64,000 nt of DNA from Bordetella sp. 02P26C-1 (GTDB lineage: Bacteria; Pseudomonadota; Gammaproteobacteria; Burkholderiales; Burkholderiaceae_B). The notes below the pieces were generated by a model that did not search any database, had not been told where the DNA came from, and saw only the letters and a program-made list of their open reading frames with translations. The DNA lies in contig NZ_WSJB01000005.1 in NCBI RefSeq assembly GCF_009763255.1, forward strand, positions 124,001 through 188,000. Direction: 5' to 3'. A program made the position numbers and the translations under genes. Shown piece after piece: positions 1 through 64,000 of the stretch (position 1 is the first letter of the stretch; every line of letters begins with the position of its first letter).

Positions 1-452
1 TAACGCAGGCCCGCCATGGCCTCGCCGATCGCGGCGAACCCAGGTTCACGCGCCTTGGGGCCGGTTTGACCGTAGCCGGACACACGCAGCATGATGAGGC
101 GGGGGTTGAGCTTGTGCAGCTCGTCCCATGACATGCCCCACTTTTCCATGGTACCGGGACGGAAGTTCTCGATCAGCACATCCGCCTCCGCGGCCAGCAT
201 GCGCACGATGTCCTGGCCCTCTTTTTGGCGCAGGTCTACACAGACGGATTGCTTGTTGCGCGATTGCGCTTCCCACCAGACAGAGGTGCCCTCATGCAGC
301 AGCCGCCATTTGCGCAGCGGATCCCCTTGTCCGGGCGGCTCGATCTTGATGACCTGCGCGCCAAAGTCCGCCAAGGTTTTCGCCGCGAACGGACCCGCGA
401 TCAGCTGTCCCAGCTCCAACACGCGAATTCCGGCCAAAATCTGTCCTGCCAT
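1..452 (-). CDS. CaiB/BaiF family CoA-transferase, N-terminal part (runs off window)
   Basis: Family III CoA-transferases move CoA between an acyl-CoA and a free acid, in organic-acid catabolism. The reverse strand from the ATG at 452 reads MAGQILAGIRVLELGQLIAG, then GPFAAKTLADFGAQVIKIEP. This is the standard opening of the family: an LDLxQ-like strand followed by a Rossmann-like segment. Further on come ENFRPGTMEKWG and the conserved SGYGQTGP loop. Only about 150 of roughly 400 residues lie inside the window, so the catalytic Asp and the substrate cannot be judged. It is divergent from the GST gene, across 259 bp in which I see no gene. Confidence 0.9.
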   Translation of the reverse strand, partial: MAGQILAGIRVLELGQLIAGPFAAKTLADFGAQVIKIEPPGQGDPLRKWRLLHEGTSVWWEAQSRNKQSVCVDLRQKEGQDIVRMLAAEADVLIENFRPGTMEKWGMSWDELHKLNPRLIMLRVSGYGQTGPKAREPGFAAIGEAMAGLR

Positions 453-711
453 GCCATTCCCTTGAAAGCGGTTTTCCCAGGCCGGCAGTGTGCGCGAAAG
501 TGGGTGGGCTGGGAATGATTGTTACGCGAAACGGGTTTCTGCAAATGGAAAAGCCCCTGGGTTGGCGGGACACGCACGCGTCACTGCCATGCTGCACCGG
601 TAGCGCCGCCCCGACCTTGCGCACACCTTTCCCCGCAATGGCCCGCGCACGAGCGAAAAGCGCGGCCGTGATACTTTTCTCTGTCACGCACCACCTTGCC
701 TGCGACCTCGC

Positions 712-1374
712 ATGACCGCTCTCGAACTGCCCGTTTTCTATTCGTTTCGCCGCTGCCCCTACGCCATGCGCGCCCGTCTGGCGCTGGCGGTCAGCGAGCA
801 ACCCTGCGAACTGCGCGAGGTCGTGTTGCGCGCCAAACCGCCGCAATTGTTGGCCGCCTCGCCCAAAGGCACCGTACCCGTACTCGTGCTGCCCGACGGC
901 GCGGTCATCGATCAGAGCCTGGATATCATGCGCTGGGCGCTTACCCGGCATGACCCGCAGCATTGGCTGGCCGCCGACCCTGATACCGCTGCCCAATACG
1001 ATGCCCTGATCGAACAATGCGATGGGCCGTTTAAAACCCATCTGGACCGCTACAAGTATCCGGTACGCTACGACAACGTAGACCCCCTCACCCATCGCGC
1101 GGCGGCCGGGGAAATCTTGGGCGCTTGGGATGAACGCCTCAGGCGCACCGATTACCTCTTCGGCCCACACCCCTGCCTGGCGGACATGGCTATTGCCCCG
1201 TTTGTGCGTCAGTTTGCGCAGATAGAACCGCAATGGTTCGATCAACAGCCATGGCCGGGGCTGCAGCGATGGTTAAAGGTTTTCCTGTCTACCGTGCTAT
1301 TTCAGCGCATCATGCACAAATATGCAGCCTGGGAGGCAGGCACGGAAACCGTGACGTTTCCCCCGCAGTGCTGA
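712..1374 (+). CDS. Glutathione S-transferase family protein
   Basis: A 220-residue cytosolic GST-fold protein. The N-terminal thioredoxin-like domain has a glutaredoxin-style CPYAMRARLAL segment at about residues 15-25, the cis-Pro loop GTVPVLVLPDG near 53-63 and the glutathione-anchoring IDQSLDIMRW segment. The C-terminal helical domain carries LADMAIAPFVRQF, the N-capping Asp motif of GSTs. The CPxA motif suggests a Cys-type (omega/beta-like) enzyme acting as a thiol reductase, but the substrate is unknown. It converges on the LysR gene with only 3 bp between stop codons. Confidence 0.88.
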   Translation: MTALELPVFYSFRRCPYAMRARLALAVSEQPCELREVVLRAKPPQLLAASPKGTVPVLVLPDGAVIDQSLDIMRWALTRHDPQHWLAADPDTAAQYDALIEQCDGPFKTHLDRYKYPVRYDNVDPLTHRAAAGEILGAWDERLRRTDYLFGPHPCLADMAIAPFVRQFAQIEPQWFDQQPWPGLQRWLKVFLSTVLFQRIMHKYAAWEAGTETVTFPPQC

Positions 1375-1377
1375 TCT

Positions 1378-2280
1378 TCACTGCACGGATTCACGGTGCA
1401 AGTGCGTCCAAAGCAATTTCGCCGCCACGTTCAGCGCCTCGACATCGCGCGCGCCGATCAAGAGCCAACGATGCGCCCATTCGTCGGTCAGCGGGATCAA
1501 ACGGATCGACATGGAACGCGCATGGGGTTCCGCAGCGATACGCGGCAGCACGCCCACACCACCCGTGGCGACCACCATGCGGCACAGCACATCGAAGCTG
1601 CGCACCTGGATCCGTAGACGCATCGCCTTGCCCAGCCGACGGCTTTCCTCATGCAAGCGCAGCGCCAGCGAGGTGGTCGGTGGCAGCGTCACATAGGCGT
1701 AGTCCAGCGTATCGACAAAAGCCACCCGGGACAGCCCTGCCAAGGGGTGTCTAGGCGGTGCAATCAAGACAAGCTCATCGGGCCGATAGCGCGCGGTCTT
1801 TAAGCCTTCTGCTGGCGTACGGTCGGCAAATACACCGATATCGGCGCGATTCTCCAGCAAAGCGGTCACGATATCCGTGCTGTTTTGCTCTTCCAGATCG
1901 ATGCGCACAGCGGGATGTTCGTCCATGAAGCCCGCCAGATCCTCGGGCAGGAACTGCGTCAATGACGAGGTATTCGCCGCGATCCGCACCTGCCCGCGTA
2001 CCCCTTGCGCGAAATCGGACAAACTGCCCGCCATCTGCTCGACTTCGTGCAGCACCCGTTGCACATGCGCCAGACAGGCCTGCCCCGCGTCGGTCAAGGC
2101 CACGCCGGCGGGATTGCGGTACAGCAACGGCGTGCCCAACGCGGCCTCCAGATCGGAAATCCGCTTGCTCGCCGCCCCCACCGCCAGATGCGACTGACGC
2201 GCGCCAGCCGAAATACTGCCCGCCCGGGCAACGGCCGCAAACAAGGCTAAAGTCGTGAGGTCAAAACGCGAGACATTCAT
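1378..2280 (-). CDS. LysR-family transcriptional regulator
   Basis: A 300-residue LysR-type regulator. The N-terminal winged helix-turn-helix is at residues 6-64 ([19 protein letters not shown], then a helix with [16 protein letters not shown]). The rest is a periplasmic-binding-like effector domain with the typical [21 protein letters not shown] start near residue 96. Start chosen at the ATG at 2280, which gives the normal family N-terminus. It is divergent from trmB, and LysR proteins often control the divergent neighbour, but trmB is an unlikely target. The effector cannot be predicted. Confidence 0.9.
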
Positions 2281-2355
2281 GCCGCAGATGCTACCTCACA
2301 TCGGGCGCTGCCCGGCGCGCAACATTTCGTCTGCGGCCCTACTACAATCCACCCC

Positions 2356-4064
<1,709 letters not shown>

Positions 4065-4073
4065 GGAGCCCTG

Positions 4074-4274
4074 ATGCAGATCATGCTAAACGGCACCGCA
4101 CGCGAGTGCGCGGCCGACACCACTGTCATTCAATTGCTGGAAGCGCTCGGCTATGCCGGCAAGCGCGTCGCGGTCGAGCGCAATGGCGAGATCGTACCCA
4201 AGAGCCAACATACAGCTGCCAAGCTGCAAGATGGCGATCAGGTCGAGATCGTCGTGGCCGTGGGCGGGGGTTGA
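4074..4274 (+). CDS. thiS: Sulfur carrier protein ThiS
   Basis: A 66-residue ubiquitin-fold protein that carries sulfur as a C-terminal thiocarboxylate for thiazole synthesis in the thiamine pathway. The C-terminus VEIVVAVGGG ends in the Gly-Gly needed for adenylation by ThiF and transfer to ThiG. The RVAVERNGEIVPKS segment is typical of the family. An RBS-like AAGGAG precedes the ATG. Unusually, thiG is not the next gene: 223 bp of hairpin-rich DNA and then a methyltransferase follow, so the partner must be elsewhere on the chromosome. Confidence 0.9.
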   Translation: MQIMLNGTARECAADTTVIQLLEALGYAGKRVAVERNGEIVPKSQHTAAKLQDGDQVEIVVAVGGG

Positions 4275-4280
4275 TCTTCC

Positions 4281-4450
4281 CTGTAGCGTAAGCGGCAAGC
4301 GGCGACGCGCATTGGTGACCAAGCGTTTCCGCACTAGGCGTCAACGCTACAGAGTGCATAAATGTTCAACGCTGAGCTACCGGCACCGGTGACCCCCTTG
4401 CGCCAGAACCTCTAAGGAGTACGCTGGCGCCTGGGTTGTCACCGGCGCCG
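4281..4450 (+). other. Two consecutive long inverted repeats in the 5' region of the methyltransferase gene
   Basis: Between thiS and the 4498 gene there are two nested hairpins and no ORF of interest. The first pairs 4281-4289 (CTGTAGCGT) with 4344-4352. The second pairs 4381-4397 with 4433-4450 (CGGCACCGGTGAC against GTCACCGGCGCCG), with an inner helix of GCGCCAG at 4400-4406 against CTGGCGC at 4424-4430. Its apical loop contains CTCTAAGGAG. There is no T-run, so a simple intrinsic terminator is unlikely. The RBS of the next gene (AGAGGAG, about 4485-4492) lies downstream of the structure. A regulatory leader is possible but unproven. Confidence 0.4.
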
Positions 4451-4497
4451 GAACACCGACGGTTTCCCACGCGCCGGCTCCCTTCAGAGGAGTCCAT

Positions 4498-5205
4498 ATG
4501 CTGCGCAAGCTATTTACCGAAGATACCTTGGCCGCTCAAGGTGCGGGCGCTCGCCTGCTGCGCATGGCAGGCGGCGCCGGACGGCGCGCGACGGGCCAGG
4601 TAGTTCGGCGCCTGCATCGCCACGCCTGGGTTGCCGAAAGAGTGCGCTTCGTCCGAGCCTGGCGTGCGAATCCCAAGAGTATTGGCGCCATACTGCCCTC
4701 CAGCGCGCGGTTGGCCGCCGCCATGACGCGTGACCTCCAACCGAATGACGGCCCTTGTCTGGAGCTAGGTGCGGGAACCGGTTCGTTTACCCGAGCCCTT
4801 ATCGCAAAAGGCTTTACTCAAGCCCAGCTCACCCTGGTCGAGATGGATCCGCAGTTCGCACGCCAACTTCGCGAGGAGTTTCCCGAGGCGTACGTCTACC
4901 AAGGCGACGCTGCACGCCTGGCCGATGTCCCGCTATTTGTCGATGGCTTGGCCGGGGTCGCGATCTGCGGCTTGCCATTGCTCAACATGCCGCTCAAAGC
5001 CCAGATCGGCATCCTGAGGGGTACCTTTGCGCAGCTGCGGCCAGCAGGCGCGCTGATATTGTTCACCTACGGCCCGCGCTGCCCCGTCCCGCTGCGGGTG
5101 CTGGACCGCCTGAACTTGCGCGCACGCCGTGTTGAAACGGTAATCGCGAACGTACCGCCCGCTCATGTGTGGAAACTGACGCGTCGGACTGCGGCAGGCG
5201 TCTGA
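4498..5205 (+). CDS. PmtA-like class I SAM-dependent methyltransferase (probable phospholipid N-methyltransferase)
   Basis: A 235-residue methyltransferase. The segment FVRAWRANPKSIGAILPSS at about residues 51-70 is characteristic of the PmtA-type phosphatidylethanolamine N-methyltransferase family. It is followed by the SAM-binding motif LELGAGTGSFTRAL (about 88-101), LTLVEMDPQFARQL and an IC(G)LPLLN motif resembling the SGLP motif of the family. The basic N-terminal helix fits membrane association. By family knowledge it would make phosphatidylcholine precursors from phosphatidylethanolamine, but members with other substrates exist. The start is set by AGAGGAG upstream of ATG. Confidence 0.8.
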   Translation: MLRKLFTEDTLAAQGAGARLLRMAGGAGRRATGQVVRRLHRHAWVAERVRFVRAWRANPKSIGAILPSSARLAAAMTRDLQPNDGPCLELGAGTGSFTRALIAKGFTQAQLTLVEMDPQFARQLREEFPEAYVYQGDAARLADVPLFVDGLAGVAICGLPLLNMPLKAQIGILRGTFAQLRPAGALILFTYGPRCPVPLRVLDRLNLRARRVETVIANVPPAHVWKLTRRTAAGV

Positions 5206-5368
5206 TTCGACGACGTCATACAATTTGTTACCCTATTACGGCAAACGGCCACATCTAGGCATGCAAATCGGCCCATAATGAAGGTTCCAATGGCATGCGG
5301 ATGTGCGATATCACGCGATCTGCGGCGAATCTGGCACTAAAATTGCCTAAACATGGGCGAGGAACGAA

Positions 5369-5815
5369 ATGGGTCTACTGAGCTTTATCAAGGACGTTGG
5401 TGAGAAACTCTTCGGCGCGCACGAGGCCCAAGCGGCATCGGTAGATGAGTTGAAAAAGGAGCTGGACAAGCACGGCCTGAACGCCGATGGTCTGGACATC
5501 AAGGTCGAAGGCGACAAAGTCACCGTGACCGGCGAGGCGGCTTCGACGGAAGAGGCCGAGAAGATCTCCTTGGCGCTGGGCAACACGGTTGGCGTGGCCC
5601 AAGTCGACAATCAGCTCACCGCCAAGCAGGCGACGCCAGAAGCCACCATGTACACCGTGAAGAAAGGCGACAACCTCTGGAAAATCGCCGAGGCGCACTA
5701 TGGCGCGGGCCAAGGCGCCAAGCATACGGTCATCTTCGAGGCCAACAAGCCCATGCTGACGCACCCCGACAAGATTTATCCCGGTCAGGTGCTGCGTATT
5801 CCGCCCCTGCAATAA
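5369..5815 (+). CDS. BON-LysM domain protein (Kbp/YgaU-like)
   Basis: A 148-residue protein without a signal peptide. It has an N-terminal helix (MGLLSFIKDVGEKLFG), a BON domain at about residues 25-85 (LDIKVEGDKVTVTGEAAS) and a C-terminal LysM domain (YTVKKGDNLWKIAEAHYG to HPDKIYPGQVLRIP). This architecture and length match the E. coli potassium-binding protein Kbp/YgaU, a cytoplasmic K+ sensor. Orthology is inferred from architecture. A strong intrinsic terminator follows at 5909-5940. Confidence 0.88.
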   Translation: MGLLSFIKDVGEKLFGAHEAQAASVDELKKELDKHGLNADGLDIKVEGDKVTVTGEAASTEEAEKISLALGNTVGVAQVDNQLTAKQATPEATMYTVKKGDNLWKIAEAHYGAGQGAKHTVIFEANKPMLTHPDKIYPGQVLRIPPLQ

Positions 5816-5908
5816 ACCCTTGCGATAGCAAATCCGTTCAAACTGGCAGCCCCCGCAGCGCTGCCGGTTTGTACCGGTGCGGACTATCCCCGCTCGCGCC
5901 GGTCAATT

Positions 5909-5940
5909 CGGCCAGACTCCGGTCTGGCCGTCTTTTTTTG
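5909..5940 (+). terminator. Rho-independent terminator after the BON-LysM gene
   Basis: A perfect 9-bp stem (CGGCCAGAC at 5909-5917 with GTCTGGCCG at 5922-5930) closes a TCCG tetraloop and is followed by TCTTTTTTT at 5931-5939. It lies 93 bp after the BON-LysM stop codon and separates that gene from the convergent ffh. Confidence 0.93.
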
Positions 5941-6011
5941 CATCCGCATTTGCCACAGCGGCACCCGCGCTGCCTCGCTGCAGCACAGGCCCCACCACCG
6001 CACGGACAGCG

Positions 6012-7421
6012 TTAGCGTAAGCCGCCAAAGCGTCCCAGGCCCTTCAAGCCGCCCATGGCGCGCATCATTTTCGCCATGCCGCCCTTTTTCATCTGCTTCA
6101 TCATGCCCTGCATCTGATCGAATTGGGACAGCAGACGATTGACCTCCTGCACCGGCACGCCGGCGCCCGCTGCGATACGGCGTTTACGCGACGCCTTGAT
6201 CAGCTCGGGCTTGGCGCGTTCGGCCGGGGTCATGGAATTCAGGATGCCTTCGGTGCGACGCAGTTGCTTTTCAGCCTGCCCGCCTTGCAGCTGACCGGCG
6301 GCCTGCTGGAATTGCGCGGGCAGCTTTTCTAGCAGCGAGCCCATATCGCCCAGCTTTTTCACCTGGCCGAGCTGTTCGCGGAAATCGTTCAGGTCGAATT
6401 TGTTGCCCGACTTGAGCTTGGTCGCGAGCTTTTGCGCCTCGGCGATGTCGATGTTCTTCTGCGCCTGCTCGACCAGTGACACGATGTCGCCCATGCCCAG
6501 CACACGCTGCGCCATCCGGTCGGGATGGAATGGCTCCAGGCCGTCGAGCTTTTCGGACACCCCGACAAACTTCAACGGCTTGCCCGTGACATGGCGCACC
6601 GACAGCGCGGCGCCACCGCGCGCATCGCCGTCCAGCTTGGTCAGCACCACACCGGTCAACGGCAACGCGTCGGCGAAAGCCTTTGCGGTATTGACCGCAT
6701 CCTGGCCCTGCATCGCGTCCACGACAAACAGCGTCTCGACCGGATTGACCAGATCGTACAGCGCGCGGATCTCGCGCATCATCGCTTCGTCGATGCCCAA
6801 GCGGCCCGCGGTATCCAGGATCAGCACGTCATAGTGATGACGGCGGGCATGGTCTACGGCATTACGCGCGATATCTTCTGGTTTCTGGCTGGGATCGGAG
6901 GGGAAAAAGTCGATGCCCGCCTGCGCGGCGACGGCTTTCAACTGATCGATAGCGGCCGGGCGATACACGTCGGCGCTGACCGTCAGGACCTTTTTCTTGC
7001 CGCTATTGCGGCCGTTTTGGGTATGGTTGCCCTCGGCCAGCCAGCGGCCGAGCTTACCAGTCGTGGTGGTTTTGCCGGCACCTTGCAGACCGGCCATCAA
7101 GATAATGGCGGGGGGCTGCACGGCCAGCGAGAGTTCGCCGGCGCCCGTGCCCAGATCGCCGCCCATCAGCGAAGTCAGCTCCTTGCTGACCACGCCCACC
7201 AGCGCCTGGCCAGGACTGAGACTACCCACGACCTCCTCGCCCAAGGCTTTCTCTTTCACGCGCGCGATGAAATCGCGCACGACAGGCAGAGCCACGTCGG
7301 CCTCGAGGAGCGCCATGCGCACTTCGCGCAGCATCTCCTGCGTATTGGCTTCGGTGAGGCGGGCTTCGCCGCGCAGCGTCTTGACGACGCGCGACAAACG
7401 TTGTGTCAGGTTATCGAGCAT
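6012..7421 (-). CDS. ffh: Signal recognition particle protein Ffh
   Basis: Ffh is the SRP54 GTPase that binds signal peptides and 4.5S RNA and docks ribosomes at FtsY. The 469-residue protein has the N domain (residues 1-90), then the G domain with P-loop GLQGAGKTTTTGKLGRWLA (about 107-125), DTAGRLGIDE and TKLDGDARGGAALS. The methionine-rich M domain follows, ending in QMQGMMKQMKKGGMAKMMRA. Start at the ATG at 7421 (MLDNLTQRLSRVVKTLRG). A short insertion rich in N/G/K (NHTQNGRNSGKKK) follows the P-loop region. It is divergent from the CcsA-like gene, a frequent beta-proteobacterial arrangement. Confidence 0.97.
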   Translation of the reverse strand: MLDNLTQRLSRVVKTLRGEARLTEANTQEMLREVRMALLEADVALPVVRDFIARVKEKALGEEVVGSLSPGQALVGVVSKELTSLMGGDLGTGAGELSLAVQPPAIILMAGLQGAGKTTTTGKLGRWLAEGNHTQNGRNSGKKKVLTVSADVYRPAAIDQLKAVAAQAGIDFFPSDPSQKPEDIARNAVDHARRHHYDVLILDTAGRLGIDEAMMREIRALYDLVNPVETLFVVDAMQGQDAVNTAKAFADALPLTGVVLTKLDGDARGGAALSVRHVTGKPLKFVGVSEKLDGLEPFHPDRMAQRVLGMGDIVSLVEQAQKNIDIAEAQKLATKLKSGNKFDLNDFREQLGQVKKLGDMGSLLEKLPAQFQQAAGQLQGGQAEKQLRRTEGILNSMTPAERAKPELIKASRKRRIAAGAGVPVQEVNRLLSQFDQMQGMMKQMKKGGMAKMMRAMGGLKGLGRFGGLR

Positions 7422-7598
7422 GAGAGGCGTTTCCGCTTACACTAGTTGATTGAACGGTGACCCGGGCGGGCTACTCCCGCTGGGCCACCCCCCGAGGTAC
7501 CAATCCCCGTAGAGGGCAGCCAGGCGCGGGCGCGACGACGGGCTTTTTGCCCCTGTGGCGCACGGCGCCGGAGAGGCCCCATCCAGACAACGGTTTTT

Positions 7599-8441
7599 AT
7601 GTCATTAGGCATTGTATTTCACGCAGCCGCCGCCCTGGCCTATGCCGTGCTCGGCACAGCCCTCTGGCAGCGCCTGCGCGGAGCCGGCCGCGTCGAGAAA
7701 ACCGGCAAGGTAGCGCGCTTGGGCCTGCTAGGCGCACTGGTTCTGCAGGGCGTGGCCCTGCAACAATCCATGCTGGGCGGCTCGCATCTGACCATAGGCT
7801 GGGCGCTGGCGCTGTCGGCGACGGTGTGGCTGGGCATGGTGGTGTTCTGGCTGGAAAGCTTTGTGGTGCGAATCGACGGCCTGCAGTTGCTGCTGCTGCC
7901 CGCGGCCACGATTGTGTGTGTGCTGGCAGCGATCTTTCCCGACGGCGTGCGCGTGCCGCATGCCGAGGATGGTTCGATACGCGTCCACCTGCTGATCGCC
8001 TTGGCCGCCTATGCGCTCATTACCGTGGCCGCGCTGCATGCCCTGCTGATGGCGCTGTTGGACCGGCATCTGCATCGCCCGCTGGAGACGCCCGCAAACC
8101 GCAGTCTGCTAGGGCGAGTCCTGGACGCCCAGGCGCCGCTCCTGGTGCAGGAACGCCTGCTGTTTCGCGTCATCTGGATCGGCTTTCTGGTCCTGACGGC
8201 GGCTGTGGTTACCGGCTCGGTCGCGTCGATGGAGCTGACTGGCAAGATCCTGCCCTTTGATCACAAAACAGTTTTCACCCTGCTGTCTTGGCTGACCTTT
8301 GGCGTATTACTGCTGGGACGCCATATACGCGGCTGGCGTGGCCGCGTCGCGTTGCGCTGGACTTTGACCGGTTTCGGCTTTTTAATTCTGGCCTACACCG
8401 GTACGCGTTTCGTGCTGGAAGTCATTTTGCAACGGAGCTGA
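7599..8441 (+). CDS. CcsA/YpjD-like inner-membrane cytochrome c assembly family protein
   Basis: A 280-residue integral membrane protein with about eight hydrophobic segments spread along its length. The C-terminal LPFDHKTVFTLLSWLTFG and IRGWRGRVALRWTLTGFGF segments match the CcsA/HemX-type core, including the conserved His-Lys and the Trp/Arg-rich loop. Homologues beside ffh are annotated as cytochrome c biogenesis protein or YpjD. A role in heme export or cytochrome c maturation is an inference from family. It ends 1 bp before the next gene, which starts with GTG. Confidence 0.82.
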   Translation: MSLGIVFHAAAALAYAVLGTALWQRLRGAGRVEKTGKVARLGLLGALVLQGVALQQSMLGGSHLTIGWALALSATVWLGMVVFWLESFVVRIDGLQLLLLPAATIVCVLAAIFPDGVRVPHAEDGSIRVHLLIALAAYALITVAALHALLMALLDRHLHRPLETPANRSLLGRVLDAQAPLLVQERLLFRVIWIGFLVLTAAVVTGSVASMELTGKILPFDHKTVFTLLSWLTFGVLLLGRHIRGWRGRVALRWTLTGFGFLILAYTGTRFVLEVILQRS

Positions 8442-8442
8442 A

Positions 8443-8700
8443 GTGGGCAAGCTGCTAATCTGGGTCATCGTCATCCTGGCCGTCATGATGGTGATGCGTA
8501 TCGTGGCTGCCCGCAACAGCACCCGGCACACGACGCGCCAATCCCCCCCAAAGCCACCCGCCCGCCAGCCTGGGCAGGGGCCGGTCGAATCCATGGTGCG
8601 TTGCGCGCATTGCGGCATTCACCTGCCCCGATCCGAAGCCACGCTACTTGATGGCAAGACCTGGTGCAGCCAGGAACACGCGCGACTCGGCGAGCGCTAG
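8443..8700 (+). CDS. PP0621-family small membrane-anchored zinc-ribbon protein
   Basis: An 85-residue protein starting at GTG, 1 bp after the CcsA-like stop. One N-terminal transmembrane helix (LLIWVIVILAVMMVMRIVAA) is followed by a polar Pro/Gln linker and a C-terminal knuckle (MVRCAHCGIHLPRSEA, then WCSQEHARL) with CxxC and C-x3-H ligands. This matches the PP0621 family found beside AmpD and CcsA-like genes in beta- and gamma-proteobacteria. Function is unknown. Confidence 0.82.
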   Translation: MGKLLIWVIVILAVMMVMRIVAARNSTRHTTRQSPPKPPARQPGQGPVESMVRCAHCGIHLPRSEATLLDGKTWCSQEHARLGER

Positions 8701-8780
8701 TCGAGTCATCCTGGCGGCCCCTTGAACCGGCAGTCAAGGCAGGCATAATGAGGCTTACGTATCCATAACGAGCCGCATCC

Positions 8781-9362
8781 ATGTCTTTTCGCTTAGATCG
8801 ACACGGGTGGCTCAGGCCCGCGACGAACGTGCGCCTGCTGCCCTCGCCCAACTGCGACGCCCGCCCTGCCGGGACGACGGTTTCTCTACTGGTCATACAC
8901 AACATCAGCCTGCCACCCAATGAATTCGGTGGCCCGCATGTCGCGGGGCTGTTCCTTAACCGCCTGGACTACGACGCGCATCCCTGGTTCGCACGACTAA
9001 AAGGCCTGCGCGTATCGGCGCATTTTTTCATCCGCCGCAACGGTGAAGTCGTGCAGTTCGTCGCCGCTGACAAGCGCGCCTGGCATGCCGGCGTATCGCG
9101 GTTCGAACGCCGCGAGCGCTGCAATGACTTTTCCATAGGAATCGAACTCGAGGGCACGGACACCTTGCCCTATACCGACGCGCAATACACGAGCCTGGCC
9201 AAATTGACGCGCACGCTGCGTGCGCGCTACCCGCTGCGCGCGGTGCGTGGCCACGAACATATCGCCCCCGGCCGCAAGACCGATCCGGGGCCCGCTTTTC
9301 AATGGACCCGTTTCGGGCGCTTGACTGGCTTTCTGCGCCGGCAGCTGCCCGGCCAATATTAA
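8781..9362 (+). CDS. ampD: 1,6-anhydro-N-acetylmuramyl-L-alanine amidase AmpD
   Basis: A cytoplasmic zinc amidase that cleaves anhydromuropeptides during peptidoglycan recycling. In many Gram-negatives its loss derepresses ampC beta-lactamase. The 193-residue protein has the amidase_2 zinc ligands: His in VIHNISLPP (about residue 35), His in VRGHEHIAPGRKTDPGPAF (about 154) and the Asp of KTDPG. The catalytic Glu is in FSIGIELEGTD. FGG and RVSAHFFIRRNGEVVQFV fit AmpD rather than the long AmiD-type enzymes. Confidence 0.94.
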   Translation: MSFRLDRHGWLRPATNVRLLPSPNCDARPAGTTVSLLVIHNISLPPNEFGGPHVAGLFLNRLDYDAHPWFARLKGLRVSAHFFIRRNGEVVQFVAADKRAWHAGVSRFERRERCNDFSIGIELEGTDTLPYTDAQYTSLAKLTRTLRARYPLRAVRGHEHIAPGRKTDPGPAFQWTRFGRLTGFLRRQLPGQY

Positions 9363-9371
9363 GGAATCAAC

Positions 9372-9992
9372 ATGCTAAAGATCTGGGGACGTTCAAGTTC
9401 GGTCAATGTACAAAAGGTCTTGTGGACGGCGCGCGAGTTGGCGCTGCCGCATACGGCCGAACAAGTCGGCGGCAAATTCGGCGGTTTGGACACGCCCGAA
9501 TATGGCGCGATGAACCCGAATCGCAAGGTGCCGGTCATCGACGATGGCGGACTGATCCTGTGGGAGTCCAACGCGATCGTGCGCTATCTGGCGGCGCGAT
9601 ACAGTGAAGGCGCCCTGTGGCCCACCGATGTCGCCGTACGCGCGCAGGCCGATCGCTGGATGGACTGGACAGCCACGGAATGGCAGCCGGCCATGGTGCC
9701 CGCCTTTTTAGGCTTGATCCGTACTCCTGAAGATCAACGCGACACGGCCGCGATCGAGGCATCGACGGCAAAAGCCAATCAGCTGGGGCAAATCCTCGAA
9801 GACGCCCTGCAGCAAAAGGAATACATCGTCGGCAGCCATCTGACCATGGCTGACATTGTTCTGGGCTGCGTGGCGCACCGCTGGCTTTCGCTGCCGATCG
9901 AGCGCCCCAAAACGCCCGCCATGAACACGTGGTATCGCCGGCTGATGACGCGCCCCGCCACCCAGGGCGTGCTAGTACTGCCGCTCTCCTGA
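9372..9992 (+). CDS. Glutathione S-transferase family protein
   Basis: A 206-residue GST-fold protein. The thioredoxin-like domain opens with LKIWGRSSSVNVQKVLWTAR, in which Ser residues replace the Cys motif (Ser-type active site). It continues with NPNRKVPVIDDGGLILWESN, containing the cis-Pro and the glutathione-binding ES pair. The C-terminal domain has LTMADIVLGCVAHRW, the conserved N-cap Asp. It begins 9 bp after ampD behind AAGGA and is probably co-transcribed with it. The substrate is unknown, and it is distinct from the GST at 712. Confidence 0.9.
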   Translation: MLKIWGRSSSVNVQKVLWTARELALPHTAEQVGGKFGGLDTPEYGAMNPNRKVPVIDDGGLILWESNAIVRYLAARYSEGALWPTDVAVRAQADRWMDWTATEWQPAMVPAFLGLIRTPEDQRDTAAIEASTAKANQLGQILEDALQQKEYIVGSHLTMADIVLGCVAHRWLSLPIERPKTPAMNTWYRRLMTRPATQGVLVLPLS

Positions 9993-10011
9993 GTCAAACG
10001 CAGTTGACCCA

Positions 10012-10503
10012 TCAGCCCAGCCGGGCGAGCAGCGCAAAGAGCTGCTCACGCTCCGCTGTGCTGAGGCTCGCGCTAATGCGATCATCGTGCGCGCGTACTG
10101 CCTGCGTAATGCTGGCGTGCGCGCGTCGCCCGGCAGCCGTCATCGTCAGCGCATACGCGCGCTTGTCCTCCTTGACCTCGCTGCGCGTGACATAACCCAT
10201 TGCCTCCAGCTGATTCACCAGTTGCACCGCGCCAGACCGCGCGATGCCCAGTATGCGCGCCAGATCCGTCAACTTCAGATCCGGATTCTTCGCCACCAGG
10301 GTGAGCGCCGAAAACCGCTGCGGCGTGATATCCCAAGGCTCCAGCGCCGCCAGAAAATCCTCGTAAATCAAAATCTGCGCGCGCCGGATCGCATAACCCA
10401 CAAGAGAGTCCAGTGCCCCGTAATTCACGCCGGGAACATGAGGGTCAAAAGCCTCGCCACGGGCTTGCGGCCGCCGTGGTCTTGATGCTGAAGCGCTGGA
10501 CAT
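10012..10503 (-). CDS. MarR-family transcriptional regulator
   Basis: A 163-residue winged-helix regulator of the MarR type. It has an N-terminal helix (YGALDSLVGYAIRRAQILIY), then ITPQRFSALTLVAKNPDLKL, the recognition region LARILGIARSGAVQLVNQLE, and the wing GYVTRSEVKEDKRAYALTMT. The ATG at 10503 is preferred to an upstream TTG. It is divergent from the FAD monooxygenase operon. A MarR-style palindrome at 10605-10623 in the shared region is the likely operator, so the operon is probably derepressed by an aromatic ligand. Confidence 0.9.
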   Translation of the reverse strand: MSSASASRPRRPQARGEAFDPHVPGVNYGALDSLVGYAIRRAQILIYEDFLAALEPWDITPQRFSALTLVAKNPDLKLTDLARILGIARSGAVQLVNQLEAMGYVTRSEVKEDKRAYALTMTAAGRRAHASITQAVRAHDDRISASLSTAEREQLFALLARLG

Positions 10504-10604
10504 AATTACATGCAAAATACAAAGGACCTACACACTACCGCAGACGCGCGGCGTGCGCCATCGCGGTTTGCGGGTTAGTCCCAGTGCCGCTCATTCCCGC
10601 GATT

Positions 10605-10623
10605 TTGTTATGGTTCATAACAA
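10605..10623. promoter_or_regulatory. Palindrome, candidate MarR operator
   Basis: TTGTTAT at 10605-10611 and ATAACAA at 10617-10623 are perfect 7-bp arms around a 5-bp centre. The size (about 19 bp) and the TTG...CAA ends are typical of MarR-family operators. The site lies 47 bp upstream of the monooxygenase ATG and 101 bp upstream of the marR start, placed to control both. Confidence 0.6.
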
Positions 10624-10670
10624 TATAAGATTCAAACAAGCATGCCCTACCCGCATGCTGGAGTGAGGCT

Positions 10671-11933
10671 ATGAATATCGTAATCGCCGGCGGCGGCATT
10701 GGAGGGCTGACGCTCGCTTTGATGCTGCATGCAAGAGGCATTCCATGCCGCGTCTATGAAAGCACCCAGACGCTGCGCCCCTTGGGCGTGGGCATCAATT
10801 TGCTGCCACACGCCGTCAATGAGCTCGAACCCCTGGGATTGCTCGACGCGCTGGCAGCGCGCGGAATCCAGACATCCGAGCTGCACTACTACAACAAGCT
10901 TGGCCAACCGATCTGGCGCGAGCCGCGCGGTCTGAATGCGGGTTATCCGCTGCCGCAATTTTCCATCCACCGGGGCGAACTGCAGATCCTGCTCGCAGAA
11001 ACAGTACGCGCGCGCCTGGGCGAAGACGCGATCGTCACGGGCATGGTGCTGGAGTCCGCCGAGCAAGACGGCGCCACGGCGCGCGCGCATTTTCGCAGCC
11101 GCCATGACGGCCAGCTGCATACCGTGACGGGAGATGCGGTGATCGGCGCCGATGGCATTCATTCCGCGCTGCGTAAACAGTTCTACCCCACCGGCGACGA
11201 GCCACGTTTCTCGGGCCGGATGCTATGGCGTGCCGTGACCGAGGCCGATCCGTATCTTGACGGCCGCACTATGTTCATGGCGGGGCACCAGGACCAGAAA
11301 TTCGTTTGCTATCCCATTTCGGCTCCTTTGCATCGCCAGGGCCGCTCGCTGATTAATTGGATCGCCGAGCTCGCCATCCCGGATGCCACGCTGCCCGCCA
11401 CGGACTGGAACCGCAGCGTGGATAAATCTGTCTTCGCCGATAAATTCGCGGACTGGCGTTGGGACTGGATCGACATTCCATCCATCATCGATGGCGCGCA
11501 GGCAATCTACGAATTCCCGCTAGTGGACCGCGATCCGCTGCCACGTTGGACCAAGGGGCGCATGACCCTGTTGGGCGATGCCGCGCACCCGATGTATCCC
11601 ATCGGGTCAAACGGATCGGCACAAGCCATACTGGATGCGCGCTGCCTGGCCGATTGCCTGGCGCAAGTGCGCCAAGGCGCGCTGCGCGGTTTGGAGACCG
11701 CCTTGCTGGAATACGAGGCAGAACGTCTGCCGCGTACGGCGGGCATCGTGCTGCGCAATCGCTTGAACGGCCCCGAGCAGGTCATGCAAATGGCCGAAGA
11801 CCGCGCCCCCGACGGCTTTGCCCACATCAACGACATCATTCCGCAAGAGACCTTGCAAGCCATCTCGCTACGATATAAACAACTGGCGGGCTTTGACCCC
11901 GCCGCGTTACGCCGATCCACCGGAGCAACATGA
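10671..11933 (+). CDS. FAD-dependent monooxygenase (salicylate hydroxylase-like)
   Basis: A 420-residue group A flavoprotein hydroxylase, expected to hydroxylate an aromatic ring using NAD(P)H and O2. The FAD-binding GxGxxG motif is at residues 7-12 (IVIAGGGIGGLTLAL). The DG motif VIGADGIHSALRKQ is near 160, and the second FAD motif is TLLGDAAHPMYPIGSNG near 300. Its gene overlaps the DUF3237 gene by 4 bp (ATGA) and a Bug receptor follows, which suggests uptake and ring oxidation of one compound. The substrate is not identifiable. Confidence 0.9.
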   Translation: MNIVIAGGGIGGLTLALMLHARGIPCRVYESTQTLRPLGVGINLLPHAVNELEPLGLLDALAARGIQTSELHYYNKLGQPIWREPRGLNAGYPLPQFSIHRGELQILLAETVRARLGEDAIVTGMVLESAEQDGATARAHFRSRHDGQLHTVTGDAVIGADGIHSALRKQFYPTGDEPRFSGRMLWRAVTEADPYLDGRTMFMAGHQDQKFVCYPISAPLHRQGRSLINWIAELAIPDATLPATDWNRSVDKSVFADKFADWRWDWIDIPSIIDGAQAIYEFPLVDRDPLPRWTKGRMTLLGDAAHPMYPIGSNGSAQAILDARCLADCLAQVRQGALRGLETALLEYEAERLPRTAGIVLRNRLNGPEQVMQMAEDRAPDGFAHINDIIPQETLQAISLRYKQLAGFDPAALRRSTGAT

Positions 11934-12400
11934 TGACGACGCCCACCGCCCCCTTGCTGGAACACATCGCCACCTTGCACGTCTATGTGGGTCCACCACA
12001 AGAAGTGGGCGAGACGCCTAGCGGCCGCCGCCGCATCATCCCCATCCTGGGCGGGAATGTCTCCGGCCCGCTGCTCAACGGCACGATCTTACCGGGCGGG
12101 GCGGATTTTCAATCGGTACGTTCGGCGACCTACACCGATATCCAGGCACGCTATGTGATCGAGACGACCGAGGGCCATCGCGTCTATGTCGAGAACACTG
12201 GCATCCGCACATGTAGCGCGGAAGACACCGCGAAGCTCGCGCAAGGCGAAGCCGTGGACCCCGCTCGCGTTTACTTTCGTACCTACCCGCGATTTGAAAC
12301 CGCTGCGCCCGAGCTGGCTTGGTTGCAAGAGCAACTATTCGTGGGCACCGGCGCGCGCTACCCAGATCATGTAGAACTGAATTTTTATCGAGTGGGTTAA
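11930..12400 (+). CDS. DUF3237 domain-containing protein
   Basis: A 156-residue single-domain beta-barrel protein of the DUF3237 family: GRRRIIPILGGNVSGP, GTILPGGADFQSVR and ARYVIETTEGHRVYVENTG are the family core. Members lie beside flavin monooxygenases and aromatic catabolic genes, and none is well characterised biochemically. The start codon overlaps the monooxygenase stop (ATGA), so the two are translationally coupled. It may act on the unstable product of that enzyme, which is inference from context only. Confidence 0.85.
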   Translation: MMTTPTAPLLEHIATLHVYVGPPQEVGETPSGRRRIIPILGGNVSGPLLNGTILPGGADFQSVRSATYTDIQARYVIETTEGHRVYVENTGIRTCSAEDTAKLAQGEAVDPARVYFRTYPRFETAAPELAWLQEQLFVGTGARYPDHVELNFYRVG

Positions 12401-12512
12401 CCGGGCTGATACCCCAAACCGCGATCACTGCTACCACCACGCCACTTCTTCATCTCAACACCTATAGCAGCCAGCAAAGTACTGGCTATCTCACTTGCTA
12501 CGGAGACACATC

Positions 12513-13478
12513 ATGCGATCCCCTTTGCGCCGACTGCTCGTTACGGCCTTGCTGTGCTTGCCCACCGTCGTGCTGGCCGACTATCCGAATGGACCGGTAC
12601 GTCTCAACGTCGGTTTCCCGCCAGGAACCGGCCCTGACATCGTGGCACGCACGCTTTCCCAACAGCTGGGCGAGCGGCTAAAACAAAGCGTTGTGGTGGA
12701 AAACCGCGCCGGCGCGGGCGGGCAGATCGCCGCGCAGGCCGTGGCCCGTAGCCCGGCGGATGGCCAAACCCTGTTGTTGGGAGAAGTGGGTTCGATCAGC
12801 ATCTCACCGGCCACGTACGACAACCTGAACTACGATCCGGCCAAAGACTTCGCACCGATTTCCGAAGTCGTGCGCGCGGATTTCGCACTGGTGGTGCCGG
12901 CGGATTCGCCCTACAAGACACTCGCTGATTTCGTCAAAGCGGGCAAGGACGCAAAAGACCGCGTCAACTTTGGCACCTTTGGCGCGGGAACACCGGGGCA
13001 TTTTGGCGCAGAACTGTTCGCGCGCGAAACAGGCATGAAGATCGAGCCTGTGCACTACCGCTCCACTGGCGACGCCGTCACCGCACTCGTGTCTGGCAAC
13101 GTGCAAGCTGCGTTTGTCACGACCGCGTTGGCGGCGCCCCAGGTGCAAGGCGGCAAGATGCGCGCGCTCGCCATCACGGGCGCCAAACCCTCGGATGCCC
13201 TGCCCGGCGTTCCGACCTTTGCTCAGGAAGGTCACGACAAGGTGGATTTCGGCGCGTGGTTCGCACTGTTCGCACCGGCAGGCACGCCGGACGCGGTACT
13301 TGATCGCCTGCAGAAAGAAAGTGCCGCCGCGCTGCAAGCGCCAGAGGCCGCCCGGACGTTGAAGGACGCGGGTTTCATCGTGGTCGCCTCCAGCCGCGAG
13401 GATCTCAAGAAACTGCTCGATAGCGAGGCGAAGCGTTGGTCCGAGGTGGTGAAGGCAACGGGCTTCAAGGCGAACTAG
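12513..13478 (+). CDS. Bug-family (tripartite tricarboxylate transporter type) periplasmic binding protein
   Basis: A 321-residue secreted receptor. The ATG at 12513 behind CGGAGA gives a clean signal peptide (RRLLVTALLCLPTVVLA, cleavage before DYPNGPV). An upstream in-frame TTG would add six residues and is not needed. Bug hallmarks are VGFPPGTGPDIVARTLSQQL, VVENRAGAGGQIAAQAVARS and NYDPAKDFAPISEV. Bug proteins bind carboxylates or aromatic acids and mostly lack dedicated TctAB membrane subunits, as here. It is likely the substrate scout of the monooxygenase/DUF3237 operon. Confidence 0.92.
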   Translation: MRSPLRRLLVTALLCLPTVVLADYPNGPVRLNVGFPPGTGPDIVARTLSQQLGERLKQSVVVENRAGAGGQIAAQAVARSPADGQTLLLGEVGSISISPATYDNLNYDPAKDFAPISEVVRADFALVVPADSPYKTLADFVKAGKDAKDRVNFGTFGAGTPGHFGAELFARETGMKIEPVHYRSTGDAVTALVSGNVQAAFVTTALAAPQVQGGKMRALAITGAKPSDALPGVPTFAQEGHDKVDFGAWFALFAPAGTPDAVLDRLQKESAAALQAPEAARTLKDAGFIVVASSREDLKKLLDSEAKRWSEVVKATGFKAN

Positions 13479-13585
13479 CCATTGGCTCGGGGCATGGCTG
13501 GCTGAATTCCCCAACTAGCCCCATGCACGGGTCAAAACGCCTGGATCGTGCGCCACGTGCGGTGACTGTACTAGGCCGATAGCCA

Positions 13586-13620
13586 ATAAAAACGCCCCGG
13601 ATCTTTGCCGACCGGGGCGT
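13586..13620 (-). terminator. Intrinsic terminator of htpG (possibly bidirectional)
   Basis: ACGCCCCGG at 13592-13600 pairs with CCGGGGCGT at 13612-13620. Read on the minus strand, the stem is followed by TTTTTATTGG, giving a good terminator 37 bp past the htpG stop. The hairpin could also slow transcripts from the convergent Bug gene. Confidence 0.85.
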
Positions 13621-13656
13621 CTCGTTATCCACGCTGCGCAATGCAGCGTGCATCCT

Positions 13657-15561
13657 TTACTTCAGCAGCAACGCATTCAAACGCTTCACAAACGCCGCCG
13701 GATCCGCGATCTGCGCGCCCTCGGCCAGCAAGGCCTGATCGAGCAACAAGCGCGCCCACTGATCGAAGTCGGTATCACTCGCATCACGCACACGCGCGAT
13801 CAAGGCGTGCTCGGGGTTGATTTCCAGCACGGGTTTGACGTCCGGCGCTTCCTGCCCGGCGGCCTTGAGCATACGCAGCAGATGCGGGCTCAGTTCATTC
13901 TGACCCACCACCACGCAAGCCGGCGAATCCACCAGACGCAGCGTGACACGCACGTCCTTGACCTGATCTTTCAGCGTTTCCTTCAGGCGCTCGACCAGCG
14001 GCTTGAAGCTTTCTTCGACTTCCTCCTGGCGTTTCTTTTCTTCCTCGTCCGCCAGCTCGGCCAGATCCAGGCCACCCTTGGCCACGGACACCAGCGACTT
14101 GCCATCGAACTCGCGCAGGTACGACAACATCCATTCATCCACGCGGTCGGAGAGCAGCAGGACCTCGATGCCCTTCTTGCGGAAGATCTCCAGGTGCGGG
14201 CTGTTGCTCGCGGCGGCGAAGGTGTCGGCCGTGACGTAGTAGATCTTGTCCTGACCTTCCTTCATGCGCGACACGTAGTCGGCAAAGGACACGTTCTGAA
14301 TGGCCTCGCCCGTATGCGTGGACGCAAAGCGCAGCAGCTTGGCGATGCGTTCCAGGTTGGCGCGGTCCTCGCCCGTGCCCTCTTTCAGCACCTGACCGAA
14401 TTCCGTCCAGAACGTGGCGTAATCCTCGGGCTTGTTCTCGGCGAGGTCTTCCAGCAAGGACAAGATGCGCTTGGCCGAGCCCTCGCGGATCGCGCGCACA
14501 TCGCGGCTTTCTTGCAGGATCTCGCGCGAAACGTTCAGCGGCAGATCCGCCGAATCGATCACCCCGCGTACAAAACGCAGATACGACGGCAGCAGCTGCT
14601 CGGCGTCATCCATGATGAAAACACGCTTGACGTAGAGCTTCACCCCACGGCGCGCATCGCGATCCCACAGATCGAAGGGCGCGTGTTTCGGGATATACAG
14701 CAGTTGCGTGTATTCGCTGCGGCCTTCGACGCGGTTATGCGTCCAGGCCAGCGGGTCGTCATAGTCGTGCGAGACGGTCTTATAGAACTCGCGATACTGC
14801 TCTTCGGTCACATCGCTCTTGTTACGCGTCCACAGGGCGTTGGCTTGGTTGACGGTTTCGAGTTCTTCGGTCTTGACCTGTTCGCTCTTTTCCGAATCCC
14901 AGTCTTCCTTGAACATGCGGATCGGCAAAGAGATGTGATCGGAATAGCGACGCAGGATCTCGCGCAGCTTCCAGCCGTTCAGGAACTCGTCCTCATCGGC
15001 GCGCAGATGCAGCGTGACATCGGTGCCACGGGTGGCCTTATCCGCCGAGGCAATGCTGAACTCGCCTTGACCGTCCGACTCCCAGCGGATCGCCTCGCTC
15101 TCTGCGGCGCCGGCGCGGCGGCTGACGACCGTGACCTTGTCCGCAACGATGAACGACGAGTAAAAACCCACGCCGAACTGACCAATCAGCTGTGCGTCTT
15201 TCTGCTTGTCGCCGGTCAGCTGCGAGAAGAACTCCCGCGTGCCCGAACGCGCGATCGTACCCAGGTTGGCGATCGCCTCGTCCCGCGACAGACCGATACC
15301 GTTATCCGAAATCGTGATCGTGCGCGCCGCCTTGTCGAAGTCCACGCGGATCGCCAGTTCGCTATCGCCCTCCATCAGCTCGGGGCGGTCAATCGCCTCG
15401 AAACGCAGCTTGTCGCAAGCGTCCGACGCGTTAGAGACCAGCTCGCGCAGGAAAATTTCCTTGTTACTGTAGAGCGAGTGGATCATCAGGTGCAGCAGCT
15501 GCTTCACCTCGGCCTGGAATCCCAGGGTTTCAGACGTGGAAGACGTGGCGGTTTGGCTCAT
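13657..15561 (-). CDS. htpG: Chaperone HtpG (Hsp90 family)
   Basis: Bacterial Hsp90, an ATP-dependent dimeric chaperone. From the ATG at 15561 ([20 protein letters not shown]) the protein is 634 residues, the usual length. An upstream ATG-like start would add about 36 poorly conserved residues and is rejected. GHKL motifs are present: [32 protein letters not shown] and [15 protein letters not shown]. The middle-domain [10 protein letters not shown] carries the catalytic Arg region. A sigma-32-type promoter lies about 110 bp upstream and an intrinsic terminator follows. A long ORF on the opposite strand is only its mirror. Confidence 0.97.
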
Positions 15562-15667
15562 AGTTTTAGCGGTCAGAAAAACAAGAGTGAAAATGGCGGT
15601 TTCCGGCGGCTGGCCCGAAGACTTACCTCGAGGGCTCAGCCGCGACGGAATCCGAGAAACCCCATTC

Positions 15668-15695
15668 ACATGGGGGTCGCCGGTGGGTTTTCAAG
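15668..15695 (-). promoter_or_regulatory. Heat-shock (sigma-32) promoter of htpG
   Basis: On the minus strand CTTGAAAA (15695-15688) is followed after 12 bp by CCCCATGT (15675-15668). These match the RpoH consensus CTTGAAA / CCCCATNT closely. The predicted start of transcription is about 100 bp before the htpG ATG, as expected for a heat-shock gene. Confidence 0.85.
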
Positions 15696-15774
15696 ACCCT
15701 GGCGGGAGGGCTGCGGCGGGAGCCGTTAAAATTCCGCAAATTCCTCTCTCGCCGCCTGTGCGGCAACTCCTTTC

Positions 15775-17169
15775 ATGCAATCCCCTGACTTAGCCGCTAC
15801 AGCTCGTCCGGCCTCCGGCGCGGACACCCCTACTCACGACCTCGTTTATGGCCCGAATGATCGGCCATCGCCCCCGGTTGCCTTTGTCGCCGCGCTGCAG
15901 CACCTGCTGGCGATCCTGGTGCCGATCGTCACGCCGGGTCTGTTGATCTGCCAGGCGCTGGGCGTCAGTTCGCGCGACACCACCTTGATCGTCTCGATGT
16001 CGCTGGTGGTCTCGGGTATTGCCACATATATGCAGTGCCGCCGTTTCGGCCCGCTGGGCGCGGGGCTGCTGATCGTGCAGGGGACAAGCTTTAATTTTGT
16101 CGTGCCGCTGATTGCGGGCGGCTCGGCGATGGTCAAGACGGGCACCCCCGTGGAAACGGTGCTGGCCACCATGTTCGGCGTCGTGATCGCCGGGTCCTTT
16201 GTCGAGATCGCCATCAGCCGGGTCCTGCCCTTTGTAAAGCGGCTGATCACGCCGTTGGTGACCGGCATCGTGGTGCTGCTGATCGGTTTGACGCTGATTA
16301 AAGTGGGTTTGATCAGCATGGGCGGCGGCTATTCGGCCATGGGCGATGGCACCTTTGCCAGCGGGGAAAACCTGATTCTGTCCGGGCTGGTGCTGGGCAC
16401 CATCATTTTGCTCAACCGCCTGCCGGTGCTGTGGATACGCAGCACCGCGCTGGTGATTGCGCTGATCGTGGGGTATATCGCGGCGGCGTATATGGGACGG
16501 CTGGATTTCACCGGTGCGCGCGAGGCGGCGCTGTTTCAGATTCCGGTGCCGTTGCATTTCGGGCTGGGCTTTTCCTGGTCGCTGTTTGTGCCGATGTTGA
16601 TCATCTATCTGGTGACTTCATTGGAAGCGATTGGCGATGTGACGGCGACGAGCAAGGTGTCGAAGCAGCCGGTCGAAGGGCCAGTGTGGATGCAGCGGAT
16701 CAAGGGCGGCGTGCTGGTCAACGGCGTGAATTCGTTGCTGGCGGGGATTTTTAATACGTTTCCCAGCTCGGTTTTCGCGCAGAACAATGGTGTCATTCAG
16801 CTGACCGGGATCGCCAGCCGCCATGTTGGCATCTGGATTGCCGGGATGCTGGTGGTGCTGGGTCTGTTCCCCGCCGTGGCGGGCGCGCTGCAGGCGGTGC
16901 CCGAGCCCGTGCTGGGTGGTGCCGCGATGGTAATGTTTGGCGCTGTCGCGGCGGCCGGGATCAATATCCTGGCCGGGATTCAGCTGGATCGGCGCGCGCT
17001 GCTGGTGATCGCGGTATCGCTGGCCTTGGGGCTGGGGGTGTCGCAGGTGCCCGAGATTCTGTCGCATCTGCCGCGTGGGTTGAGCAGCGTGCTGGAGTCG
17101 GGCGTGGCGACTGGCGGGATTTGTGCGCTGGTGATGAATTGGTTCTTGCCGGAGAAGAGCCGGGCGTAA
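15775..17169 (+). CDS. NCS2 nucleobase:cation symporter (uracil/xanthine/urate permease family)
   Basis: A 464-residue inner-membrane permease with about 12-14 hydrophobic segments. The NAT signature QNNGVIQLTG is near residue 342 and LEAIGDVTATSKV near 285 carries the substrate-binding acidic residue. AGLQHLLAI-like sequence (AALQHLLAILVPIVTPGLL) marks the first helix. The family takes up xanthine, urate or uracil with H+ or Na+, and the motif context (QNNG with TG) fits the xanthine/urate branch better than UraA. It is divergent from htpG and converges on the lipoprotein gene with a 4-bp gap. Confidence 0.92.
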   Translation: MQSPDLAATARPASGADTPTHDLVYGPNDRPSPPVAFVAALQHLLAILVPIVTPGLLICQALGVSSRDTTLIVSMSLVVSGIATYMQCRRFGPLGAGLLIVQGTSFNFVVPLIAGGSAMVKTGTPVETVLATMFGVVIAGSFVEIAISRVLPFVKRLITPLVTGIVVLLIGLTLIKVGLISMGGGYSAMGDGTFASGENLILSGLVLGTIILLNRLPVLWIRSTALVIALIVGYIAAAYMGRLDFTGAREAALFQIPVPLHFGLGFSWSLFVPMLIIYLVTSLEAIGDVTATSKVSKQPVEGPVWMQRIKGGVLVNGVNSLLAGIFNTFPSSVFAQNNGVIQLTGIASRHVGIWIAGMLVVLGLFPAVAGALQAVPEPVLGGAAMVMFGAVAAAGINILAGIQLDRRALLVIAVSLALGLGVSQVPEILSHLPRGLSSVLESGVATGGICALVMNWFLPEKSRA

Positions 17170-17173
17170 CGGC

Positions 17174-17629
17174 CTATCTCTTTGCGATTGCCCGGGCTTG
17201 TGTGTCGCGCAGGCGGTATTCCAGGACGGTATAAGGGATACCGCCATCGGGCTTGCGGCGCACGATGACCACGCCCGGTTCGCTGATCAGGGAATATTCC
17301 CCGTCGTTGTTGAAATCGCCGTCGCATAGGACGACCTGGAGTTCGCGGGCAGTGCCGCCGCCTAGTGCCGCGCCCGTGTAAATCTGGTCGCACTGGGCGA
17401 TCTGCTTAACGTGGTCGCGGCCTTCGATCACATGCAACTCGAGCACCGCTCGGCCGCTGCCCGGCCCACGTAGGGTGTTTCCGCTGGTTTTGGGCGCCAG
17501 ATAGGCGACGGGGCCGGTGGCCTCTGCTGTAGCGGGGGCCTTGGGTGAGGTCGAGCAGGCGCCCAGCATCAGCGTTGCCAACCCGGCCAGAGCAAAGCGG
17601 CGTGGTGACATCAATGTGCTGCGCGTCAT
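17174..17629 (-). CDS. Small lipoprotein of unknown function
   Basis: A protein of about 151 residues from the ATG at 17629 (MTRSTLMSPRRFALAGLATL). A start at 17611 is also possible. Twin-Arg-like charge is followed by a hydrophobic stretch and the lipobox LGACS, so the mature protein is lipid-anchored. The mature part has CDQIYTGAALGG and VVLCDGDFNNDGEYSLISEP, with two Cys that may pair and a DxNNDGE loop reminiscent of Ca2+-binding turns. It ends in IPYTVLEYRLRDTQARAIAK. I do not recognise the family, but homologues are common in this bacterial group. Confidence 0.75.
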   Translation of the reverse strand: MTRSTLMSPRRFALAGLATLMLGACSTSPKAPATAEATGPVAYLAPKTSGNTLRGPGSGRAVLELHVIEGRDHVKQIAQCDQIYTGAALGGGTARELQVVLCDGDFNNDGEYSLISEPGVVIVRRKPDGGIPYTVLEYRLRDTQARAIAKR

Positions 17630-17841
17630 AGTCGTTGAAGTTGTAGGTGAACCGGCGTGGCGTTGAGCGGTCGGCGGTGATGGAGAAACGACGGGATATC
17701 CGGGATCTATGTCCGGCTTTATCCAGTGCGCGAGCCCTGGACCGTCAGGTAGACGTCGCGGGCACCACACCGCCAGAAGCGAAAGGATTCTACTGCGACC
17801 GGTGCAACGTTAGATGTCTTCAGGCGAAAAATTAAAGGGAT

Positions 17842-17870
17842 CTGACTTTTTTGAAAAAGCAGCATATAAT
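17842..17870 (+). promoter_or_regulatory. Promoter of tRNA-Leu
   Basis: CTGACT at 17842-17847 (close to TTGACA), a 17-bp spacer and a perfect TATAAT at 17865-17870 form a strong sigma-70 promoter. It ends 53 bp before the tRNA. The insertion of the island downstream leaves this promoter and the tRNA intact. Confidence 0.8.
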
Positions 17871-17923
17871 CGCTGTCTTCGCATCTCCCGCAGTTAGTCA
17901 TCAGACTATCTCGCGACCTCCTA

Positions 17924-18008
17924 GCCCGGGTGGTGAAATTGGTAGACGCAGGGGACTCAAAATCCCCCGCCGCAAGGCGTGCCGGTTCGATTCCGGCCCC
18001 GGGCACCA
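17924..18008 (+). tRNA. tRNA-Leu (anticodon CAA)
   Basis: An 85-nt tRNA with encoded CCA. The acceptor stem GCCCGGG pairs with CCCGGGC before ACCA. The anticodon stem GGGGA/TCCCC encloses the loop CTCAAAA, giving anticodon CAA (reads UUG). The long class II variable arm (CGCCGCAAGGCG) and the T arm CCGGTTCGATTCCGG are as expected for leucine. Its 3' 54 bp are the attachment site of the genomic island and are restored exactly by the island end. Confidence 0.97.
17955..18008 (+). repeat. attL: 54-bp direct repeat in the 3' half of tRNA-Leu
   Basis: The 54 bp from the anticodon loop to the CCA end are identical to 43556-43609. Sequence identity breaks at both sides (17954 G versus 43555 A; 18009 G versus 43610 C). 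Tyrosine integrases of islands typically recombine within the anticodon or T arm of such a repeat. Confidence 0.95.
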
Positions 18009-18092
18009 GTCTAAATTTCCTCGTATTTACAGGCATTTAGCTGGATTCAAAGCCTCTCCCCGTCTCTGGGGGATTTTCCAAGTTTGTGAGCC

Positions 18093-18112
18093 AGGTACAG
18101 TTTCAGTACAGT
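18093..18112 (+). promoter_or_regulatory. Candidate arm-type integrase binding sites, left end
   Basis: AGGTACAGT at 18093-18101 and CAGTACAGT at 18104-18112 are spaced 11 bp apart, just before the integrase gene. The same AGGTACAGT word occurs near the right end at 43428-43436. A shared word near both ends of an island is what arm-type integrase (or excisionase) sites would look like. Confidence 0.45.
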
Positions 18113-18151
18113 GGCGAAGCACCGCGTGCATTTTCCGGAGCTTTCAAACAC

Positions 18152-19219
18152 ATGGCTACTATCGTTAAGACATCCTCGGGCACTTGGAAAGCGCTCATTC
18201 GGAAGACCGGCTGGCCAACCACGGCCAAAACATTTCGCACCAAGCGCGACGCGGAGGACTGGGCACGCCGCACGGAAGACGAGATGGTGCGCGGCGTGTA
18301 TATCCAGCGCGCGCCGGCGGAACGCATGACTGTAGAAGCAGCCCTGACCCGTTACCTCAAAGAAGTCACGCCAACCAAACGCGCCTCAACGCAGACAGGA
18401 GAACACAAGAAAGCGCAAGTTCTGATCAGGCACCTTGGCAAATACTCGCTGGCCGCCCTCAACGCTGAAATCGTTGCCCAGTTCCGCGACACTCGGCTAG
18501 CGGGAGATGCTGACGATAGCGGCAAGATCATTCCGCGCAGCAACAACACAGTACGCCTGGAACTAGCACTCCTCAGCCACCTGTTCACTGTAGCAATCAA
18601 GGAATGGGGTATAGGCCTCCCCTCCAACCCTGTAGCCAATATTCGCAGACCGTCTCCTGGTGCGGGGCGAAATCGACGGCTGACACCAGCAGAGAATAAC
18701 CGTCTGTTGGCGGCCGTAGATGCGTACTCGAATCCGATGTTTAGCTGGATCGTTCGTATTGCTTTGGAAACGGGGATGCGGCTATCGGAGATCGGCGGGT
18801 TGCGGCTTGGCCAGGTTGACTTGCAGAAGCGAATCGTAAGGCTGGACATCACCAAAAACTCATCCCCCCGAACTGTACCTTTGACAAGAGCAGCTACAGT
18901 CGCCTTTCAATCGGCCATCAACAATCCAATTCGGCCAGCTGAGACAGATCTAGTATTCTTTGGTGAGCCGGGGCGAGACGGTCTGCGAAGACCTTATTTG
19001 TTTGACAAGGCGTGGACTGATGCAAAGAAAGCCGCTGGCTTGGTGAATTTCCGATTCCATGACCTGCGACACGAAGCTGTTAGCCGATTAGTGGAAGCAG
19101 GGCTATCAGATCAAGAAGTGGCCGCAATCAGCGGGCACAAGTCTATGCAAATGCTGAAACGGTATACGCATTTGCGGGCTGAGGATTTGGTAGAAAAGCT
19201 GGATAAGCTTGGGTCATAA
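18152..19219 (+). CDS. int: Tyrosine-type site-specific integrase
   Basis: A 355-residue phage-type integrase from the ATG at 18152 (MATIVKTSSGTWKALIRKTG), preceded by GGAG. A longer in-frame start adds 22 unlikely residues. An N-terminal arm-binding domain is followed by a core-binding SAM-like domain (residues about 55-160). The catalytic domain carries Arg in GMRLSEIGGLRL, the HDLRHE box, GHKSMQ and the Tyr in LKRYTHL. It lies 143 bp from the tRNA end, reading inward, the normal place for a tRNA-targeting island integrase. Confidence 0.96.
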   Translation: MATIVKTSSGTWKALIRKTGWPTTAKTFRTKRDAEDWARRTEDEMVRGVYIQRAPAERMTVEAALTRYLKEVTPTKRASTQTGEHKKAQVLIRHLGKYSLAALNAEIVAQFRDTRLAGDADDSGKIIPRSNNTVRLELALLSHLFTVAIKEWGIGLPSNPVANIRRPSPGAGRNRRLTPAENNRLLAAVDAYSNPMFSWIVRIALETGMRLSEIGGLRLGQVDLQKRIVRLDITKNSSPRTVPLTRAATVAFQSAINNPIRPAETDLVFFGEPGRDGLRRPYLFDKAWTDAKKAAGLVNFRFHDLRHEAVSRLVEAGLSDQEVAAISGHKSMQMLKRYTHLRAEDLVEKLDKLGS

Positions 19220-19335
19220 ATGGCCGGTCTCGGCCAGAAGCAGCCTTTTAATTAATCCCCGCGAACGACCGCGTCAGGCGAGAACCGGGCATTTGTCTAC
19301 CCATATCTTGGGGCACAGACACCTGAAGTCGTGCG

Positions 19336-19899
19336 TCAACTCCCGCCCTTCCCGTGCACCGCCTTTAGATAAGGCCGTAACTCGACCCACTCGATAACTT
19401 GGAATACGCGGCGAAGTTCGCTAAGCGTTTCTTTCATTGTCACCGGGTCGAAAGTCTCCGGAATAGCGAAAGAAGCACCCTTTCTATCTGTCGCGTACCG
19501 ATGGCGCTGGTCCAATACTCCATGGAATGCGTCGGTATCTTCAGGAAACAGCTCCTCGTTCAGGGACACCAAAAACTGGCGCGGCACCTCGAAATGGTAC
19601 CGAAGCTCTGGGTAAAAGCGCCGGTATTCTCGGTACAGCTTATTGAGGTTGTGGCCAAGGTGTTCAGGCGCCCCGCCATGAGCGGCGATGGCTCCTTTGA
19701 GAAAGAGCTCAATACCCTGGCGAGCTATATGAAGGACGACTCGGCTCGACGAGTACTGAGATGAAAATCCTCCATCGAGCATCGCGTGGCACAACGCCTC
19801 GCTTGCCTCCAAGTAGGCCTGAGCAAGCCAGAGCATCCTGTCCCAGGCTTCCATCTCGGCGAGTTCTTTGGCGTACGACGGATCTGAATCGTCTTTCAT
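19336..19899 (-). CDS. All-helical HEPN-like protein of unknown function
   Basis: A 187-residue, mostly helical protein starting behind AGGAGG. The segment ARQGIELFLKGAIAAHG followed by HNLNKLYREYRRFYPELRY resembles HEPN-domain proteins, which are often RNases or their partners in defence islands. A canonical R-x4-6-H catalytic motif is not evident, so it may be an inactive or distant member. It is transcribed away from the Cap4-like nuclease gene, sharing a 150-bp divergent control region. Function is not assignable; its place inside a defence-rich island is the main clue. Confidence 0.7.
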   Translation of the reverse strand: MKDDSDPSYAKELAEMEAWDRMLWLAQAYLEASEALCHAMLDGGFSSQYSSSRVVLHIARQGIELFLKGAIAAHGGAPEHLGHNLNKLYREYRRFYPELRYHFEVPRQFLVSLNEELFPEDTDAFHGVLDQRHRYATDRKGASFAIPETFDPVTMKETLSELRRVFQVIEWVELRPYLKAVHGKGGS

Positions 19900-20049
19900 G
19901 CCTCTTTCCTCCTAGATTTCGAGATCCAACATCGTGGTTTATAACGAGGTAGGATGTTGCAAGACTTTACATAAATCTATTGATCCACGATGATAGGCAG
20001 CGCGTCAAAGAACTCCTGCACGTAAACGAAGCCGACTTAGGAGGGGGCC

Positions 20050-21225
20050 TTGAACGGAATCAGAGGTGCGACGGAGCTTTTGTCCGTCGCAAACAATCCG
20101 AAGTACTCAGAGACCGGTGGTGGGCACGGAGCCAAGGGCGTAGACTTTGCGCGCTGGTGGGCTGTCGTCCGGATGGTGGAGTTGGAGAAGGCCAATGAGC
20201 CGGATTTCCTCCTCCTCTTTGAATCCGTTCAGGACGTTGCAGAACTAGATTCTGCGACCGAGCCAACACGGGCTAGGGTTTACCAAGTCAAGAAGAAGGA
20301 CGCCGGGACTTGGAGCTGGTCTGTGCTCACAGGTACGGTCGCTCCCAAGGGCGCATCGACCGCTCCAAAGAAGCCCACCAAAGCCCCCGCCGCAACTCGA
20401 AAGGCGCTGGACTTCAAGAAGGTCCAAGGCTCCGCACTCGGCAAGCTACAACTCAGCCTGAACGCATTCACGGCGCTGTCTGTCGAAGGCGTATTCCTTT
20501 CAAACGCGGGCTGCGACTTCCCACTTGCAGGAGGCGGATCCGCAGCTACTACTTTGCCCTGCACACTCGCAGACTTGGCTGCCGACCATGTTCAGTTGCT
20601 GACCGACGCTTTCGCCTCGTTGTCGACAGACGGTTCGCCACCTGATTTGACTCGGATGAAGCTGCAGAAGGTCGCTATACATCCCGACAATCTGAATGCA
20701 CCGGCGATTGCCGCAGCGCTTGAATTGCTAATCGAGCGCAGCCCATCACATGCCGGCCAGGCGAGGGCCTTCGTAGAGTCTTTGGTGATGAAGATTTCGC
20801 CGCTGACGCGTGGAACAGACTGCTGCCAATCATTCGACGAGCTTGTCAAAGAACGCGGTTTTTCGCGAAGAGCATTCATGGGTGCTCTAGCAGCCCTCGA
20901 GGCCGTGCCCGACCGCAGCGCCTTGCTTAACGATTTTTTGAACCAACTTCAAGCTGAAGGCGTGGACTTCATGACCATCTCGTCGATCCGCGTCGCAGCC
21001 ACGCGAGCCCAGCAAGATCGACTCAGCGGGGGGACTGACCTATCCCGCGAAATCGACCAATTCAGCGATGCATGGCTCGCGTCAAATCCGCCTATATCCA
21101 AACTTCGGCCCTACACTGAGGCCGCCCTAACCGCGCTCAAGGCCCAATTCGGCGCACAGCGCGATAACGACCTGGTTGCCCGGTTTGTCATGAGAGCCAT
21201 AACGAAATGCGTGGACCAGAACTAA
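20050..21225 (+). CDS. Cap4/DUF4297-like dsDNA nuclease subunit of a two-gene SMC system (LmuA-like)
   Basis: A 391-residue protein starting at TTG, 5 nt after a strong GGAGG RBS. The first 80 residues (ETGGGHGAKGVDFARWWAVV, then PDFLLLFESVQDVAEL and ARVYQVKKKDAG) fit the DUF4297/Cap4 nuclease fold: a GG-x-GxxF start, an E...D pair and a QxK catalytic strand. The remaining helical part is unknown. The next gene, 33 bp on, is an SMC/Rad50-like ATPase. This pairing resembles Lamassu LmuA-LmuB and ABC-3C systems, in which the ATPase senses foreign DNA and unleashes the nuclease. Assignment rests on motifs and synteny only. Confidence 0.7.
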   Translation: MNGIRGATELLSVANNPKYSETGGGHGAKGVDFARWWAVVRMVELEKANEPDFLLLFESVQDVAELDSATEPTRARVYQVKKKDAGTWSWSVLTGTVAPKGASTAPKKPTKAPAATRKALDFKKVQGSALGKLQLSLNAFTALSVEGVFLSNAGCDFPLAGGGSAATTLPCTLADLAADHVQLLTDAFASLSTDGSPPDLTRMKLQKVAIHPDNLNAPAIAAALELLIERSPSHAGQARAFVESLVMKISPLTRGTDCCQSFDELVKERGFSRRAFMGALAALEAVPDRSALLNDFLNQLQAEGVDFMTISSIRVAATRAQQDRLSGGTDLSREIDQFSDAWLASNPPISKLRPYTEAALTALKAQFGAQRDNDLVARFVMRAITKCVDQN

Positions 21226-21258
21226 GACGCCTCGTCCGAAGCCTGAGAACAAAAGACT

Positions 21259-22959
21259 ATGCATCGCTTCCGATTCAAAAACATTTGGCTTCTCTCTCAT
21301 CGCGAGAAGAAGGCTCGTCACGTGGAGTTTCATCCGAGCAGGAACCTGCTAGTGGGGAGGAACCACACGGGCAAGACGACGCTGATTCGCAGCTTGTTTG
21401 AGACGCTAGGCGCGACGCCACAGGGAAAGCTCGAACAATGGGACGAAAACGCTGCGTCGCTACTCGAGTTCTCAGTAGACGGCCGGAGCTACTTCGCCCT
21501 CCACCAGGATGGGCGGCGCGCGCTCTTTGATGCAACGTTCAATCTGCTCATCTCCACATCCAAGTTCGGCGACTGGTCCAGACGCTTTTGTGAGATAACC
21601 GACTTCAATTTAGTTTTCTCTGACAAGAAGCAGGCGGAAGTGGTCCCTGCAGATCCAGCGTGTTTCTTCGCACCTTTCTACGTGAACCAGGACGGAAGCT
21701 GGCAGGCTGAATGGAACACGTTCAGCGGCATGAAGCGCTTCAACGCACCTTTTAAGCCGATTCTTGAGTACTTCACCGGCGTATGCCCACCGGAGTACTA
21801 CTCGGCAAGTGCCGAAAAGTCCCAACATTCCAAGGTTCTAGACGAACACCGACAAGAGTACCGACTACTCGAACGTGCGATAGATCGCTTCAGCAGATCT
21901 GTCCCGCTGTCTGGACCGAAAGTCGACGCTGATAATTTTGCTGCCGAGATTGAACTGCTGACCAAAGAGGTCAATGAGCTCAACGTTCGACAAGAAGTGC
22001 TACGTAGTAGTGCAGTCCGCGAGCAAGAGCTTCTCAACAGCTTGGACCATCAAATCCATCTTGCGGACAGCGCTCTCGCTGCACACGACAGCGATGCCAA
22101 ATACCTGCTCAAGGACGGCGCGGCGCCACTCATCTGCCCGACGTGTCACGCGGAGCACGAAAAACCGTTCCTCGACTTGCTGGAGTTCGCAGAGGATGCC
22201 CGCGTCCTTCGCGAGCTCGCCGCACGCCTGAGAGAAGATGCCGCAGAGGTTCGAAAGCGTACTCAGAAGGTCTTCACCGAGCTAAGCTCACTTAACGAAA
22301 ACTACCAGCGCATATCTCGTTTGCTGGACTCGCGCAAGGGCGAGCTGAAATTCAAGGACGTCGTCGGAAGCCTCGGCGCTGAGTCCGCATTCGCAACGTT
22401 CGAGGCCGAGCGCAAGCAGATTCAGGCGGCTATCGACGCCGTGGTTCTTAACGTCGACGCACTTGAAACAAGGATGAAGGAACTGCGTTCTCCCAAGCGC
22501 ACGAAGAAAATCTTGGCCGAGTTCCGAGAACATTACGCGGCCGGCCGCATCGCTCTGCAACTGCACTCGGTAACGACCAAAACGATGCAACTGGCGTCCC
22601 GCCCCTCTCTTTCGGGCAGTGGCGGACCTCGCTCGATCCTCGCCTACTACGCCGCCATTTGGCGCACCGTGCAAAGCAAGGAAGGCACGTACGACGTCCC
22701 GGTAGTCATCGATTCGCCAAACCAGCAAGCGCAAGACGACTTTAACCTTCCTGCCGTCCTAAGTTTCATCGCGAAGGACTTGCCCGCCGGCATGCAACTT
22801 ATCGTTGGCTTGGAAACACCTATCGACCTCAAGTTCGACCACGAGATGACGCTGACAGAGAGATACAGCATGCTTACCGAAGCTGAGTGGGAGCAAACGG
22901 AAAAGTTGATGGAGCCGTTGTTGAAGAAGATGTACGACGCGCCCCTTTCTCAGAGCTAA
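21259..22959 (+). CDS. SMC/Rad50-like ATPase with zinc hook (LmuB / ABC-3C-like)
   Basis: A 566-residue ABC-type ATPase. Walker A is GRNHTGKT at residues 33-40. Two coiled-coil stretches (about 195-285 and 300-420) flank a zinc hook CPTCH near residue 294. The ABC signature region SLSGSGGPRSILAYY is near 448 and the Walker B strand is VPVVIDSPNQQ near 480. Aspartate-Ser-Pro instead of the usual Asp-Glu at Walker B, and the small size, set it apart from true Rad50. With the upstream nuclease it makes a compact two-gene defence candidate. No third (LmuC-type) gene lies between or directly after them. Confidence 0.8.
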   Translation: MHRFRFKNIWLLSHREKKARHVEFHPSRNLLVGRNHTGKTTLIRSLFETLGATPQGKLEQWDENAASLLEFSVDGRSYFALHQDGRRALFDATFNLLISTSKFGDWSRRFCEITDFNLVFSDKKQAEVVPADPACFFAPFYVNQDGSWQAEWNTFSGMKRFNAPFKPILEYFTGVCPPEYYSASAEKSQHSKVLDEHRQEYRLLERAIDRFSRSVPLSGPKVDADNFAAEIELLTKEVNELNVRQEVLRSSAVREQELLNSLDHQIHLADSALAAHDSDAKYLLKDGAAPLICPTCHAEHEKPFLDLLEFAEDARVLRELAARLREDAAEVRKRTQKVFTELSSLNENYQRISRLLDSRKGELKFKDVVGSLGAESAFATFEAERKQIQAAIDAVVLNVDALETRMKELRSPKRTKKILAEFREHYAAGRIALQLHSVTTKTMQLASRPSLSGSGGPRSILAYYAAIWRTVQSKEGTYDVPVVIDSPNQQAQDDFNLPAVLSFIAKDLPAGMQLIVGLETPIDLKFDHEMTLTERYSMLTEAEWEQTEKLMEPLLKKMYDAPLSQS

Positions 22960-23312
22960 CGGTCGATCTTCGTGCTCTGGCGTCGATTGCATAAATCTTT
23001 AGACGCAGCTTCGATCAAATGACCGCTTGCGCAAAGCGAACATTAGCCATGGAAACTCGAACGGCAGCTATGGGTCGAAAACGGGCATTCGCGAAGGGTC
23101 GCTCTCGACTCAAAGCGGCCTTTCGATCGTCCAAACTTCGAACATCCATTAGCAGTAGAAAACTTACATAAAATGGGCACAAATAATATCCGGCCCCGGT
23201 CAAGCGCATCGAAAAAGGCCTCAATGACAGGAACCGAGTTATCCTCGGTGACATCAAAATATTCGGGGAGGAAGGCAACCCGACTTTCAAAGGTTAGTTT
23301 GTCCAGCATCGT
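22960..23312. other. 353-bp intergenic stretch with a repeat shared with 26986-27022
   Basis: No convincing gene. A minus-strand ORF beginning at 23309 (MLDKLTFESRVAFLPEYFDV) starts plausibly but runs into low-quality sequence, so it may be a gene remnant. At 23058-23092 there is a GGCAGCT-containing segment that recurs in inverted orientation at 26986-27022, the two copies flanking the KAP NTPase gene. Confidence 0.35.
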
Positions 23313-26300
23313 ATGATAAAAACCATCATCTCCCTAATGCACGGACTTGCCAACAGTCTCAATAGAATTTTGTCTTGGCTGGAAAGCAAAGATCGCTCCG
23401 CTGACATCCAAGCGAAGTTTGTGGACCTCGCCCCAACTGATAAGGCAGACAACGCCGGCGTATATTCCGAAGCGATTCTGTTTGCGACGAACAATACGAA
23501 GGTTGCCAATATTGCTCTAACAGGTCCCTATGGTTCGGGAAAAAGCAGCATCATCCAAACCTTCTTGAAGAAGTATCGGCGACCTGCGCTTCATATCTCT
23601 CTCGCCGCGTTCGTACCCGAGGCTGATTCGGAAGGCAAGAAGGTCAGCCGTCAGGAAATTGAGAGAAGTATTCTGCAGCAGATGTTGTATGGTGCTGACA
23701 CAAACAAACTCCCGCTGTCACGGTTCAAGAGAATTCAGTCGCCTGGTGTTTGGTCGATATTTAAGTCTTTTTATATAACGTTTGGAATTCTCGCGCTTTG
23801 GTATGTGTTTAGTCGGCGAGCAGATATCGTGAGCGGCACCTTTTTCACTCCGCTCGCGCTCAGCAATGGATTCAACCTGGGGATCTGCGCGTTTGCAGTA
23901 ACGTTCCTTTGGGCGACACTGCACCACTTTTACGTTGCCAGCTTCGGCCTGTCACTCAAGAGCATCTCGTTGAAGGACGTTGAGATAAGGCCAGCACATG
24001 ACGACCAGACATCAATACTGAATCGTCATTTAGACGAAATACTCTACTTCTTCCAATCAACCAATTACGACCTTGTAATCATCGAGGATCTAGATCGATT
24101 CAACGACACCGAGATTTTCGTCACGTTGCGCGAAATTAATAGCCTCGTAAACGAGAATGCGGGCGTAAAACGGACTATCAGGTTCCTCTACGCGTTGCGC
24201 GACGACATGTTTGTCAACACCGATCGAACCAAGTTTTTCGAATTTATTATTCCCGTCATACCGATCATCAATACGTCAAATTCGATCGATATGGTATTGG
24301 AGCAAGGGAGGAGGCTTTCGCTCGATGAACGTCTCGATCGGCAGTTTCTAAGAGAGGTCTCACGTTACCTGAACGACCTGAGGTTGATTCAGAATATCTT
24401 TAATGAATACGCCATTTATGTGGCCAATTTGGAAACTGATGGAGAGAATCTGCATGACGCTAACAAGCTTCTCGCGATTCTGATCTATAAAAACGTCTAT
24501 CCACGGGATTTTGAGCAATTGCACCGCGGCGCCGGGAATTTCGCCGCAGTATTGAATCGCCAAGATGAGCTCATTAGGCAAGGCGAAACCGGCTGCCGGG
24601 CCGAGATCGCGGAATTAGAAAAGCGAATTGAAGTCGCCGAGCAACAGACGCCTTTGGATCTGAGAGAGTTGCGGCAAATCTACGCTATGGCTCTGATTGA
24701 GAAACTCCCAGAGAGTGCTATTAGCGTCAGTCATGATCGGCAGACATGGATTCCGCTTGTTCAACTAGTTGGCCATGATGCGTTCGAGCAGCTCATTGAT
24801 ACGCCTCGTCTATTTTGCCGCTATCCCAATGGTACCTCCAGTGTGGTCGATTCTTCCAAATTGCAAACTGAGAGGGCCCCTCTAAAATCCTACCTGCAAC
24901 GCAGGGATGAGATCGAAAGTAAGTTGGCTGATAATAAGAAAAAGATGCTGGGCCGACTAGATGATCTCAGATTGAAGATCCCAGCACTTCGCATGGCTAA
25001 GCTCAATGAGCTGTTGCGTTTAAATGCCGACCACGTAGAGGAGCTTTTCAAAGGTTTCGAAGAGAATGGAGAACTGGCCCGCTTTTTGATCTTAGAAGGC
25101 CATCTCGACGACACCTACTACCAATACACGTCACTTTTTCACTCAGGCCGTTTGTCGCCCAATGACAACAGGTTTCTCATCCAAATAAGAGCATTTGTCA
25201 CGCCTGAGCCGAATTTTCCGCTCGACAATCCCAAAGAGGTCATCGCTGCGATGCGAGATGAGGACTTCCGGCAGAGCTATGTCTTGAACGTTAAGCTCGT
25301 TGATAACCTTCTGAATGATCGGAGTCTCTACTTTGATCAAGCACAGAAGCTTTTCGAGCTTCTCTCCTCTGAATTCGAGAGCTGCGAAGATTTTTTCAGT
25401 GCGTATTACACCGGCGGCCTCGAAGTTTCAGGGTTTCTTCAAGGATTAGTCAATGCTTGGAACAAGCTTGTACCAACTGCCATTGCCAGCCCCAACAATA
25501 TCTCTCACGTTACCCAACTGATCGCGAATCTACCGTTAAGCTCGCTCAAAACGCTCGCCAGGAACTTTGATGAATTATCAGAATTTGTTGCTGCGAACCT
25601 TCCAGAAATTCTGGTGCACTTGCCTGAACTAGCACCGGAACGCCTTGAATGCCTCGACTTTGAGGTCCAAGATCTAGCTGCGATCAAAGAACACTCTGAA
25701 ATTGTACGCTTTATGTTCCAGGAGGGGCTGTACGGGCTCACGATAACGAACCTGGAATATGTCTATCAAGAGATTTTGGGGCAGAACGATCTCAAGTCAA
25801 TGCGCGAGAGAAACTTCACCGCCATCCGTTCAACGAATAACGCAACCTTGATGAAGAGAGTGGAGCGTGATTTCAATCTTTACCTGCGCGATATTCTTTT
25901 AGAGTTGCAAAGAAACTCAGAGGAGGATGTTCCCGCCATTCTAGCCATTCTTGGCCAGAATACACTTGATCAAGATGATCTTCGGACGTTTCTTGAAAGG
26001 CAGACAACCCGACTACCGACTCTAGAGGGTGTGCCTGAGAAATTGCACGCGACACTGTTCCAGCTAAATGCGATTGAAGCAACCTGGATGAATTGTCTCG
26101 CCTTCATGGAATCTGACGGGTTTGAGGCAGATAGCCTGATTGGATATCTTGATCGAGATGTTGTCCGTACGGCTATCCTACAACATCCCATACCAAGCAA
26201 TCCGGACTCACTGACGCTGCGTCAGTTCCTCATCAATGCGGGTTCGCTGTCTGATGCCGCCTACAAAGATTATGCCCACGCTCTGCCGAAGCCGTTCAAA

Positions 26301-26924
26301 AAGCTGCCCGAAGGACTGGAACCAAGCAAGCGTCGAATACTGATAGCCGAAGGAAAAATCACATTCACTAAGGAAAGCTTCGATGCGCTCGCTGACAGTA
26401 AGGATTTGCAGGTGCTATTCGTCGCTGCCAACAGCGACGAATATCTGGCAAATCCCAACGGCTTTGCACTCGACGACGACTTCCGAGAGGATCTTTTACG
26501 ATCTGACATTGATAATGTCGCCAAGCTCAAGATAGTCGACCTGATGGACCTGGAGGCGCTCGTGGACCTTCCTGAGCGATCAGCACTAATCGGCCCAATT
26601 ATTAATAGCGCAGACGCCATAATATCCAAACTTGATGGGAATAGCGCCCAAGCCCTAATAAAATATTCCGAACCTATAGCGATACAAATTGCACTCTTTA
26701 ATAAATATCACTCTCTTATGAGTGATGACGACGTGCGTAACGTCTTAGCTAGCCTACCGGAGCCATATTCCGAAATAAAAACAGGGTACAAAACTCCCAG
26801 GCTAAAGAAAAATCCCGAGAATCTGGAATTTGTCAAATGGCTCGAATCAAGAAATATTATCTCATCATGGGGTGAGGATCGCCTCTTTATCGACGATATA
26901 AGAGTGAATCTCTATAGAAGTTGA
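23313..26924 (+). CDS. Large KAP-family (YobI-like) membrane P-loop NTPase
   Basis: A 1203-residue protein. Walker A GPYGSGKSS is at residues 71-79 and Walker B VIIEDLDRFND at about 255-265, the DLDRF form typical of KAP NTPases. Between them are two transmembrane helices (about 147-167 and 180-205), the intra-domain membrane insertion that defines this group. It resembles Bacillus YobI. The roughly 800-residue C-terminal part is helical, without recognisable domains, and probably forms a repeat-like sensor or scaffold in the cytoplasm. KAP NTPases recur in phage-defence loci, so defence is a reasonable inference. Its codon usage is A+T-rich compared with the host. Confidence 0.8.
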   Translation: MIKTIISLMHGLANSLNRILSWLESKDRSADIQAKFVDLAPTDKADNAGVYSEAILFATNNTKVANIALTGPYGSGKSSIIQTFLKKYRRPALHISLAAFVPEADSEGKKVSRQEIERSILQQMLYGADTNKLPLSRFKRIQSPGVWSIFKSFYITFGILALWYVFSRRADIVSGTFFTPLALSNGFNLGICAFAVTFLWATLHHFYVASFGLSLKSISLKDVEIRPAHDDQTSILNRHLDEILYFFQSTNYDLVIIEDLDRFNDTEIFVTLREINSLVNENAGVKRTIRFLYALRDDMFVNTDRTKFFEFIIPVIPIINTSNSIDMVLEQGRRLSLDERLDRQFLREVSRYLNDLRLIQNIFNEYAIYVANLETDGENLHDANKLLAILIYKNVYPRDFEQLHRGAGNFAAVLNRQDELIRQGETGCRAEIAELEKRIEVAEQQTPLDLRELRQIYAMALIEKLPESAISVSHDRQTWIPLVQLVGHDAFEQLIDTPRLFCRYPNGTSSVVDSSKLQTERAPLKSYLQRRDEIESKLADNKKKMLGRLDDLRLKIPALRMAKLNELLRLNADHVEELFKGFEENGELARFLILEGHLDDTYYQYTSLFHSGRLSPNDNRFLIQIRAFVTPEPNFPLDNPKEVIAAMRDEDFRQSYVLNVKLVDNLLNDRSLYFDQAQKLFELLSSEFESCEDFFSAYYTGGLEVSGFLQGLVNAWNKLVPTAIASPNNISHVTQLIANLPLSSLKTLARNFDELSEFVAANLPEILVHLPELAPERLECLDFEVQDLAAIKEHSEIVRFMFQEGLYGLTITNLEYVYQEILGQNDLKSMRERNFTAIRSTNNATLMKRVERDFNLYLRDILLELQRNSEEDVPAILAILGQNTLDQDDLRTFLERQTTRLPTLEGVPEKLHATLFQLNAIEATWMNCLAFMESDGFEADSLIGYLDRDVVRTAILQHPIPSNPDSLTLRQFLINAGSLSDAAYKDYAHALPKPFKKLPEGLEPSKRRILIAEGKITFTKESFDALADSKDLQVLFVAANSDEYLANPNGFALDDDFREDLLRSDIDNVAKLKIVDLMDLEALVDLPERSALIGPIINSADAIISKLDGNSAQALIKYSEPIAIQIALFNKYHSLMSDDDVRNVLASLPEPYSEIKTGYKTPRLKKNPENLEFVKWLESRNIISSWGEDRLFIDDIRVNLYRS

Positions 26925-27092
26925 TAAGCGGCTTCCAAATTCCACGCTGTCTCGGCGTAAGCGGTACCTTGCCGAAGATCCGTACCTCGAACGGCTGCTC
27001 TTGACCGAAAGCTGCCATTCGCAAATGACGGCATTTGCCTCCGAACCACCGTTCGAGCTTGCTCGACTGCACGAACCAAGCCATCATAGGCC

Positions 27093-27494
27093 ATGCAGAA
27101 GAAGAGCGACTTTGATTCCCTTTACCCGACTAGGACGGGTTTCTTCTACATACTTTGGATTATGTGCCTGTTGATAGCCCCCTTGTTCGGCGCGGGGTAT
27201 CTAGGGGAGAAGCTCAAATGGCTGGGTGACGACATAGGCCCTGCCCTCGCCTTCGGCCTGCTTTTACCGGTGGCCTATTTACTGATCTATGTGATCCTCC
27301 GCAAACTCGAAGCGGAATCTCGAAGTTTTATCATTTTTGTGATCCTGCTCTTCCTCGTTGTGGGGCTTTCGGAATTATGGAAAGCGACGAGGACAGGGGA
27401 TCAACATCATTGGGTTAAGGCGGCAGTAGCACTGGCGTATCTAGCGGTGTATGGTTTGGTTTACAGATACCTAAATCGTCGACACATCGACTAA
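27093..27494 (+). CDS. Small four-helix membrane protein of unknown function
   Basis: A 133-residue protein with four predicted transmembrane segments (around residues 17-37, 50-68, 79-95 and 105-124) and short basic termini. The ATG at 27093 follows 168 bp after the KAP NTPase gene, on the same strand. No family is recognised. It could be a membrane partner of the KAP protein, but the spacing and a repeat between them also allow it to be a separate cassette-like gene. Confidence 0.6.
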   Translation: MQKKSDFDSLYPTRTGFFYILWIMCLLIAPLFGAGYLGEKLKWLGDDIGPALAFGLLLPVAYLLIYVILRKLEAESRSFIIFVILLFLVVGLSELWKATRTGDQHHWVKAAVALAYLAVYGLVYRYLNRRHID

Positions 27495-27676
27495 CGCCCG
27501 ACAAAAATAGCAAGCACCCAAAACTTCAACAAAAAGAAATACCGCACAATCAAAAAGTCCGTATGGCGAAAACTTTCCGTGGCCTAAAAACCGAAAGACG
27601 AAGCCCACTACGTACTGAATTCTTCTCTTTTCTGTATCTGAAATTTATCAATAGAAACAATAACAAACTGTCGGGC

Positions 27677-27811
27677 TGCACCATAACCGCACCATACTTG
27701 CATCACAATTGCACCATTGAACTTGTCCCAGATTTTGAACGACCGATTATTTGCATCAAATCTGCACCATCCACCCTTTTTCTTCGCTTTTTTGCATCAC
27801 ATTTGCACCAC
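27677..27811. repeat. Left cluster of TGCATCA/TGCACCA repeats (iteron-like)
   Basis: Three full copies at 27698-27717, 27751-27770 and 27792-27811 have the form TTGCATCA-NN(N)-TGCACCA, two TGCAYCA half-sites 11 bp (one helical turn) apart. Partial copies lie at 27677-27685 and 27688-27696. The cluster is in the A+T-rich DNA just before the plasmid-type gene pair at 27881-28878. It looks like replication iterons or operators for a plasmid DNA-binding protein. A matching cluster lies at 33556-33639. Confidence 0.75.
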
Positions 27812-27880
27812 CGTCGATTTATTTACACAACGCACCAAGCAAATTAGTCTGCAGTTACTCCAACACACGAGGACTGCACG

Positions 27881-28108
27881 ATGACTACAGAGGAATTGTT
27901 GCTGAAGCAGTTTGGCACTCCGCTCTTGACGCTTCAACAAGTCGCCCATCTCTTGAACAGAAGCCCTGACGGCCTGCGAATTACGCTCTCAGGTGATAAC
28001 CCCGTCGCTACACAGCTTCGCCCAGCTCGTCGCCGTATCGGACGTCGAATCCTATTCAGCATAACTGAGCTTTCTCGCGTCATTGACCAGGGGACCGGCG
28101 AAGAATGA
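27881..28108 (+). CDS. Small plasmid-type DNA-binding protein (HTH)
   Basis: A 75-residue protein beginning MTTEELLLKQFGTPLLTLQQ. The segment LLTLQQVAHLLNRSPDGLRI looks like the helix-turn-helix of MerR/excisionase-like plasmid proteins and is followed by a basic stretch RPARRRIGRRILFS. Its stop overlaps the next start (ATGA), so the pair is coupled. The iteron-like cluster ends 70 bp upstream. A role in replication or copy control of the ancestral plasmid is likely but unproven. Confidence 0.65.
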   Translation: MTTEELLLKQFGTPLLTLQQVAHLLNRSPDGLRITLSGDNPVATQLRPARRRIGRRILFSITELSRVIDQGTGEE

Positions 28109-28878
28109 GTATCAAAGCGATGAATTGGGGCTGGACTTTAAGCTTGGAGCCCACGGCCAAAGTCATCCTGCTCGCATTGGCGGATTCCGCCGATGATCAG
28201 GGTCAGAGCTGGCTGAAAGTCAAAACAATCGCTGCCAAGTGCAACTTGTCGGAACGTACCATACGACGATGGATCAACAAGTTCGTGCAGATCAATTTGC
28301 TCGAGGTCACAAAACGATTCGATCCCAATGGACGACAGACCTCCAATGTCTACCAATTGGCTGTGGATAAGTACCCTGACAATCTGTCATCCCTGACAGA
28401 GCCATGTCAGCCCCCCTCTGCCACAGAAGTCACCCCCGCTATGACAAAGTCATGTCCAGGGGAGCTGGACACAGCAGTGTCAGACCTTGAACCACCAGTA
28501 AACCCATCATTTAAATCACCACCACAACCGACGTTTGCGTTGAGTTTTCCTCGTGGTCTGAGCGAGGCCGAAGTTCTAGCAATCAAGGAAGTTATTCCTA
28601 GCCACCCGAGCTCGCAAGTGCTGCTCGATGAGCTTCAAGGGGCGATGAATGCTGGTGTCATTCGATCATCCCGCGTATCGTGGTTTCGAGCGATCCTCAA
28701 GAAAAGCCGTGCAGGTAGTTTTTATCCCACGTATGCCCAGAACGTCGCGGCGAATAGTTCGAGGCAAGCTATGCCTCAGAATGAGGTGCAACCACAAGCC
28801 ACCAGTAAAGCAGAGGGAAGGAGGCGCCTGGAAGAACTGAAGCTCATGCTATTACCTCCGACACGAAAGCAAGCCTAA
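28105..28878 (+). CDS. HTH_36-type replication-initiator-like protein
   Basis: A 257-residue protein with an N-terminal winged helix of the HTH_36 type (residues 10-75: LEPTAKVILLALADSADDQG, WLKVKTIAAKCNLSERTIRR). Similar domains open phage O-type and plasmid replication proteins. A Pro/Ser/Thr-rich linker (about 90-145) leads to a C-terminal module (LSEAEVLAIKEVIPSHPSSQ; VSWFRAILKKSRAGSF) seen in phage and plasmid replication proteins. The position downstream of iteron-like repeats suggests a former plasmid origin. It could also be only a transcriptional regulator. Confidence 0.65.
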   Translation: MSIKAMNWGWTLSLEPTAKVILLALADSADDQGQSWLKVKTIAAKCNLSERTIRRWINKFVQINLLEVTKRFDPNGRQTSNVYQLAVDKYPDNLSSLTEPCQPPSATEVTPAMTKSCPGELDTAVSDLEPPVNPSFKSPPQPTFALSFPRGLSEAEVLAIKEVIPSHPSSQVLLDELQGAMNAGVIRSSRVSWFRAILKKSRAGSFYPTYAQNVAANSSRQAMPQNEVQPQATSKAEGRRRLEELKLMLLPPTRKQA

Positions 28879-28981
28879 AGCACTCAGGGGATGACAAGCC
28901 TGGACCACGCTCGATGGATGGGCTGCTTCGTCCCACGTACCGCTTAAAAATTCACTGCTAATCAATCGCAAGGAAACACGC

Positions 28982-29236
28982 ATGGATAACGTCGAAAAAA
29001 CTTACCGCGAAAAAGTTCAACACCTACGAGGCATCCTGATAGAGGATCTGATTCAATTCTCAAATAAAAATCCTGGCATACCTGCTCAAATACTAATGGC
29101 AGGTCTGGGCGAACTCTTGATACAGTATTCAGTTGACCAAGTCGGAGTCCCTAAGACACAAACCTTCTTGGATCATCTGAAAGAGGCAGTGGAGCGCTTC
29201 GGCGCCGAAATCGACGGTCGTCAGAATTCCATATAG
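28982..29236 (+). CDS. Small hypothetical protein
   Basis: An 84-residue acidic, helical protein (MDNVEKTYREKVQHLRGILI...) preceded by AAGGAA. It has no recognised domain. It sits between the replication-like gene and the relaxase, in the same direction as the former, and is probably part of the plasmid-derived backbone. Confidence 0.55.
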   Translation: MDNVEKTYREKVQHLRGILIEDLIQFSNKNPGIPAQILMAGLGELLIQYSVDQVGVPKTQTFLDHLKEAVERFGAEIDGRQNSI

Positions 29237-29288
29237 ACCACACCAGACGCCCATTCCAAGCTCCCTAAACTCGTGCATGGGGAATGCT

Positions 29289-29600
29289 ATGACCAAAAGA
29301 ACCAGCAGCATCGATAGTTTTTTGGGGATTCTCAAGGGAAAAACAACGACAGTCGCGACCATTGAGGAAATGAACCAGGCAGCTTCTGCTGGCTGGGCAA
29401 GTGAAGCGGAATACGAGGATCAACCCACATCCCCCGAACGCTTCACACCTTACGACCCTGCCAACTCATTGACCACAGAGGAGGACATAGCGGTTTTCCT
29501 CGCAGATGCTACGGAAACCGGCAACACTCAATATATAGCCCTTGCTCGAAAAATAGCGGCACGTGCCAGATTTAAAAACAAGCAGCGAGATAGGTATTGA
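29289..29600 (+). CDS. Small protein with an antidote-like segment
   Basis: A 103-residue protein from the ATG at 29289 (an ATG at 29277 is also in frame). The C-terminal half, TPYDPANSLTTEEDIAVFLA followed by DATETGNTQYIALARKIAAR, resembles the first half of chromosomal addiction-module antidotes (HigA-like, PFDAAEYL..EDIAAYL pattern). The DNA-binding helix-turn-helix that should follow is missing and replaced by a basic tail. No toxin gene is adjacent. It may be a truncated antitoxin or an unrelated plasmid gene. It converges on the relaxase gene with a 7-bp gap. Confidence 0.55.
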   Translation: MTKRTSSIDSFLGILKGKTTTVATIEEMNQAASAGWASEAEYEDQPTSPERFTPYDPANSLTTEEDIAVFLADATETGNTQYIALARKIAARARFKNKQRDRY

Positions 29601-29607
29601 ATTGGGC

Positions 29608-32457
29608 TCAACGCTCCATAGATGCTTTCGCGCTTTCCTTATCCTGTTGAGGTGCACGAGGACTCCACAACGAATCTGAACTTCCACGCACGAGATCTAA
29701 TGCTGCATACTTCGCATTTGCACGCATGATCGCTGTCGGCAGGTTCTCCCGGTCATTCGTGAAAATCCGGCTCTGAAATCGAGCACGAGAGATAGCGACA
29801 TAGTAGGCATCCTTGGCAGTCGTACGACTCTCGGTATTAAGGTCAATCAAAACACGATCAGCCGTCAAACCCTGGCTGCTATGAGCCGTCGTTGCATATG
29901 CGTGAGACAAGTGCAGCGGTCTATCCGTAGTCAGATCCACACGGCGCGTATCGCTGACCAGTGTCACCGTCCCCGCATTAACGTTTTCAACCTTGAAACG
30001 ATCACCATTGGCTAGGTCTAAAGAGGCGTCATTACGTGTGATCCTCACGACATCACCACGCGACAACTCGGTCCTATCCAATTCGTAGACTGAAATTTTG
30101 CTATGTGTCAGAGGGTTGAACCGTATCACCTCATGAGACCGCTCTGAGCGAACGGTGAGGCGGTTCCCCGGGCCCGTGTCCTCCACCCGATACAGCTCGC
30201 CACGTTGCAACCCAGACCTCTGGTAATCCTTTTCAGGTTGAATCAGATCCCCTACCTGATAGTTCTTGGAAAATCGGCGCTCGGCCTGAGTAGTGTCGCG
30301 CCGAATGAGCGTATCAACTTCCTTACCCCGGCCTGCCGTACCTATGTTTTCGCGCACAATCTTGTTGATTTCGCGCCGAGCCTCATTAGTACCGGAAACA
30401 ATGATCGTTTCATTACGATCCTTCGGCTCGAGTTCGGTGTACGCAGAGGCGATGGCTGCACGGCGTTCGAAATGATCTTTGATCTCGATAATATCTGCGA
30501 TTCGGGAGAGCGAGCTCGACGTATCGCCCTTGGCTGCCAGTTCAACGGCTTTTCTCAGCATGGGGTCCCTTTGACGCTGGATTTCGTCCATATGGGCGGT
30601 TTTCATTCCTGCCGCCTGTAACTGGTCGAATGGTCGTCCGGCTTCAATCGCTTTCGTCTGTGCCGTATCACCCATGAGCACCACGCGTGCACCTGCCTTT
30701 TCGGCGAGCCTCAAGGCTTGCTCCATCTGGCGGGTTGGGACCACACCCGCCTCGTCGATCACCAGTACGGTTTTTGCGTCAATGTCTTTATCCTTGGCCC
30801 GTAGGAACGACGCGAGCGTGTTTGCCTGCACACCGAGTTCTTGCAAGGCTTTGACCTGACTCCCGTAGGGAGCCAAAGCGCGCACGGCGTAGCCTTGCCC
30901 TTCGATCATGCCTTTCGCCGTCTCGAGCATGTGGCTTTTGCCGACGCCAGCAAACCCCTGTACGCCGATAACCCGATTGTCGCTCGATACCATCAGTTCG
31001 GCGGCTTGGCGCTGCCCGGTATTTAGGTTGGTTTTGGCCAGTTGTGCACTGGCGATCTCGGAGGGCATGATGGCAGCGACAGCCCCACGCCCATCCCGCT
31101 CGATATGCAAGATGTGCTTCTCTCGCTCTAGTGCGGTTTGCGTCGTGTATCGAGCTTCGCTCGCGACAAGGCCTCCATGCAAGATCGCCGTATCGACACG
31201 GTCACGAGCAGCGATGCTCTGGACTCCCTTGGCCTCAATCCGGGCAATCCACTCTGCTCGCGTCTGACCTTGTGCATCGCCCTGCCCAGTCTGTCCTGCG
31301 GGCCGGTATAGGGGCTGTTCCTGAACAAGATAGCCGGATGCTGTCTGCGTCGCGATTTCCCTTTGGATGTCCGCAAGTTGAGCACCGCCTATAGCGTGCT
31401 TCATGGCCGTATCTATTAGTTCGCGGCTCCCCATGACTGCCTGGCGTTCGGTCAAATGATTGACGGCGTAACGCACGGCCCGTTTTGCAGCTTCATCAGC
31501 GGGAACAAATGCTCGCCGATCAGCCGCCCCTAATTCGGTGCGGCCACGTTCGGGTCCTGCTCCTGACCACTCCCGGCGGTGAAAATCGATTCCTAAATCC
31601 TTTGCTTTCTCCTTCCATTCGGTACGAAGCGCTTCGCGCTCTGCCATCATTTTTTTAGGCCGCGTCTGCATGGCAGCCTGCTGTTTCTCAATAGCACTGG
31701 CCGTCTCACGAGTTAACCCCTTCGCCGCCAATCTTTCCTTGATTTGTTCACTACGCTGGCTGAAGCCTTCAATTTGACTCCGTTCGATGTGGGCCAGTTC
31801 GAAATTGCCGCCTCGTTCAAAGCGCAAGCGGTAACCGAGCTTCTGCAGTGCTTCTGCCAACTCATTGTTATAAACAGAGCCGAGATAGCGTGTCGATTTC
31901 ACAATCTGGTCATTCTTGAGCGCCCGCCACTGTCCATCCGCTCGCCGTGTCACGTTCATAATGACTGCATGGGTATGAAGCTGCGGATCACGTTCACGGC
32001 TCGTCTCATGGCGGAATTTAGCGATGACGAGATTCCCCGTTGTCTCGATTCGTGATTTTCCTTTTACCTTCTCCCGTGCCTGTGCAAGTGTTTCCGCCAC
32101 GTCCAATGTCCGGGCCACGGCCCTGTCATGAGCTTTAACGATTTCAATGTCGCCTGACACCAGCGCCTGCAGAGAAACACTTTTTGGTGCGGAAAAGGTC
32201 AGATCAATTCCTATCCGGATATTTGAGTCCTGACGCGTAGCGGCACGGCTAATGCGGACGTCTGGTGCAATCTGCCCTGCCAACAACTCTCGAAATCGCG
32301 TACGATCGATCTCACCGCGCAGACCCAATTTGGCGGCCCCCTTTCCTTGCCACTCAGACGACTCACCATCTTTTGCGTGATAGTCGTCCGCACCATCCTC
32401 GTAGTAACTGGCGGCGCGGCCGATGTCCTGCCGCGTTAGAACCTTGTGGCTGAGCAT
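29608..32457 (-). CDS. MobF-family conjugative relaxase/helicase (TrwC/TraI type)
   Basis: The relaxase nicks oriT and unwinds the transferred strand. From the ATG at 32457 the protein is 949 residues, close to R388 TrwC. In this numbering the catalytic tyrosines fall at Y18 (with Y19) and Y26 of MLSHKVLTRQDIGRAASYYE and the following DGADDYHAK, matching TrwC. The metal-binding His cluster is in HETSRERDPQLHTHAVIMN. The helicase part has Walker A GVQGFAGVGKS (about residue 500) and Walker B VLVIDEAGVVP. A TTG five codons upstream is less likely as start. An R388-like oriT lies about 1 kb upstream, with three small genes between. Confidence 0.95.
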   Translation of the reverse strand: MLSHKVLTRQDIGRAASYYEDGADDYHAKDGESSEWQGKGAAKLGLRGEIDRTRFRELLAGQIAPDVRISRAATRQDSNIRIGIDLTFSAPKSVSLQALVSGDIEIVKAHDRAVARTLDVAETLAQAREKVKGKSRIETTGNLVIAKFRHETSRERDPQLHTHAVIMNVTRRADGQWRALKNDQIVKSTRYLGSVYNNELAEALQKLGYRLRFERGGNFELAHIERSQIEGFSQRSEQIKERLAAKGLTRETASAIEKQQAAMQTRPKKMMAEREALRTEWKEKAKDLGIDFHRREWSGAGPERGRTELGAADRRAFVPADEAAKRAVRYAVNHLTERQAVMGSRELIDTAMKHAIGGAQLADIQREIATQTASGYLVQEQPLYRPAGQTGQGDAQGQTRAEWIARIEAKGVQSIAARDRVDTAILHGGLVASEARYTTQTALEREKHILHIERDGRGAVAAIMPSEIASAQLAKTNLNTGQRQAAELMVSSDNRVIGVQGFAGVGKSHMLETAKGMIEGQGYAVRALAPYGSQVKALQELGVQANTLASFLRAKDKDIDAKTVLVIDEAGVVPTRQMEQALRLAEKAGARVVLMGDTAQTKAIEAGRPFDQLQAAGMKTAHMDEIQRQRDPMLRKAVELAAKGDTSSSLSRIADIIEIKDHFERRAAIASAYTELEPKDRNETIIVSGTNEARREINKIVRENIGTAGRGKEVDTLIRRDTTQAERRFSKNYQVGDLIQPEKDYQRSGLQRGELYRVEDTGPGNRLTVRSERSHEVIRFNPLTHSKISVYELDRTELSRGDVVRITRNDASLDLANGDRFKVENVNAGTVTLVSDTRRVDLTTDRPLHLSHAYATTAHSSQGLTADRVLIDLNTESRTTAKDAYYVAISRARFQSRIFTNDRENLPTAIMRANAKYAALDLVRGSSDSLWSPRAPQQDKESAKASMER

Positions 32458-32468
32458 GACGACAATAC

Positions 32469-32744
32469 TCAATCAATTGCTTTCAACTTTCGATGCATTG
32501 GATAGACGACATGACGATATCGCCACTGAAGCCAAGAAAGTGCACCGATGACGATACCCATCAAAAGCAGCTTTCCCGACCCCATATCACCGGAAAATAT
32601 TCCCTCAAGAATCTCTCGTGCTTGCAGCAATAGTATTGCCATATAGAGGCCACCCATTACCAGGAAAAGGGCTGAGAACCCTTGTTCGGCGTTCAAGCGA
32701 AGACGCTCGGTGAAACCTATTGATTTCGAATTACGTTCGGCCAT
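32469..32744 (-). CDS. Small two-helix membrane protein in the mobilization operon
   Basis: A 91-residue protein from the ATG at 32744, behind GGAG with 6-nt spacing. It has two hydrophobic segments (about 27-46 and 56-76) and charged ends. No family is recognised. It occupies the place where the coupling protein gene (trwB) lies in R388, between the RHH accessory gene and the relaxase. It is far too short to be a coupling ATPase. Confidence 0.65.
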   Translation of the reverse strand: MAERNSKSIGFTERLRLNAEQGFSALFLVMGGLYMAILLLQAREILEGIFSGDMGSGKLLLMGIVIGALSWLQWRYRHVVYPMHRKLKAID

Positions 32745-32755
32745 ATTGCACTCCG

Positions 32756-32950
32756 TCAATTTGATTGATCCAGGCGCTTTTTCTCACGCCCGGGCTCCCA
32801 AGAAATTCCTTTCGAATTGCGATAAATGTATTCCCGGATAAGATCGCGCAAAACTTGACTGGCGATACGATCATTTGCCCTAACTGCCTCGACAAACTCT
32901 GCTTTCAACTCTCCAGAAATCACCGTTCGAATCACTGTTTGTTCAATCAA
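32756..32950 (-). CDS. Short ribbon-helix-helix-type accessory protein
   Basis: A 64-residue protein. TVIRTVISGELKAEFVEAVR followed by ANDRIASQVLRDLIREYIYR fits a CopG-like ribbon-helix-helix: a short beta-strand, then two helices. Such proteins bind oriT or act as repressors in mobilization operons. It lies 16 bp after the larger RHH gene. Confidence 0.65.
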   Translation of the reverse strand: MIEQTVIRTVISGELKAEFVEAVRANDRIASQVLRDLIREYIYRNSKGISWEPGREKKRLDQSN

Positions 32951-32966
32951 ACCATCCCTCCCCTCT

Positions 32967-33305
32967 TTAACTCGGTGTCCAGGCTTTCACACCCTGACGG
33001 TTCAGTTCCGCGTGGGTACGCTTCATCCTCTCCGGTCCCCCCAGCTCTCGCAGCAACAACACCATTTCCAGCAGCAGCGCATCGTTTACTTGCCGAGTAA
33101 TCATGACATTCGCATGTTGTCCAGACACAAGGCCTGCTCGGATTTCGCTACGCAGCGCGGTAAATTCTCCAATCAATGCATCGCCAGTTTCTAATCGTTC
33201 GCGTAGATAGGTAGCCAGCGGCTTGTTCACGCGAGCCGCCTCTTCTTCATAGGCAAGCTGCTTGGCTGGACTCAATCTGAGATGAATAGGTGTTCCTAGG
33301 GCCAT
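32967..33305 (-). CDS. TrwA-like relaxosome accessory protein (RHH)
   Basis: A 112-residue protein of the size of R388 TrwA. The N-terminus TPIHLRLSPAKQLAYEEEAA is the ribbon-helix-helix DNA-binding part. The C-terminal helical region (NVMITRQVNDALLLEMVLLL) would form the tetramer. It is the first gene after oriT and reads toward the relaxase, as trwA does. By analogy it binds oriT, stimulates nicking and represses its own operon. The TGCAYCA repeats upstream may be its binding sites. Confidence 0.78.
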   Translation of the reverse strand: MALGTPIHLRLSPAKQLAYEEEAARVNKPLATYLRERLETGDALIGEFTALRSEIRAGLVSGQHANVMITRQVNDALLLEMVLLLRELGGPERMKRTHAELNRQGVKAWTPS

Positions 33306-33419
33306 TCAGCCTCCTGTAGTGTGTGCGGTAGTGCAGAACATCACGACTTCTCTGGGGCACCGAAAAATTCTGTAGATGCAAAGCACTACGAAGAAATTTG
33401 GGGAGCTTAGATTTCCCCA

Positions 33420-33516
33420 TTAATAATCAAACAGTTATCCACACCGCAAGGTGCGTATTGTGTATAGCCTTGTTAAGGAAATTAAGGAGGCTATTGGATG
33501 GCCAAAATGGCCATCC
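33420..33516. other. oriT: Origin of transfer (oriT), R388/TrwC type
   Basis: At 33443-33454 CACC-GCAA-GGTG forms the small hairpin proximal to nic. It is followed by CGTATTGTGTATAGCC (33455-33470). R388 oriT has, by recollection, the near-identical CACCGAAAGGTGCGTATTGT followed by CTATAGCC. By analogy nic would lie between 33464 and 33465 on this strand. A TTAAGGA motif follows, as in R388. A perfect 9-bp inverted repeat (33496-33504 with 33508-33516) lies further on. The site adjoins the TrwA-like gene, the expected position. Confidence 0.85.
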
Positions 33517-33555
33517 AGAAGGTCAAAACCTATCCATCGAGCAGCGCTCGATGAC

Positions 33556-33639
33556 GATGATGCAAATATGGTGCAGGGATGGTGCAAATATGATGCAGCT
33601 TTGCGGCGGATGGTGCAGATATGATGCAATCATGGTGCA
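33556..33639. repeat. Right cluster of TGCATCA/TGCACCA repeats
   Basis: Three copies at 33556-33575, 33579-33598 and 33610-33629 plus a half-copy at 33631-33639. They use the same half-sites as the 27.7-kb cluster, mostly in the opposite orientation. They fill the space between oriT and the end of the virB6 gene, upstream of the RHH operon. Together with the left cluster they bracket the replication/mobilization module, suggesting one DNA-binding protein acts at both. Confidence 0.75.
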
Positions 33640-33640
33640 T

Positions 33641-34663
33641 TTACCGGCCCAGTTTCCCTCGCGCATAACCACCGATCTTCTTGCCTGTACCCCAGGCGCG
33701 CTTAGCACCAGCAGCACCCGCACCACTCAATAAGCGTGATGCTCCCGCTATACCTGAGCGTCCAGAGATTTGGCCATCTTTATCTTTGCGGCCAAAGCTC
33801 CCCATCGCAGACCGCAGCATGCGCATTTCCCACATATAGCCAAGACCGACTCCTCCTGCCAACCCGCCAGCAATCGACGGAAGCTGCAGCAGCAAAACTA
33901 TAGATGCAGTCGCAATAATGACAGTGCCACCCAACGCATATGCTGCGTTTGTGTGTCCATCAAGATCAAAGCTAACCATATAGCCCCCAAAGATACCCAT
34001 AATGAGCATGAGCACGATAGAGGTCAGTACAACAAGCAGACCATAATTGAGAACCTGCCCACACCACATTTCAAAGAATCGAGCCGTGGACTGCCATAGC
34101 AAAGCAAGAATAAAGAAAGGTCCTAATGCGGCCAAAACGGCCAATGCCACTTTTGCAAGAATGATGAACGAACCACCGATTGCCACAAGCACCGCTGTGG
34201 CGAGATTAATAACAATACCGAATGCGCCATAAAGCCAGCCCTCGGCACTGAACCAGCCTTGTTTCTCAAATGCCTTTGAAGCGGCATCAAGACCTGCTCC
34301 CGCAGCGTTATCGAGCATATTTCCCGCGGTGTCCGTATTACCAGGATTGGCACTGAGAGCAGTCGCCAACGCGTCTGGAGTAGATGTAATGACATCCGCT
34401 ATTTGAGTTTGATACAACCCACCCGCAGTAGCTATCGAAACGATCACGCCGATTCGAAAACAACGCCAAAGGAAATCGGGAATAGGATGATCAACCACCC
34501 CACGAATGATTGCCAGCGCATAGACGATAAACCCCAGCGCCAACCCAACCGAAATTACGGGTGTCAGGGTTGCAATAAGCTTGCTGGATATATCTGTCGC
34601 AAACATTGTCGTGGCAGCGTCGAACTTGCCAAAGAAGTTGTCGAAAATCCTGAACGCTGACAT
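33641..34663 (-). CDS. VirB6/TrbL-family type IV secretion membrane protein (TrwI/TraD-like)
   Basis: A 340-residue polytopic membrane protein with about six hydrophobic segments, the usual size of R388 TrwI and pKM101 TraD. The conserved VirB6 core is visible (KVALAVLAALGPFFILALLW, then FFEMWCGQVLNYGLLVVL). The C-terminus is a Gly/Ala/Lys-rich tail. VirB6 lines the inner-membrane channel of a T4SS and is useless alone. All other channel genes except the neighbouring exclusion gene are absent, so it is probably a relic or serves a helper system. Confidence 0.88.
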   Translation of the reverse strand: MSAFRIFDNFFGKFDAATTMFATDISSKLIATLTPVISVGLALGFIVYALAIIRGVVDHPIPDFLWRCFRIGVIVSIATAGGLYQTQIADVITSTPDALATALSANPGNTDTAGNMLDNAAGAGLDAASKAFEKQGWFSAEGWLYGAFGIVINLATAVLVAIGGSFIILAKVALAVLAALGPFFILALLWQSTARFFEMWCGQVLNYGLLVVLTSIVLMLIMGIFGGYMVSFDLDGHTNAAYALGGTVIIATASIVLLLQLPSIAGGLAGGVGLGYMWEMRMLRSAMGSFGRKDKDGQISGRSGIAGASRLLSGAGAAGAKRAWGTGKKIGGYARGKLGR

Positions 34664-34669
34664 TGATCT

Positions 34670-34957
34670 TTACCAGCCTTTCGGTATGCCTTTGTTCGTC
34701 GAACTGAAGTCCTCTTGTGCCTCAGAACGCATCGCGTTGACGCAATTTGGAGTGTGCCGTAGCTCTCCTGGGTTACTGCGGCACTCTTGAAGCTTCACGC
34801 TTCGCTCATCTTTGTGCTCGGCATAGTGCTCGACTGAGTTTGTTGCCTCGCCACACCCAACAAGCACGACAACTAGGAGGTATACCGAGATCCCCCTATT
34901 TCCAGGGCGTGTCGGTACGCCAGAACGAAAGGGTGATCTCTTCATTAGGGAGGTCAC
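34670..34957 (-). CDS. EexN-family entry-exclusion lipoprotein
   Basis: A 95-residue protein. A hydrophobic signal (ISVYLLVVVLVGCGE) carries a lipobox ending at Cys. The mature part, SVEHYAEHKDERSVKLQECR followed by SNPGELRHTPNCVNAMRSEA, shows the paired Cys pattern of EexN proteins, which block redundant entry of related plasmids. The start GTG overlaps the upstream stop by 4 bp (GTGA). In pKM101 eex also precedes the VirB6 gene, so the order is conserved. It may still let the island exclude related conjugative plasmids. Confidence 0.82.
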   Translation of the reverse strand: MTSLMKRSPFRSGVPTRPGNRGISVYLLVVVLVGCGEATNSVEHYAEHKDERSVKLQECRSNPGELRHTPNCVNAMRSEAQEDFSSTNKGIPKGW

Positions 34958-35151
34958 CCTTTCAGAATCTCAAAAATCACTGTGTTCTCCGGATCTCGTC
35001 TCGCAAGGCGACGCGCGTGCCGAAGATCTGTAAACCGAAAAGCTTCTTCAGGGCCTCCCCAATTCATACTCCCAGCGTCTTCCCCGATAAAGAATGGCGC
35101 TTGCATAAAACCCTCTGGCTGTATCCGCGCGATAACCCATTGACCTTTCAT
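34954..35151 (-). CDS. Small conserved-looking plasmid protein
   Basis: A 65-residue soluble protein (MKGQWVIARIQPEGFMQAPF...) whose ATG at 35151 follows GGAGA at a good distance. The central FRFTDLRHARRLARRDPENT suggests a compact alpha/beta fold. It is translationally coupled to EexN and heads the eex-virB6 transcript. Function is unknown. Confidence 0.6.
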   Translation of the reverse strand: MKGQWVIARIQPEGFMQAPFFIGEDAGSMNWGGPEEAFRFTDLRHARRLARRDPENTVIFEILKG

Positions 35152-35247
35152 CGTGCTCTCCAATTAATGGCTTTGTGATAGCTTTTACAATGCCACAGAG
35201 AAACAAGGAAAGTCAATTTTTTCTTTTAAAATCAATTGCTTGTCAAT

Positions 35248-35324
35248 AGCTGTAAATATTTTCTTTACAGCTACTGACACTGCCAAAATACAAAGCGCTT
35301 TTGGATTGCACAATCCAAAAGCGC
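35248..35324. other. Two perfect hairpins in A+T-rich intergenic DNA
   Basis: A 14-bp perfect inverted repeat (35295-35308 with 35311-35324, two-base loop) and a 9-bp one (AGCTGTAAA at 35248-35256 with 35264-35272) lie between the nuclease-helicase gene and the eex operon. The first may terminate the leftward defence operon, since it is followed on that strand by TTTGTATTTT. The rest of 35152-35402 is A+T-rich and should hold the eex operon promoter. A 69-codon ORF through the hairpins is not credible. Confidence 0.5.
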
Positions 35325-35402
35325 CCTCATTGTTTTCACGATTTTTATCCATAGTCACGACACCGTGAATACGGACAACAGCAGCAATACTCAATCAAAC
35401 TT

Positions 35403-37223
35403 TCAGATGATGCCGCGCCGACTCTCCGAGAGTAAGGGAGCACAACCTTGGGCGGGATCGCTTCTTATGTACCTTCTTAAGGCATTCCGCAACCCTGAAT
35501 CTGCTGCATAAAGAACCACACCTTTCTTAGCACGCGTCATGAGAACGTAGTAGATATTTCGAACGGCACGGGCGAATTCATGCCGCTTTTGCTCCTCTGG
35601 CAAGTTGAGCCTGTTCAAAGTCTCCGTGAGCTGCTTGTACTGCTGGGCCGCCGGCCGCACGCGAAGGCCCTTTCCATCCACAAAAGCGAGATCTTCTCCA
35701 ATCAACACGCCCACATAATCGTACTCAAAGCCTTGCACCGTATAGATGGCTCCCACTTCTGCTATCAAACCAAAGCCTCTGTTCCATTCTGCATAGGCTC
35801 CATTGGCATTCCAACGCGCTTTCCAATCGCCGATTTCGATATCGTAGCCTCGACCTGGCGTGCGAAAGGTATTCCAGGGCCAGCAGTATCCGCCGACCAC
35901 ACGACAGGTCGTATTGCCTTGAGCCCGGTTCTTCAGAAACTGCACCATCTCTTCTGGTGAGTCGGCCAGAAGTACCTCATAACGCTCGTTCGACTCTAGT
36001 GTTTCAAGCTCACCATGATTCAGAAAACCATCCACCCACTGTAGGTACTTACCAGCATCCTCGCAACGCAACTGCTTCACTAGAGTTCGCTCGAGAATAT
36101 GCATACCGGCACGGGCAGCCTCGTCCTGGATGTGATGGCTGCGGCATGTCTCGTCGGGATGCAGCCACTGGTTATCGTCTATGAAAAAGACCGCAAGCCG
36201 CTTGTTCCGCAAGAGTCGTTTCAGTCGCTCTTTGGCCAGACGGTGGGCTTCGTCGACTACCAAATACTCCGTCTCTGCAGTTCCGTCAGAATAGAAATCT
36301 AATTGCTCGACACAAGCCTTGATTGCAGCTGACCGGACGTGATACCTGGGATTCTTTCCTCGCTCCATCAAGTGTCTGATCAACAACATTGCAAGCACAG
36401 TTTTCCCTGTACCTACGATGCCATTGATGATGACACATGTTGGCCCCTCAACAGCATCCAAAGTTTCGACTATGTCTTTGAAAATCTCGATCTGCTCTGG
36501 CGATGGATCGAAAAGAGCGCTGCAATTGAGCTTATCGCTAAAGTTGGCAATGAACGAGCTTGAATATCTCAATTTAGGTGCCGTAAGGCGATTCAATCTC
36601 TCACTGGGCATCTGCAGCTTCGCTAATAGTTGGACAACCTCCTCACGACCTATATCGCGGGTTACCAGGAGAGCGTGACGTAGATGGTCTTGAAACTGAG
36701 GGCGTCTAAGAAGGTCGTTCTCGATTTCCCGGTACTCGTGCAGATATGCCACGGCATGTATCTTCGGAGCGAGGTCGCCGTAGTCCAACAACTGCTCAAG
36801 TGCCGTGCTGTACACATTAGCCTGTTCACAAGGGTGGTCAGCACAATATGGTTCGTGCGCATCGACAGTTAACCATCCCATGTCAAAGGTTTCGTTGAGG
36901 GTCACGCTGCCTTGGGACCATTGTTTAAGCTCGATCACGATGATATGCGTCTGGCCCGCCGCATCGTCTCCTACCAGCAAACAATCAGCCCTCCGTGTTC
37001 CCAACGGCATGGGATATTCGATCAGAATATGGCCGTCTATAGACAGAGGTTCCAATAACCTAGCCAAGGCAGGGAGAGACTTTTTCCACGATGCCATCTC
37101 TTGAGGAGAGACACTACCTTGGTCGAAGACCTCTCCAAAGCGCTGAACTAACAGATCAACAAAATCCTGGTTCGTTGCTCGCTTGCAAAAATCTTTGATC
37201 GTGAGGGTTGCCAGAGCTGCCAT
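35403..37223 (-). CDS. PD-(D/E)XK nuclease fused to DUF2075-type helicase
   Basis: A 606-residue two-part protein. Residues about 60-110 show a nuclease-like core: RADCLLVG with Asp80 and IIVIELKQW with Glu98-x-Lys100. From about 240 there is a superfamily 1-like motor of the DUF2075/Schlafen-helicase type: Walker A NGIVGTGKTVLAM (268-276), Walker B EYLVVDEAHRL (about 318-328), FFIDDNQWL, then YTVQGFEYDYVGV and YYVLMTRAKKGV at the C-terminus. It is the last gene of a three-gene operon and starts 5 bp after the EVE-HNH gene. Such fusions are expected to cut or clear foreign nucleic acid. Confidence 0.83.
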   Translation of the reverse strand: MAALATLTIKDFCKRATNQDFVDLLVQRFGEVFDQGSVSPQEMASWKKSLPALARLLEPLSIDGHILIEYPMPLGTRRADCLLVGDDAAGQTHIIVIELKQWSQGSVTLNETFDMGWLTVDAHEPYCADHPCEQANVYSTALEQLLDYGDLAPKIHAVAYLHEYREIENDLLRRPQFQDHLRHALLVTRDIGREEVVQLLAKLQMPSERLNRLTAPKLRYSSSFIANFSDKLNCSALFDPSPEQIEIFKDIVETLDAVEGPTCVIINGIVGTGKTVLAMLLIRHLMERGKNPRYHVRSAAIKACVEQLDFYSDGTAETEYLVVDEAHRLAKERLKRLLRNKRLAVFFIDDNQWLHPDETCRSHHIQDEAARAGMHILERTLVKQLRCEDAGKYLQWVDGFLNHGELETLESNERYEVLLADSPEEMVQFLKNRAQGNTTCRVVGGYCWPWNTFRTPGRGYDIEIGDWKARWNANGAYAEWNRGFGLIAEVGAIYTVQGFEYDYVGVLIGEDLAFVDGKGLRVRPAAQQYKQLTETLNRLNLPEEQKRHEFARAVRNIYYVLMTRAKKGVVLYAADSGLRNALRRYIRSDPAQGCAPLLSESRRGII

Positions 37224-37228
37224 GCTTC

Positions 37229-38224
37229 TTAAAGAACTACGTTGTACTTCAGTGTCAGAGCTTTCAAACTCGGGAACTGGGTCTGGTCAACTGGTAGACG
37301 GATGCTAACTCCCTCGTACTGCTCGTAGATGGTACCAAAGAGCCCCTCATGAAGCTGCACCTTACCTTCCGGCGTAATCTTGAGTTGACCGAGGTCGAAA
37401 AGCGTGTGAATGTCCGCACGCAACAACAGTCCGTTCTGCACAGCGTTGGATTCAGCGCCCAGATAGGGGGCAATATGAGCGGCCTCAAGTACAGCCGCCA
37501 CGTCGCAACCCGTTACTACACATTTGCCAGCATAGGCAATGAGCAAGTCCTGACGAAACTTGGGTTGCCCCTGGCGACGTACGACTTCCCGGATTATCTT
37601 CTTACGACCGTCCGCCATGTCCGTTGGGTCAAAGACAACAGCGGCGTCAGCCTCAACTTTGGCTTGCTCTAGCTCGAGTTCAATATACGATTTCGGAATG
37701 CGGCTACGGAAGACCTGCTGGACGAACTGCTCCAAGGTTCCGTAGGCGCCGAGAATTCCTTTGACCTTATCGTCCGAAATACGGGTGAAACCTCGATAGC
37801 CTCTGTTCAGATAGTTAACGACGGGCTCACTCATCACACCGGCCTCGATGGCGTGAGGCTTGCTCAGCAGATACATCTGCTCCCAAGTATTACCCTCATC
37901 GTCATGCCGCCAGATTCGGCTTGCCAGTTCTGGGGAGATAAACTTGCCGACCACTGAAGAGAGAAACTGGTACTGATTGTCGTACACCGTCAGCACCAGG
38001 TCTCCAGCTTGCATAGACTTCCAGGTGCGCTGATTCACTGGCCCTGGTACAGCTCCCCAGGCGTAAAAGCCATCCTCGCCAGGCAGGATTGACCGATAAT
38101 AGTCCGTCTGCTCTTGCCCCAACGCCTCTTTCATCCAGTCGAAAGGCACAGGATTGAGGATCGAGTCTTTCAGGTGGGCGCGAGCATTCTTATCTCCCGC
38201 CGTAAACACGAAAATCTGACGCAT
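37229..38224 (-). CDS. EVE-like domain / HNH endonuclease (probable modification-dependent nuclease)
   Basis: A 331-residue protein. Residues 1-175 resemble an EVE/PUA-like reader domain (GDLVLTVYDNQYQFLSSVVG, ELASRIWRHDDEGNTWEQMY), a fold that flips out modified bases. Residues 225-280 form an HNH_2 nuclease: CVVTGCDVAAVLEAAHIAPY, with catalytic residues His250, Asn264 and His273 in order. This layout is that of type IV-like restriction enzymes attacking modified DNA. It sits between the MazG gene (3-bp gap) and the nuclease-helicase gene (5-bp gap), so the three should be made together. Confidence 0.82.
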   Translation of the reverse strand: MRQIFVFTAGDKNARAHLKDSILNPVPFDWMKEALGQEQTDYYRSILPGEDGFYAWGAVPGPVNQRTWKSMQAGDLVLTVYDNQYQFLSSVVGKFISPELASRIWRHDDEGNTWEQMYLLSKPHAIEAGVMSEPVVNYLNRGYRGFTRISDDKVKGILGAYGTLEQFVQQVFRSRIPKSYIELELEQAKVEADAAVVFDPTDMADGRKKIIREVVRRQGQPKFRQDLLIAYAGKCVVTGCDVAAVLEAAHIAPYLGAESNAVQNGLLLRADIHTLFDLGQLKITPEGKVQLHEGLFGTIYEQYEGVSIRLPVDQTQFPSLKALTLKYNVVL

Positions 38225-38227
38225 GGC

Positions 38228-38605
38228 TCAATAGTCAGAATACTTATCAGAGCGCCCTTTCACCACGTCGGCCGGGTACTTCAGATCGTTGAGCTTGAGC
38301 TTTTCCTCGGCTGCCTTCAGTGGGTCTATGCCCGTGACGGAACAAAAGCGCATCAGGTAGATGAACACGTCGGCGACTTCATGAGCGACAGCCTCTTTCT
38401 TCTGGTCCGAGAACGCCGAAAAGCCTTCAGCGCCATCTTGCCATTGGAAAATCTCCATCAACTCAGAGACTTCCACGCTCATGGCCATGCTCAGATTCTT
38501 GGGGGTGTGATATTTGCCCCAATTCCTAACCTCTGAAAACAGGTCTATCCTTTTGCGTAGCGCAATAAGTTGATCTGTCTCAGTCTGGGAAACGTTATTA
38601 CTCAT
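38228..38605 (-). CDS. MazG-like nucleotide pyrophosphohydrolase
   Basis: A 125-residue all-helical dNTP/NTP pyrophosphohydrolase of the MazG/dCTPase group. The Mg-binding EExxE...ExxD-type motifs are visible as EVSELMEIFQW (about residues 45-55) and HEVADVFIYLMRFC (about 74-87). The family hydrolyses nucleoside triphosphates, including modified ones. It is the first gene of the operon with the EVE-HNH and nuclease-helicase genes. One plausible but speculative role is removing phage-modified nucleotides or starving phage replication. Confidence 0.88.
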   Translation of the reverse strand: MSNNVSQTETDQLIALRKRIDLFSEVRNWGKYHTPKNLSMAMSVEVSELMEIFQWQDGAEGFSAFSDQKKEAVAHEVADVFIYLMRFCSVTGIDPLKAAEEKLKLNDLKYPADVVKGRSDKYSDY

Positions 38606-38992
38606 CTCTAATCCTATACGTCAACTCTATAAGGCCAAATACTTTCAATAATAACGTGTGATGTTTCCAGTTCAGAGGGGCCATGACACGTATGACTGCG
38701 GGTATTTCCGCCCAACGCCGATGAGCTGACGACTCGCCATACATTGGCCTCAAGCTCGGCTTAGGATCAGGACTCTTGGGGCCGTAGCCTTACTCCCGAG
38801 TTTCCTCCGGCCGGATTGAAGAACTCAGATCAGCACAGCCTCTTTAGGGAGTACCGAAATGACTCTTCTGCAGCCATCAGTCGGCATAATTTGCGGAGAG
38901 AGTAGGACTATTTTGCATCTTGCTCTAGGGCCAGAGTTAAAAAACAATTATACTTATTGCAATATAAAGTTACTCTCAATGAAGAGGATCTC
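38606..38992. other. 387-bp divergent intergenic region between two defence-like operons
   Basis: No credible gene on either strand. The left edge should hold the promoter of the MazG operon (reading left) and the right edge that of the rightward genes. The last 60 bp are A+T-rich, with TATACTTATTGCAATATAAAG before a GAGG ribosome-binding-like site at 38984. I saw no clear repeat or operator in the middle. Confidence 0.4.
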
Positions 38993-39235
38993 ATGGCTGA
39001 CAACGATGAGCACGAACTGAGACTACATAAACTTTATCTGATACTGAGCGCAGTTGATGACACATATCCCGGTGCTTCATCAATGGCGAGATAAGCTTAG
39101 ACGACTTTTTCGACCGCGATGTGATGCTGCGAGGCGCTCAAGGCGTGCCAATACGAAGAAGTTGAAGTGCTTGGTCCTAGTACAGGAGAGGCCGTTGCTG
39201 TTTTCTTTGTTGCACCGATCACAGGGACAATTTGC
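38993..39235 (+). pseudogene. Possible decayed small gene before the nuclease-like gene
   Basis: An ATG at 38993 behind AGAGGATC opens a good-looking N-terminus (MADNDEHELRLHKLYLILSA) that ends at a TAA after 33 residues. Protein-like sequence then continues in another frame (EISLDDFFDRDVMLRG, about 39088-39140) and returns to the first frame (CQYEEVEVLGPSTGEAVAVF, about 39146-39205). This looks like one short gene with two frame changes. I do not recognise it. Confidence 0.3.
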
Positions 39236-40678
39236 ATGACTACGGATGAACCAATTACGCTCTCGATGGCCTGGGGCATTGATCAGGACGTCATCAAAAA
39301 AGTCGGTGCAATAGACGTCACACTCAACTGTGATACGAACCTATTCATCGACCCACTCCTTTTGGCCGAATCAACAAACAAAGATTTTCGTGAATGCGCG
39401 AGTGCGGCATATGAGAGTCGATTTCATCAGCTGATCGAACTTCTAACAGCCTCAACAGCGATCAATGACGCGGCGTGGCGCGCCGCAAAGAAAAGAATCT
39501 CGTTCCACGAAATCGGCTACACCCACCTCGGCTACTCAGCAGGCACCAGCGGTTCCGGATTCGGCGACAAACTGGCGGAGAGCTTAATCTCTACTGCCAA
39601 GGAGGTTGTTAGCTTAGGTGTTAATAATCCGAATCTCTTCGTTGCTCTTGCATTGTTCGAGGACAGCGTTGGTGCTGATCGAATTAGCGATATGACTACC
39701 AATATCATCATTGAATGTCTTGCGCGATTTACGACCTCAACATGCACTCACATCAAAATAGATACGAAGTCTTTTGACATCAAGGGTAACAGCTATGATC
39801 TTCCACCCAATCCACTGAAACCGACGGAACCAATTCTCCTAGTTCCTGCTGACATTGTTAGAGACCTGCCTATCGCATCTGATTGGAGCTCTGTAAGCGC
39901 GGCAGCCCGAGAAACCGAGGATTTACGGGAACGGGTAAACGCTCATATTGGTGAAATATGGAAGGCAAAGACCCGGCGCGATAAAGAAGAAGTCCTAAGA
40001 AATGCCCTGCGAAGTAAAAAATCTTTCGATACTCTATTGGAGCTTATTCAATATGCTGCTGATGAGCCCTATGACATAGCGAACGATCATCGTGGCGAAA
40101 TATACCCGGCAGACATTCGCAGGAACATATCTAGAATCCAACCACTTGATCTACACAAGTACTCAGGTAGAAAACTGGATCTTGCCGAGGTAGACGAAGT
40201 CGTCGTAGCAATAATTGCACAATTTAAGAACCTGATAGAGGACCGTGGACTCTGGAAAGAGTTGTGGGATGATAAGCAAAAGAATGCACGCCTTGAAAAG
40301 GCTATGCAGCGCCTCTTGTACGCAGTTGCACTGTCCTATTGTGACGCAAATGACCTTGATATTTCGCCAGAGTCTGACGGCGGTGCCGGTCCGGTTGATT
40401 TCAAAGTATCCAATGGTGCAAACTCAAAAGTACTTCTAGAGTTAAAGCGCTCTACAAACTCCAAGCTTGTAGATGGATACACTAAACAAGTGAACGCCTA
40501 TCGAGCTGCCGAAGGCGCAATTCAAGCACATTATGTCGTAATTGATATTGGGGGGCTTACACCCATAAAAATGAAAGGATTGAGCGACGCTCGATCTACC
40601 GCCATCAAAGCAGGCCTTAATCCGTCGGAGATTGTAATAATCGATGGGAATATTCAAAGGTCGGCAAGCAAACGGTAG
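39236..40678 (+). CDS. Unknown protein with a C-terminal PD-(D/E)XK nuclease-like motif
   Basis: A 480-residue protein. The ATG at 39236 with AGGGA upstream gives MTTDEPITLSMAWGIDQDVI; an in-frame GTG further up would belong to the decayed gene. The N-terminal 350 residues match no family I know. Near the end, GAGPVDFKV (Asp about 388), VLLELKRS (Glu-x-Lys about 401-403) and GYTKQVNAY form the order D ... ExK ... Q expected of restriction-endonuclease-fold proteins. A nuclease role in defence is inferred from that motif and the location. The DUF4062 gene follows after 79 bp. Confidence 0.6.
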   Translation: MTTDEPITLSMAWGIDQDVIKKVGAIDVTLNCDTNLFIDPLLLAESTNKDFRECASAAYESRFHQLIELLTASTAINDAAWRAAKKRISFHEIGYTHLGYSAGTSGSGFGDKLAESLISTAKEVVSLGVNNPNLFVALALFEDSVGADRISDMTTNIIIECLARFTTSTCTHIKIDTKSFDIKGNSYDLPPNPLKPTEPILLVPADIVRDLPIASDWSSVSAAARETEDLRERVNAHIGEIWKAKTRRDKEEVLRNALRSKKSFDTLLELIQYAADEPYDIANDHRGEIYPADIRRNISRIQPLDLHKYSGRKLDLAEVDEVVVAIIAQFKNLIEDRGLWKELWDDKQKNARLEKAMQRLLYAVALSYCDANDLDISPESDGGAGPVDFKVSNGANSKVLLELKRSTNSKLVDGYTKQVNAYRAAEGAIQAHYVVIDIGGLTPIKMKGLSDARSTAIKAGLNPSEIVIIDGNIQRSASKR

Positions 40679-40757
40679 CACAAGTTTTTTATATAGCGTT
40701 CGATTAGAAACTTCACGCAGCAATAACTACAGATAAGAAAAGATAGGTGGAAGAAGC

Positions 40758-41564
40758 ATGCCATATTCAGCAACTGTGTTTAATATCCTAATCGCATCAC
40801 CTTCGGATGTGCCTGACGAGCGTCAAGCTATAGCAGAAAGCTTGCACGAGTGGAACGCGCTTCATTCTGAAAGTACGGGAAAAGTACTCCTGCCAGTGAT
40901 GTGGGAATCTCACAGCGCGCCGAGCATGGGAAATCGCCCACAAGGAATAATTAACGAACAGGTAGTAAAGTCATGCGACATGCTTATCGGAGCATTTTGG
41001 ACTCGTCTCGGCTCTCCTACTGGAGTCGAGGACAGCGGAACAGTTGAGGAAATAAAATGGTTTCTCAAGCAGAAAAAGCCTGTAATGCTCTACTACTCAG
41101 ATGCACCAGTTCAACCGAGCAAGATAGATAAAACCCAGCTCGACAAGCTCGAGAATTTCAAGAAAAGCATTCGTAATCAGGGCATACAAGAAGAATACTC
41201 TTCGATCGAGCAATTAAAAACAAAGCTTTCACGTCACCTCACCATCGTTACCAGAGGAATTTCGGTGGGAACGGTGGTAACTGCCTCAGTGGTTAGAGAA
41301 GCCAAAGAATCGACGAAACTGGCAGCCGCTTCTCCACTAAAGACAGAGCGGAGCAATGCCAGCGGCGCTACTGCCTCACTGGAAGATTACACGGACAAGT
41401 CATTCGTAGTCCGAGGCGATACCAAGCTATTAAAAGAAGAGCTAAAAGAACTAGGTGGCAAGTGGATTAAAACTCGCGAAGGAAGTTACGCCTGGAATTT
41501 TTCTAAGAAAAAGCTTGAGGCCGTAGCTGAACTACTTAGCGTCCAACCAATACTAGCCGATTAA
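40758..41564 (+). CDS. DUF4062 (TIR-like) protein with an extra C-terminal domain
   Basis: A 268-residue protein. Residues 5-120 fit DUF4062: FNILIASPSDVPDERQAIAE, SCDMLIGAFWTRLGSPTG and TVEEIKWFLKQKKPVMLYY. This is a TIR/NTPase-associated Rossmann-like fold found at the head of many defence and signalling ATPases, but here without an ATPase. A linker leads to a compact C-terminal module (DKSFVVRGDTKLLKEELKEL then GGKWIKTREGSYAWNFSKK) resembling a small domain seen in viral and bacterial DNA-processing proteins. A sensor or effector role is possible. The next gene, 45 bp on, encodes a membrane protein. Confidence 0.72.
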   Translation: MPYSATVFNILIASPSDVPDERQAIAESLHEWNALHSESTGKVLLPVMWESHSAPSMGNRPQGIINEQVVKSCDMLIGAFWTRLGSPTGVEDSGTVEEIKWFLKQKKPVMLYYSDAPVQPSKIDKTQLDKLENFKKSIRNQGIQEEYSSIEQLKTKLSRHLTIVTRGISVGTVVTASVVREAKESTKLAAASPLKTERSNASGATASLEDYTDKSFVVRGDTKLLKEELKELGGKWIKTREGSYAWNFSKKKLEAVAELLSVQPILAD

Positions 41565-41609
41565 CCTTTCTACCTTCTCCAGTCCTCCATTTCTAAGTAG
41601 TTGTGGTCC

Positions 41610-43229
41610 ATGAATCCCGTCGGAATCGACACTAGCGCACTGCTAACCATGCTGGGCTTAATCGCTGCGGTATGGGCGGTCGTGCCAAACACCGCGAGGC
41701 TCAGCTTTCGATTGAGTTTGCATTGGTTCGATTGGCTGGTCATCTGGTCCGCATTACTCATCATCCACGCCTTGTTCTTCGAGCCCGTGCTGACAGCGCT
41801 AGGATTTCCTATCCTCGGGCCATGGCTGTGGGGCTTCGACAAAGGCGCTACTCAGTATCTACTGTTCCTCGCCCTCGCCGCCTATGTTTATTTTCGAGCA
41901 AACAGGACTAAACTCAAACGCTGGAATCTCGAACTATTCGATGATCTCACCACGTCTCTATTGCACGCAGGGAGACTCGAGGACCTTGCGGAGTTATTAC
42001 ATCGCCATCTCGACTCCGCACTAGAAATCGCCTCATCAAACAGCGTGCGCAGTCGTTTTGCAGATTGTATTCGTCCGCAGTCTCCTCGTTATCAAGTTTC
42101 GTACCAAAACGGGGCCTTTGTTCGGATAGAAGATAAGCCCAGCAGCGGCGTGCTGTGTAAATGGTTGGAGTTTCGTAGATGGGCAGCAGACCTAATTAGC
42201 CCGTCTCTGTGGTCGCAGCACCGCGCCAAGATTATTTTAAGGCGACTGCTTTCGTCACGCGAACTTACTACACATCTTGCCATCGCACGCCCCTACTTCT
42301 GCATGAAAGTAATGGAATGCGCAACGCTCATGGAAGAGAGCTTTCAACACGAATTCTTTGACGCATTATTAGCTAATGGGTCCAGCATCCTCTACCACGA
42401 GCTCAAGAACAGTCACAACTTCGGTAAGGGGGGACACCGCTTGGCGCTTCCTGAAGAAAACCGCCTATTGCGGTTTTACTGTTGCGATATCAGGGTGGCC
42501 GCTCGTCTGGGAGTTTACCAATCTGTTGGCGAAGCTGTTCTTGCGAGAATTGACACAGACGAAACTCTTCATAAGAAGCTAAATGGACGTCTGTTGACAT
42601 TTCAACAGGTCGGGAAGTACCGCGACCCTGTATATGCGGGCATCTGGTTCTTTAGAATTATGGTGCTGGAAGGACTACATCAGCGTGCATCCGATCACTT
42701 GTGGCTTCACTACATGCCACATATTGCCAGCCGTCTAGTTGACCGTGCTCGCGAAGTTCGGCCAGACGATGAAAACCATGAATTTCCCACTCCACTGGCC
42801 TACTTGTTGTACGAAGTTGTTTCCGCTACTGCGGTATGGATCATAGACGCCGAAACCCTAACAAAATCTGGTGATCGACTGACTCCTGATCAACTAGAGG
42901 GAGATCATATATACATTGCCTTCGAGGCTGCGGAAGCCATTGGCCGTGTCATCCATCCGATCATAACGTCGTCTTGTGTAAGCCATCGAGTCAAGCAAGC
43001 CTTGCTTTACGTGGTACTCACAACGTTGCGTAACATTGACCAACACGAGCATTTGGCCTCCCTAAGCCAAGTGATGCGAACGCACCTTATTGAACCCTAT
43101 GGCACCAAGGAGCAACCTCCATATCTCGCGGCCTTACAGCAATGCTTCAACGAGCAAGACCCGGTACTTCGCGCCCGACTACGCTCCTTCCATGAGGAGC
43201 TCTCAGCCGCTCTCGAGGGTAACCACTAA
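41610..43229 (+). CDS. Unknown membrane protein with a large cytoplasmic helical domain
   Basis: A 539-residue protein from the ATG at 41610 (an in-frame TTG lies three codons earlier). There are three N-terminal transmembrane segments (about residues 9-26, 42-62 and 79-98). A roughly 440-residue soluble, alpha-helical region follows, rich in Leu, His and Arg, with no recognised motif. It is the last gene of the rightward group and of the island. A membrane effector for the DUF4062 or nuclease-like proteins is an attractive guess, no more. Confidence 0.6.
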   Translation: MNPVGIDTSALLTMLGLIAAVWAVVPNTARLSFRLSLHWFDWLVIWSALLIIHALFFEPVLTALGFPILGPWLWGFDKGATQYLLFLALAAYVYFRANRTKLKRWNLELFDDLTTSLLHAGRLEDLAELLHRHLDSALEIASSNSVRSRFADCIRPQSPRYQVSYQNGAFVRIEDKPSSGVLCKWLEFRRWAADLISPSLWSQHRAKIILRRLLSSRELTTHLAIARPYFCMKVMECATLMEESFQHEFFDALLANGSSILYHELKNSHNFGKGGHRLALPEENRLLRFYCCDIRVAARLGVYQSVGEAVLARIDTDETLHKKLNGRLLTFQQVGKYRDPVYAGIWFFRIMVLEGLHQRASDHLWLHYMPHIASRLVDRAREVRPDDENHEFPTPLAYLLYEVVSATAVWIIDAETLTKSGDRLTPDQLEGDHIYIAFEAAEAIGRVIHPIITSSCVSHRVKQALLYVVLTTLRNIDQHEHLASLSQVMRTHLIEPYGTKEQPPYLAALQQCFNEQDPVLRARLRSFHEELSAALEGNH

Positions 43230-43401
43230 GTACGCTCTTTACACACAGATTTAGACTAGCAAGAATTCAGTTTTCATACGTGCTATGACGCCATTGATGC
43301 ATAACTGAATCATGGCCAATGTCCATATTTGAATGTGCTGACAGCCAATATATCGCCCACAAGTTAATAGCGGCCCTCGTATAAAAGCCGACGGTTATAG
43401 C

Positions 43402-43436
43402 GCTGTACCGAAATTTCGGTACAGCTCAGGTACAGT
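43402..43436. promoter_or_regulatory. 24-bp perfect palindrome and AGGTACAGT site near the right end
   Basis: 43402-43425 is a perfect 24-bp palindrome whose halves are GCTGTACCGAAA and its complement. AGGTACAGT follows at 43428-43436. The word GGTACAG is thus present three times, and also twice at the left end (18093-18112). Together they are candidate arm-type sites for the integrase or its excision factor, about 120-155 bp inside attR. Confidence 0.5.
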
Positions 43437-43555
43437 GATCAGTTCTTATCAATTCAGTTAAAATACGCTAACCTGCTGATTCTAAAATAATTTCAGCTGT
43501 TTATACTTACACTCACCTTCGTCCCATTTCCCTAGACAAACACCTTCGCAAGCCA

Positions 43556-43609
43556 ACTCAAAATCCCCCGCCGCAAGGCGTGCCGGTTCGATTCCGGCCC
43601 CGGGCACCA
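43556..43609 (+). repeat. attR: second copy of the 54-bp tRNA-Leu 3' end
   Basis: Identical over 54 bp to 17955-18008 in the same orientation. It contains the tRNA 3' half through CCA but no 5' half, so it is not a functional tRNA. It defines the right end of the island. Confidence 0.95.
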
Positions 43610-43620
43610 CTTAAAAATCC

Positions 43621-43857
43621 CTAGTATTTGTCGATGGCTTGGTGGCCTATGCTTGTACGCGAGACGTCGGGCGGGCATTCCGCATGTCCCGGGATATCCA
43701 GGCGGGCATGGTGATCCTGAACTCCGGGTCGGTCGGCACGGCGTCAGTGCCGTTCGGTGGCGTCAAGCAATCCGGCTATGGGCGCGAAGGCAGCTTCTAC
43801 GGCATCGAGGAATACGTCGAAGTGAAGTACGTGCTGATGGGCGGGCTGGACCGCTGA
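43621..43857 (+). pseudogene. C-terminal fragment of an aldehyde dehydrogenase (succinate-semialdehyde dehydrogenase-like)
   Basis: About 73 residues (LVAYACTRDVGRAFRMSRDI, VPFGGVKQSGYGREGSFYGI, EEYVEVKYVLMGGLDR) match the last sixth of NAD(P)-dependent aldehyde dehydrogenases of the GabD type. The catalytic Cys and Glu and the NAD-binding domain are missing. Homology begins only about 30 bp after attR. The remaining gene was lost before or during island insertion, perhaps by an earlier element in the same tRNA. Confidence 0.85.
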
Positions 43858-44012
43858 GGCGAGGGCTTGGCGTAACAAGGGTGATCTGTCGGAATCCGAG
43901 GCCGTCGCTGGCATGCTGGTGCGTTAAATGAGCGTGGCCAAACCAGCCGCGCGTTACCCCGCAACGTTGTATCAGGTTTGACGAACCCCTAAAACGCCCC
44001 CACGATCACCGC

Positions 44013-45140
44013 ATGAAATACGGTGAATACATCTGGCAATCGCCGCACTGGCCTGATTGGTGCTACGACCTGGCCGCCCTGGCAGAGCCTTTGGCGGCCG
44101 TCAGTCGTGCTCAAGGTCTTTTGCTTGGCCGCCTGGCAGACGTGGGAATGGCCCTGCGCGCCGAAGCCAGCTTGGCGGCGCTGACCGAAGACGTTGTCCA
44201 GACCAGCGCCATTGAAGGCGAAACGCTCAGTGTCGCCTCGGTCCGATCCTCTGTCGCACGTCGTTTAGGCGTCGATATCGGTGCATTGGCCCCCGCAGAC
44301 CGTCACGTTGACGGCATCGTCGACATGATCCTGGACGCCACCAGCAAAGCGATGGCGCCTCTTACTGCCGCGCGCCTATTCGGCTGGCACGCGGCACTAG
44401 TCCCCACAGGCTATTCTGGCATCAGTGCGATCAAGGTAGTCCACTGGCGGGATGACAGTAACGGTCCCATGCAGGTCGTCTCAGGCTCCATCGGTCGGGC
44501 AAAGGTGCATTTCGAGGCTCCGCCCGCGAACCGGCTAGCAGCGGAGATGGCACGTTTCCTAGACTGGTTGAATGACGCCTCACCGAAAGAACCCGCTCTC
44601 GTTCGCGCTGGCCTAGGCCACCTCTGGTTTGTCACCCTGCACCCCTTCGATGACGGCAACGGCCGTATTGCGCGTGCCATTGGCGACCTGCTGCTGACCC
44701 GCGCCGACGGCAGCCCCCAACGTTTTTACAGTTTATCTGCTCAGATCCAGCGGGAACGCAAAGCCTATTACGACATCATAGAACGCACGCAAAAGGGCGA
44801 CATGGATGTGACGCGGTGGCTAACGTGGTTTCTGTCCACCCTGCTAAAAGCCATCGAACACGCCCATGGCGTTCTCGATCAAGTATTCGCCAAGGCAAAG
44901 TTCTGGCAGCATGCGGCAACCATTCCGATGAATGAGCGGCAGATCAAGGTGCTGAATCGTCTGTTGGATGGATTTGAAGGCAAGCTGACGACTAGTAAAT
45001 GGGCAGCGCTAGCCAAATGCTCTCAAGACACTGCTTTACGTGACATCACAGAGTTGCTACAGCGAGGTGTTCTACAAAAAACCGACGCTGGCGGTCGCAG
45101 CACAAGCTACCAAATCCGACAGTTCCATGGGCAAGCATAA
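44013..45140 (+). CDS. Fic-domain AMP-transferase, class II (DUF4172-Fic)
   Basis: Fic proteins transfer AMP, or less often other nucleotide groups, to hydroxyls on target proteins. The 375-residue protein has a DUF4172 N-terminal helical domain. An inhibitory (S/T)xxxE(G/N) helix is seen in QTSAIEGETL (about residues 65-74), before the Fic core, which makes it class II. The active-site loop HPFDDGNGR is near 212-220, complete with catalytic His and the NGR anion hole. A winged-helix module (WAALAKCSQDTALRDITELL) closes the protein. It lies just outside attR. Target unknown. Confidence 0.92.
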   Translation: MKYGEYIWQSPHWPDWCYDLAALAEPLAAVSRAQGLLLGRLADVGMALRAEASLAALTEDVVQTSAIEGETLSVASVRSSVARRLGVDIGALAPADRHVDGIVDMILDATSKAMAPLTAARLFGWHAALVPTGYSGISAIKVVHWRDDSNGPMQVVSGSIGRAKVHFEAPPANRLAAEMARFLDWLNDASPKEPALVRAGLGHLWFVTLHPFDDGNGRIARAIGDLLLTRADGSPQRFYSLSAQIQRERKAYYDIIERTQKGDMDVTRWLTWFLSTLLKAIEHAHGVLDQVFAKAKFWQHAATIPMNERQIKVLNRLLDGFEGKLTTSKWAALAKCSQDTALRDITELLQRGVLQKTDAGGRSTSYQIRQFHGQA

Positions 45141-45285
45141 GCACAAGTCACCTCTTTACGTCCTTGGAGGATGCTAGCATCACCCTCGGTCGCCCTGTGA
45201 ACCGCACGACTTCGTCGCGAGAAGAGTCTCATAACCGCATCGCCGATGCCTGTTACGCCCAAGACTATCCAATGAAGGAGCCCCT

Positions 45286-46539
45286 ATGTCGCGCTGGCGC
45301 TGGATTTTGAATCGACTCGGAAAACGCCTTTGGCTACGTGCGACTCTCATCGGGCTGCTGGGTGTTGCCGCCGCCATTATGGCCGCGCTGGTTGAACGCT
45401 ATATCCCCTGGGACCTGCCCACGAATATCGGCGCCGATGCGGTAGGCACCATTCTTAATATCATCGCCTCAAGCATGCTAGCCGTCACCACGTTCTCTCT
45501 CAGCGTGATGACAGCGGCCTTCGGGGCGGCAACCACGAACGTCACCCCGCGCGCCACTCGCCTGCTGATAGAGGATCGGCTGACGCAGACGGTGCTGTCT
45601 ACATTCATCGGAGCATTTCTGTTCGGTATCGTCGGCATCGTGGTGCTCAGTACGGGTGCTTATGGTGATCGCGGACGCTTTGTGCTTTTTGTGATTACCG
45701 TGGGGGTGATCGTATTGATCGTGGCGTCGCTGCTGCGCTGGATCGATCACCTGACGCGCTTCGGACGCGTTGGTGAAACCACGGCGCGCGTCGAGCAGGC
45801 CGCCGAGCGGTCCATCGTCGATCGACTCGGCGCTCCCTATCTCGGGGGTCGGCGCATGGTCGATCTACCCGCAAACGGATATCCGATTACCGCTCCCGTG
45901 ATCGGGTACGTACAGCACATCGACGTGGGCGCGCTGCAAACCATTGCCGAAGACATCGATCAGGACATCTATGTGGATGCTCTACCCGGGACGTTTGTCT
46001 ATTCGGATACGCCGGTCGCGTGGCTCGCCGAGGCACCGACTGAGGAAGAGAGCCCCGAATTACAGGAACGTTTGCTCAAGGCGATCACCATTGGCACTGA
46101 GCGCAGCTTCGACCAGGATCCCCGCTTCGCGCTGTCGGTGATGAGCGAAATCGGGTCGCGGGCCTTGTCGCCAGCCACCAATGACCCCGGCACGGCTATC
46201 GATGTCATTGGTCGCATGACTCGATTGATGAGTCTCTGGGCGGCGTCCTGCGAATCCGCGGATATCGAGCCTGTCTATCCTCGCGTGCATGTACCGGCTT
46301 TGCGCACCGATGACCTGTTCGAAGATGCTTTCATGTTGTTGGGCCGGGATGGCGCCGGGCTCATCGAGGTGCAGCTGCGTTTACAGAAATCGCTGTTGGC
46401 GCTGAGTCGTTGGGGCGATAGCGCCTACCGCGCTGCGGCGCTGGCAATGGCCCACGAAGCGCGTGACCGGGCTGAGGCTGCTCTGACGCTTGAGGCAGAT
46501 CGGGCCCGTCTGCGGGCCTTGTATATGCCCGGGGGCTAA
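45286..46539 (+). CDS. DUF2254 integral membrane protein
   Basis: A 417-residue protein with four hydrophobic segments in the first 150 residues (LRATLIGLLGVAAAIMAALV is the first). A cytoplasmic region follows with the DUF2254 signature (SEIGSRALSPATNDPGTAID, then VIGRMTRLMSLWA). The family is widespread in proteobacteria and its function is not established. It stands alone between the Fic gene and the catabolic operon. Confidence 0.88.
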   Translation: MSRWRWILNRLGKRLWLRATLIGLLGVAAAIMAALVERYIPWDLPTNIGADAVGTILNIIASSMLAVTTFSLSVMTAAFGAATTNVTPRATRLLIEDRLTQTVLSTFIGAFLFGIVGIVVLSTGAYGDRGRFVLFVITVGVIVLIVASLLRWIDHLTRFGRVGETTARVEQAAERSIVDRLGAPYLGGRRMVDLPANGYPITAPVIGYVQHIDVGALQTIAEDIDQDIYVDALPGTFVYSDTPVAWLAEAPTEEESPELQERLLKAITIGTERSFDQDPRFALSVMSEIGSRALSPATNDPGTAIDVIGRMTRLMSLWAASCESADIEPVYPRVHVPALRTDDLFEDAFMLLGRDGAGLIEVQLRLQKSLLALSRWGDSAYRAAALAMAHEARDRAEAALTLEADRARLRALYMPGG

Positions 46540-46635
46540 CGAGCGACCGGCACCGCGACTACCACCCGGTTCTTAGCCGGGGCTTTCGAGCACCCTACTC
46601 CCTATTTACGAAAAGCCTCAACTGCTCTACACTCA

Positions 46636-46671
46636 TTTTCGGGATACGAATTATTTTTCGTATCCCGAAAA
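46636..46671. promoter_or_regulatory. Strong palindromic operator before the citryl-CoA-lyase-like operon
   Basis: TTTTCGGGATACGAA at 46636-46650 is the exact inverse of 46657-46671, with TTATTT between. Each arm itself has the form TTCG-N5-CGAA, so the site can be read as two operators side by side. It ends 15 bp before the ATG, next to the AGGAGA RBS, where a bound repressor would block expression. The IclR gene at 50233-51033 at the far end of the operon is the natural candidate, which is inference from position. Confidence 0.7.
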
Positions 46672-46686
46672 ACACTAGGAGACAGC

Positions 46687-47493
46687 ATGGCTGGGCAGGA
46701 TAAAGAGGTAGGCGTCACCGCTATTTCAAAGGTGGAACCGGATCGCGTCACGGTGCGTGGCAAGGACTTGGCCAGTGAGTTGATTGGCAAAATGTCCTAT
46801 ACGGCGTACTTCCTCTTCCTCTTGACGGGCAAGGAGCCTTCGGCGGAACTGGTCAAGTTGGCCGACGCAACTATGGTCGCCATTGCGGAACATGGCTTTG
46901 TCCCGTCTATCCAGGCGGCACGGATGACGTACGCCGCCGCTCCGAACGCGATGCAAGGCGCCGTGGCTGCGGGCCTGCTGGGGTGTGGCCCCGTGATCCT
47001 GGGCGCATCATCGGAAGCGGGGGAGTTCTTCGCGGAAATTCTGGCGTATGCGGATTCGCAGAACGTCTCATTAACAGACGCCGCCGCGACACTGCTGCGC
47101 CAGCGTAAAACAGCGCGCCAGCCTGTGCCTGGCTTCGGCCATCCCATTCATCGGGAAGAAGATCCGCGCTCGACCCGTTTGCTGGCGTATGCGCGCGAAC
47201 TGGGCACGGCAGGCCGACATGTGGATGCCTTGCTAGCGGTGGAGGAAACATTAGAGGCAGCTTACGGGCGTGCATTGCCGATGAACGTGTCGGCTGCGAT
47301 TCCTGCGGTGTTGCTGGATGCCGGTTTTCCGCTGCACGCGCTGCTAGGCATACCGATGGTGGCACGCACGGGCTCGTTGATCGCACATCTGTATGAGGAA
47401 AAAGAGACCCGTTTGGGGTTTAAGCTCGCTGCGCGTGCCGAGGCCGGCGTGCGTTACGAGCCGGCTGAAAACACCGACACGGCGGCGGAATAG
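46687..47493 (+). CDS. Citryl-CoA lyase / short citrate synthase-family protein
   Basis: A 268-residue member of the citrate synthase superfamily lacking the large N-terminal part of true citrate synthase. The active-site motif GFGHPIHREEDPRSTRLL (about residues 153-170) includes the conserved His and Arg. ELIGKMSYTAYFLFLLTGK and MNVSAAIPAVLLDAGFP fit short lyases annotated as citryl-CoA lyase. It would split or form a 3-hydroxy-acyl-CoA with acetyl-CoA. The acyl-CoA ligase gene starts 2 bp after it, suggesting it acts on that enzyme's product. Confidence 0.85.
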   Translation: MAGQDKEVGVTAISKVEPDRVTVRGKDLASELIGKMSYTAYFLFLLTGKEPSAELVKLADATMVAIAEHGFVPSIQAARMTYAAAPNAMQGAVAAGLLGCGPVILGASSEAGEFFAEILAYADSQNVSLTDAAATLLRQRKTARQPVPGFGHPIHREEDPRSTRLLAYARELGTAGRHVDALLAVEETLEAAYGRALPMNVSAAIPAVLLDAGFPLHALLGIPMVARTGSLIAHLYEEKETRLGFKLAARAEAGVRYEPAENTDTAAE

Positions 47494-47495
47494 TC

Positions 47496-49145
47496 ATGGC
47501 AGCGAATAAGCTTTCACCGCAAGAGGTCGTGGCGCTCTACCCTGCCCACGATTATTCCTTATCGTCGCTGCTGCAAAGCCGTATCACGGCCGTACCAGAC
47601 AAGTCGTTTCTGGAATACGAGGATCAGCGCTGGACCTATGCCGAATTCGGGCAGACGGTCGATCAGACGGCGGCCTGGTTGCGCAAGCGCGGCCTCAAAG
47701 CGGGCGACAGACTGGGGGTATTTTCGCAAAACCACCCCACGACAGTCATTCTGCTGTTCGCGGTGGCAAAGATCGGCGCCATCATGGTGCCGTTGAATCC
47801 GGACTTTGGCGTGTCCGAAGCGCGCTATGCGCTGTCGAACGCCGAGGTCTCGGGCATCGTGTGTTCACCCCGCAACTGGCAGCGTGCGCAGGAGGCTTGC
47901 CGCGAGATGTCGCCGCAGCCTTGGATCGTGCTGAATCAGTCTGAGGACAATGCTATCGGCGTGCCTGCCATGGGCGACGAGATTACTCCGACGGACGCGA
48001 TCCCCGCCGATGAGGCGAGCGGCGATGCGACCTGTTTGTTCATCTACACCTCTGGGACGACGGGCTCGCCCAAGGCCGCGATGCACGGGCAACGGGGCGT
48101 GGTGCTGACTGCCGAAGGCTTCGTGGTGCGGATGCACCTGCAGCCGGACGAGCGGGCGCTATGCGTGCTGCCGCTGTTTCATATCAACGCGCTGTTTTAT
48201 TCGGTTGGCGGGACGTTGGCCGCCGGGGCAACGTTGGTGTTGAGCAGCCGTTTTTCGGCGTCAACATTTTGGTCTGTGGTTCATGAAACGCGTGCCACGA
48301 CGTGCAATCTGATCGGTGCTGCAGCATCGATTTTGATTAAGCGTGATCGCAGCGAGTTCCGGCCCGGTCATTGCATGACGAAGATGTTCATCGCGCCGTT
48401 GGATGAAAACCTGGTCCGGGTTTTCAACGATGAATTTGGCGTGCGTGATCTGATCGAATGCTACGGCATGACGGAAATTCCCGGCGCGATATCCAATCCG
48501 TTCCCCGGCCCGCGCAAGCTGGGCAGTATGGGACGCATATCGCCGCACCTGTCGCCCGACTATCCGCAGCCACAACTGAAAGTGGTGAACGAGCGGTTCG
48601 AAGAAGTCGGTATCGGCGAACATGGCATTTTGCTGGTTCGTACGCCTACGGTGATGCAGGGGTATTACCGCGATGCCGAACGCACGGCAGACGCCTTCCA
48701 TGACGGCTGGTTCATCACGGGCGATCTGGTGTGGCGGGATGCGGACGACTTCTATTGGTTTGTCGCGCGCCAGCGCGATGTGATCCGCTGCCGGGGAGAA
48801 AACATCGCGGGCGCGGAACTCGATCGCGTCATCAGCGCCCACCCCGATGTTCTGGAAGCCGCTGTCATCGGCGTGCCCGCCGAGTTGGGAGAGGAAGACA
48901 TCTTTGCTGTGGTGGTTGCACGTCCGGAAAAGCACCCCACTGCAGAAGATATTGGTCAATGGGTCGCGCAGCAGCTCGCGCCCATCAAAATCCCGAGATA
49001 TGTGGCGTTTGTCGAGGCATTGCCCAAGACACCGACGCAACGGGTAGAAAAGTTCAAACTTAAAGCAGATTCACAGCTGTTTAAACGCGCAACGAAGATT
49101 CAAATCGTTCCACATACAACACGACGCGGTGATGCCGTCCGGTAA
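47496..49145 (+). CDS. AMP-dependent acyl-CoA synthetase/ligase
   Basis: A 549-residue ANL-superfamily enzyme that activates a carboxylic acid with ATP and CoA. The phosphate-binding motif CLFIYTSGTTGSPKAAMHG is at about residues 178-196. YGMTEIPGAISNP gives the adenine-binding A5 motif. DGWFITGDLVW and VARQRDVIRCRGENI form the hinge, and the catalytic Lys is in LPKTPTQRVEKFKLK. The acid is unidentified. It sits between the citryl-CoA-lyase-like gene and a Bug receptor, the usual uptake-and-activate set. Confidence 0.92.
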   Translation: MAANKLSPQEVVALYPAHDYSLSSLLQSRITAVPDKSFLEYEDQRWTYAEFGQTVDQTAAWLRKRGLKAGDRLGVFSQNHPTTVILLFAVAKIGAIMVPLNPDFGVSEARYALSNAEVSGIVCSPRNWQRAQEACREMSPQPWIVLNQSEDNAIGVPAMGDEITPTDAIPADEASGDATCLFIYTSGTTGSPKAAMHGQRGVVLTAEGFVVRMHLQPDERALCVLPLFHINALFYSVGGTLAAGATLVLSSRFSASTFWSVVHETRATTCNLIGAAASILIKRDRSEFRPGHCMTKMFIAPLDENLVRVFNDEFGVRDLIECYGMTEIPGAISNPFPGPRKLGSMGRISPHLSPDYPQPQLKVVNERFEEVGIGEHGILLVRTPTVMQGYYRDAERTADAFHDGWFITGDLVWRDADDFYWFVARQRDVIRCRGENIAGAELDRVISAHPDVLEAAVIGVPAELGEEDIFAVVVARPEKHPTAEDIGQWVAQQLAPIKIPRYVAFVEALPKTPTQRVEKFKLKADSQLFKRATKIQIVPHTTRRGDAVR

Positions 49146-49192
49146 ATCGCGCACCTTTGCCTCATACATCGACAGTCATCACGGAGGAAGAC

Positions 49193-50176
49193 ATGATCAA
49201 GATCCACACCCTGCATAAGGCACTCAGCGGTTTGGCATTGGCGACTTTCGCGCTTGCCGCGCCCAGCGCGTATGCGCAAAATTATCCATCGCAGCCCATC
49301 AAAATGATCGTCCCGTACGCACCGGGCGGCGCGACTGACATCATCGGGCGTCTGGTGGGCAAGGCCCTGTCGGAAAAGCTCGGCCAGCCTGTGGTGGTCG
49401 AGAACCGCGCGGGTGGCAACACCGGCATCGGCGCGGCCACCGTCGCGCGCTCCGCGCCGGATGGCTATACGGTGTTGTTTACCAACGATGCGACATTCGT
49501 GCTGAATCCTGCAGTCGCCAAGAACATGCCGTACAAGCTGGAAGACCTGACCCCGGTCGGCACGGTGTGCTACTTGAACCTGGGTATGGCCGTGAATGCC
49601 GATACGCCGGTCAACAACATGAAGGAACTGCAGGCCTATACCAACAACAATCCAAAGAAATTTGCCTATGGTTCTTTCGGGGTGGGCAGCCACCCGCACT
49701 TCATGGGCGAGATCTACAACACCGTCACGGGCTCGGACGTGACCCACGTGCCGTACAAGGGTTCGTCGCCCGCCGTGGTTGACGTGGTGGGCAATCAGGT
49801 TCTGTTCACGTTCCCGGCGCTGGCCACCATCCAGGGCCACGTGAAGGACAAGCGGATCAAGGTCCTGGCGATTTCCGGCGAAGAACGTTCGTCGATGATG
49901 CCCGACGTGCCGACCTTTACGGAGGCCGGCTACCCTGACCTGAACATTGGCAGCTGGTACGGTTTCTTCGCGCCGGCCGGCACGCCCAAGCCCATCGTGG
50001 ATAAGCTGAACACGGCGCTGGCCGAGATTCTGGACAACCCCGAAGTCTCTAAAAGCCTGATCGCGCAGGGCACGATTCCGCTGAAGATGACGCCCGCGGA
50101 AATGGAGACCCGTATGACGGAAGAGATCAAGCGCATGAAGGCGGTCGCACAGTCGGCCGATATCTCGATCGAGTAA
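49193..50176 (+). CDS. Bug-family periplasmic solute-binding protein
   Basis: A 327-residue receptor. The ATG at 49193 follows GGAGGAAG and opens a signal peptide (ALSGLALATFALAAPSAYAQ). The mature part starts NYPSQPIKMIVPYAPGGATD, with VVENRAGGNTGIGAATVARS, the standard Bug ligand-loop motifs. It probably captures the carboxylate activated by the ligase gene upstream. A hairpin at 50190-50223 closes the operon. Confidence 0.93.
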   Translation: MIKIHTLHKALSGLALATFALAAPSAYAQNYPSQPIKMIVPYAPGGATDIIGRLVGKALSEKLGQPVVVENRAGGNTGIGAATVARSAPDGYTVLFTNDATFVLNPAVAKNMPYKLEDLTPVGTVCYLNLGMAVNADTPVNNMKELQAYTNNNPKKFAYGSFGVGSHPHFMGEIYNTVTGSDVTHVPYKGSSPAVVDVVGNQVLFTFPALATIQGHVKDKRIKVLAISGEERSSMMPDVPTFTEAGYPDLNIGSWYGFFAPAGTPKPIVDKLNTALAEILDNPEVSKSLIAQGTIPLKMTPAEMETRMTEEIKRMKAVAQSADISIE

Positions 50177-50189
50177 GCCCACAGGCTGA

Positions 50190-50223
50190 CCCGCATCGTA
50201 CAGAAGGCCTGTATCGATGCGGG
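50190..50223. terminator. Hairpin between convergent genes, probable terminator
   Basis: CCCGCATCG-TACAG (50190-50203) pairs with CTGTA-TCGATGCGGG (50209-50223) with a single bulge. It lies in the 56-bp gap between the Bug and IclR stop codons. There is no T-run on either side, so it may act with Rho or simply protect 3' ends. Confidence 0.55.
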
Positions 50224-50232
50224 GAGCCGGTG

Positions 50233-51033
50233 TTAACCGAGTACGGACACCGTCAGGGCGGGGTAGCGGATCAGTTGTTCGCTGATGTGCTGCGCCGCCC
50301 TCTGTAATGGTTCAAGCCGCGTCTCGATGAGTTTGTCGCGCGTGACCTTGGTCGAGTCGGCGGAACAGTTGATGGCCGCAACGACGCGGCCCTGCTGATC
50401 CCGAATCGGCACGGCAATCGCGATAGTGCCCAGGCCTATGGCATCCTCGGCGATGGCATAGCCGTTCTCGCGGGCCGCCATGCACAGAGCGCGTACCTCG
50501 TCACGAGTGACGGGCGTTTTATCGGTAAAGGCAGGAAACGGAGCTCCGCTCAGGTAGGCCTCTAGCTCCTCGTCGGGCAAGTGACCCAGCAGGACGTAGC
50601 CAGTGGAGGCACCATGCGCGGGCATACGCGCGCCCACATGTTGGCGCAATCGCGCCGGCCGATTGCTAGGGATATGCACGACGTAGACGACGTCATTACC
50701 ATCCAACACGGTCAGCGACGACGCGTCGTGAAACACGTCCACGATATCCTGCAGATAGATCTGCGCGACCTGATTCAGGTTCATGGATTCAACAAACGCG
50801 GCCCCCAGTTGCAGTACCCGCGCCGTCAAGACAAAACGGCGACCGTTTTGCTTAACATAGCCCAGCGCCATCAAGGTCAGAAGGGACCTGCGCACGGTTG
50901 CCGCCGTCAACCCGGTCTTGGCCGCCACCTCGCTGAGCGTCATTTCAGGGGTGTTGCTGGTGAACGCTAAAAGCACACTGATGCCGCGTGCGAGGGCGCT
51001 AACGAAATCGGGGTGGGAGTCATCGAGGGCCAT
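50233..51033 (-). CDS. IclR-family transcriptional regulator (PcaR/PobR-like)
   Basis: A 266-residue regulator. Its winged helix-turn-helix is at residues 10-75 (FVSALARGISVLLAFTSNTP, LSEVAAKTGLTAATVRRSLL) and the ligand domain follows with GTIAIAVPIRDQQGRVVAAI. The RGISVL..F start and spacing are those of the PcaR/PobR/CatR group, which respond to aromatic acids. It converges on the citryl-CoA-lyase-like operon and probably controls it through the palindrome at 46636-46671, which is inference. A TATAAT-like element lies just upstream on its strand. Confidence 0.9.
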   Translation of the reverse strand: MALDDSHPDFVSALARGISVLLAFTSNTPEMTLSEVAAKTGLTAATVRRSLLTLMALGYVKQNGRRFVLTARVLQLGAAFVESMNLNQVAQIYLQDIVDVFHDASSLTVLDGNDVVYVVHIPSNRPARLRQHVGARMPAHGASTGYVLLGHLPDEELEAYLSGAPFPAFTDKTPVTRDEVRALCMAARENGYAIAEDAIGLGTIAIAVPIRDQQGRVVAAINCSADSTKVTRDKLIETRLEPLQRAAQHISEQLIRYPALTVSVLG

Positions 51034-51176
51034 GCACGCATTATACGAGGCGATGCGCCTGCGAACGTAGTCGAACAGCGCGCAACGCGGCCGCGCTTGG
51101 GCGTCCGCATGGTCTTGTTGAAGACGGCGCTCAGCCGGCTCACCACGTCAGCCGGGGGTGACGGTGGCATCGATCG

Positions 51177-51980
51177 TCAATACACCGTCCCACCCGCTTG
51201 CATATCCGCGCGAAGCTGTCGTGCTTCTCGTGACAGCACGCCGATCACGCGCTTCAGATTGGCGCCAGACAGACGGGATCGTATTGCGGCCACGCTTAAC
51301 GCAGCGATCACTGTACCTTGTGCATCCAACACCGGTACGGCTACACCCACCATCTCGGGAATGATGCGTCCAGGATTGAGCGCATAGCCTTTTTCCAGCG
51401 TCGTGGCGATGTCCTCGCGCAGCACATCCAGGCTGGGGTACGCTGGATGCAAGCCCGCATGATTTCTGCCGAGAATACTGTCGATCTCCTCTGCCGGCTG
51501 AAACGCCAGCAGCGCGAGACTGCCCGCGCCCAGCCCGAGCGGCCGGCGATGCCCTGGCTCTAGCGTCAGGATCTTGATCGGGAAGTCACCGGTCTTGCGA
51601 TCAATGCAGACTGCATCGTCGCCAGAGCGCATGGACAGATATGCGGTGTCGCCGGTTTCGGTCGCGATGCGTTGCAGTCCGGCCTCGGCGAATTCACGTA
51701 TGCCACGCCGACGCGCGGCGGCGATGCCCAATACGTACGCTTCTCTGCCCAAACCATAGGTTCGCAACGCCGGATCCTGATAAACGAATCCCTCGGCCTG
51801 CAATGCGGCCAGCATCCGGTGCGCGGTCGGCTGCGGCAATCCGCTGGCCGTCGCCAGGTCGCTCAGCCCCGCCCCGCGCGGCGGCGCGGCGGCCACCTGC
51901 TTCAGCAGTTGCAAGACCCTGGACACGCTCTGCGCGCCTGTCAGCCCCCTTGGCGACACTGGGTCACCCATTTTCTTCAT
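51177..51980 (-). CDS. IclR-family transcriptional regulator
   Basis: A 267-residue regulator from the ATG at 51980 (MKKMGDPVSPRGLTGAQSVS), with GGAAG upstream. An ATG five codons earlier lies inside an operator-like palindrome and is less likely. The HTH is at residues 15-70 (LSDLATASGLPQPTAHRMLA) and the effector domain has MVGVAVPVLDAQGTVIAALS. It is divergent from the 52097-61975 operon. A pair of related palindromes in the shared 116-bp region overlaps both RBSs, arguing for joint repression. Confidence 0.9.
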   Translation of the reverse strand: MKKMGDPVSPRGLTGAQSVSRVLQLLKQVAAAPPRGAGLSDLATASGLPQPTAHRMLAALQAEGFVYQDPALRTYGLGREAYVLGIAAARRRGIREFAEAGLQRIATETGDTAYLSMRSGDDAVCIDRKTGDFPIKILTLEPGHRRPLGLGAGSLALLAFQPAEEIDSILGRNHAGLHPAYPSLDVLREDIATTLEKGYALNPGRIIPEMVGVAVPVLDAQGTVIAALSVAAIRSRLSGANLKRVIGVLSREARQLRADMQAGGTVY

Positions 51981-51987
51981 CTTTGTG

Positions 51988-52092
51988 ACTTCCATATGGT
52001 GGAGTTGTGCATAGCCGTACCCGGTGGTGATTACTAGAATCTATCCCAGTAGTCCGCAGTTTTCCAATAAAGAGTACTCCACCTAATGGAGT
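51988..52092. promoter_or_regulatory. Paired IclR operator-like palindromes in the divergent control region
   Basis: Site A (51988-52005, minus strand) reads ACTCCACCATATGGAAGT and site B (52076-52092, plus strand) reads ACTCCACCTAATGGAGT. Both are ACTCCA-N5-TGGA palindromes. Site A overlaps the RBS of the IclR gene and site B ends 4 bp before the GTG of the 52097 gene, covering its GGAG. The shared sequence and placement support one regulator, most simply the divergent IclR protein, binding both. Confidence 0.7.
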
Positions 52093-52096
52093 TGAT

Positions 52097-52915
52097 GTGG
52101 TTGAGACAACTGTTCTGGATAGTGCGACCAAGCTGACGGCGCATCACCGTGGCCACGTCGTAATCGCGGCCTCGCACGGCGGGGTTTACCCGGCGTATCT
52201 CGCCGCCGCTGCCGGCGTGACCGCGATCTTTTTGAATAACGCGGGCGTGGGAAAGGACGCTGCTGGGATTGCGGGTCTGGAATACCTGCAGCACTGCGGT
52301 ATTCCCGCAGCCGCCGTCGATCACTGGTCCGCACGCATCGGGGACGGTGCGGATACACGTGATCACGGCAAACTGAGTCACGTCAACGAGACTGCCCGGC
52401 TGCGTGGCTGCATGATAGGCATGTCGGTGACGGATGCCGCTACGCTGCTCGCGCAAGGAACGCATGCTGCGGTGGCGGATGCGGTAAAGCCAGAAGAAGC
52501 CAGGTATGAACTGGCGAACGTAGGCCACCGCAAAGTCATCGGTATCGATTCAGTCTCGCTGCTGGAAGATGCCGATGCGAATGCACTGGTCGTAACAGCG
52601 TCGCATGGCGCTCTGCTCGCCAGTTCGGGCACCGATAGCGTGCGTGTGCAGGTGCCGGTGATCTCGTTTCATGACGCAGGTGGAGGCAAGGACGACGCAG
52701 GATACAGCCGTTTGCCACGCCTGGAAGCACGTGGCATCGCCGCCGTGACAGTCAGCGCGGACAGTGCGCGTATCGGCGATTCCCGATCCTGCTACGACGA
52801 GGGAATCATCTCGCGAGCCAACGCGCCCGCCCGTGAATTGGGTGCGCGCCCTGGCGATTCTTTGAAGTCTTTCTATGCATCGCTGCAACTCGGCGGGCAC
52901 ACCCACAGGAGCTAG
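52097..52915 (+). CDS. Unknown protein with two tandem copies of one domain
   Basis: A 272-residue protein starting at GTG behind GGAG. Each half has the same order: VVIAASHGGVYPAYLAA / LVVTASHGALLASS, then VGKDAAGIAGLEYLQHCGI / GGKDDAGYSRLPRLEARGI, then HWSARIGDGADT / DSARIGDSRSC. The repeated ASHG, (G)KD-AG and SARIGD motifs suggest two equivalent sites or a pseudo-symmetric active site. I do not recognise the family. It heads a nine-gene catabolic operon, 8 bp before the TPP enzyme, so it is probably an enzyme subunit or ligand-binding protein for that pathway. Confidence 0.8.
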   Translation: MVETTVLDSATKLTAHHRGHVVIAASHGGVYPAYLAAAAGVTAIFLNNAGVGKDAAGIAGLEYLQHCGIPAAAVDHWSARIGDGADTRDHGKLSHVNETARLRGCMIGMSVTDAATLLAQGTHAAVADAVKPEEARYELANVGHRKVIGIDSVSLLEDADANALVVTASHGALLASSGTDSVRVQVPVISFHDAGGGKDDAGYSRLPRLEARGIAAVTVSADSARIGDSRSCYDEGIISRANAPARELGARPGDSLKSFYASLQLGGHTHRS

Positions 52916-52923
52916 ATTCCAAA

Positions 52924-54651
52924 ATGTCCGAAACCATTGAAATCACCGGCGGTGAAGCCATCGCACGCATGTACGCCGCCCACGGGGTAGGCCCCATGTT
53001 CGGGATGGGTGGATTTCAGATGCTGCCCTTCTATGATGCCGTGCGGCGGCTGGGCATGACCCACTATCTGATCAACGACGAACGGTGTGGGATCTTTGCT
53101 GCGGACGCCTATGCAAAGGTCTCCGGCCGCGTCGGCGTCTGCGATGCAACGCTGGGGCCTGGCGCTACGAATCTGGTAACAGGGCTGGTGGAAGCCCTGA
53201 ACGCCGGCACACCCCTCGTCGTGCAAGTGGGCGACTCGCACCGCGCCCACTCTTGGAAAAACATGACGCAGGAGACGCGTCAGATCGAGGTATTACGCCC
53301 CATCAGCAAGGAGCTGATCCGCGTAGAACGCATCGAACGCATTCCCGAACTGGTGAGACGCGCGTTCGCGGTGGCGACACAGGGCCGTCCGGGGCCGGTG
53401 GTGCTGGATGTGCCAGAGGACATCGCGCATGCCACGCACACGTTTTCTATGTCTGAATTTACGGCAGGATCTTTCGTCAATCAGACGCCGTCGCTACGCA
53501 TCCGGCCGGATGCGGAAACTTTGCAGCAGGCTGCGAACTTGCTGGCACGCGCCCGTCGTCCGGTGATGCTATGTGGAGGCGGAGTACACCTGAGCGGTGC
53601 CGCCGAAACCGTGCAAGCCTTCGCGGAAAATTTGGACGTCCCTGTCGCGCATACGCTCAGTGGCAAAGGCGCCATCGCATGCACGCATGATTTGAATGCA
53701 GGCCTGTTCGGCCGATATAGCCGGATTGCCAATGACCTGATTGCCGCCGCGGACTGTCTGTTTGTCGTCGGCTGCAAACTGGGAGAAATCGCCACACGCC
53801 GATTTGATTTGATTCCGGCGGGTACGCCGCTGATTCATCTGGACATCGTGGCAGAAGAGTTGGAACGCACGACACCGGCGCAAGTACGCCTCTGGGGCGA
53901 TATCAAGGCGACACTGCCGGAGCTGCAAGCGCAGGTGCTGTCTTTGCGTCACGACCAACGTCGTGACGATATGGCAATCGAGACGCGCAAGCGTATGGTG
54001 GAATGGCGCAGCTCCGTCAAAGAAAGACTGGAGTCCAATGAGCGGCCGGTAGGCATGGCCCGGCTACTGCACGAGATTAATGCCTGGCTACCCGCAGATG
54101 GGTATCTGATTGCAGACGGCGGCTTTGCCGCGCACTGGGGCGGGCTCTTGTTCGACACGAAGCAGCCGGGACGACACTTCGTGCCGGATCGCGGCTTCGC
54201 GTCGATCGGGTACGGCATCCCGGGCGCGATTGGTGCCGCCCTGGCCGCGCCCGGCAAGCCCGTGCTCAGCCTGACGGGCGATGGCGGCTGCAATATGTCG
54301 CTCGGTGAATTGGAAACAGCGGTGCGTTTAAAGCTGCCTTTTACCTTGCTCGTCGTCAACAACGCGGCGTCTGGCTACGTCAAGGCGCTGCAACACCTGA
54401 TGTACGGGGCCGATACCTATCAATCAGCGGATCTGAACGACACCAATTACGCCAACGTGGCGAGCGCGCTGGGATGCCAGGGTATCCGCGTCGAAGATCC
54501 CGCAGAACTGCGCAGCGCGCTGGATGCCGCCGCCCAATGCACGGATCGCCCGACCGTGATCGATATCGTCGTCACACGGGACCCGGCCAAGATGCTACCC
54601 GGAGTCGATAACCGCGCAGCGAAGGTCAAGCCCGGCGACCGCATCGCATAA
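52924..54651 (+). CDS. Thiamine-diphosphate-dependent enzyme (acetolactate synthase / decarboxylase family)
   Basis: A 575-residue ThDP enzyme with the three usual domains. The catalytic Glu is in LINDERCGIFAADAYAK (about residue 53). The middle domain has RRPVMLCGGGVHLSGA. The ThDP/Mg motif is GDGGCNMS near 460, with the closing VVNN 25 residues later. It belongs with acetolactate synthase, oxalyl-CoA decarboxylase and benzaldehyde-lyase-like enzymes, and the reaction cannot be specified. Neighbouring CoA-ligase and thiolase genes suggest C-C bond cleavage or decarboxylation of a CoA-linked or keto acid. Confidence 0.9.
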   Translation: MSETIEITGGEAIARMYAAHGVGPMFGMGGFQMLPFYDAVRRLGMTHYLINDERCGIFAADAYAKVSGRVGVCDATLGPGATNLVTGLVEALNAGTPLVVQVGDSHRAHSWKNMTQETRQIEVLRPISKELIRVERIERIPELVRRAFAVATQGRPGPVVLDVPEDIAHATHTFSMSEFTAGSFVNQTPSLRIRPDAETLQQAANLLARARRPVMLCGGGVHLSGAAETVQAFAENLDVPVAHTLSGKGAIACTHDLNAGLFGRYSRIANDLIAAADCLFVVGCKLGEIATRRFDLIPAGTPLIHLDIVAEELERTTPAQVRLWGDIKATLPELQAQVLSLRHDQRRDDMAIETRKRMVEWRSSVKERLESNERPVGMARLLHEINAWLPADGYLIADGGFAAHWGGLLFDTKQPGRHFVPDRGFASIGYGIPGAIGAALAAPGKPVLSLTGDGGCNMSLGELETAVRLKLPFTLLVVNNAASGYVKALQHLMYGADTYQSADLNDTNYANVASALGCQGIRVEDPAELRSALDAAAQCTDRPTVIDIVVTRDPAKMLPGVDNRAAKVKPGDRIA

Positions 54652-54712
54652 CGCTTAACACCGCTGGCCGCCCAGGCGAGCGGCAGTACCCGCCCCAAAG
54701 GAGACATAGACA

Positions 54713-55693
54713 ATGAAAACTAAAACGCTGTTTGCCATGACGTCCGCGGTACTCGCCATGACCGCGTCATTGACCACGACGGCCGCCGAAACCAGCTATC
54801 CGGATAAGCCACTAACCCTGATAGTGCCCTTCCCGCCTGGCGGCACGTCCGATGTGGTGGGACGCATATTGGCGGACTCCCTGTCGAAAGAGCTTGGCCA
54901 GACCATCGTGGTAGAGAACAAAGCGGGCGCGGGTGGGACGGTCGGCGCGCGCGCTGTAGCGAGCGCCAAGCCCGATGGATACACACTGCTATTAGGCACA
55001 TCGAGCACGAACGGCACGAACTCGGCGGTCTATCGCAATCTCCCGTATGACGCGTACAAAGACTTTACGCCCATCACGCAGATCATCCGCGTGCCGGGCG
55101 TGATCGCGGTGAACAAGAAGTTTGCGGGCAAGGACTATCCATCTTTTGTCGAGACGTTGAAGGCCGAACCGAAGAAGCATACCTATGCCTCATCGGGCAA
55201 CGGCGGTGCCACGCATCTGGCGATGGAATACTACAAATCCCTGACAGGACTCGATATCACGCACGTGCCGTATCGAGGCACTGGGCCGGCATTGAATGAC
55301 GTCATCGGCGGGCAGGTCGACATGATCTGGGACACGGCGGCTTCCTCCATGCCGCATATGCTGGCGGGCAATCTGATTCCAGTCATGGTGGCGGGCAAAT
55401 CACGGCTGGCGCAATTGCCGGACGTGCCGACAGCAGCGGAAGTCGGCTTGCCGAATTACGACGCGGAAATGTGGAATGGCTTGCTGGCGCCTGCGGGACT
55501 GCCCGATGACGTGCTGAAGAAATTGAACGCCGCCGCCGTGCGCGCGCTGAAGAACCCCGAGACACAGCGCCGCTACGAGGCCTTGGGCGCTTATGTCATC
55601 GCTGACACACCTGAGCAGTTCGGCGAGATGGTGCGCAACGACGTGGCAAAGTGGAAGAAAGTCGCCGAGTTCGGCAACATCGCGTTGGACTAG
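54713..55693 (+). CDS. Bug-family periplasmic solute-binding protein
   Basis: A 326-residue receptor. After AAAGGAGA the ATG opens a signal peptide (TLFAMTSAVLAMTASLTTTA). The mature protein begins ETSYPDKPLTLIVPFPPGGT, with VVENKAGAGGTVGARAVASA and TQIIRVPGVIAVN. It is one of two Bug receptors in the same operon. No TctA/TctB-type membrane genes are present, as is common for Bug proteins, which may share a distant transporter or act as sensors. Confidence 0.93.
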   Translation: MKTKTLFAMTSAVLAMTASLTTTAAETSYPDKPLTLIVPFPPGGTSDVVGRILADSLSKELGQTIVVENKAGAGGTVGARAVASAKPDGYTLLLGTSSTNGTNSAVYRNLPYDAYKDFTPITQIIRVPGVIAVNKKFAGKDYPSFVETLKAEPKKHTYASSGNGGATHLAMEYYKSLTGLDITHVPYRGTGPALNDVIGGQVDMIWDTAASSMPHMLAGNLIPVMVAGKSRLAQLPDVPTAAEVGLPNYDAEMWNGLLAPAGLPDDVLKKLNAAAVRALKNPETQRRYEALGAYVIADTPEQFGEMVRNDVAKWKKVAEFGNIALD

Positions 55694-55697
55694 CCTC

Positions 55698-56492
55698 ATG
55701 ATGCAACGACTGGCATCGAAAGTAGCCATCGTGATGGGCGCCGGCTCGCGCGAAGATGGCTGGAGTAATGGCAAGGCGGCGGCCGCGCTCTACGCCCGCG
55801 AGGGCGCGCTTGTTTATGCCGTCGATGTGGACCTCGTGGCAGCCGAACGCACCCGCGACATCATCCTTGACGAGGGAGGCGTCTGCGCCGCACTGCGGGC
55901 TGACATCACCGTGTCCAGTGACATCAAGGCGGTGGTAGATACCGTGCTGCGCGATCACGGCCGCATCGACGTTCTGCATAACAACGTCGGCATCACAGCG
56001 ATGGGGGACGTCGTGGAGGCCTCGGAGGAAAGTTGGCGCAGCGTCCTGGACACCAATCTAACCGGGGTGTTCCTGACTTGCAAACACGTCTTGCCGGTGA
56101 TGCAAGCCCAGCATAGCGGCGCGATCGTCAACATCTCGTCGCTCGCCTCCATTCAGGTCAATCACTACCCTTACCCGTCGTACGCAGCCGCGAAGGCCGG
56201 ATTGAATCAACTGACGCGCGCGATGGCGGTGCAGTATGCCAGTCAAGGCATACGGGTCAATGCGGTTTTGCCTGGCGTCATGGACACCCCCATGATCTAC
56301 CGGCAGATCGCGGGCGAATTCAACAGCATCGAAGCCATGCGGCAGAAAAGAAATTCGGCTTCGCCAATGGGAAGGATGGGCGATGCATGGGATGTGGCAC
56401 ACGCCGCGCTCTTTCTGGTGTCGGACGAGGCCAAATACATCACCGGTGTATGCCTGCCCGTCGATGGCGGCAAGAGTTGCGCGGGACGATGA
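55698..56492 (+). CDS. Short-chain dehydrogenase/reductase (SDR)
   Basis: A 264-residue classical SDR. The cofactor loop is a widened form, VMGAGSREDGWSNGKAAA, with an insertion compared with TGxxxGIG. NNVGITAMGDV is the NNAG-equivalent. The catalytic Ser is in VNISSLAS and the YxxxK motif in YPSYAAAKAGLNQ. CLPVDGGKS ends the protein as usual. It starts 4 bp after the Bug gene (the second Met at 55701 is equally possible). The coenzyme is probably NAD(H), given Asp in VYAVDVD. It likely oxidises a hydroxy intermediate of the pathway. Confidence 0.93.
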   Translation: MMQRLASKVAIVMGAGSREDGWSNGKAAAALYAREGALVYAVDVDLVAAERTRDIILDEGGVCAALRADITVSSDIKAVVDTVLRDHGRIDVLHNNVGITAMGDVVEASEESWRSVLDTNLTGVFLTCKHVLPVMQAQHSGAIVNISSLASIQVNHYPYPSYAAAKAGLNQLTRAMAVQYASQGIRVNAVLPGVMDTPMIYRQIAGEFNSIEAMRQKRNSASPMGRMGDAWDVAHAALFLVSDEAKYITGVCLPVDGGKSCAGR

Positions 56493-56549
56493 AACACAGA
56501 TACGAGCCTCGTCCACGGAAATGAAAATCCAAAGCAGGAACCACATTTT

Positions 56550-58094
56550 ATGAATCTTTCGCTATGGACGTCTCAGGCCGCGCACCGCCACGGCGATCGC
56601 ATCGCGATCATCGACGGATCGCGGCAATGGACATATCGGGAGTTCGAGGCCTTGGTCGACCGCCTCGCCAGCGGGCTGGCCAACGCGTACGAGCCGGGCT
56701 CACGTGTGGCAGTCATGATGCATAACCGGGCGGAAGCCGTGATGCTGCAGTTCGCATTGGAACGAGCGGGCCTGGTTCGCGTCCCGGTCAACTTCCGCTA
56801 TACCGCACACGAACTAGCAACATTGACTGCACATTGTGATGCGGCGGCGTTGGTCCATGACGCGGAATGCGCAGCGACGGTTGCCGCCGCCGGCCTCAAC
56901 GATAGCGTGCACCGCATACCTATCACCTCCGACGAATGGGCGTCACTCATCAGCCATTGCATCGCCCCGGACAAACTCCATCGGGCGAGCCTGAATACAC
57001 TTGCGACCATCAACTACACCTCGGGCACGACGGGCAATCCTAAAGGCGTCATGCTCTCGCACGGCAATTGGGCAGCGGTCTACCGCAATATGCTGGTGGA
57101 CCGACCGCTATCCCGCGACGATGTCGTTGCCTATGTCGGACCGATGACCCATTCCAGCGGCGCCTATCTGGCGCCATGGTATTGGCGGGGCGCGCGCAAC
57201 ATCATCGTATCACCGCCCACGCCTGCGAATCTGGCCGATACCATTGAACGCGAGCGGGTGACGGCATTTACCTGCGTTCCCACCTTCCTGACCCGGTTCT
57301 TGACTCTGGCGGACCTGGATAGCCGGGACTTTAAAAGCTTGCGCTTTATCGGCTATGGAGCGGAAGCCATTCCCGCGAATACGCTGGAACGGGCATGGCA
57401 GGTCTTTGGCCCCATCCTATGGCAGAACTACGGCCAGACCGAAGCGATGATGACCTGCGCGCACCTGCCGCCCGAGGACCATATCCTGCGCGATGCGGAC
57501 GGCGAGCTGAGGTTCAGACATGGCGCGATCGGTCGACCTTACACATTCGTGGAGATGGTCGTACGGGACAAACGTGGTGATCCGGTGGCGTCTGGAGAAA
57601 TCGGCGAGCTGACTATTCGCGGCGAACACGTCATGCAAGGCTATTGGGAACAGCCGGACCTGACCGCCGAGACGGTGCGAGACGGATGGCTATGGACGGG
57701 CGATCTGGCGACCACTGACGAGGACGGTCTGATACGGCTGGTTGGCCGGCGCAAAGATATGTTGATCTGCGGCGGCTTCAACATCTATCCCAGCGAGGTC
57801 GAATCGCACCTGACTGCCCTGCCCGGCGTGCTCGAAGCTGCCGTGGTGGCGCACCCTGACGCATCGTGGGGTGAGATCGCAGTGGCCTATGTGGTCCAGG
57901 ATCAACCCGAGCGATGGACCGCCGATACGCTGGCGGCCGCAATGCGGCCCATTCTAGGCATCAAAACGCCGCGTGCATGGCGGCTCGTTGCTGAGTTACC
58001 TAAGACCAACAACGGAAAAATCGATAAACGACGACTGCAGCGCGACTATGCCGACAGTTTGCAGTCCGGTGATAACAAGGAGCCTGTCGCATGA
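56550..58094 (+). CDS. AMP-dependent acyl-CoA synthetase/ligase
   Basis: A 514-residue ANL enzyme. ATP-binding motif TINYTSGTTGNPKGVMLSHG lies at about residues 151-170. The A5 motif is NYGQTEAMMTCAHLP. The GDLATTDEDGLIRLVGRRKD hinge is near 395 and the catalytic Lys is in PKTNNGKIDKRRLQ at the C-terminus. It differs from the ligase at 47496 and should activate a second acid or another step. Its stop overlaps the thiolase start (ATGA). Confidence 0.92.
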   Translation: MNLSLWTSQAAHRHGDRIAIIDGSRQWTYREFEALVDRLASGLANAYEPGSRVAVMMHNRAEAVMLQFALERAGLVRVPVNFRYTAHELATLTAHCDAAALVHDAECAATVAAAGLNDSVHRIPITSDEWASLISHCIAPDKLHRASLNTLATINYTSGTTGNPKGVMLSHGNWAAVYRNMLVDRPLSRDDVVAYVGPMTHSSGAYLAPWYWRGARNIIVSPPTPANLADTIERERVTAFTCVPTFLTRFLTLADLDSRDFKSLRFIGYGAEAIPANTLERAWQVFGPILWQNYGQTEAMMTCAHLPPEDHILRDADGELRFRHGAIGRPYTFVEMVVRDKRGDPVASGEIGELTIRGEHVMQGYWEQPDLTAETVRDGWLWTGDLATTDEDGLIRLVGRRKDMLICGGFNIYPSEVESHLTALPGVLEAAVVAHPDASWGEIAVAYVVQDQPERWTADTLAAAMRPILGIKTPRAWRLVAELPKTNNGKIDKRRLQRDYADSLQSGDNKEPVA

Positions 58095-59320
58095 CACAAA
58101 CCCGCGGTGCAATTCGTATAGGGTGTCCCGATCGCGAAGTCGTCGTGTGCGCCTTTGCGCGTTCGCCTTTTGGGCGTTTCGGTGGCGTGTTGTCCCCCCT
58201 GACACTGCCCGACTTGGGAGCACAAGTCATCAATGCGCTATTAACTAAATCCGGAATTCCGGCAGCGGATATCGGAGCTGCGTACTGCGGGATCGGGCTC
58301 GCTGGGGCAGCGGCCTTGACGGTCACGCGCCAAACCGTGCTGCGATCCGTGCTCGCTCAGGAGCTTCCTTCCGTCGGTATCGACAGAGCGTGTTGTTCGG
58401 GCATGACCGCCATCGCGCAAGCCGCACGAGACATCATGCTGGGACTACAGGACGTGGCGATTGCCGGCGGCATGGAGAGCCTGTCAAACATGCCGATGTA
58501 CCTGCCACGTCAACGCAGCATCCGGCCCGGCTCTGTCCAATTGAAAGACCCATTGATTCTGGGGGGGGATGCAGTGGACCGGCCCATTGCCGTGTATTCC
58601 GGCGAAGAGGCCGAACGCTTCGGCGTTGATCGTTCGCAACAAGACGCCTGGGCGGCCCAAAGTCATCAACGCTATTTCGAGGCACTGGAGCAAGGCGCCT
58701 TTGCAAACGAGATCGTACCCATCGAGGTGGCTAACGGCGCGGAACTCACACGAGTCACGGTCGACGAAGGCCCGCGACCCGACACGACACCATCCAAACT
58801 CGCGCGGTTAAAAACCGTCTATGGAAGCCCCACGATCACTGCCGGCAATGCCCCGGGCCTAAGCGACGGCGCAGCGTTCCTGGTGCTGAGCACCCGAGCC
58901 TTCGCCACGCAACGCGGCTGGCCTGTACTAGGCCACATCACCTCGTACGCGCAAGCCGCTGGCGGCCCCACGTCAGGTACATCGCTACCCGCCACGGCCA
59001 TTGAACGACTGTTGGCGATCGAAGGCGCCGACATTCTGGACTTCGACCGGATAGAGATTAACGAGGCTTATGCCGCTACGGCATTGGTCAGCACGCAGGT
59101 TCTCAGCCAGGGATCGCAGGCCGATCTGGCGACGATCCGATCGCGGACCAATCCGTGGGGCGGTGCCGTGGCGATCGGCCATCCGCTGGGCGCGTCCGGT
59201 GCGCGCCTGGTCATGACACTGCTGTCGGGCTTTGAAAAGGCCGGCAAGAAGCAGCGTGGCATCGCTGCGATCTGCGGAGGATTTGGACAAAGCGATGCCT
59301 TGGTCGTGGAGTCGGCTTAG
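58091..59320 (+). CDS. Thiolase (acetyl-CoA acyltransferase) family protein
   Basis: A 409-residue thiolase that cleaves 3-ketoacyl-CoA with CoA. The nucleophile Cys is in RACCSGMTAIAQA (about residue 100), with the His in IGHPLGASGARL (about 361) and the second Cys in ICGGFGQSDALV near the C-terminus. AIAGGMESLSNMP and EINEAYAAT complete the fold signatures. It is translationally coupled to the ligase, so the acid activated there is probably shortened here after oxidation by the SDR or the HIBADH-like enzyme. Confidence 0.92.
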   Translation: MTQTRGAIRIGCPDREVVVCAFARSPFGRFGGVLSPLTLPDLGAQVINALLTKSGIPAADIGAAYCGIGLAGAAALTVTRQTVLRSVLAQELPSVGIDRACCSGMTAIAQAARDIMLGLQDVAIAGGMESLSNMPMYLPRQRSIRPGSVQLKDPLILGGDAVDRPIAVYSGEEAERFGVDRSQQDAWAAQSHQRYFEALEQGAFANEIVPIEVANGAELTRVTVDEGPRPDTTPSKLARLKTVYGSPTITAGNAPGLSDGAAFLVLSTRAFATQRGWPVLGHITSYAQAAGGPTSGTSLPATAIERLLAIEGADILDFDRIEINEAYAATALVSTQVLSQGSQADLATIRSRTNPWGGAVAIGHPLGASGARLVMTLLSGFEKAGKKQRGIAAICGGFGQSDALVVESA

Positions 59321-59372
59321 ACGCCAGCCTGCTCCCCAACCTCACAACCACAATGATAGCCAGGAGGAAGAC

Positions 59373-60359
59373 ATGCAAAATTATCTGCGCATAGCATCAC
59401 TGATGGTCGCCATGACGGTGGGGGCCCTTTCCGCCGCGCCCGCCGTATCGGCTGAACAGAAATGGCCCGAACGTCCGATACGGATGGTGATTCCGTTCGC
59501 CGCGGGCGGGGGCACCGATGTGTTGGGACGCATGCTGGCCCAGAAGATGTCAGAGGGTTTGGGCCAACCGATCGTCGTCGAGAACAAACCCGGCGCGGGC
59601 GGCAGCGTCGGCACGGCAGATGTGGCCAAGGCCACCCCGGACGGGTACACCATCCTGCTGGGCAGCAGTTCCACACATGGCATCAACCCTGTGCTGTATT
59701 CGAAACTCCCCTATGACGCCATCAACGATTTCGAGCCTATCGCGCTGATCGCCACGAACAAGTTTGTCATGGCAGTGCCAGGAAAGTTTCCGGCCAATAA
59801 CCTTCAGGAATTCATCACGCTGACCAAAGCCGATCCCGAAAAGTATCCCTATGCTTCTTCCGGCAATGGCACCACCAGCCATCTGGCCGGCGCATTGTTT
59901 GTAAAGCAATCCGGCGTTCCGCTCGCGCACATCCCCTACAAGAGTAACGTCCCCGGTTTGAACGATCTCATGGCGGGGCGGGTCGCGGTGATGTTCGACA
60001 ATATCACCGCGATGCAGGGGCAAATTCAGGCTGGCATGGTCAAGCCTATCGCGACAACGGGCGAGACCCGATCCCCCATCCTGCCTGACGTGCCCACAAT
60101 GAAGGAGCAAGGGTTGCAGGACTACCAGATCGGAGGCTGGTTTGTACTGATGGCGCCCGCCAAGACGCCGAAAGCGATCACACAGCGCATCTATGAAGAG
60201 CTCAAAAAAGTGGTTTCTCAGAAAGACGTGCACGACAGGATGGTCGCGATCGGGGCGGACCCGCAAGTAGAGGGGCCCGACGACTTGCGCAAGCATCTCG
60301 CGACCGAGATTCCACGCTGGAAGGAGATCGTCGACCTCGCTGGCGCCAAAGTGGATTAA
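59373..60359 (+). CDS. Bug-family periplasmic solute-binding protein
   Basis: A 328-residue receptor from the ATG at 59373, which follows CAGGAGGAAG. A longer in-frame ORF overlapping the thiolase is rejected. The signal peptide (IASLMVAMTVGALSAAPAVS) precedes EQKWPERPIRMVIPFAAGGG. VVENKPGAGGSVGTADVAKA and the closing domain are typical. It is 52 bp after the thiolase and 6 bp before the dehydrogenase. With the Bug gene at 54713 it gives the operon two receptors, perhaps for two related ligands. Confidence 0.93.
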   Translation: MQNYLRIASLMVAMTVGALSAAPAVSAEQKWPERPIRMVIPFAAGGGTDVLGRMLAQKMSEGLGQPIVVENKPGAGGSVGTADVAKATPDGYTILLGSSSTHGINPVLYSKLPYDAINDFEPIALIATNKFVMAVPGKFPANNLQEFITLTKADPEKYPYASSGNGTTSHLAGALFVKQSGVPLAHIPYKSNVPGLNDLMAGRVAVMFDNITAMQGQIQAGMVKPIATTGETRSPILPDVPTMKEQGLQDYQIGGWFVLMAPAKTPKAITQRIYEELKKVVSQKDVHDRMVAIGADPQVEGPDDLRKHLATEIPRWKEIVDLAGAKVD

Positions 60360-60365
60360 GGCGCA

Positions 60366-61292
60366 ATGATGAGCTCGAGGGAAGACAGCGGATGCCCTGC
60401 CGACCCCCAAACCGTTGCCTGCATCGGACTGGGCATTATGGGGCAGGCGATGGCCTGCCGGCTCATCGGGGCCGGCTTCGATGTGCGCGGGGTGGACCCC
60501 AACCCGCAAGCGGCGAACGCCCTCGCAATGCGTGGGGCGCAGATGTGCGCATCGCCTGCGGTAGCGGCGGCCTCGGCGCAATGTGCCATCATCATGGTGA
60601 GCAACGCCACGCAAGTGCGAGCGGTGCTGTTTGGACCGGAGGGCATTGTCCACACAATGCCGCGCGCAGGCGTCGTGTGGATCGCGAGCACTATACCGGC
60701 AGACGTGATGCGCGAATGTGCAAGGCGTCTTTCCGAATACGGGCTAACGCCTCTGGACGGCCCGGTCAGCGGTGGACGTCGCAAGGCACAAGCCGGCACG
60801 CTGACGGTTATCGCGGGGGGCAGTCAGGCGGCGCTCGAAGGCGCCATGCCCTACCTGTCCGCGTGTGCGGCTCAAATACACCACGTCGGCGAGACGGGTG
60901 TGGCATCCACCATCAAGATCATCAACAACCTGCTGGCCGCCAGTCACGTCGTCCTGACGGCGGAAGCGCTAGCTTTGGGCGCGCGAACAGGTGTGGCGCT
61001 GGACAAGCTGATTGAGGTCGTCGGGTGCAGCTCCGGAGCGTCACAGATGTTCTTGAATCGCGCCTCGCGCATGACCCAAGGCGACCATGAAGTGCACGCC
61101 AGCATCGACACGTTTTTGAAAGACCTCGACATTGCGCTAGCGTCGGCTCAATCTCTCGGCGCGAGCGTCCCGGTTTCGCGGGCCGCGCGCGCGGTGTTAG
61201 CCCGTGCAGCGCAATCGGGCATGGGGCCTCATAGTGATACGGAACTATTCGACCTTTATCAGGCGGCCAGAGCACTCTCGGATGAACAATGA
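60366..61292 (+). CDS. NAD(P)-dependent 3-hydroxyisobutyrate dehydrogenase-family oxidoreductase
   Basis: A 308-residue beta-hydroxyacid dehydrogenase. The Rossmann motif IGLGIMGQAMACRLIGAGF is at about residues 19-37. The substrate loop is DGPVSGGRRKAQAGTLTVI and the catalytic Lys sits in ASTIKIINNLLAASHV. The family oxidises short hydroxy acids such as 3-hydroxyisobutyrate, tartronate semialdehyde or sulfolactaldehyde. An ATG three bases later is also possible as start. Its stop overlaps the aldolase start (ATGA). Confidence 0.92.
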   Translation: MMSSREDSGCPADPQTVACIGLGIMGQAMACRLIGAGFDVRGVDPNPQAANALAMRGAQMCASPAVAAASAQCAIIMVSNATQVRAVLFGPEGIVHTMPRAGVVWIASTIPADVMRECARRLSEYGLTPLDGPVSGGRRKAQAGTLTVIAGGSQAALEGAMPYLSACAAQIHHVGETGVASTIKIINNLLAASHVVLTAEALALGARTGVALDKLIEVVGCSSGASQMFLNRASRMTQGDHEVHASIDTFLKDLDIALASAQSLGASVPVSRAARAVLARAAQSGMGPHSDTELFDLYQAARALSDEQ

Positions 61293-61975
61293 GCACATTC
61301 AAAGACAAACTCAGGAACGGCGATACCGTGTCGTTAATCAACGTGAACCATCCAAGTCTTGGCGTCGTTGATGTGGTATCGCGTCTGGGGATCGACGCAT
61401 TCATGTTCGACTGTGAACAAGGCAACCTCAGTTACGCTGACGTTGAGTACATGGGCCGCGCCGCGCAGTCCAATGGGGTAGGCGCTATCGCCCGCATTCC
61501 GTCGCCTGAGCCATGGATCATCGAACGCACAATCATGCGAGGCGTGGATGGGCTCGTCATCCCCAGGCTGGATACAGCGGATCAGGCCCAGCGTGCCATC
61601 GCGGATATCCGATACGCGTCCCCCTCTACCTTCGCACGCAAAGTAATCATCGTTCAAATCGAGACCGTCCCGGCGGTGCAGGAACTCGATGATTTTCTGA
61701 GCCTTTCAGAGGTCGATTGCTTCTTTGTGGGCGCGGTAGATCTTGCCAAGAGCATGGGGTATGACGGTGATTATTCGCAACCTGCCGTGCAGGCTAAGCT
61801 ACAGGACGTCGTGTCCAGGATCGTCGCCCGCGGTCGCACGGCGGGCTTTCTGGTCAAGGAAAACGATATGGCCTACTGGCAGTCTCAGGGAGTCACAATG
61901 TTGTATTCACACGTGAATGAGTTTTTGTCGCTCGGCGTGCGACATTGGCGTCTCGCTGCGGGACTGCCGGTTTAG
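61289..61975 (+). CDS. HpcH/HpaI-family aldolase/citrate lyase-type protein
   Basis: A 228-residue class II aldolase-fold protein. Visible motifs are FMFDCEQGNLSYADVE (about residues 33-48, the FDxEHG region with Gln instead of His), GAIARIPSPEPWIIER with the Arg base, VIIVQIETVPAVQ with the metal-ligand Glu, and FVGAVDLAKSMGY with the metal-ligand Asp. The family splits 4-hydroxy-2-keto acids into pyruvate and an aldehyde. The Gln for His substitution at the usually catalytic position may alter activity. It is the last gene of the operon. Confidence 0.88.
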   Translation: MSTFKDKLRNGDTVSLINVNHPSLGVVDVVSRLGIDAFMFDCEQGNLSYADVEYMGRAAQSNGVGAIARIPSPEPWIIERTIMRGVDGLVIPRLDTADQAQRAIADIRYASPSTFARKVIIVQIETVPAVQELDDFLSLSEVDCFFVGAVDLAKSMGYDGDYSQPAVQAKLQDVVSRIVARGRTAGFLVKENDMAYWQSQGVTMLYSHVNEFLSLGVRHWRLAAGLPV

Positions 61976-62079
61976 GTTGTGCCGTTGGGAATAGGTCAGC
62001 ACTCATTTCAAATGCGTGGATGAAATCCATCGTAGTATGGGGAAAAGGGCAACGGTTCCGATTTAAGACTGCTTCTGTT

Positions 62080-63129
62080 TCAGCGCCCTTCTCGGATCCA
62101 TTGCACGCGCTCCTCCGTACGCGGGTGACTCGATAACCAGCTCGGCCCTCCGCTGGCGCTGCGTTCCGACAGCTTTTCCAGCAACACCGCCAATGTTTCA
62201 GGATCGCGATTCGCCTGCCGCATCAAAGCCGCGCCACGCGCGTCAGCGTCGCGCTCGAACCCACGCGAATACCCCAGGTCGAACAAGCCCGCCCCTAGCA
62301 CGCCCATGTCGTGCGTCATGCTCGACAGGTCGCCCGTCATCAACATCACGACGGCCGACAGGCCAGCGACACGCGCCAGGCGGCGTATGCCGTGTCGGAG
62401 TTCAACGTGGGCAATCTCGTGAGCAAGCACCCCTGCCAGGGCGTCTGGCGTTTGTGCCAGGTCCGCCAGTTCATCGGTGACGATGATCTGGCCACCGAGG
62501 AGCGCTATCGCGTTGGCACCGACCAGCTTGTCACCGCGCCGGAAGGCGAGCTTCAGCGTGCCAGACTTTGTATCCGCGTGGCTGGAGAGCTCATCGAACA
62601 CGGCGAGGATGGCGCGCTGTTTTTTGGCTGGCAATTCGCTAGGGTGCAAGGCCACGCTATCCAACGTATCCATTGCGGCACCGCCGAGCCGGGCCTCTAC
62701 GGCCTGGGGAACCAATCGCGAGGCGGCGTCAGCAAACCACGGCACGGTCCAACGCAATCCGATAAAAAAACCAAGTACGCCCAGGACGGCCAGAGCGAGC
62801 AGCGGTGCACCGAGGTTTTCCAACCGATGCCACAAGCCGACGCTGCGCCGCCCGAACGTACGCTCCAACGTGTCAACATGATCGTTGTCGTCCGTCTCGA
62901 ATACGAAGCCGTCCGGGAGCGTGGCGCGTCGGGCGGTCTCGCCCATGCGGCTGGACCACCGCAATGATCCTGGCGGCAGGTCGCGCGTTGTCTCACCGTC
63001 GTCCAGTAGCAACGAGCCGCCTGGCTGAAGCGTGATCGAGGCAGCACGATAGGAAGCCGCGTTGGGCCGGAAAAGCCGGCCTCGCAACGTGCAGGGCTCA
63101 GTAGAGCGCTGCACTGGCGAAGCCTTCAA
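62080..63129 (-). CDS. M48-family zinc metalloprotease
   Basis: A 349-residue membrane-anchored peptidase. One transmembrane segment (APLLALAVLGVLGFFIGLRW) is near residue 110. The zinc site is LAHEIAHVELRHG (HExxH near residue 238) and the third ligand Glu is in GFERDADARGAA. PSWLSSHPRTEERVQWIRE is the normal family ending. The N-terminal 90 residues resemble the DUF7092-type start of these proteins. The start overlaps the end of the DUF898 gene by 32 bp, so the two form an operon. It probably degrades misfolded envelope proteins. Confidence 0.9.
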   Translation of the reverse strand: MKASPVQRSTEPCTLRGRLFRPNAASYRAASITLQPGGSLLLDDGETTRDLPPGSLRWSSRMGETARRATLPDGFVFETDDNDHVDTLERTFGRRSVGLWHRLENLGAPLLALAVLGVLGFFIGLRWTVPWFADAASRLVPQAVEARLGGAAMDTLDSVALHPSELPAKKQRAILAVFDELSSHADTKSGTLKLAFRRGDKLVGANAIALLGGQIIVTDELADLAQTPDALAGVLAHEIAHVELRHGIRRLARVAGLSAVVMLMTGDLSSMTHDMGVLGAGLFDLGYSRGFERDADARGAALMRQANRDPETLAVLLEKLSERSASGGPSWLSSHPRTEERVQWIREGR

Positions 63130-64000
63130 GCTCGCTGAACTCCCCGCCGAAACTGCCCGGCGCGTTCTGCTGATTCGATACCGCTTCGTCGAGTCCAGGC
63201 GCAGCCAGTAGCGTTATGTTCTGCATCAGATAACGGTACTGGCGCACGCGCGCCCATGGATAGGCGAGCGTCAGCGCGGCAGAGGCGACGAGCAAGCCCG
63301 ACACAATGATCCAGACATAGCGCAAGGGCGACAGGCGGCTTTCCAGGCGATGGCCACCCGTGATTGTCGTACCGTTAAGGATCTCGTTATGCACGCTAGC
63401 GCCGTAATAAAGCCCCGCGACAAAGAGGGCGATGTAGCCGCTGAGAATCACCCACCAAAAACTCAGAATGAGATTGACGGGATCGAAATGACTATGGATG
63501 TGCGCCATCGCTCCCGGCGGAAACAAGCCCGTCAGAAACGCCACACCTATGCCCATGAAGACAGTGGCGATGAACACCTACACGCTACGCCCCAAGGCGG
63601 CATAGAGGGCGCTCAGCCGTGGCTCGGTCGCAAAGGCGAGGTTGCCATAGCCGTAGCCGCTAGCCAGATAGCGCGCGGACATGCGCGAACACAATGGAGC
63701 CAATAGCCCGCATGAGAATACCGCGACGATCGGCATGATTAGGAAAACGAGCGCCGCGCCGCCATATCGGCCGCGAAAGCCAAAGCGGACGTTGCTCCAT
63801 GAGGTCATGGCGGCATTAAAGCTCAGGCCCGCATTGATCGCCCAGGGCAACGCCAACATCAAAGCGATAAAGGCGGCCCACTCGAGCGAGGGCCACAGCC
63901 AAACCAGCGCGGAATAGGCGGCAATGGCGATCAGAGCCATCAACCGCCCTTTGAAGATCTGCAGGCCAGTGGCGTGATAATCGAAAGCGTGACCATTGAC
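63098..64000 (-). pseudogene. DUF898 (YjgN-like) membrane protein gene with an in-frame amber codon (runs off window)
   Basis: The reverse strand from 64000 reads VNGHAFDYHATGLQIFKGRL, the standard DUF898 opening, and continues as a polytopic membrane protein to GRSV. A TAG at 63578-63580 then interrupts the frame. Without any frame change the sequence resumes with VFIATVFMGIGVAFL and runs 160 more residues to a stop at 63098. RLSPLRYVWIIVSGLLVASA and YPWARVRQYRYL are DUF898 hallmarks. A single base change in one codon would restore the gene. It may be a true nonsense mutation, a readthrough site or a sequencing error. Confidence 0.85.

Follow-up and report, generated by a model that had tools for sequence, protein, structure and literature searches.

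Organisation of the operon and its mobile island

The window analysed here is a stretch of 64,000 nucleotides from Bordetella sp. 02P26C-1. It contains three ORFs at 35403-38605, all on the minus strand and separated by intergenic gaps of 3 and then 5 bp; the gene arrangement proposed in the initial annotation was borne out by the ORF coordinates. The first gene (38228..38605, minus strand) encodes a MazG-like (dCTPP1-type) nucleotide pyrophosphohydrolase of 125 aa, assigned from PF12643, PDB matches and a conserved metal site. The second (37229..38224, minus strand) encodes a 331-aa protein in which a YTH/EVE-like reader (residues ~1-170) is fused to an HNH_2 nuclease (~200-325), as judged from Pfam and a predicted model. 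The third (35403..37223, minus strand) encodes a 606-aa protein in which Pfam delineates a NERD PD-(D/E)XK nuclease (~40-165) and a Schlafen group 3 SF1 helicase (~240-590). A terminator-like hairpin with 16 pairs and a loop of 4 (35292..35327, minus strand) lies 75 bp past the final stop codon of the operon. The region has 5 terminator-like sites vs a shuffle mean of 4.0, which is no excess, though this hairpin is long.

The trio lies within a 25.6-kb integrative island whose ends are formed by a 54-bp tRNA-Leu repeat. The left copy (17955..18008, plus strand) is the 3′ end of tRNA-Leu(CAA), and the right copy is at 43556..43609 (plus strand). The island encodes a phage-type tyrosine integrase (18086..19219, plus strand; PF00589, 2.2e-32), and also carries Lamassu genes and a Tmn-like gene.

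Domain analysis of the three proteins

The MazG-type call was confirmed by a match to Pfam MazG-like (PF12643, 2.3e-12). The protein matched PDB 4qgp (1e-23) and human dCTPP1 (6sqw, 5.6e-16, alignment over residues 17-124), and could be aligned with dCTPP1 as far as the C-terminal KYxD tail, including the dCTPP1-type KY motif. The residues of the metal site ExxE...ExxD were conserved among family members (E45 in 65/66, E48 in 64/66, E76 and D79 in 66/66). dCTPP1 acts on cytosine nucleotides. The window MazG, whose closest known counterparts are dCTPP1 and other all-alpha NTP pyrophosphatases, differs from them in its location in an operon with nucleases; its predicted substrates are (modified) deoxynucleoside triphosphates.

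The long protein matched NERD (PF08378) with 23.7 bits vs a cut-off of 22.1, and SLFN-g3_helicase (PF09848) with 4.4e-61, in agreement with its earlier description as a PD-(D/E)XK-like nuclease fused to a DUF2075-type helicase. "DUF2075" is the label on many public homologue records, and Schlafen group 3 helicase is the present Pfam name. The initial annotation had made its proposal depend on conservation of the nuclease residues among homologues; D80, E98 and K100 of the NERD catalytic D...ExK were found in all 94 sequences having a residue there. The helicase Walker A and DEAH residues were present in 97/97 sequences. What sets the window protein apart from other Schlafen group 3, UvrD, AddAB and Dna2 helicases is the NERD domain that serves as its nuclease and lies at the N-terminus; the nuclease domain of human Schlafens is of another type.

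The middle protein had been described as an EVE-like reader fused to an HNH nuclease. The nuclease part held up, with a Pfam HNH_2 match (PF13391, 3.4e-13) in the C-terminal part, and a reader was indicated by a predicted model and by tblastn, in which this domain matched the N-terminus of a McrB-like protein. The Pfam EVE domain (PF01878), however, gave no match above cut-off in this protein, and we therefore refer to the domain as YTH/EVE-like (McrB type) rather than EVE. The reader model, weak overall (pLDDT 52), of moderate confidence for the reader and with the HNH half poorly modelled, was nearest to the McrB reader (TgMcrB being the nearest fold) and to VcaM4I. VcaM4I (6yex_A) was the first-ranked Foldseek match (E 8.4e-4, 261 columns), at a TM of just 0.26-0.28, and the HNH part matched it in phmmer (2.3e-4). 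Against PDB sequences, reader profiles gave only chance-level matches, including TgMcrB (6p0f) at E 0.5 and 0.84.

VcaM4I is an EVE-HNH modification-dependent endonuclease whose base-pocket residues are W82 and Y130. Like the window protein, it has a reader followed by HNH (309 vs 331 residues), and on the low-TM model the overall architecture is the same. According to the available text of PMC7897488, VcaM4I binds 5mC/5hmC DNA and restricts T4gt, and TgMcrB is a 6mA reader. The window trio has neither the AAA GTPase nor the McrC of McrBC, and its reader is instead fused to HNH. Fusion of a nuclease to a fold of the kind that reads modified bases is a type IV feature, base binding being predicted from the fold. 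The trio and 12 other Pfam-scanned island genes contain no cognate DNA methyltransferase, as is usual for type IV enzymes. Taken by itself, the middle gene is built like VcaM4I, a type IV enzyme of a known kind. Because the nearest fold, TgMcrB, is a 6mA reader and dCTPP1 acts on cytosine nucleotides, the base recognised by the reader is not necessarily the one on which MazG acts.

Recurrence of the trio

The trio is rare: it was found in 6 loci in total, of which 2 have broken frames. In L152, a P2-like phage contig, the genes are in the same order with identities of 78, 69 and 61% and gaps of 3 and 4 bp, the helicase start being taken as the methionine aligned with residue 1. Conservation of all three genes and of their order, with identities of 61-78%, indicates that the trio is not a chance assembly. 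In four loci of actinobacterial type the trio is present but rearranged, and the two loci with frame breaks are among these; the reader-HNH of the Streptomyces/Nocardiopsis-type copies is only ~25-31% identical to that of the window. The trio, for which the initial annotation proposed a search in other genomes, does occur outside this lineage, in conserved order in the phage contig, but elsewhere it is rearranged, and the conserved unit is a different one.

In L156, L035 and L174, MazG and reader-HNH overlap or are directly adjacent. L174 and L177 have MazG and reader-HNH with no helicase within the 4-5 kb fetched on either side, and L052 has a lone helicase (50% identity); no pair is therefore obligatory. 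Two annotated cytosine methyltransferases adjoin MazG and reader-HNH in L177, which is hard to reconcile with 5mC as the target at that locus. Viral contigs scanned with the window reader-HNH protein alone contained no relative. Of 50,697 phage records searched for reader-HNH, 10 were recovered, each with less than 80% of the query. No conserved stretch usable for scanning was present in alignment A3.

A widespread MazG-helicase pair with variable nucleases

We examined the neighbourhoods of related NERD-Schlafen helicases in bacteria and archaea, the survey being confined to the best loci (80 best). MazG lay within 1 kb of the helicase in 61 of 96 loci, on the same strand in 61/61. A stricter count gave 58 MazG-helicase neighbours, whereas long genes picked at random from the same loci would be expected to give 6.9. 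The other 35 loci had no MazG within 1 kb, some of them being cut by contig ends; where at least 1 kb was available on both sides, MazG was near the helicase in 50/83. MazG and helicase distances were weakly correlated (r 0.155; 32/2000 permutations as high). Of three MazG copies located at other sites in the L149 and L077 genomes, the two inspected had no reader-HNH match and no credible helicase match beside them.

Type-IV-like nucleases (SauUSI-type, MrcB-HNH, HNH_2, HNH_4) were found within 4 kb of the helicase in 23/96 loci, vs 2 farther out (sequence covered, 679 vs 524 kb). The seed proteins had been picked for recurring near the helicase, so that the nominal p of 1e-4 overstates the contrast. 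PADLOC analysis of 75 operon genes gave 4 type IV mREase (SauUSI-like), 4 HNH and 5 PDC-S07, whereas in a control sample of 75 genes lying 4 kb or more away each PADLOC family was represented at most once; the control is free of seed-choice bias but small (75/174 far genes sampled), and both it and the proximity counts still hold some defence-island background. The one PDC-S07 member inspected was a NUDIX protein.

SauUSI-type type IV enzymes (PLD + SF2 helicase + DUF3427) share an operon with the helicase in six loci (L082, L086, L092, L094, L131, L136), all with MazG. None of this type was found among the scanned genes of the window island. The available text of PMC5379612 mentions a pair of pfam11907 helicase-PLD and MutT, and that of PMC7641849 places MutT next to SauUSI homologues; no link to the MazG-Schlafen helicase was found in these portions of either paper. 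The trio was rejected as a conserved unit. The widespread pair is MazG plus NERD-Schlafen helicase, beside which the nuclease varies; the trio represents one version of a larger modular system rather than something entirely new in kind.

Comparison with named systems

The initial annotation assigned the trio to no named system, and none in PADLOC-DB 2.0.0 fits it, the matches being partial or generic. MazG had no match, the middle gene matched a generic HNH and weakly REase_II, and the helicase partially matched PDC-S41, Nhi, AbiO and weaker models. Nhi and AbiO were rejected since no full-length match was obtained, the best stretch covering helicase residues 243-362 only. An exact named system was likewise rejected on the PADLOC-DB 2.0.0 models and literature searches. 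These searches found no paper describing the gene set; overlap is possible with Burroughs 2015, an earlier prediction cited in the available text of DefensePredictor (PMC13092281); figure 6F of the latter possibly depicts a MazG system of related type. Text searches of the available parts of a BREX survey (PMC12839542) and a HEPN survey (PMC3710099) did not find MazG. CMoRE / PD-T4-3 is described in the available text of PMC12923530 as a type IV enzyme against 5hmC/5ghmC phages. It resembles the trio in its type IV activity, proposed for the trio, but was rejected as its identity, being a single gene with a GIY-YIG nuclease; the words "MazG" and "helicase" are absent from that paper's main text.

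Proposed function and alternatives

The recurrence of versions of the set on mobile DNA of distant microbes suggests an anti-virus module. We propose, as an evenly balanced judgement, that the trio is a mobile modification-dependent (type IV-like) restriction module combined with nucleotide-pool control. Reader-HNH would flip out and recognise a modified base in invading DNA, which its HNH domain would cut. The NERD-Schlafen helicase would load on cut or unusual DNA and unwind it, and its PD-(D/E)XK nuclease would degrade it, as in AddAB- or Dna2-type machines. The dCTPP1-like MazG may hydrolyse (modified) deoxynucleoside triphosphates, which would either keep modified nucleotides from the host chromosome and so spare it as a target, or starve the invader of its modified precursor. 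The architecture is well supported by computation, which covers the gene set, the domains, their conserved catalytic residues, the operon structure, mobile location and recurrence, and the link of the MazG-helicase pair to other type-IV-like nucleases; the anti-phage function, the base recognised, the cooperation of the proteins and the part played by MazG are inferred.

Nucleotide depletion is an unlikely alternative: the helicase-nuclease would sense phage replication or recombination intermediates, MazG would be the effector draining dCTP, and the nucleases would only help. The conserved MazG-helicase pair with a variable reader nuclease is as this model expects, and depletion defences based on dCTP deaminases and dGTPases are known. 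MazG is also among the predicted, unvalidated defence domains in the available text of DefensePredictor (PMC13092281). However, the 35 helicase loci lacking a nearby MazG and the short, single-domain window MazG with no fused sensor argue against depletion, which moreover does not predict the association with type-IV-like nucleases and NUDIX.

All six trio loci are on mobile or probably mobile DNA (the integrative island, the phage contig, an IMG/VR contig encoding an integrase N-terminal domain, and three plasmids), as expected if the carriers used the module to keep out competing plasmids and phages that bear foreign methylation. We consider such anti-plasmid or inter-element exclusion improbable; defence genes generally travel on such elements, so mobile carriage does not single out the target. 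This patchy, mobile distribution and the defence genes nearby also make it very improbable that the module serves genome hygiene, clearing damaged nucleotides (MazG, NUDIX) and damaged DNA (reader nuclease, helicase-nuclease) rather than acting on phages. NUDIX/MutT genes do lie within 4 kb of the helicase in 10/96 loci, and YTH/EVE-like folds read altered bases; but in 150 whole genomes (its own and relatives), among the matches listed, only the window's own covers the reader domain. Least probable is that the genes are chance neighbours acting alone in an island rich in defence genes: partial combinations do occur, but the gaps of 3-5 bp or overlaps, the invariant strand of adjacent MazG-helicase pairs and the trio in lineages distant enough for reader-HNH to be only ~25-31% identical speak against it.

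A more specific and tentative form of the restriction-module proposal, which we rate as rather unlikely, is a new class of immunity that would distinguish self from non-self by policing of the nucleotide pool. MazG, with NUDIX in sister operons, would destroy modified dNTPs and thereby keep the host genome unmarked, while an interchangeable reader nuclease and the NERD-Schlafen helicase would destroy marked DNA. The nucleotide hydrolase would then take the protective role held by the methyltransferase in ordinary restriction-modification.

If the modification-dependent reading is right, MazG and the NERD-Schlafen helicase, found together in bacteria and archaea, would be the shared core of modification-dependent defences with an exchangeable nuclease. 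Nucleotide-pool enzymes, Schlafen-type helicases and type IV restriction would thereby be linked, and the presence of nucleotide pyrophosphohydrolases among defence genes would have a testable answer.

Organization of the trio and of its island

ORF calling bore out the proposal of the initial annotation that three minus-strand genes are separated by 3 and 5 bp. In transcriptional order they are MazG (38228-38605; dCTPP1-like; Pfam MazG-like PF12643, 2.3e-12), reader-HNH (37229-38224; a YTH/EVE-like reader with an HNH nuclease; HNH_2 PF13391, 3.4e-13) and NERD-helicase (35403-37223; SLFN-g3_helicase PF09848, 4.4e-61; NERD PF08378 barely above cut-off). The stop codon of NERD-helicase, the final gene, is followed by a long hairpin (35327-35292) whose tail is T-rich; terminator-like and promoter-like sites showed no excess across the trio region. 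When the helicase model was compared with human SLFN11 by VIA-align, the pre-helicase stretch (residues 40-240) paired with SLFN11 from residue 414 onward, but at rmsd 17; NERD and the Schlafen linker are possibly related.

The trio lies on a 25.6-kb integrative island (17955-43609) at tRNA-Leu(CAA). A 54-bp direct repeat of the tRNA 3′ end marks both island ends (17955-18008 and 43556-43609), and GC content is 0.51 within the island vs 0.62 and 0.60 on its flanks. The island encodes an integrase (starting at 18086), Lamassu LmuA/LmuB (20050-22959; 1.6e-167 and 1.8e-286), a Tmn-like ATPase of 1203 aa (23313-26924; 2e-79), a TrwC relaxase (29608-32472) and a TrbL protein. Between 39167 and 43229, the plus strand holds three genes that diverge from the trio and are possibly a second defence operon. 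Their products have 503 aa (partial match to PADLOC candidate model PDC-M36A, 7.5e-12), 268 aa (DUF4062-like; partial match to PDC-S60, 2.3e-25) and 542 aa (no match in Pfam, PADLOC or NCBIfam). A Fic protein (44013-45140; PADLOC SoFic, 1.7e-39) is encoded immediately beyond the right end.

The trio in other replicons

The reader-HNH fusion was present in 13 examined loci: the window, L152, L156, L035, L174, L175, L176, L177, L149, L077, L039, L032 and, in part only, L178. Looking for the trio beyond the Bordetella lineage, we found it in five of these; with the window, six of the 13 thus hold all three genes inside ~7 kb. In L152, a phage contig where P2 GpU, GPD and glycoside hydrolase 19 genes adjoin the trio, gene order is unchanged, and identity to the window is 78% for MazG, 69% for reader-HNH and 61% for the helicase. 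In L156 (an IMG/VR contig), MazG and reader-HNH overlap and the helicase is divergent; its reader-HNH is 75% identical to that of a Streptomyces plasmid. The same overlap occurs in L035 (Nocardiopsis plasmid), with the helicase 3.5 kb off. MazG is split across reading frames in L175 (Streptomyces plasmid), as are both MazG and helicase in L176 (Nocardiopsis plasmid). Streptomyces record H95, judged from match coordinates only, has adjacent reader-HNH and helicase; it is probably nearly identical to L175.

Two Bacillota loci (L174, L177) have MazG and reader-HNH with no helicase within 4-5 kb either side. In L177 (4742-9401, Peribacillus plasmid), a 73-aa MazG-like gene and reader-HNH adjoin two genes annotated as DNA cytosine methyltransferases, with a NucS-domain nuclease encoded upstream. 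In L149 and L077 the helicase occurs with reader-HNH, and the flanks retrieved contain no MazG. The haloarchaeal relative of reader-HNH in L032 (5632-6999) weakly matched SRA (0.0012) ahead of EVE (0.0034), both under the Pfam cut-off; judged by these matches, the enzyme may perhaps have two readers.

The reader-HNH query reached eight loci (L032, L035, L039, L174-L178), L035 via both queries. MazG lay within 1 kb in 5/8, and helicase sequence was found in the retrieved flanks of 4/8 (a C-terminal piece only in L032); loci retrieved via the helicase query contain the helicase by construction. Six plasmid records had at least 80% query coverage, with L032 and L039 examined at the match itself; in L033, another of the six, MazG-helicase lay >11 kb from the query match. 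The helicase was uncommon in a wider phylum sample (11/398 genomes, own genome counted). Among the matches listed for 150 genomes, none covered the reader domain except the window's own.

Association of MazG with the helicase

Genome contigs were scanned with an 11-helicase alignment, and the best 80 of 229 relatives were retained. Adding 10 genome loci and 6 plasmid loci brought the set to 96 loci, window not counted; L062 was left out because its helicase was not recovered. MazG lay <1 kb from the helicase in 61/96 loci, always on the same strand (61/61), 55 times upstream and 6 times downstream. With ORFs begun at the first possible start, 21 pairs overlapped, 28 were spaced within 30 bp and 12 within 110 bp. 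The strict non-overlap count was 58/96, where a random long gene in these loci would be expected to give 6.9, and 50/83 among loci whose flanks both reach at least 1 kb.

Hosts of the adjacent pair include archaea (Woesearchaeota, Micrarchaeota, Haloarculaceae) and bacteria (Elusimicrobia, Verrucomicrobia, spirochaetes, Bacillota, Bacteroidota, Actinomycetota, Pseudomonadota). The helicase search also gave five virus-contig loci: MazG adjoins the helicase in L154, L155 and L156 (opposite strand in L156), one gene separates them in L152, and MazG is absent from L153. The nearest helicase relatives after L152 are in L052 (7563-9359, 50% identity) and L153 (1-1773, 45%). Neither locus has MazG or reader-HNH; the L153 helicase begins at the very end of its contig, so genes upstream of it may lie outside the contig.

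MazG and helicase distances correlated only weakly (r 0.155 over 60 loci; 32 of 2000 permutations as high), and the parts therefore seem to reassort.

Nucleases and hydrolases in the same operons

Excluding MazG and helicase, 75 operon partner genes were counted. Their commonest domains were ResIII (5), NUDIX (5), HNH_2 (4), HNH (4), HNH_4 (3), Fic (3) and MrcB_N (2), together with DUF3427 and PLDc_2 (4), which belong to SauUSI-type enzymes. PADLOC assigned 4 of the 75 to type IV methyl-directed enzymes (L086 at 2.4e-234); in MazG-positive loci, each PADLOC family occurred at most once among 75 sampled genes at least 4 kb off. With our own seeds, whose choice biases the count, a type-IV-like nuclease (a candidate modification-dependent restriction enzyme) was near in 23 loci (18 with MazG) vs 2 far, which points in the same direction. 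In four loci (L086, L092, L136, L082), a single operon encodes MazG, the NERD-Schlafen helicase, NUDIX and a SauUSI-like type IV enzyme, joining two nucleotide hydrolases to two DNA-destroying enzymes; the NUDIX of L086 is PADLOC candidate PDC-S07.

Interpretation of the module

In earlier work, EVE-HNH enzymes are proposed as type IV candidates (Bell 2020, PMC7641849), VcaM4I is described (PMC7897488), a SauUSI-type enzyme is found together with MutT (PMC5379612, PMC7641849), and MazG is a predicted, unvalidated defence domain (PMC13092281). Our literature search returned no paper combining MazG with DUF2075, linking MazG to modification-dependent restriction, or uniting EVE domain, HNH and MazG.

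One account is needed for a nuclease fused to a predicted base reader, a small nucleotide hydrolase kept next to the helicase, and nuclease swapping among type-IV-like families. Cytosine nucleotides are substrates of dCTPP1, whereas the reader fold in the predicted structure is nearest to a 6mA reader; this mismatch, the pair of genes annotated as cytosine methyltransferases that adjoin the Bacillota copy, and the frequent absence of one partner count against the proposed modification-dependent restriction coupled to modified-nucleotide control. That combination fits all three facts, and within it MazG would serve in host protection or in phage starvation.
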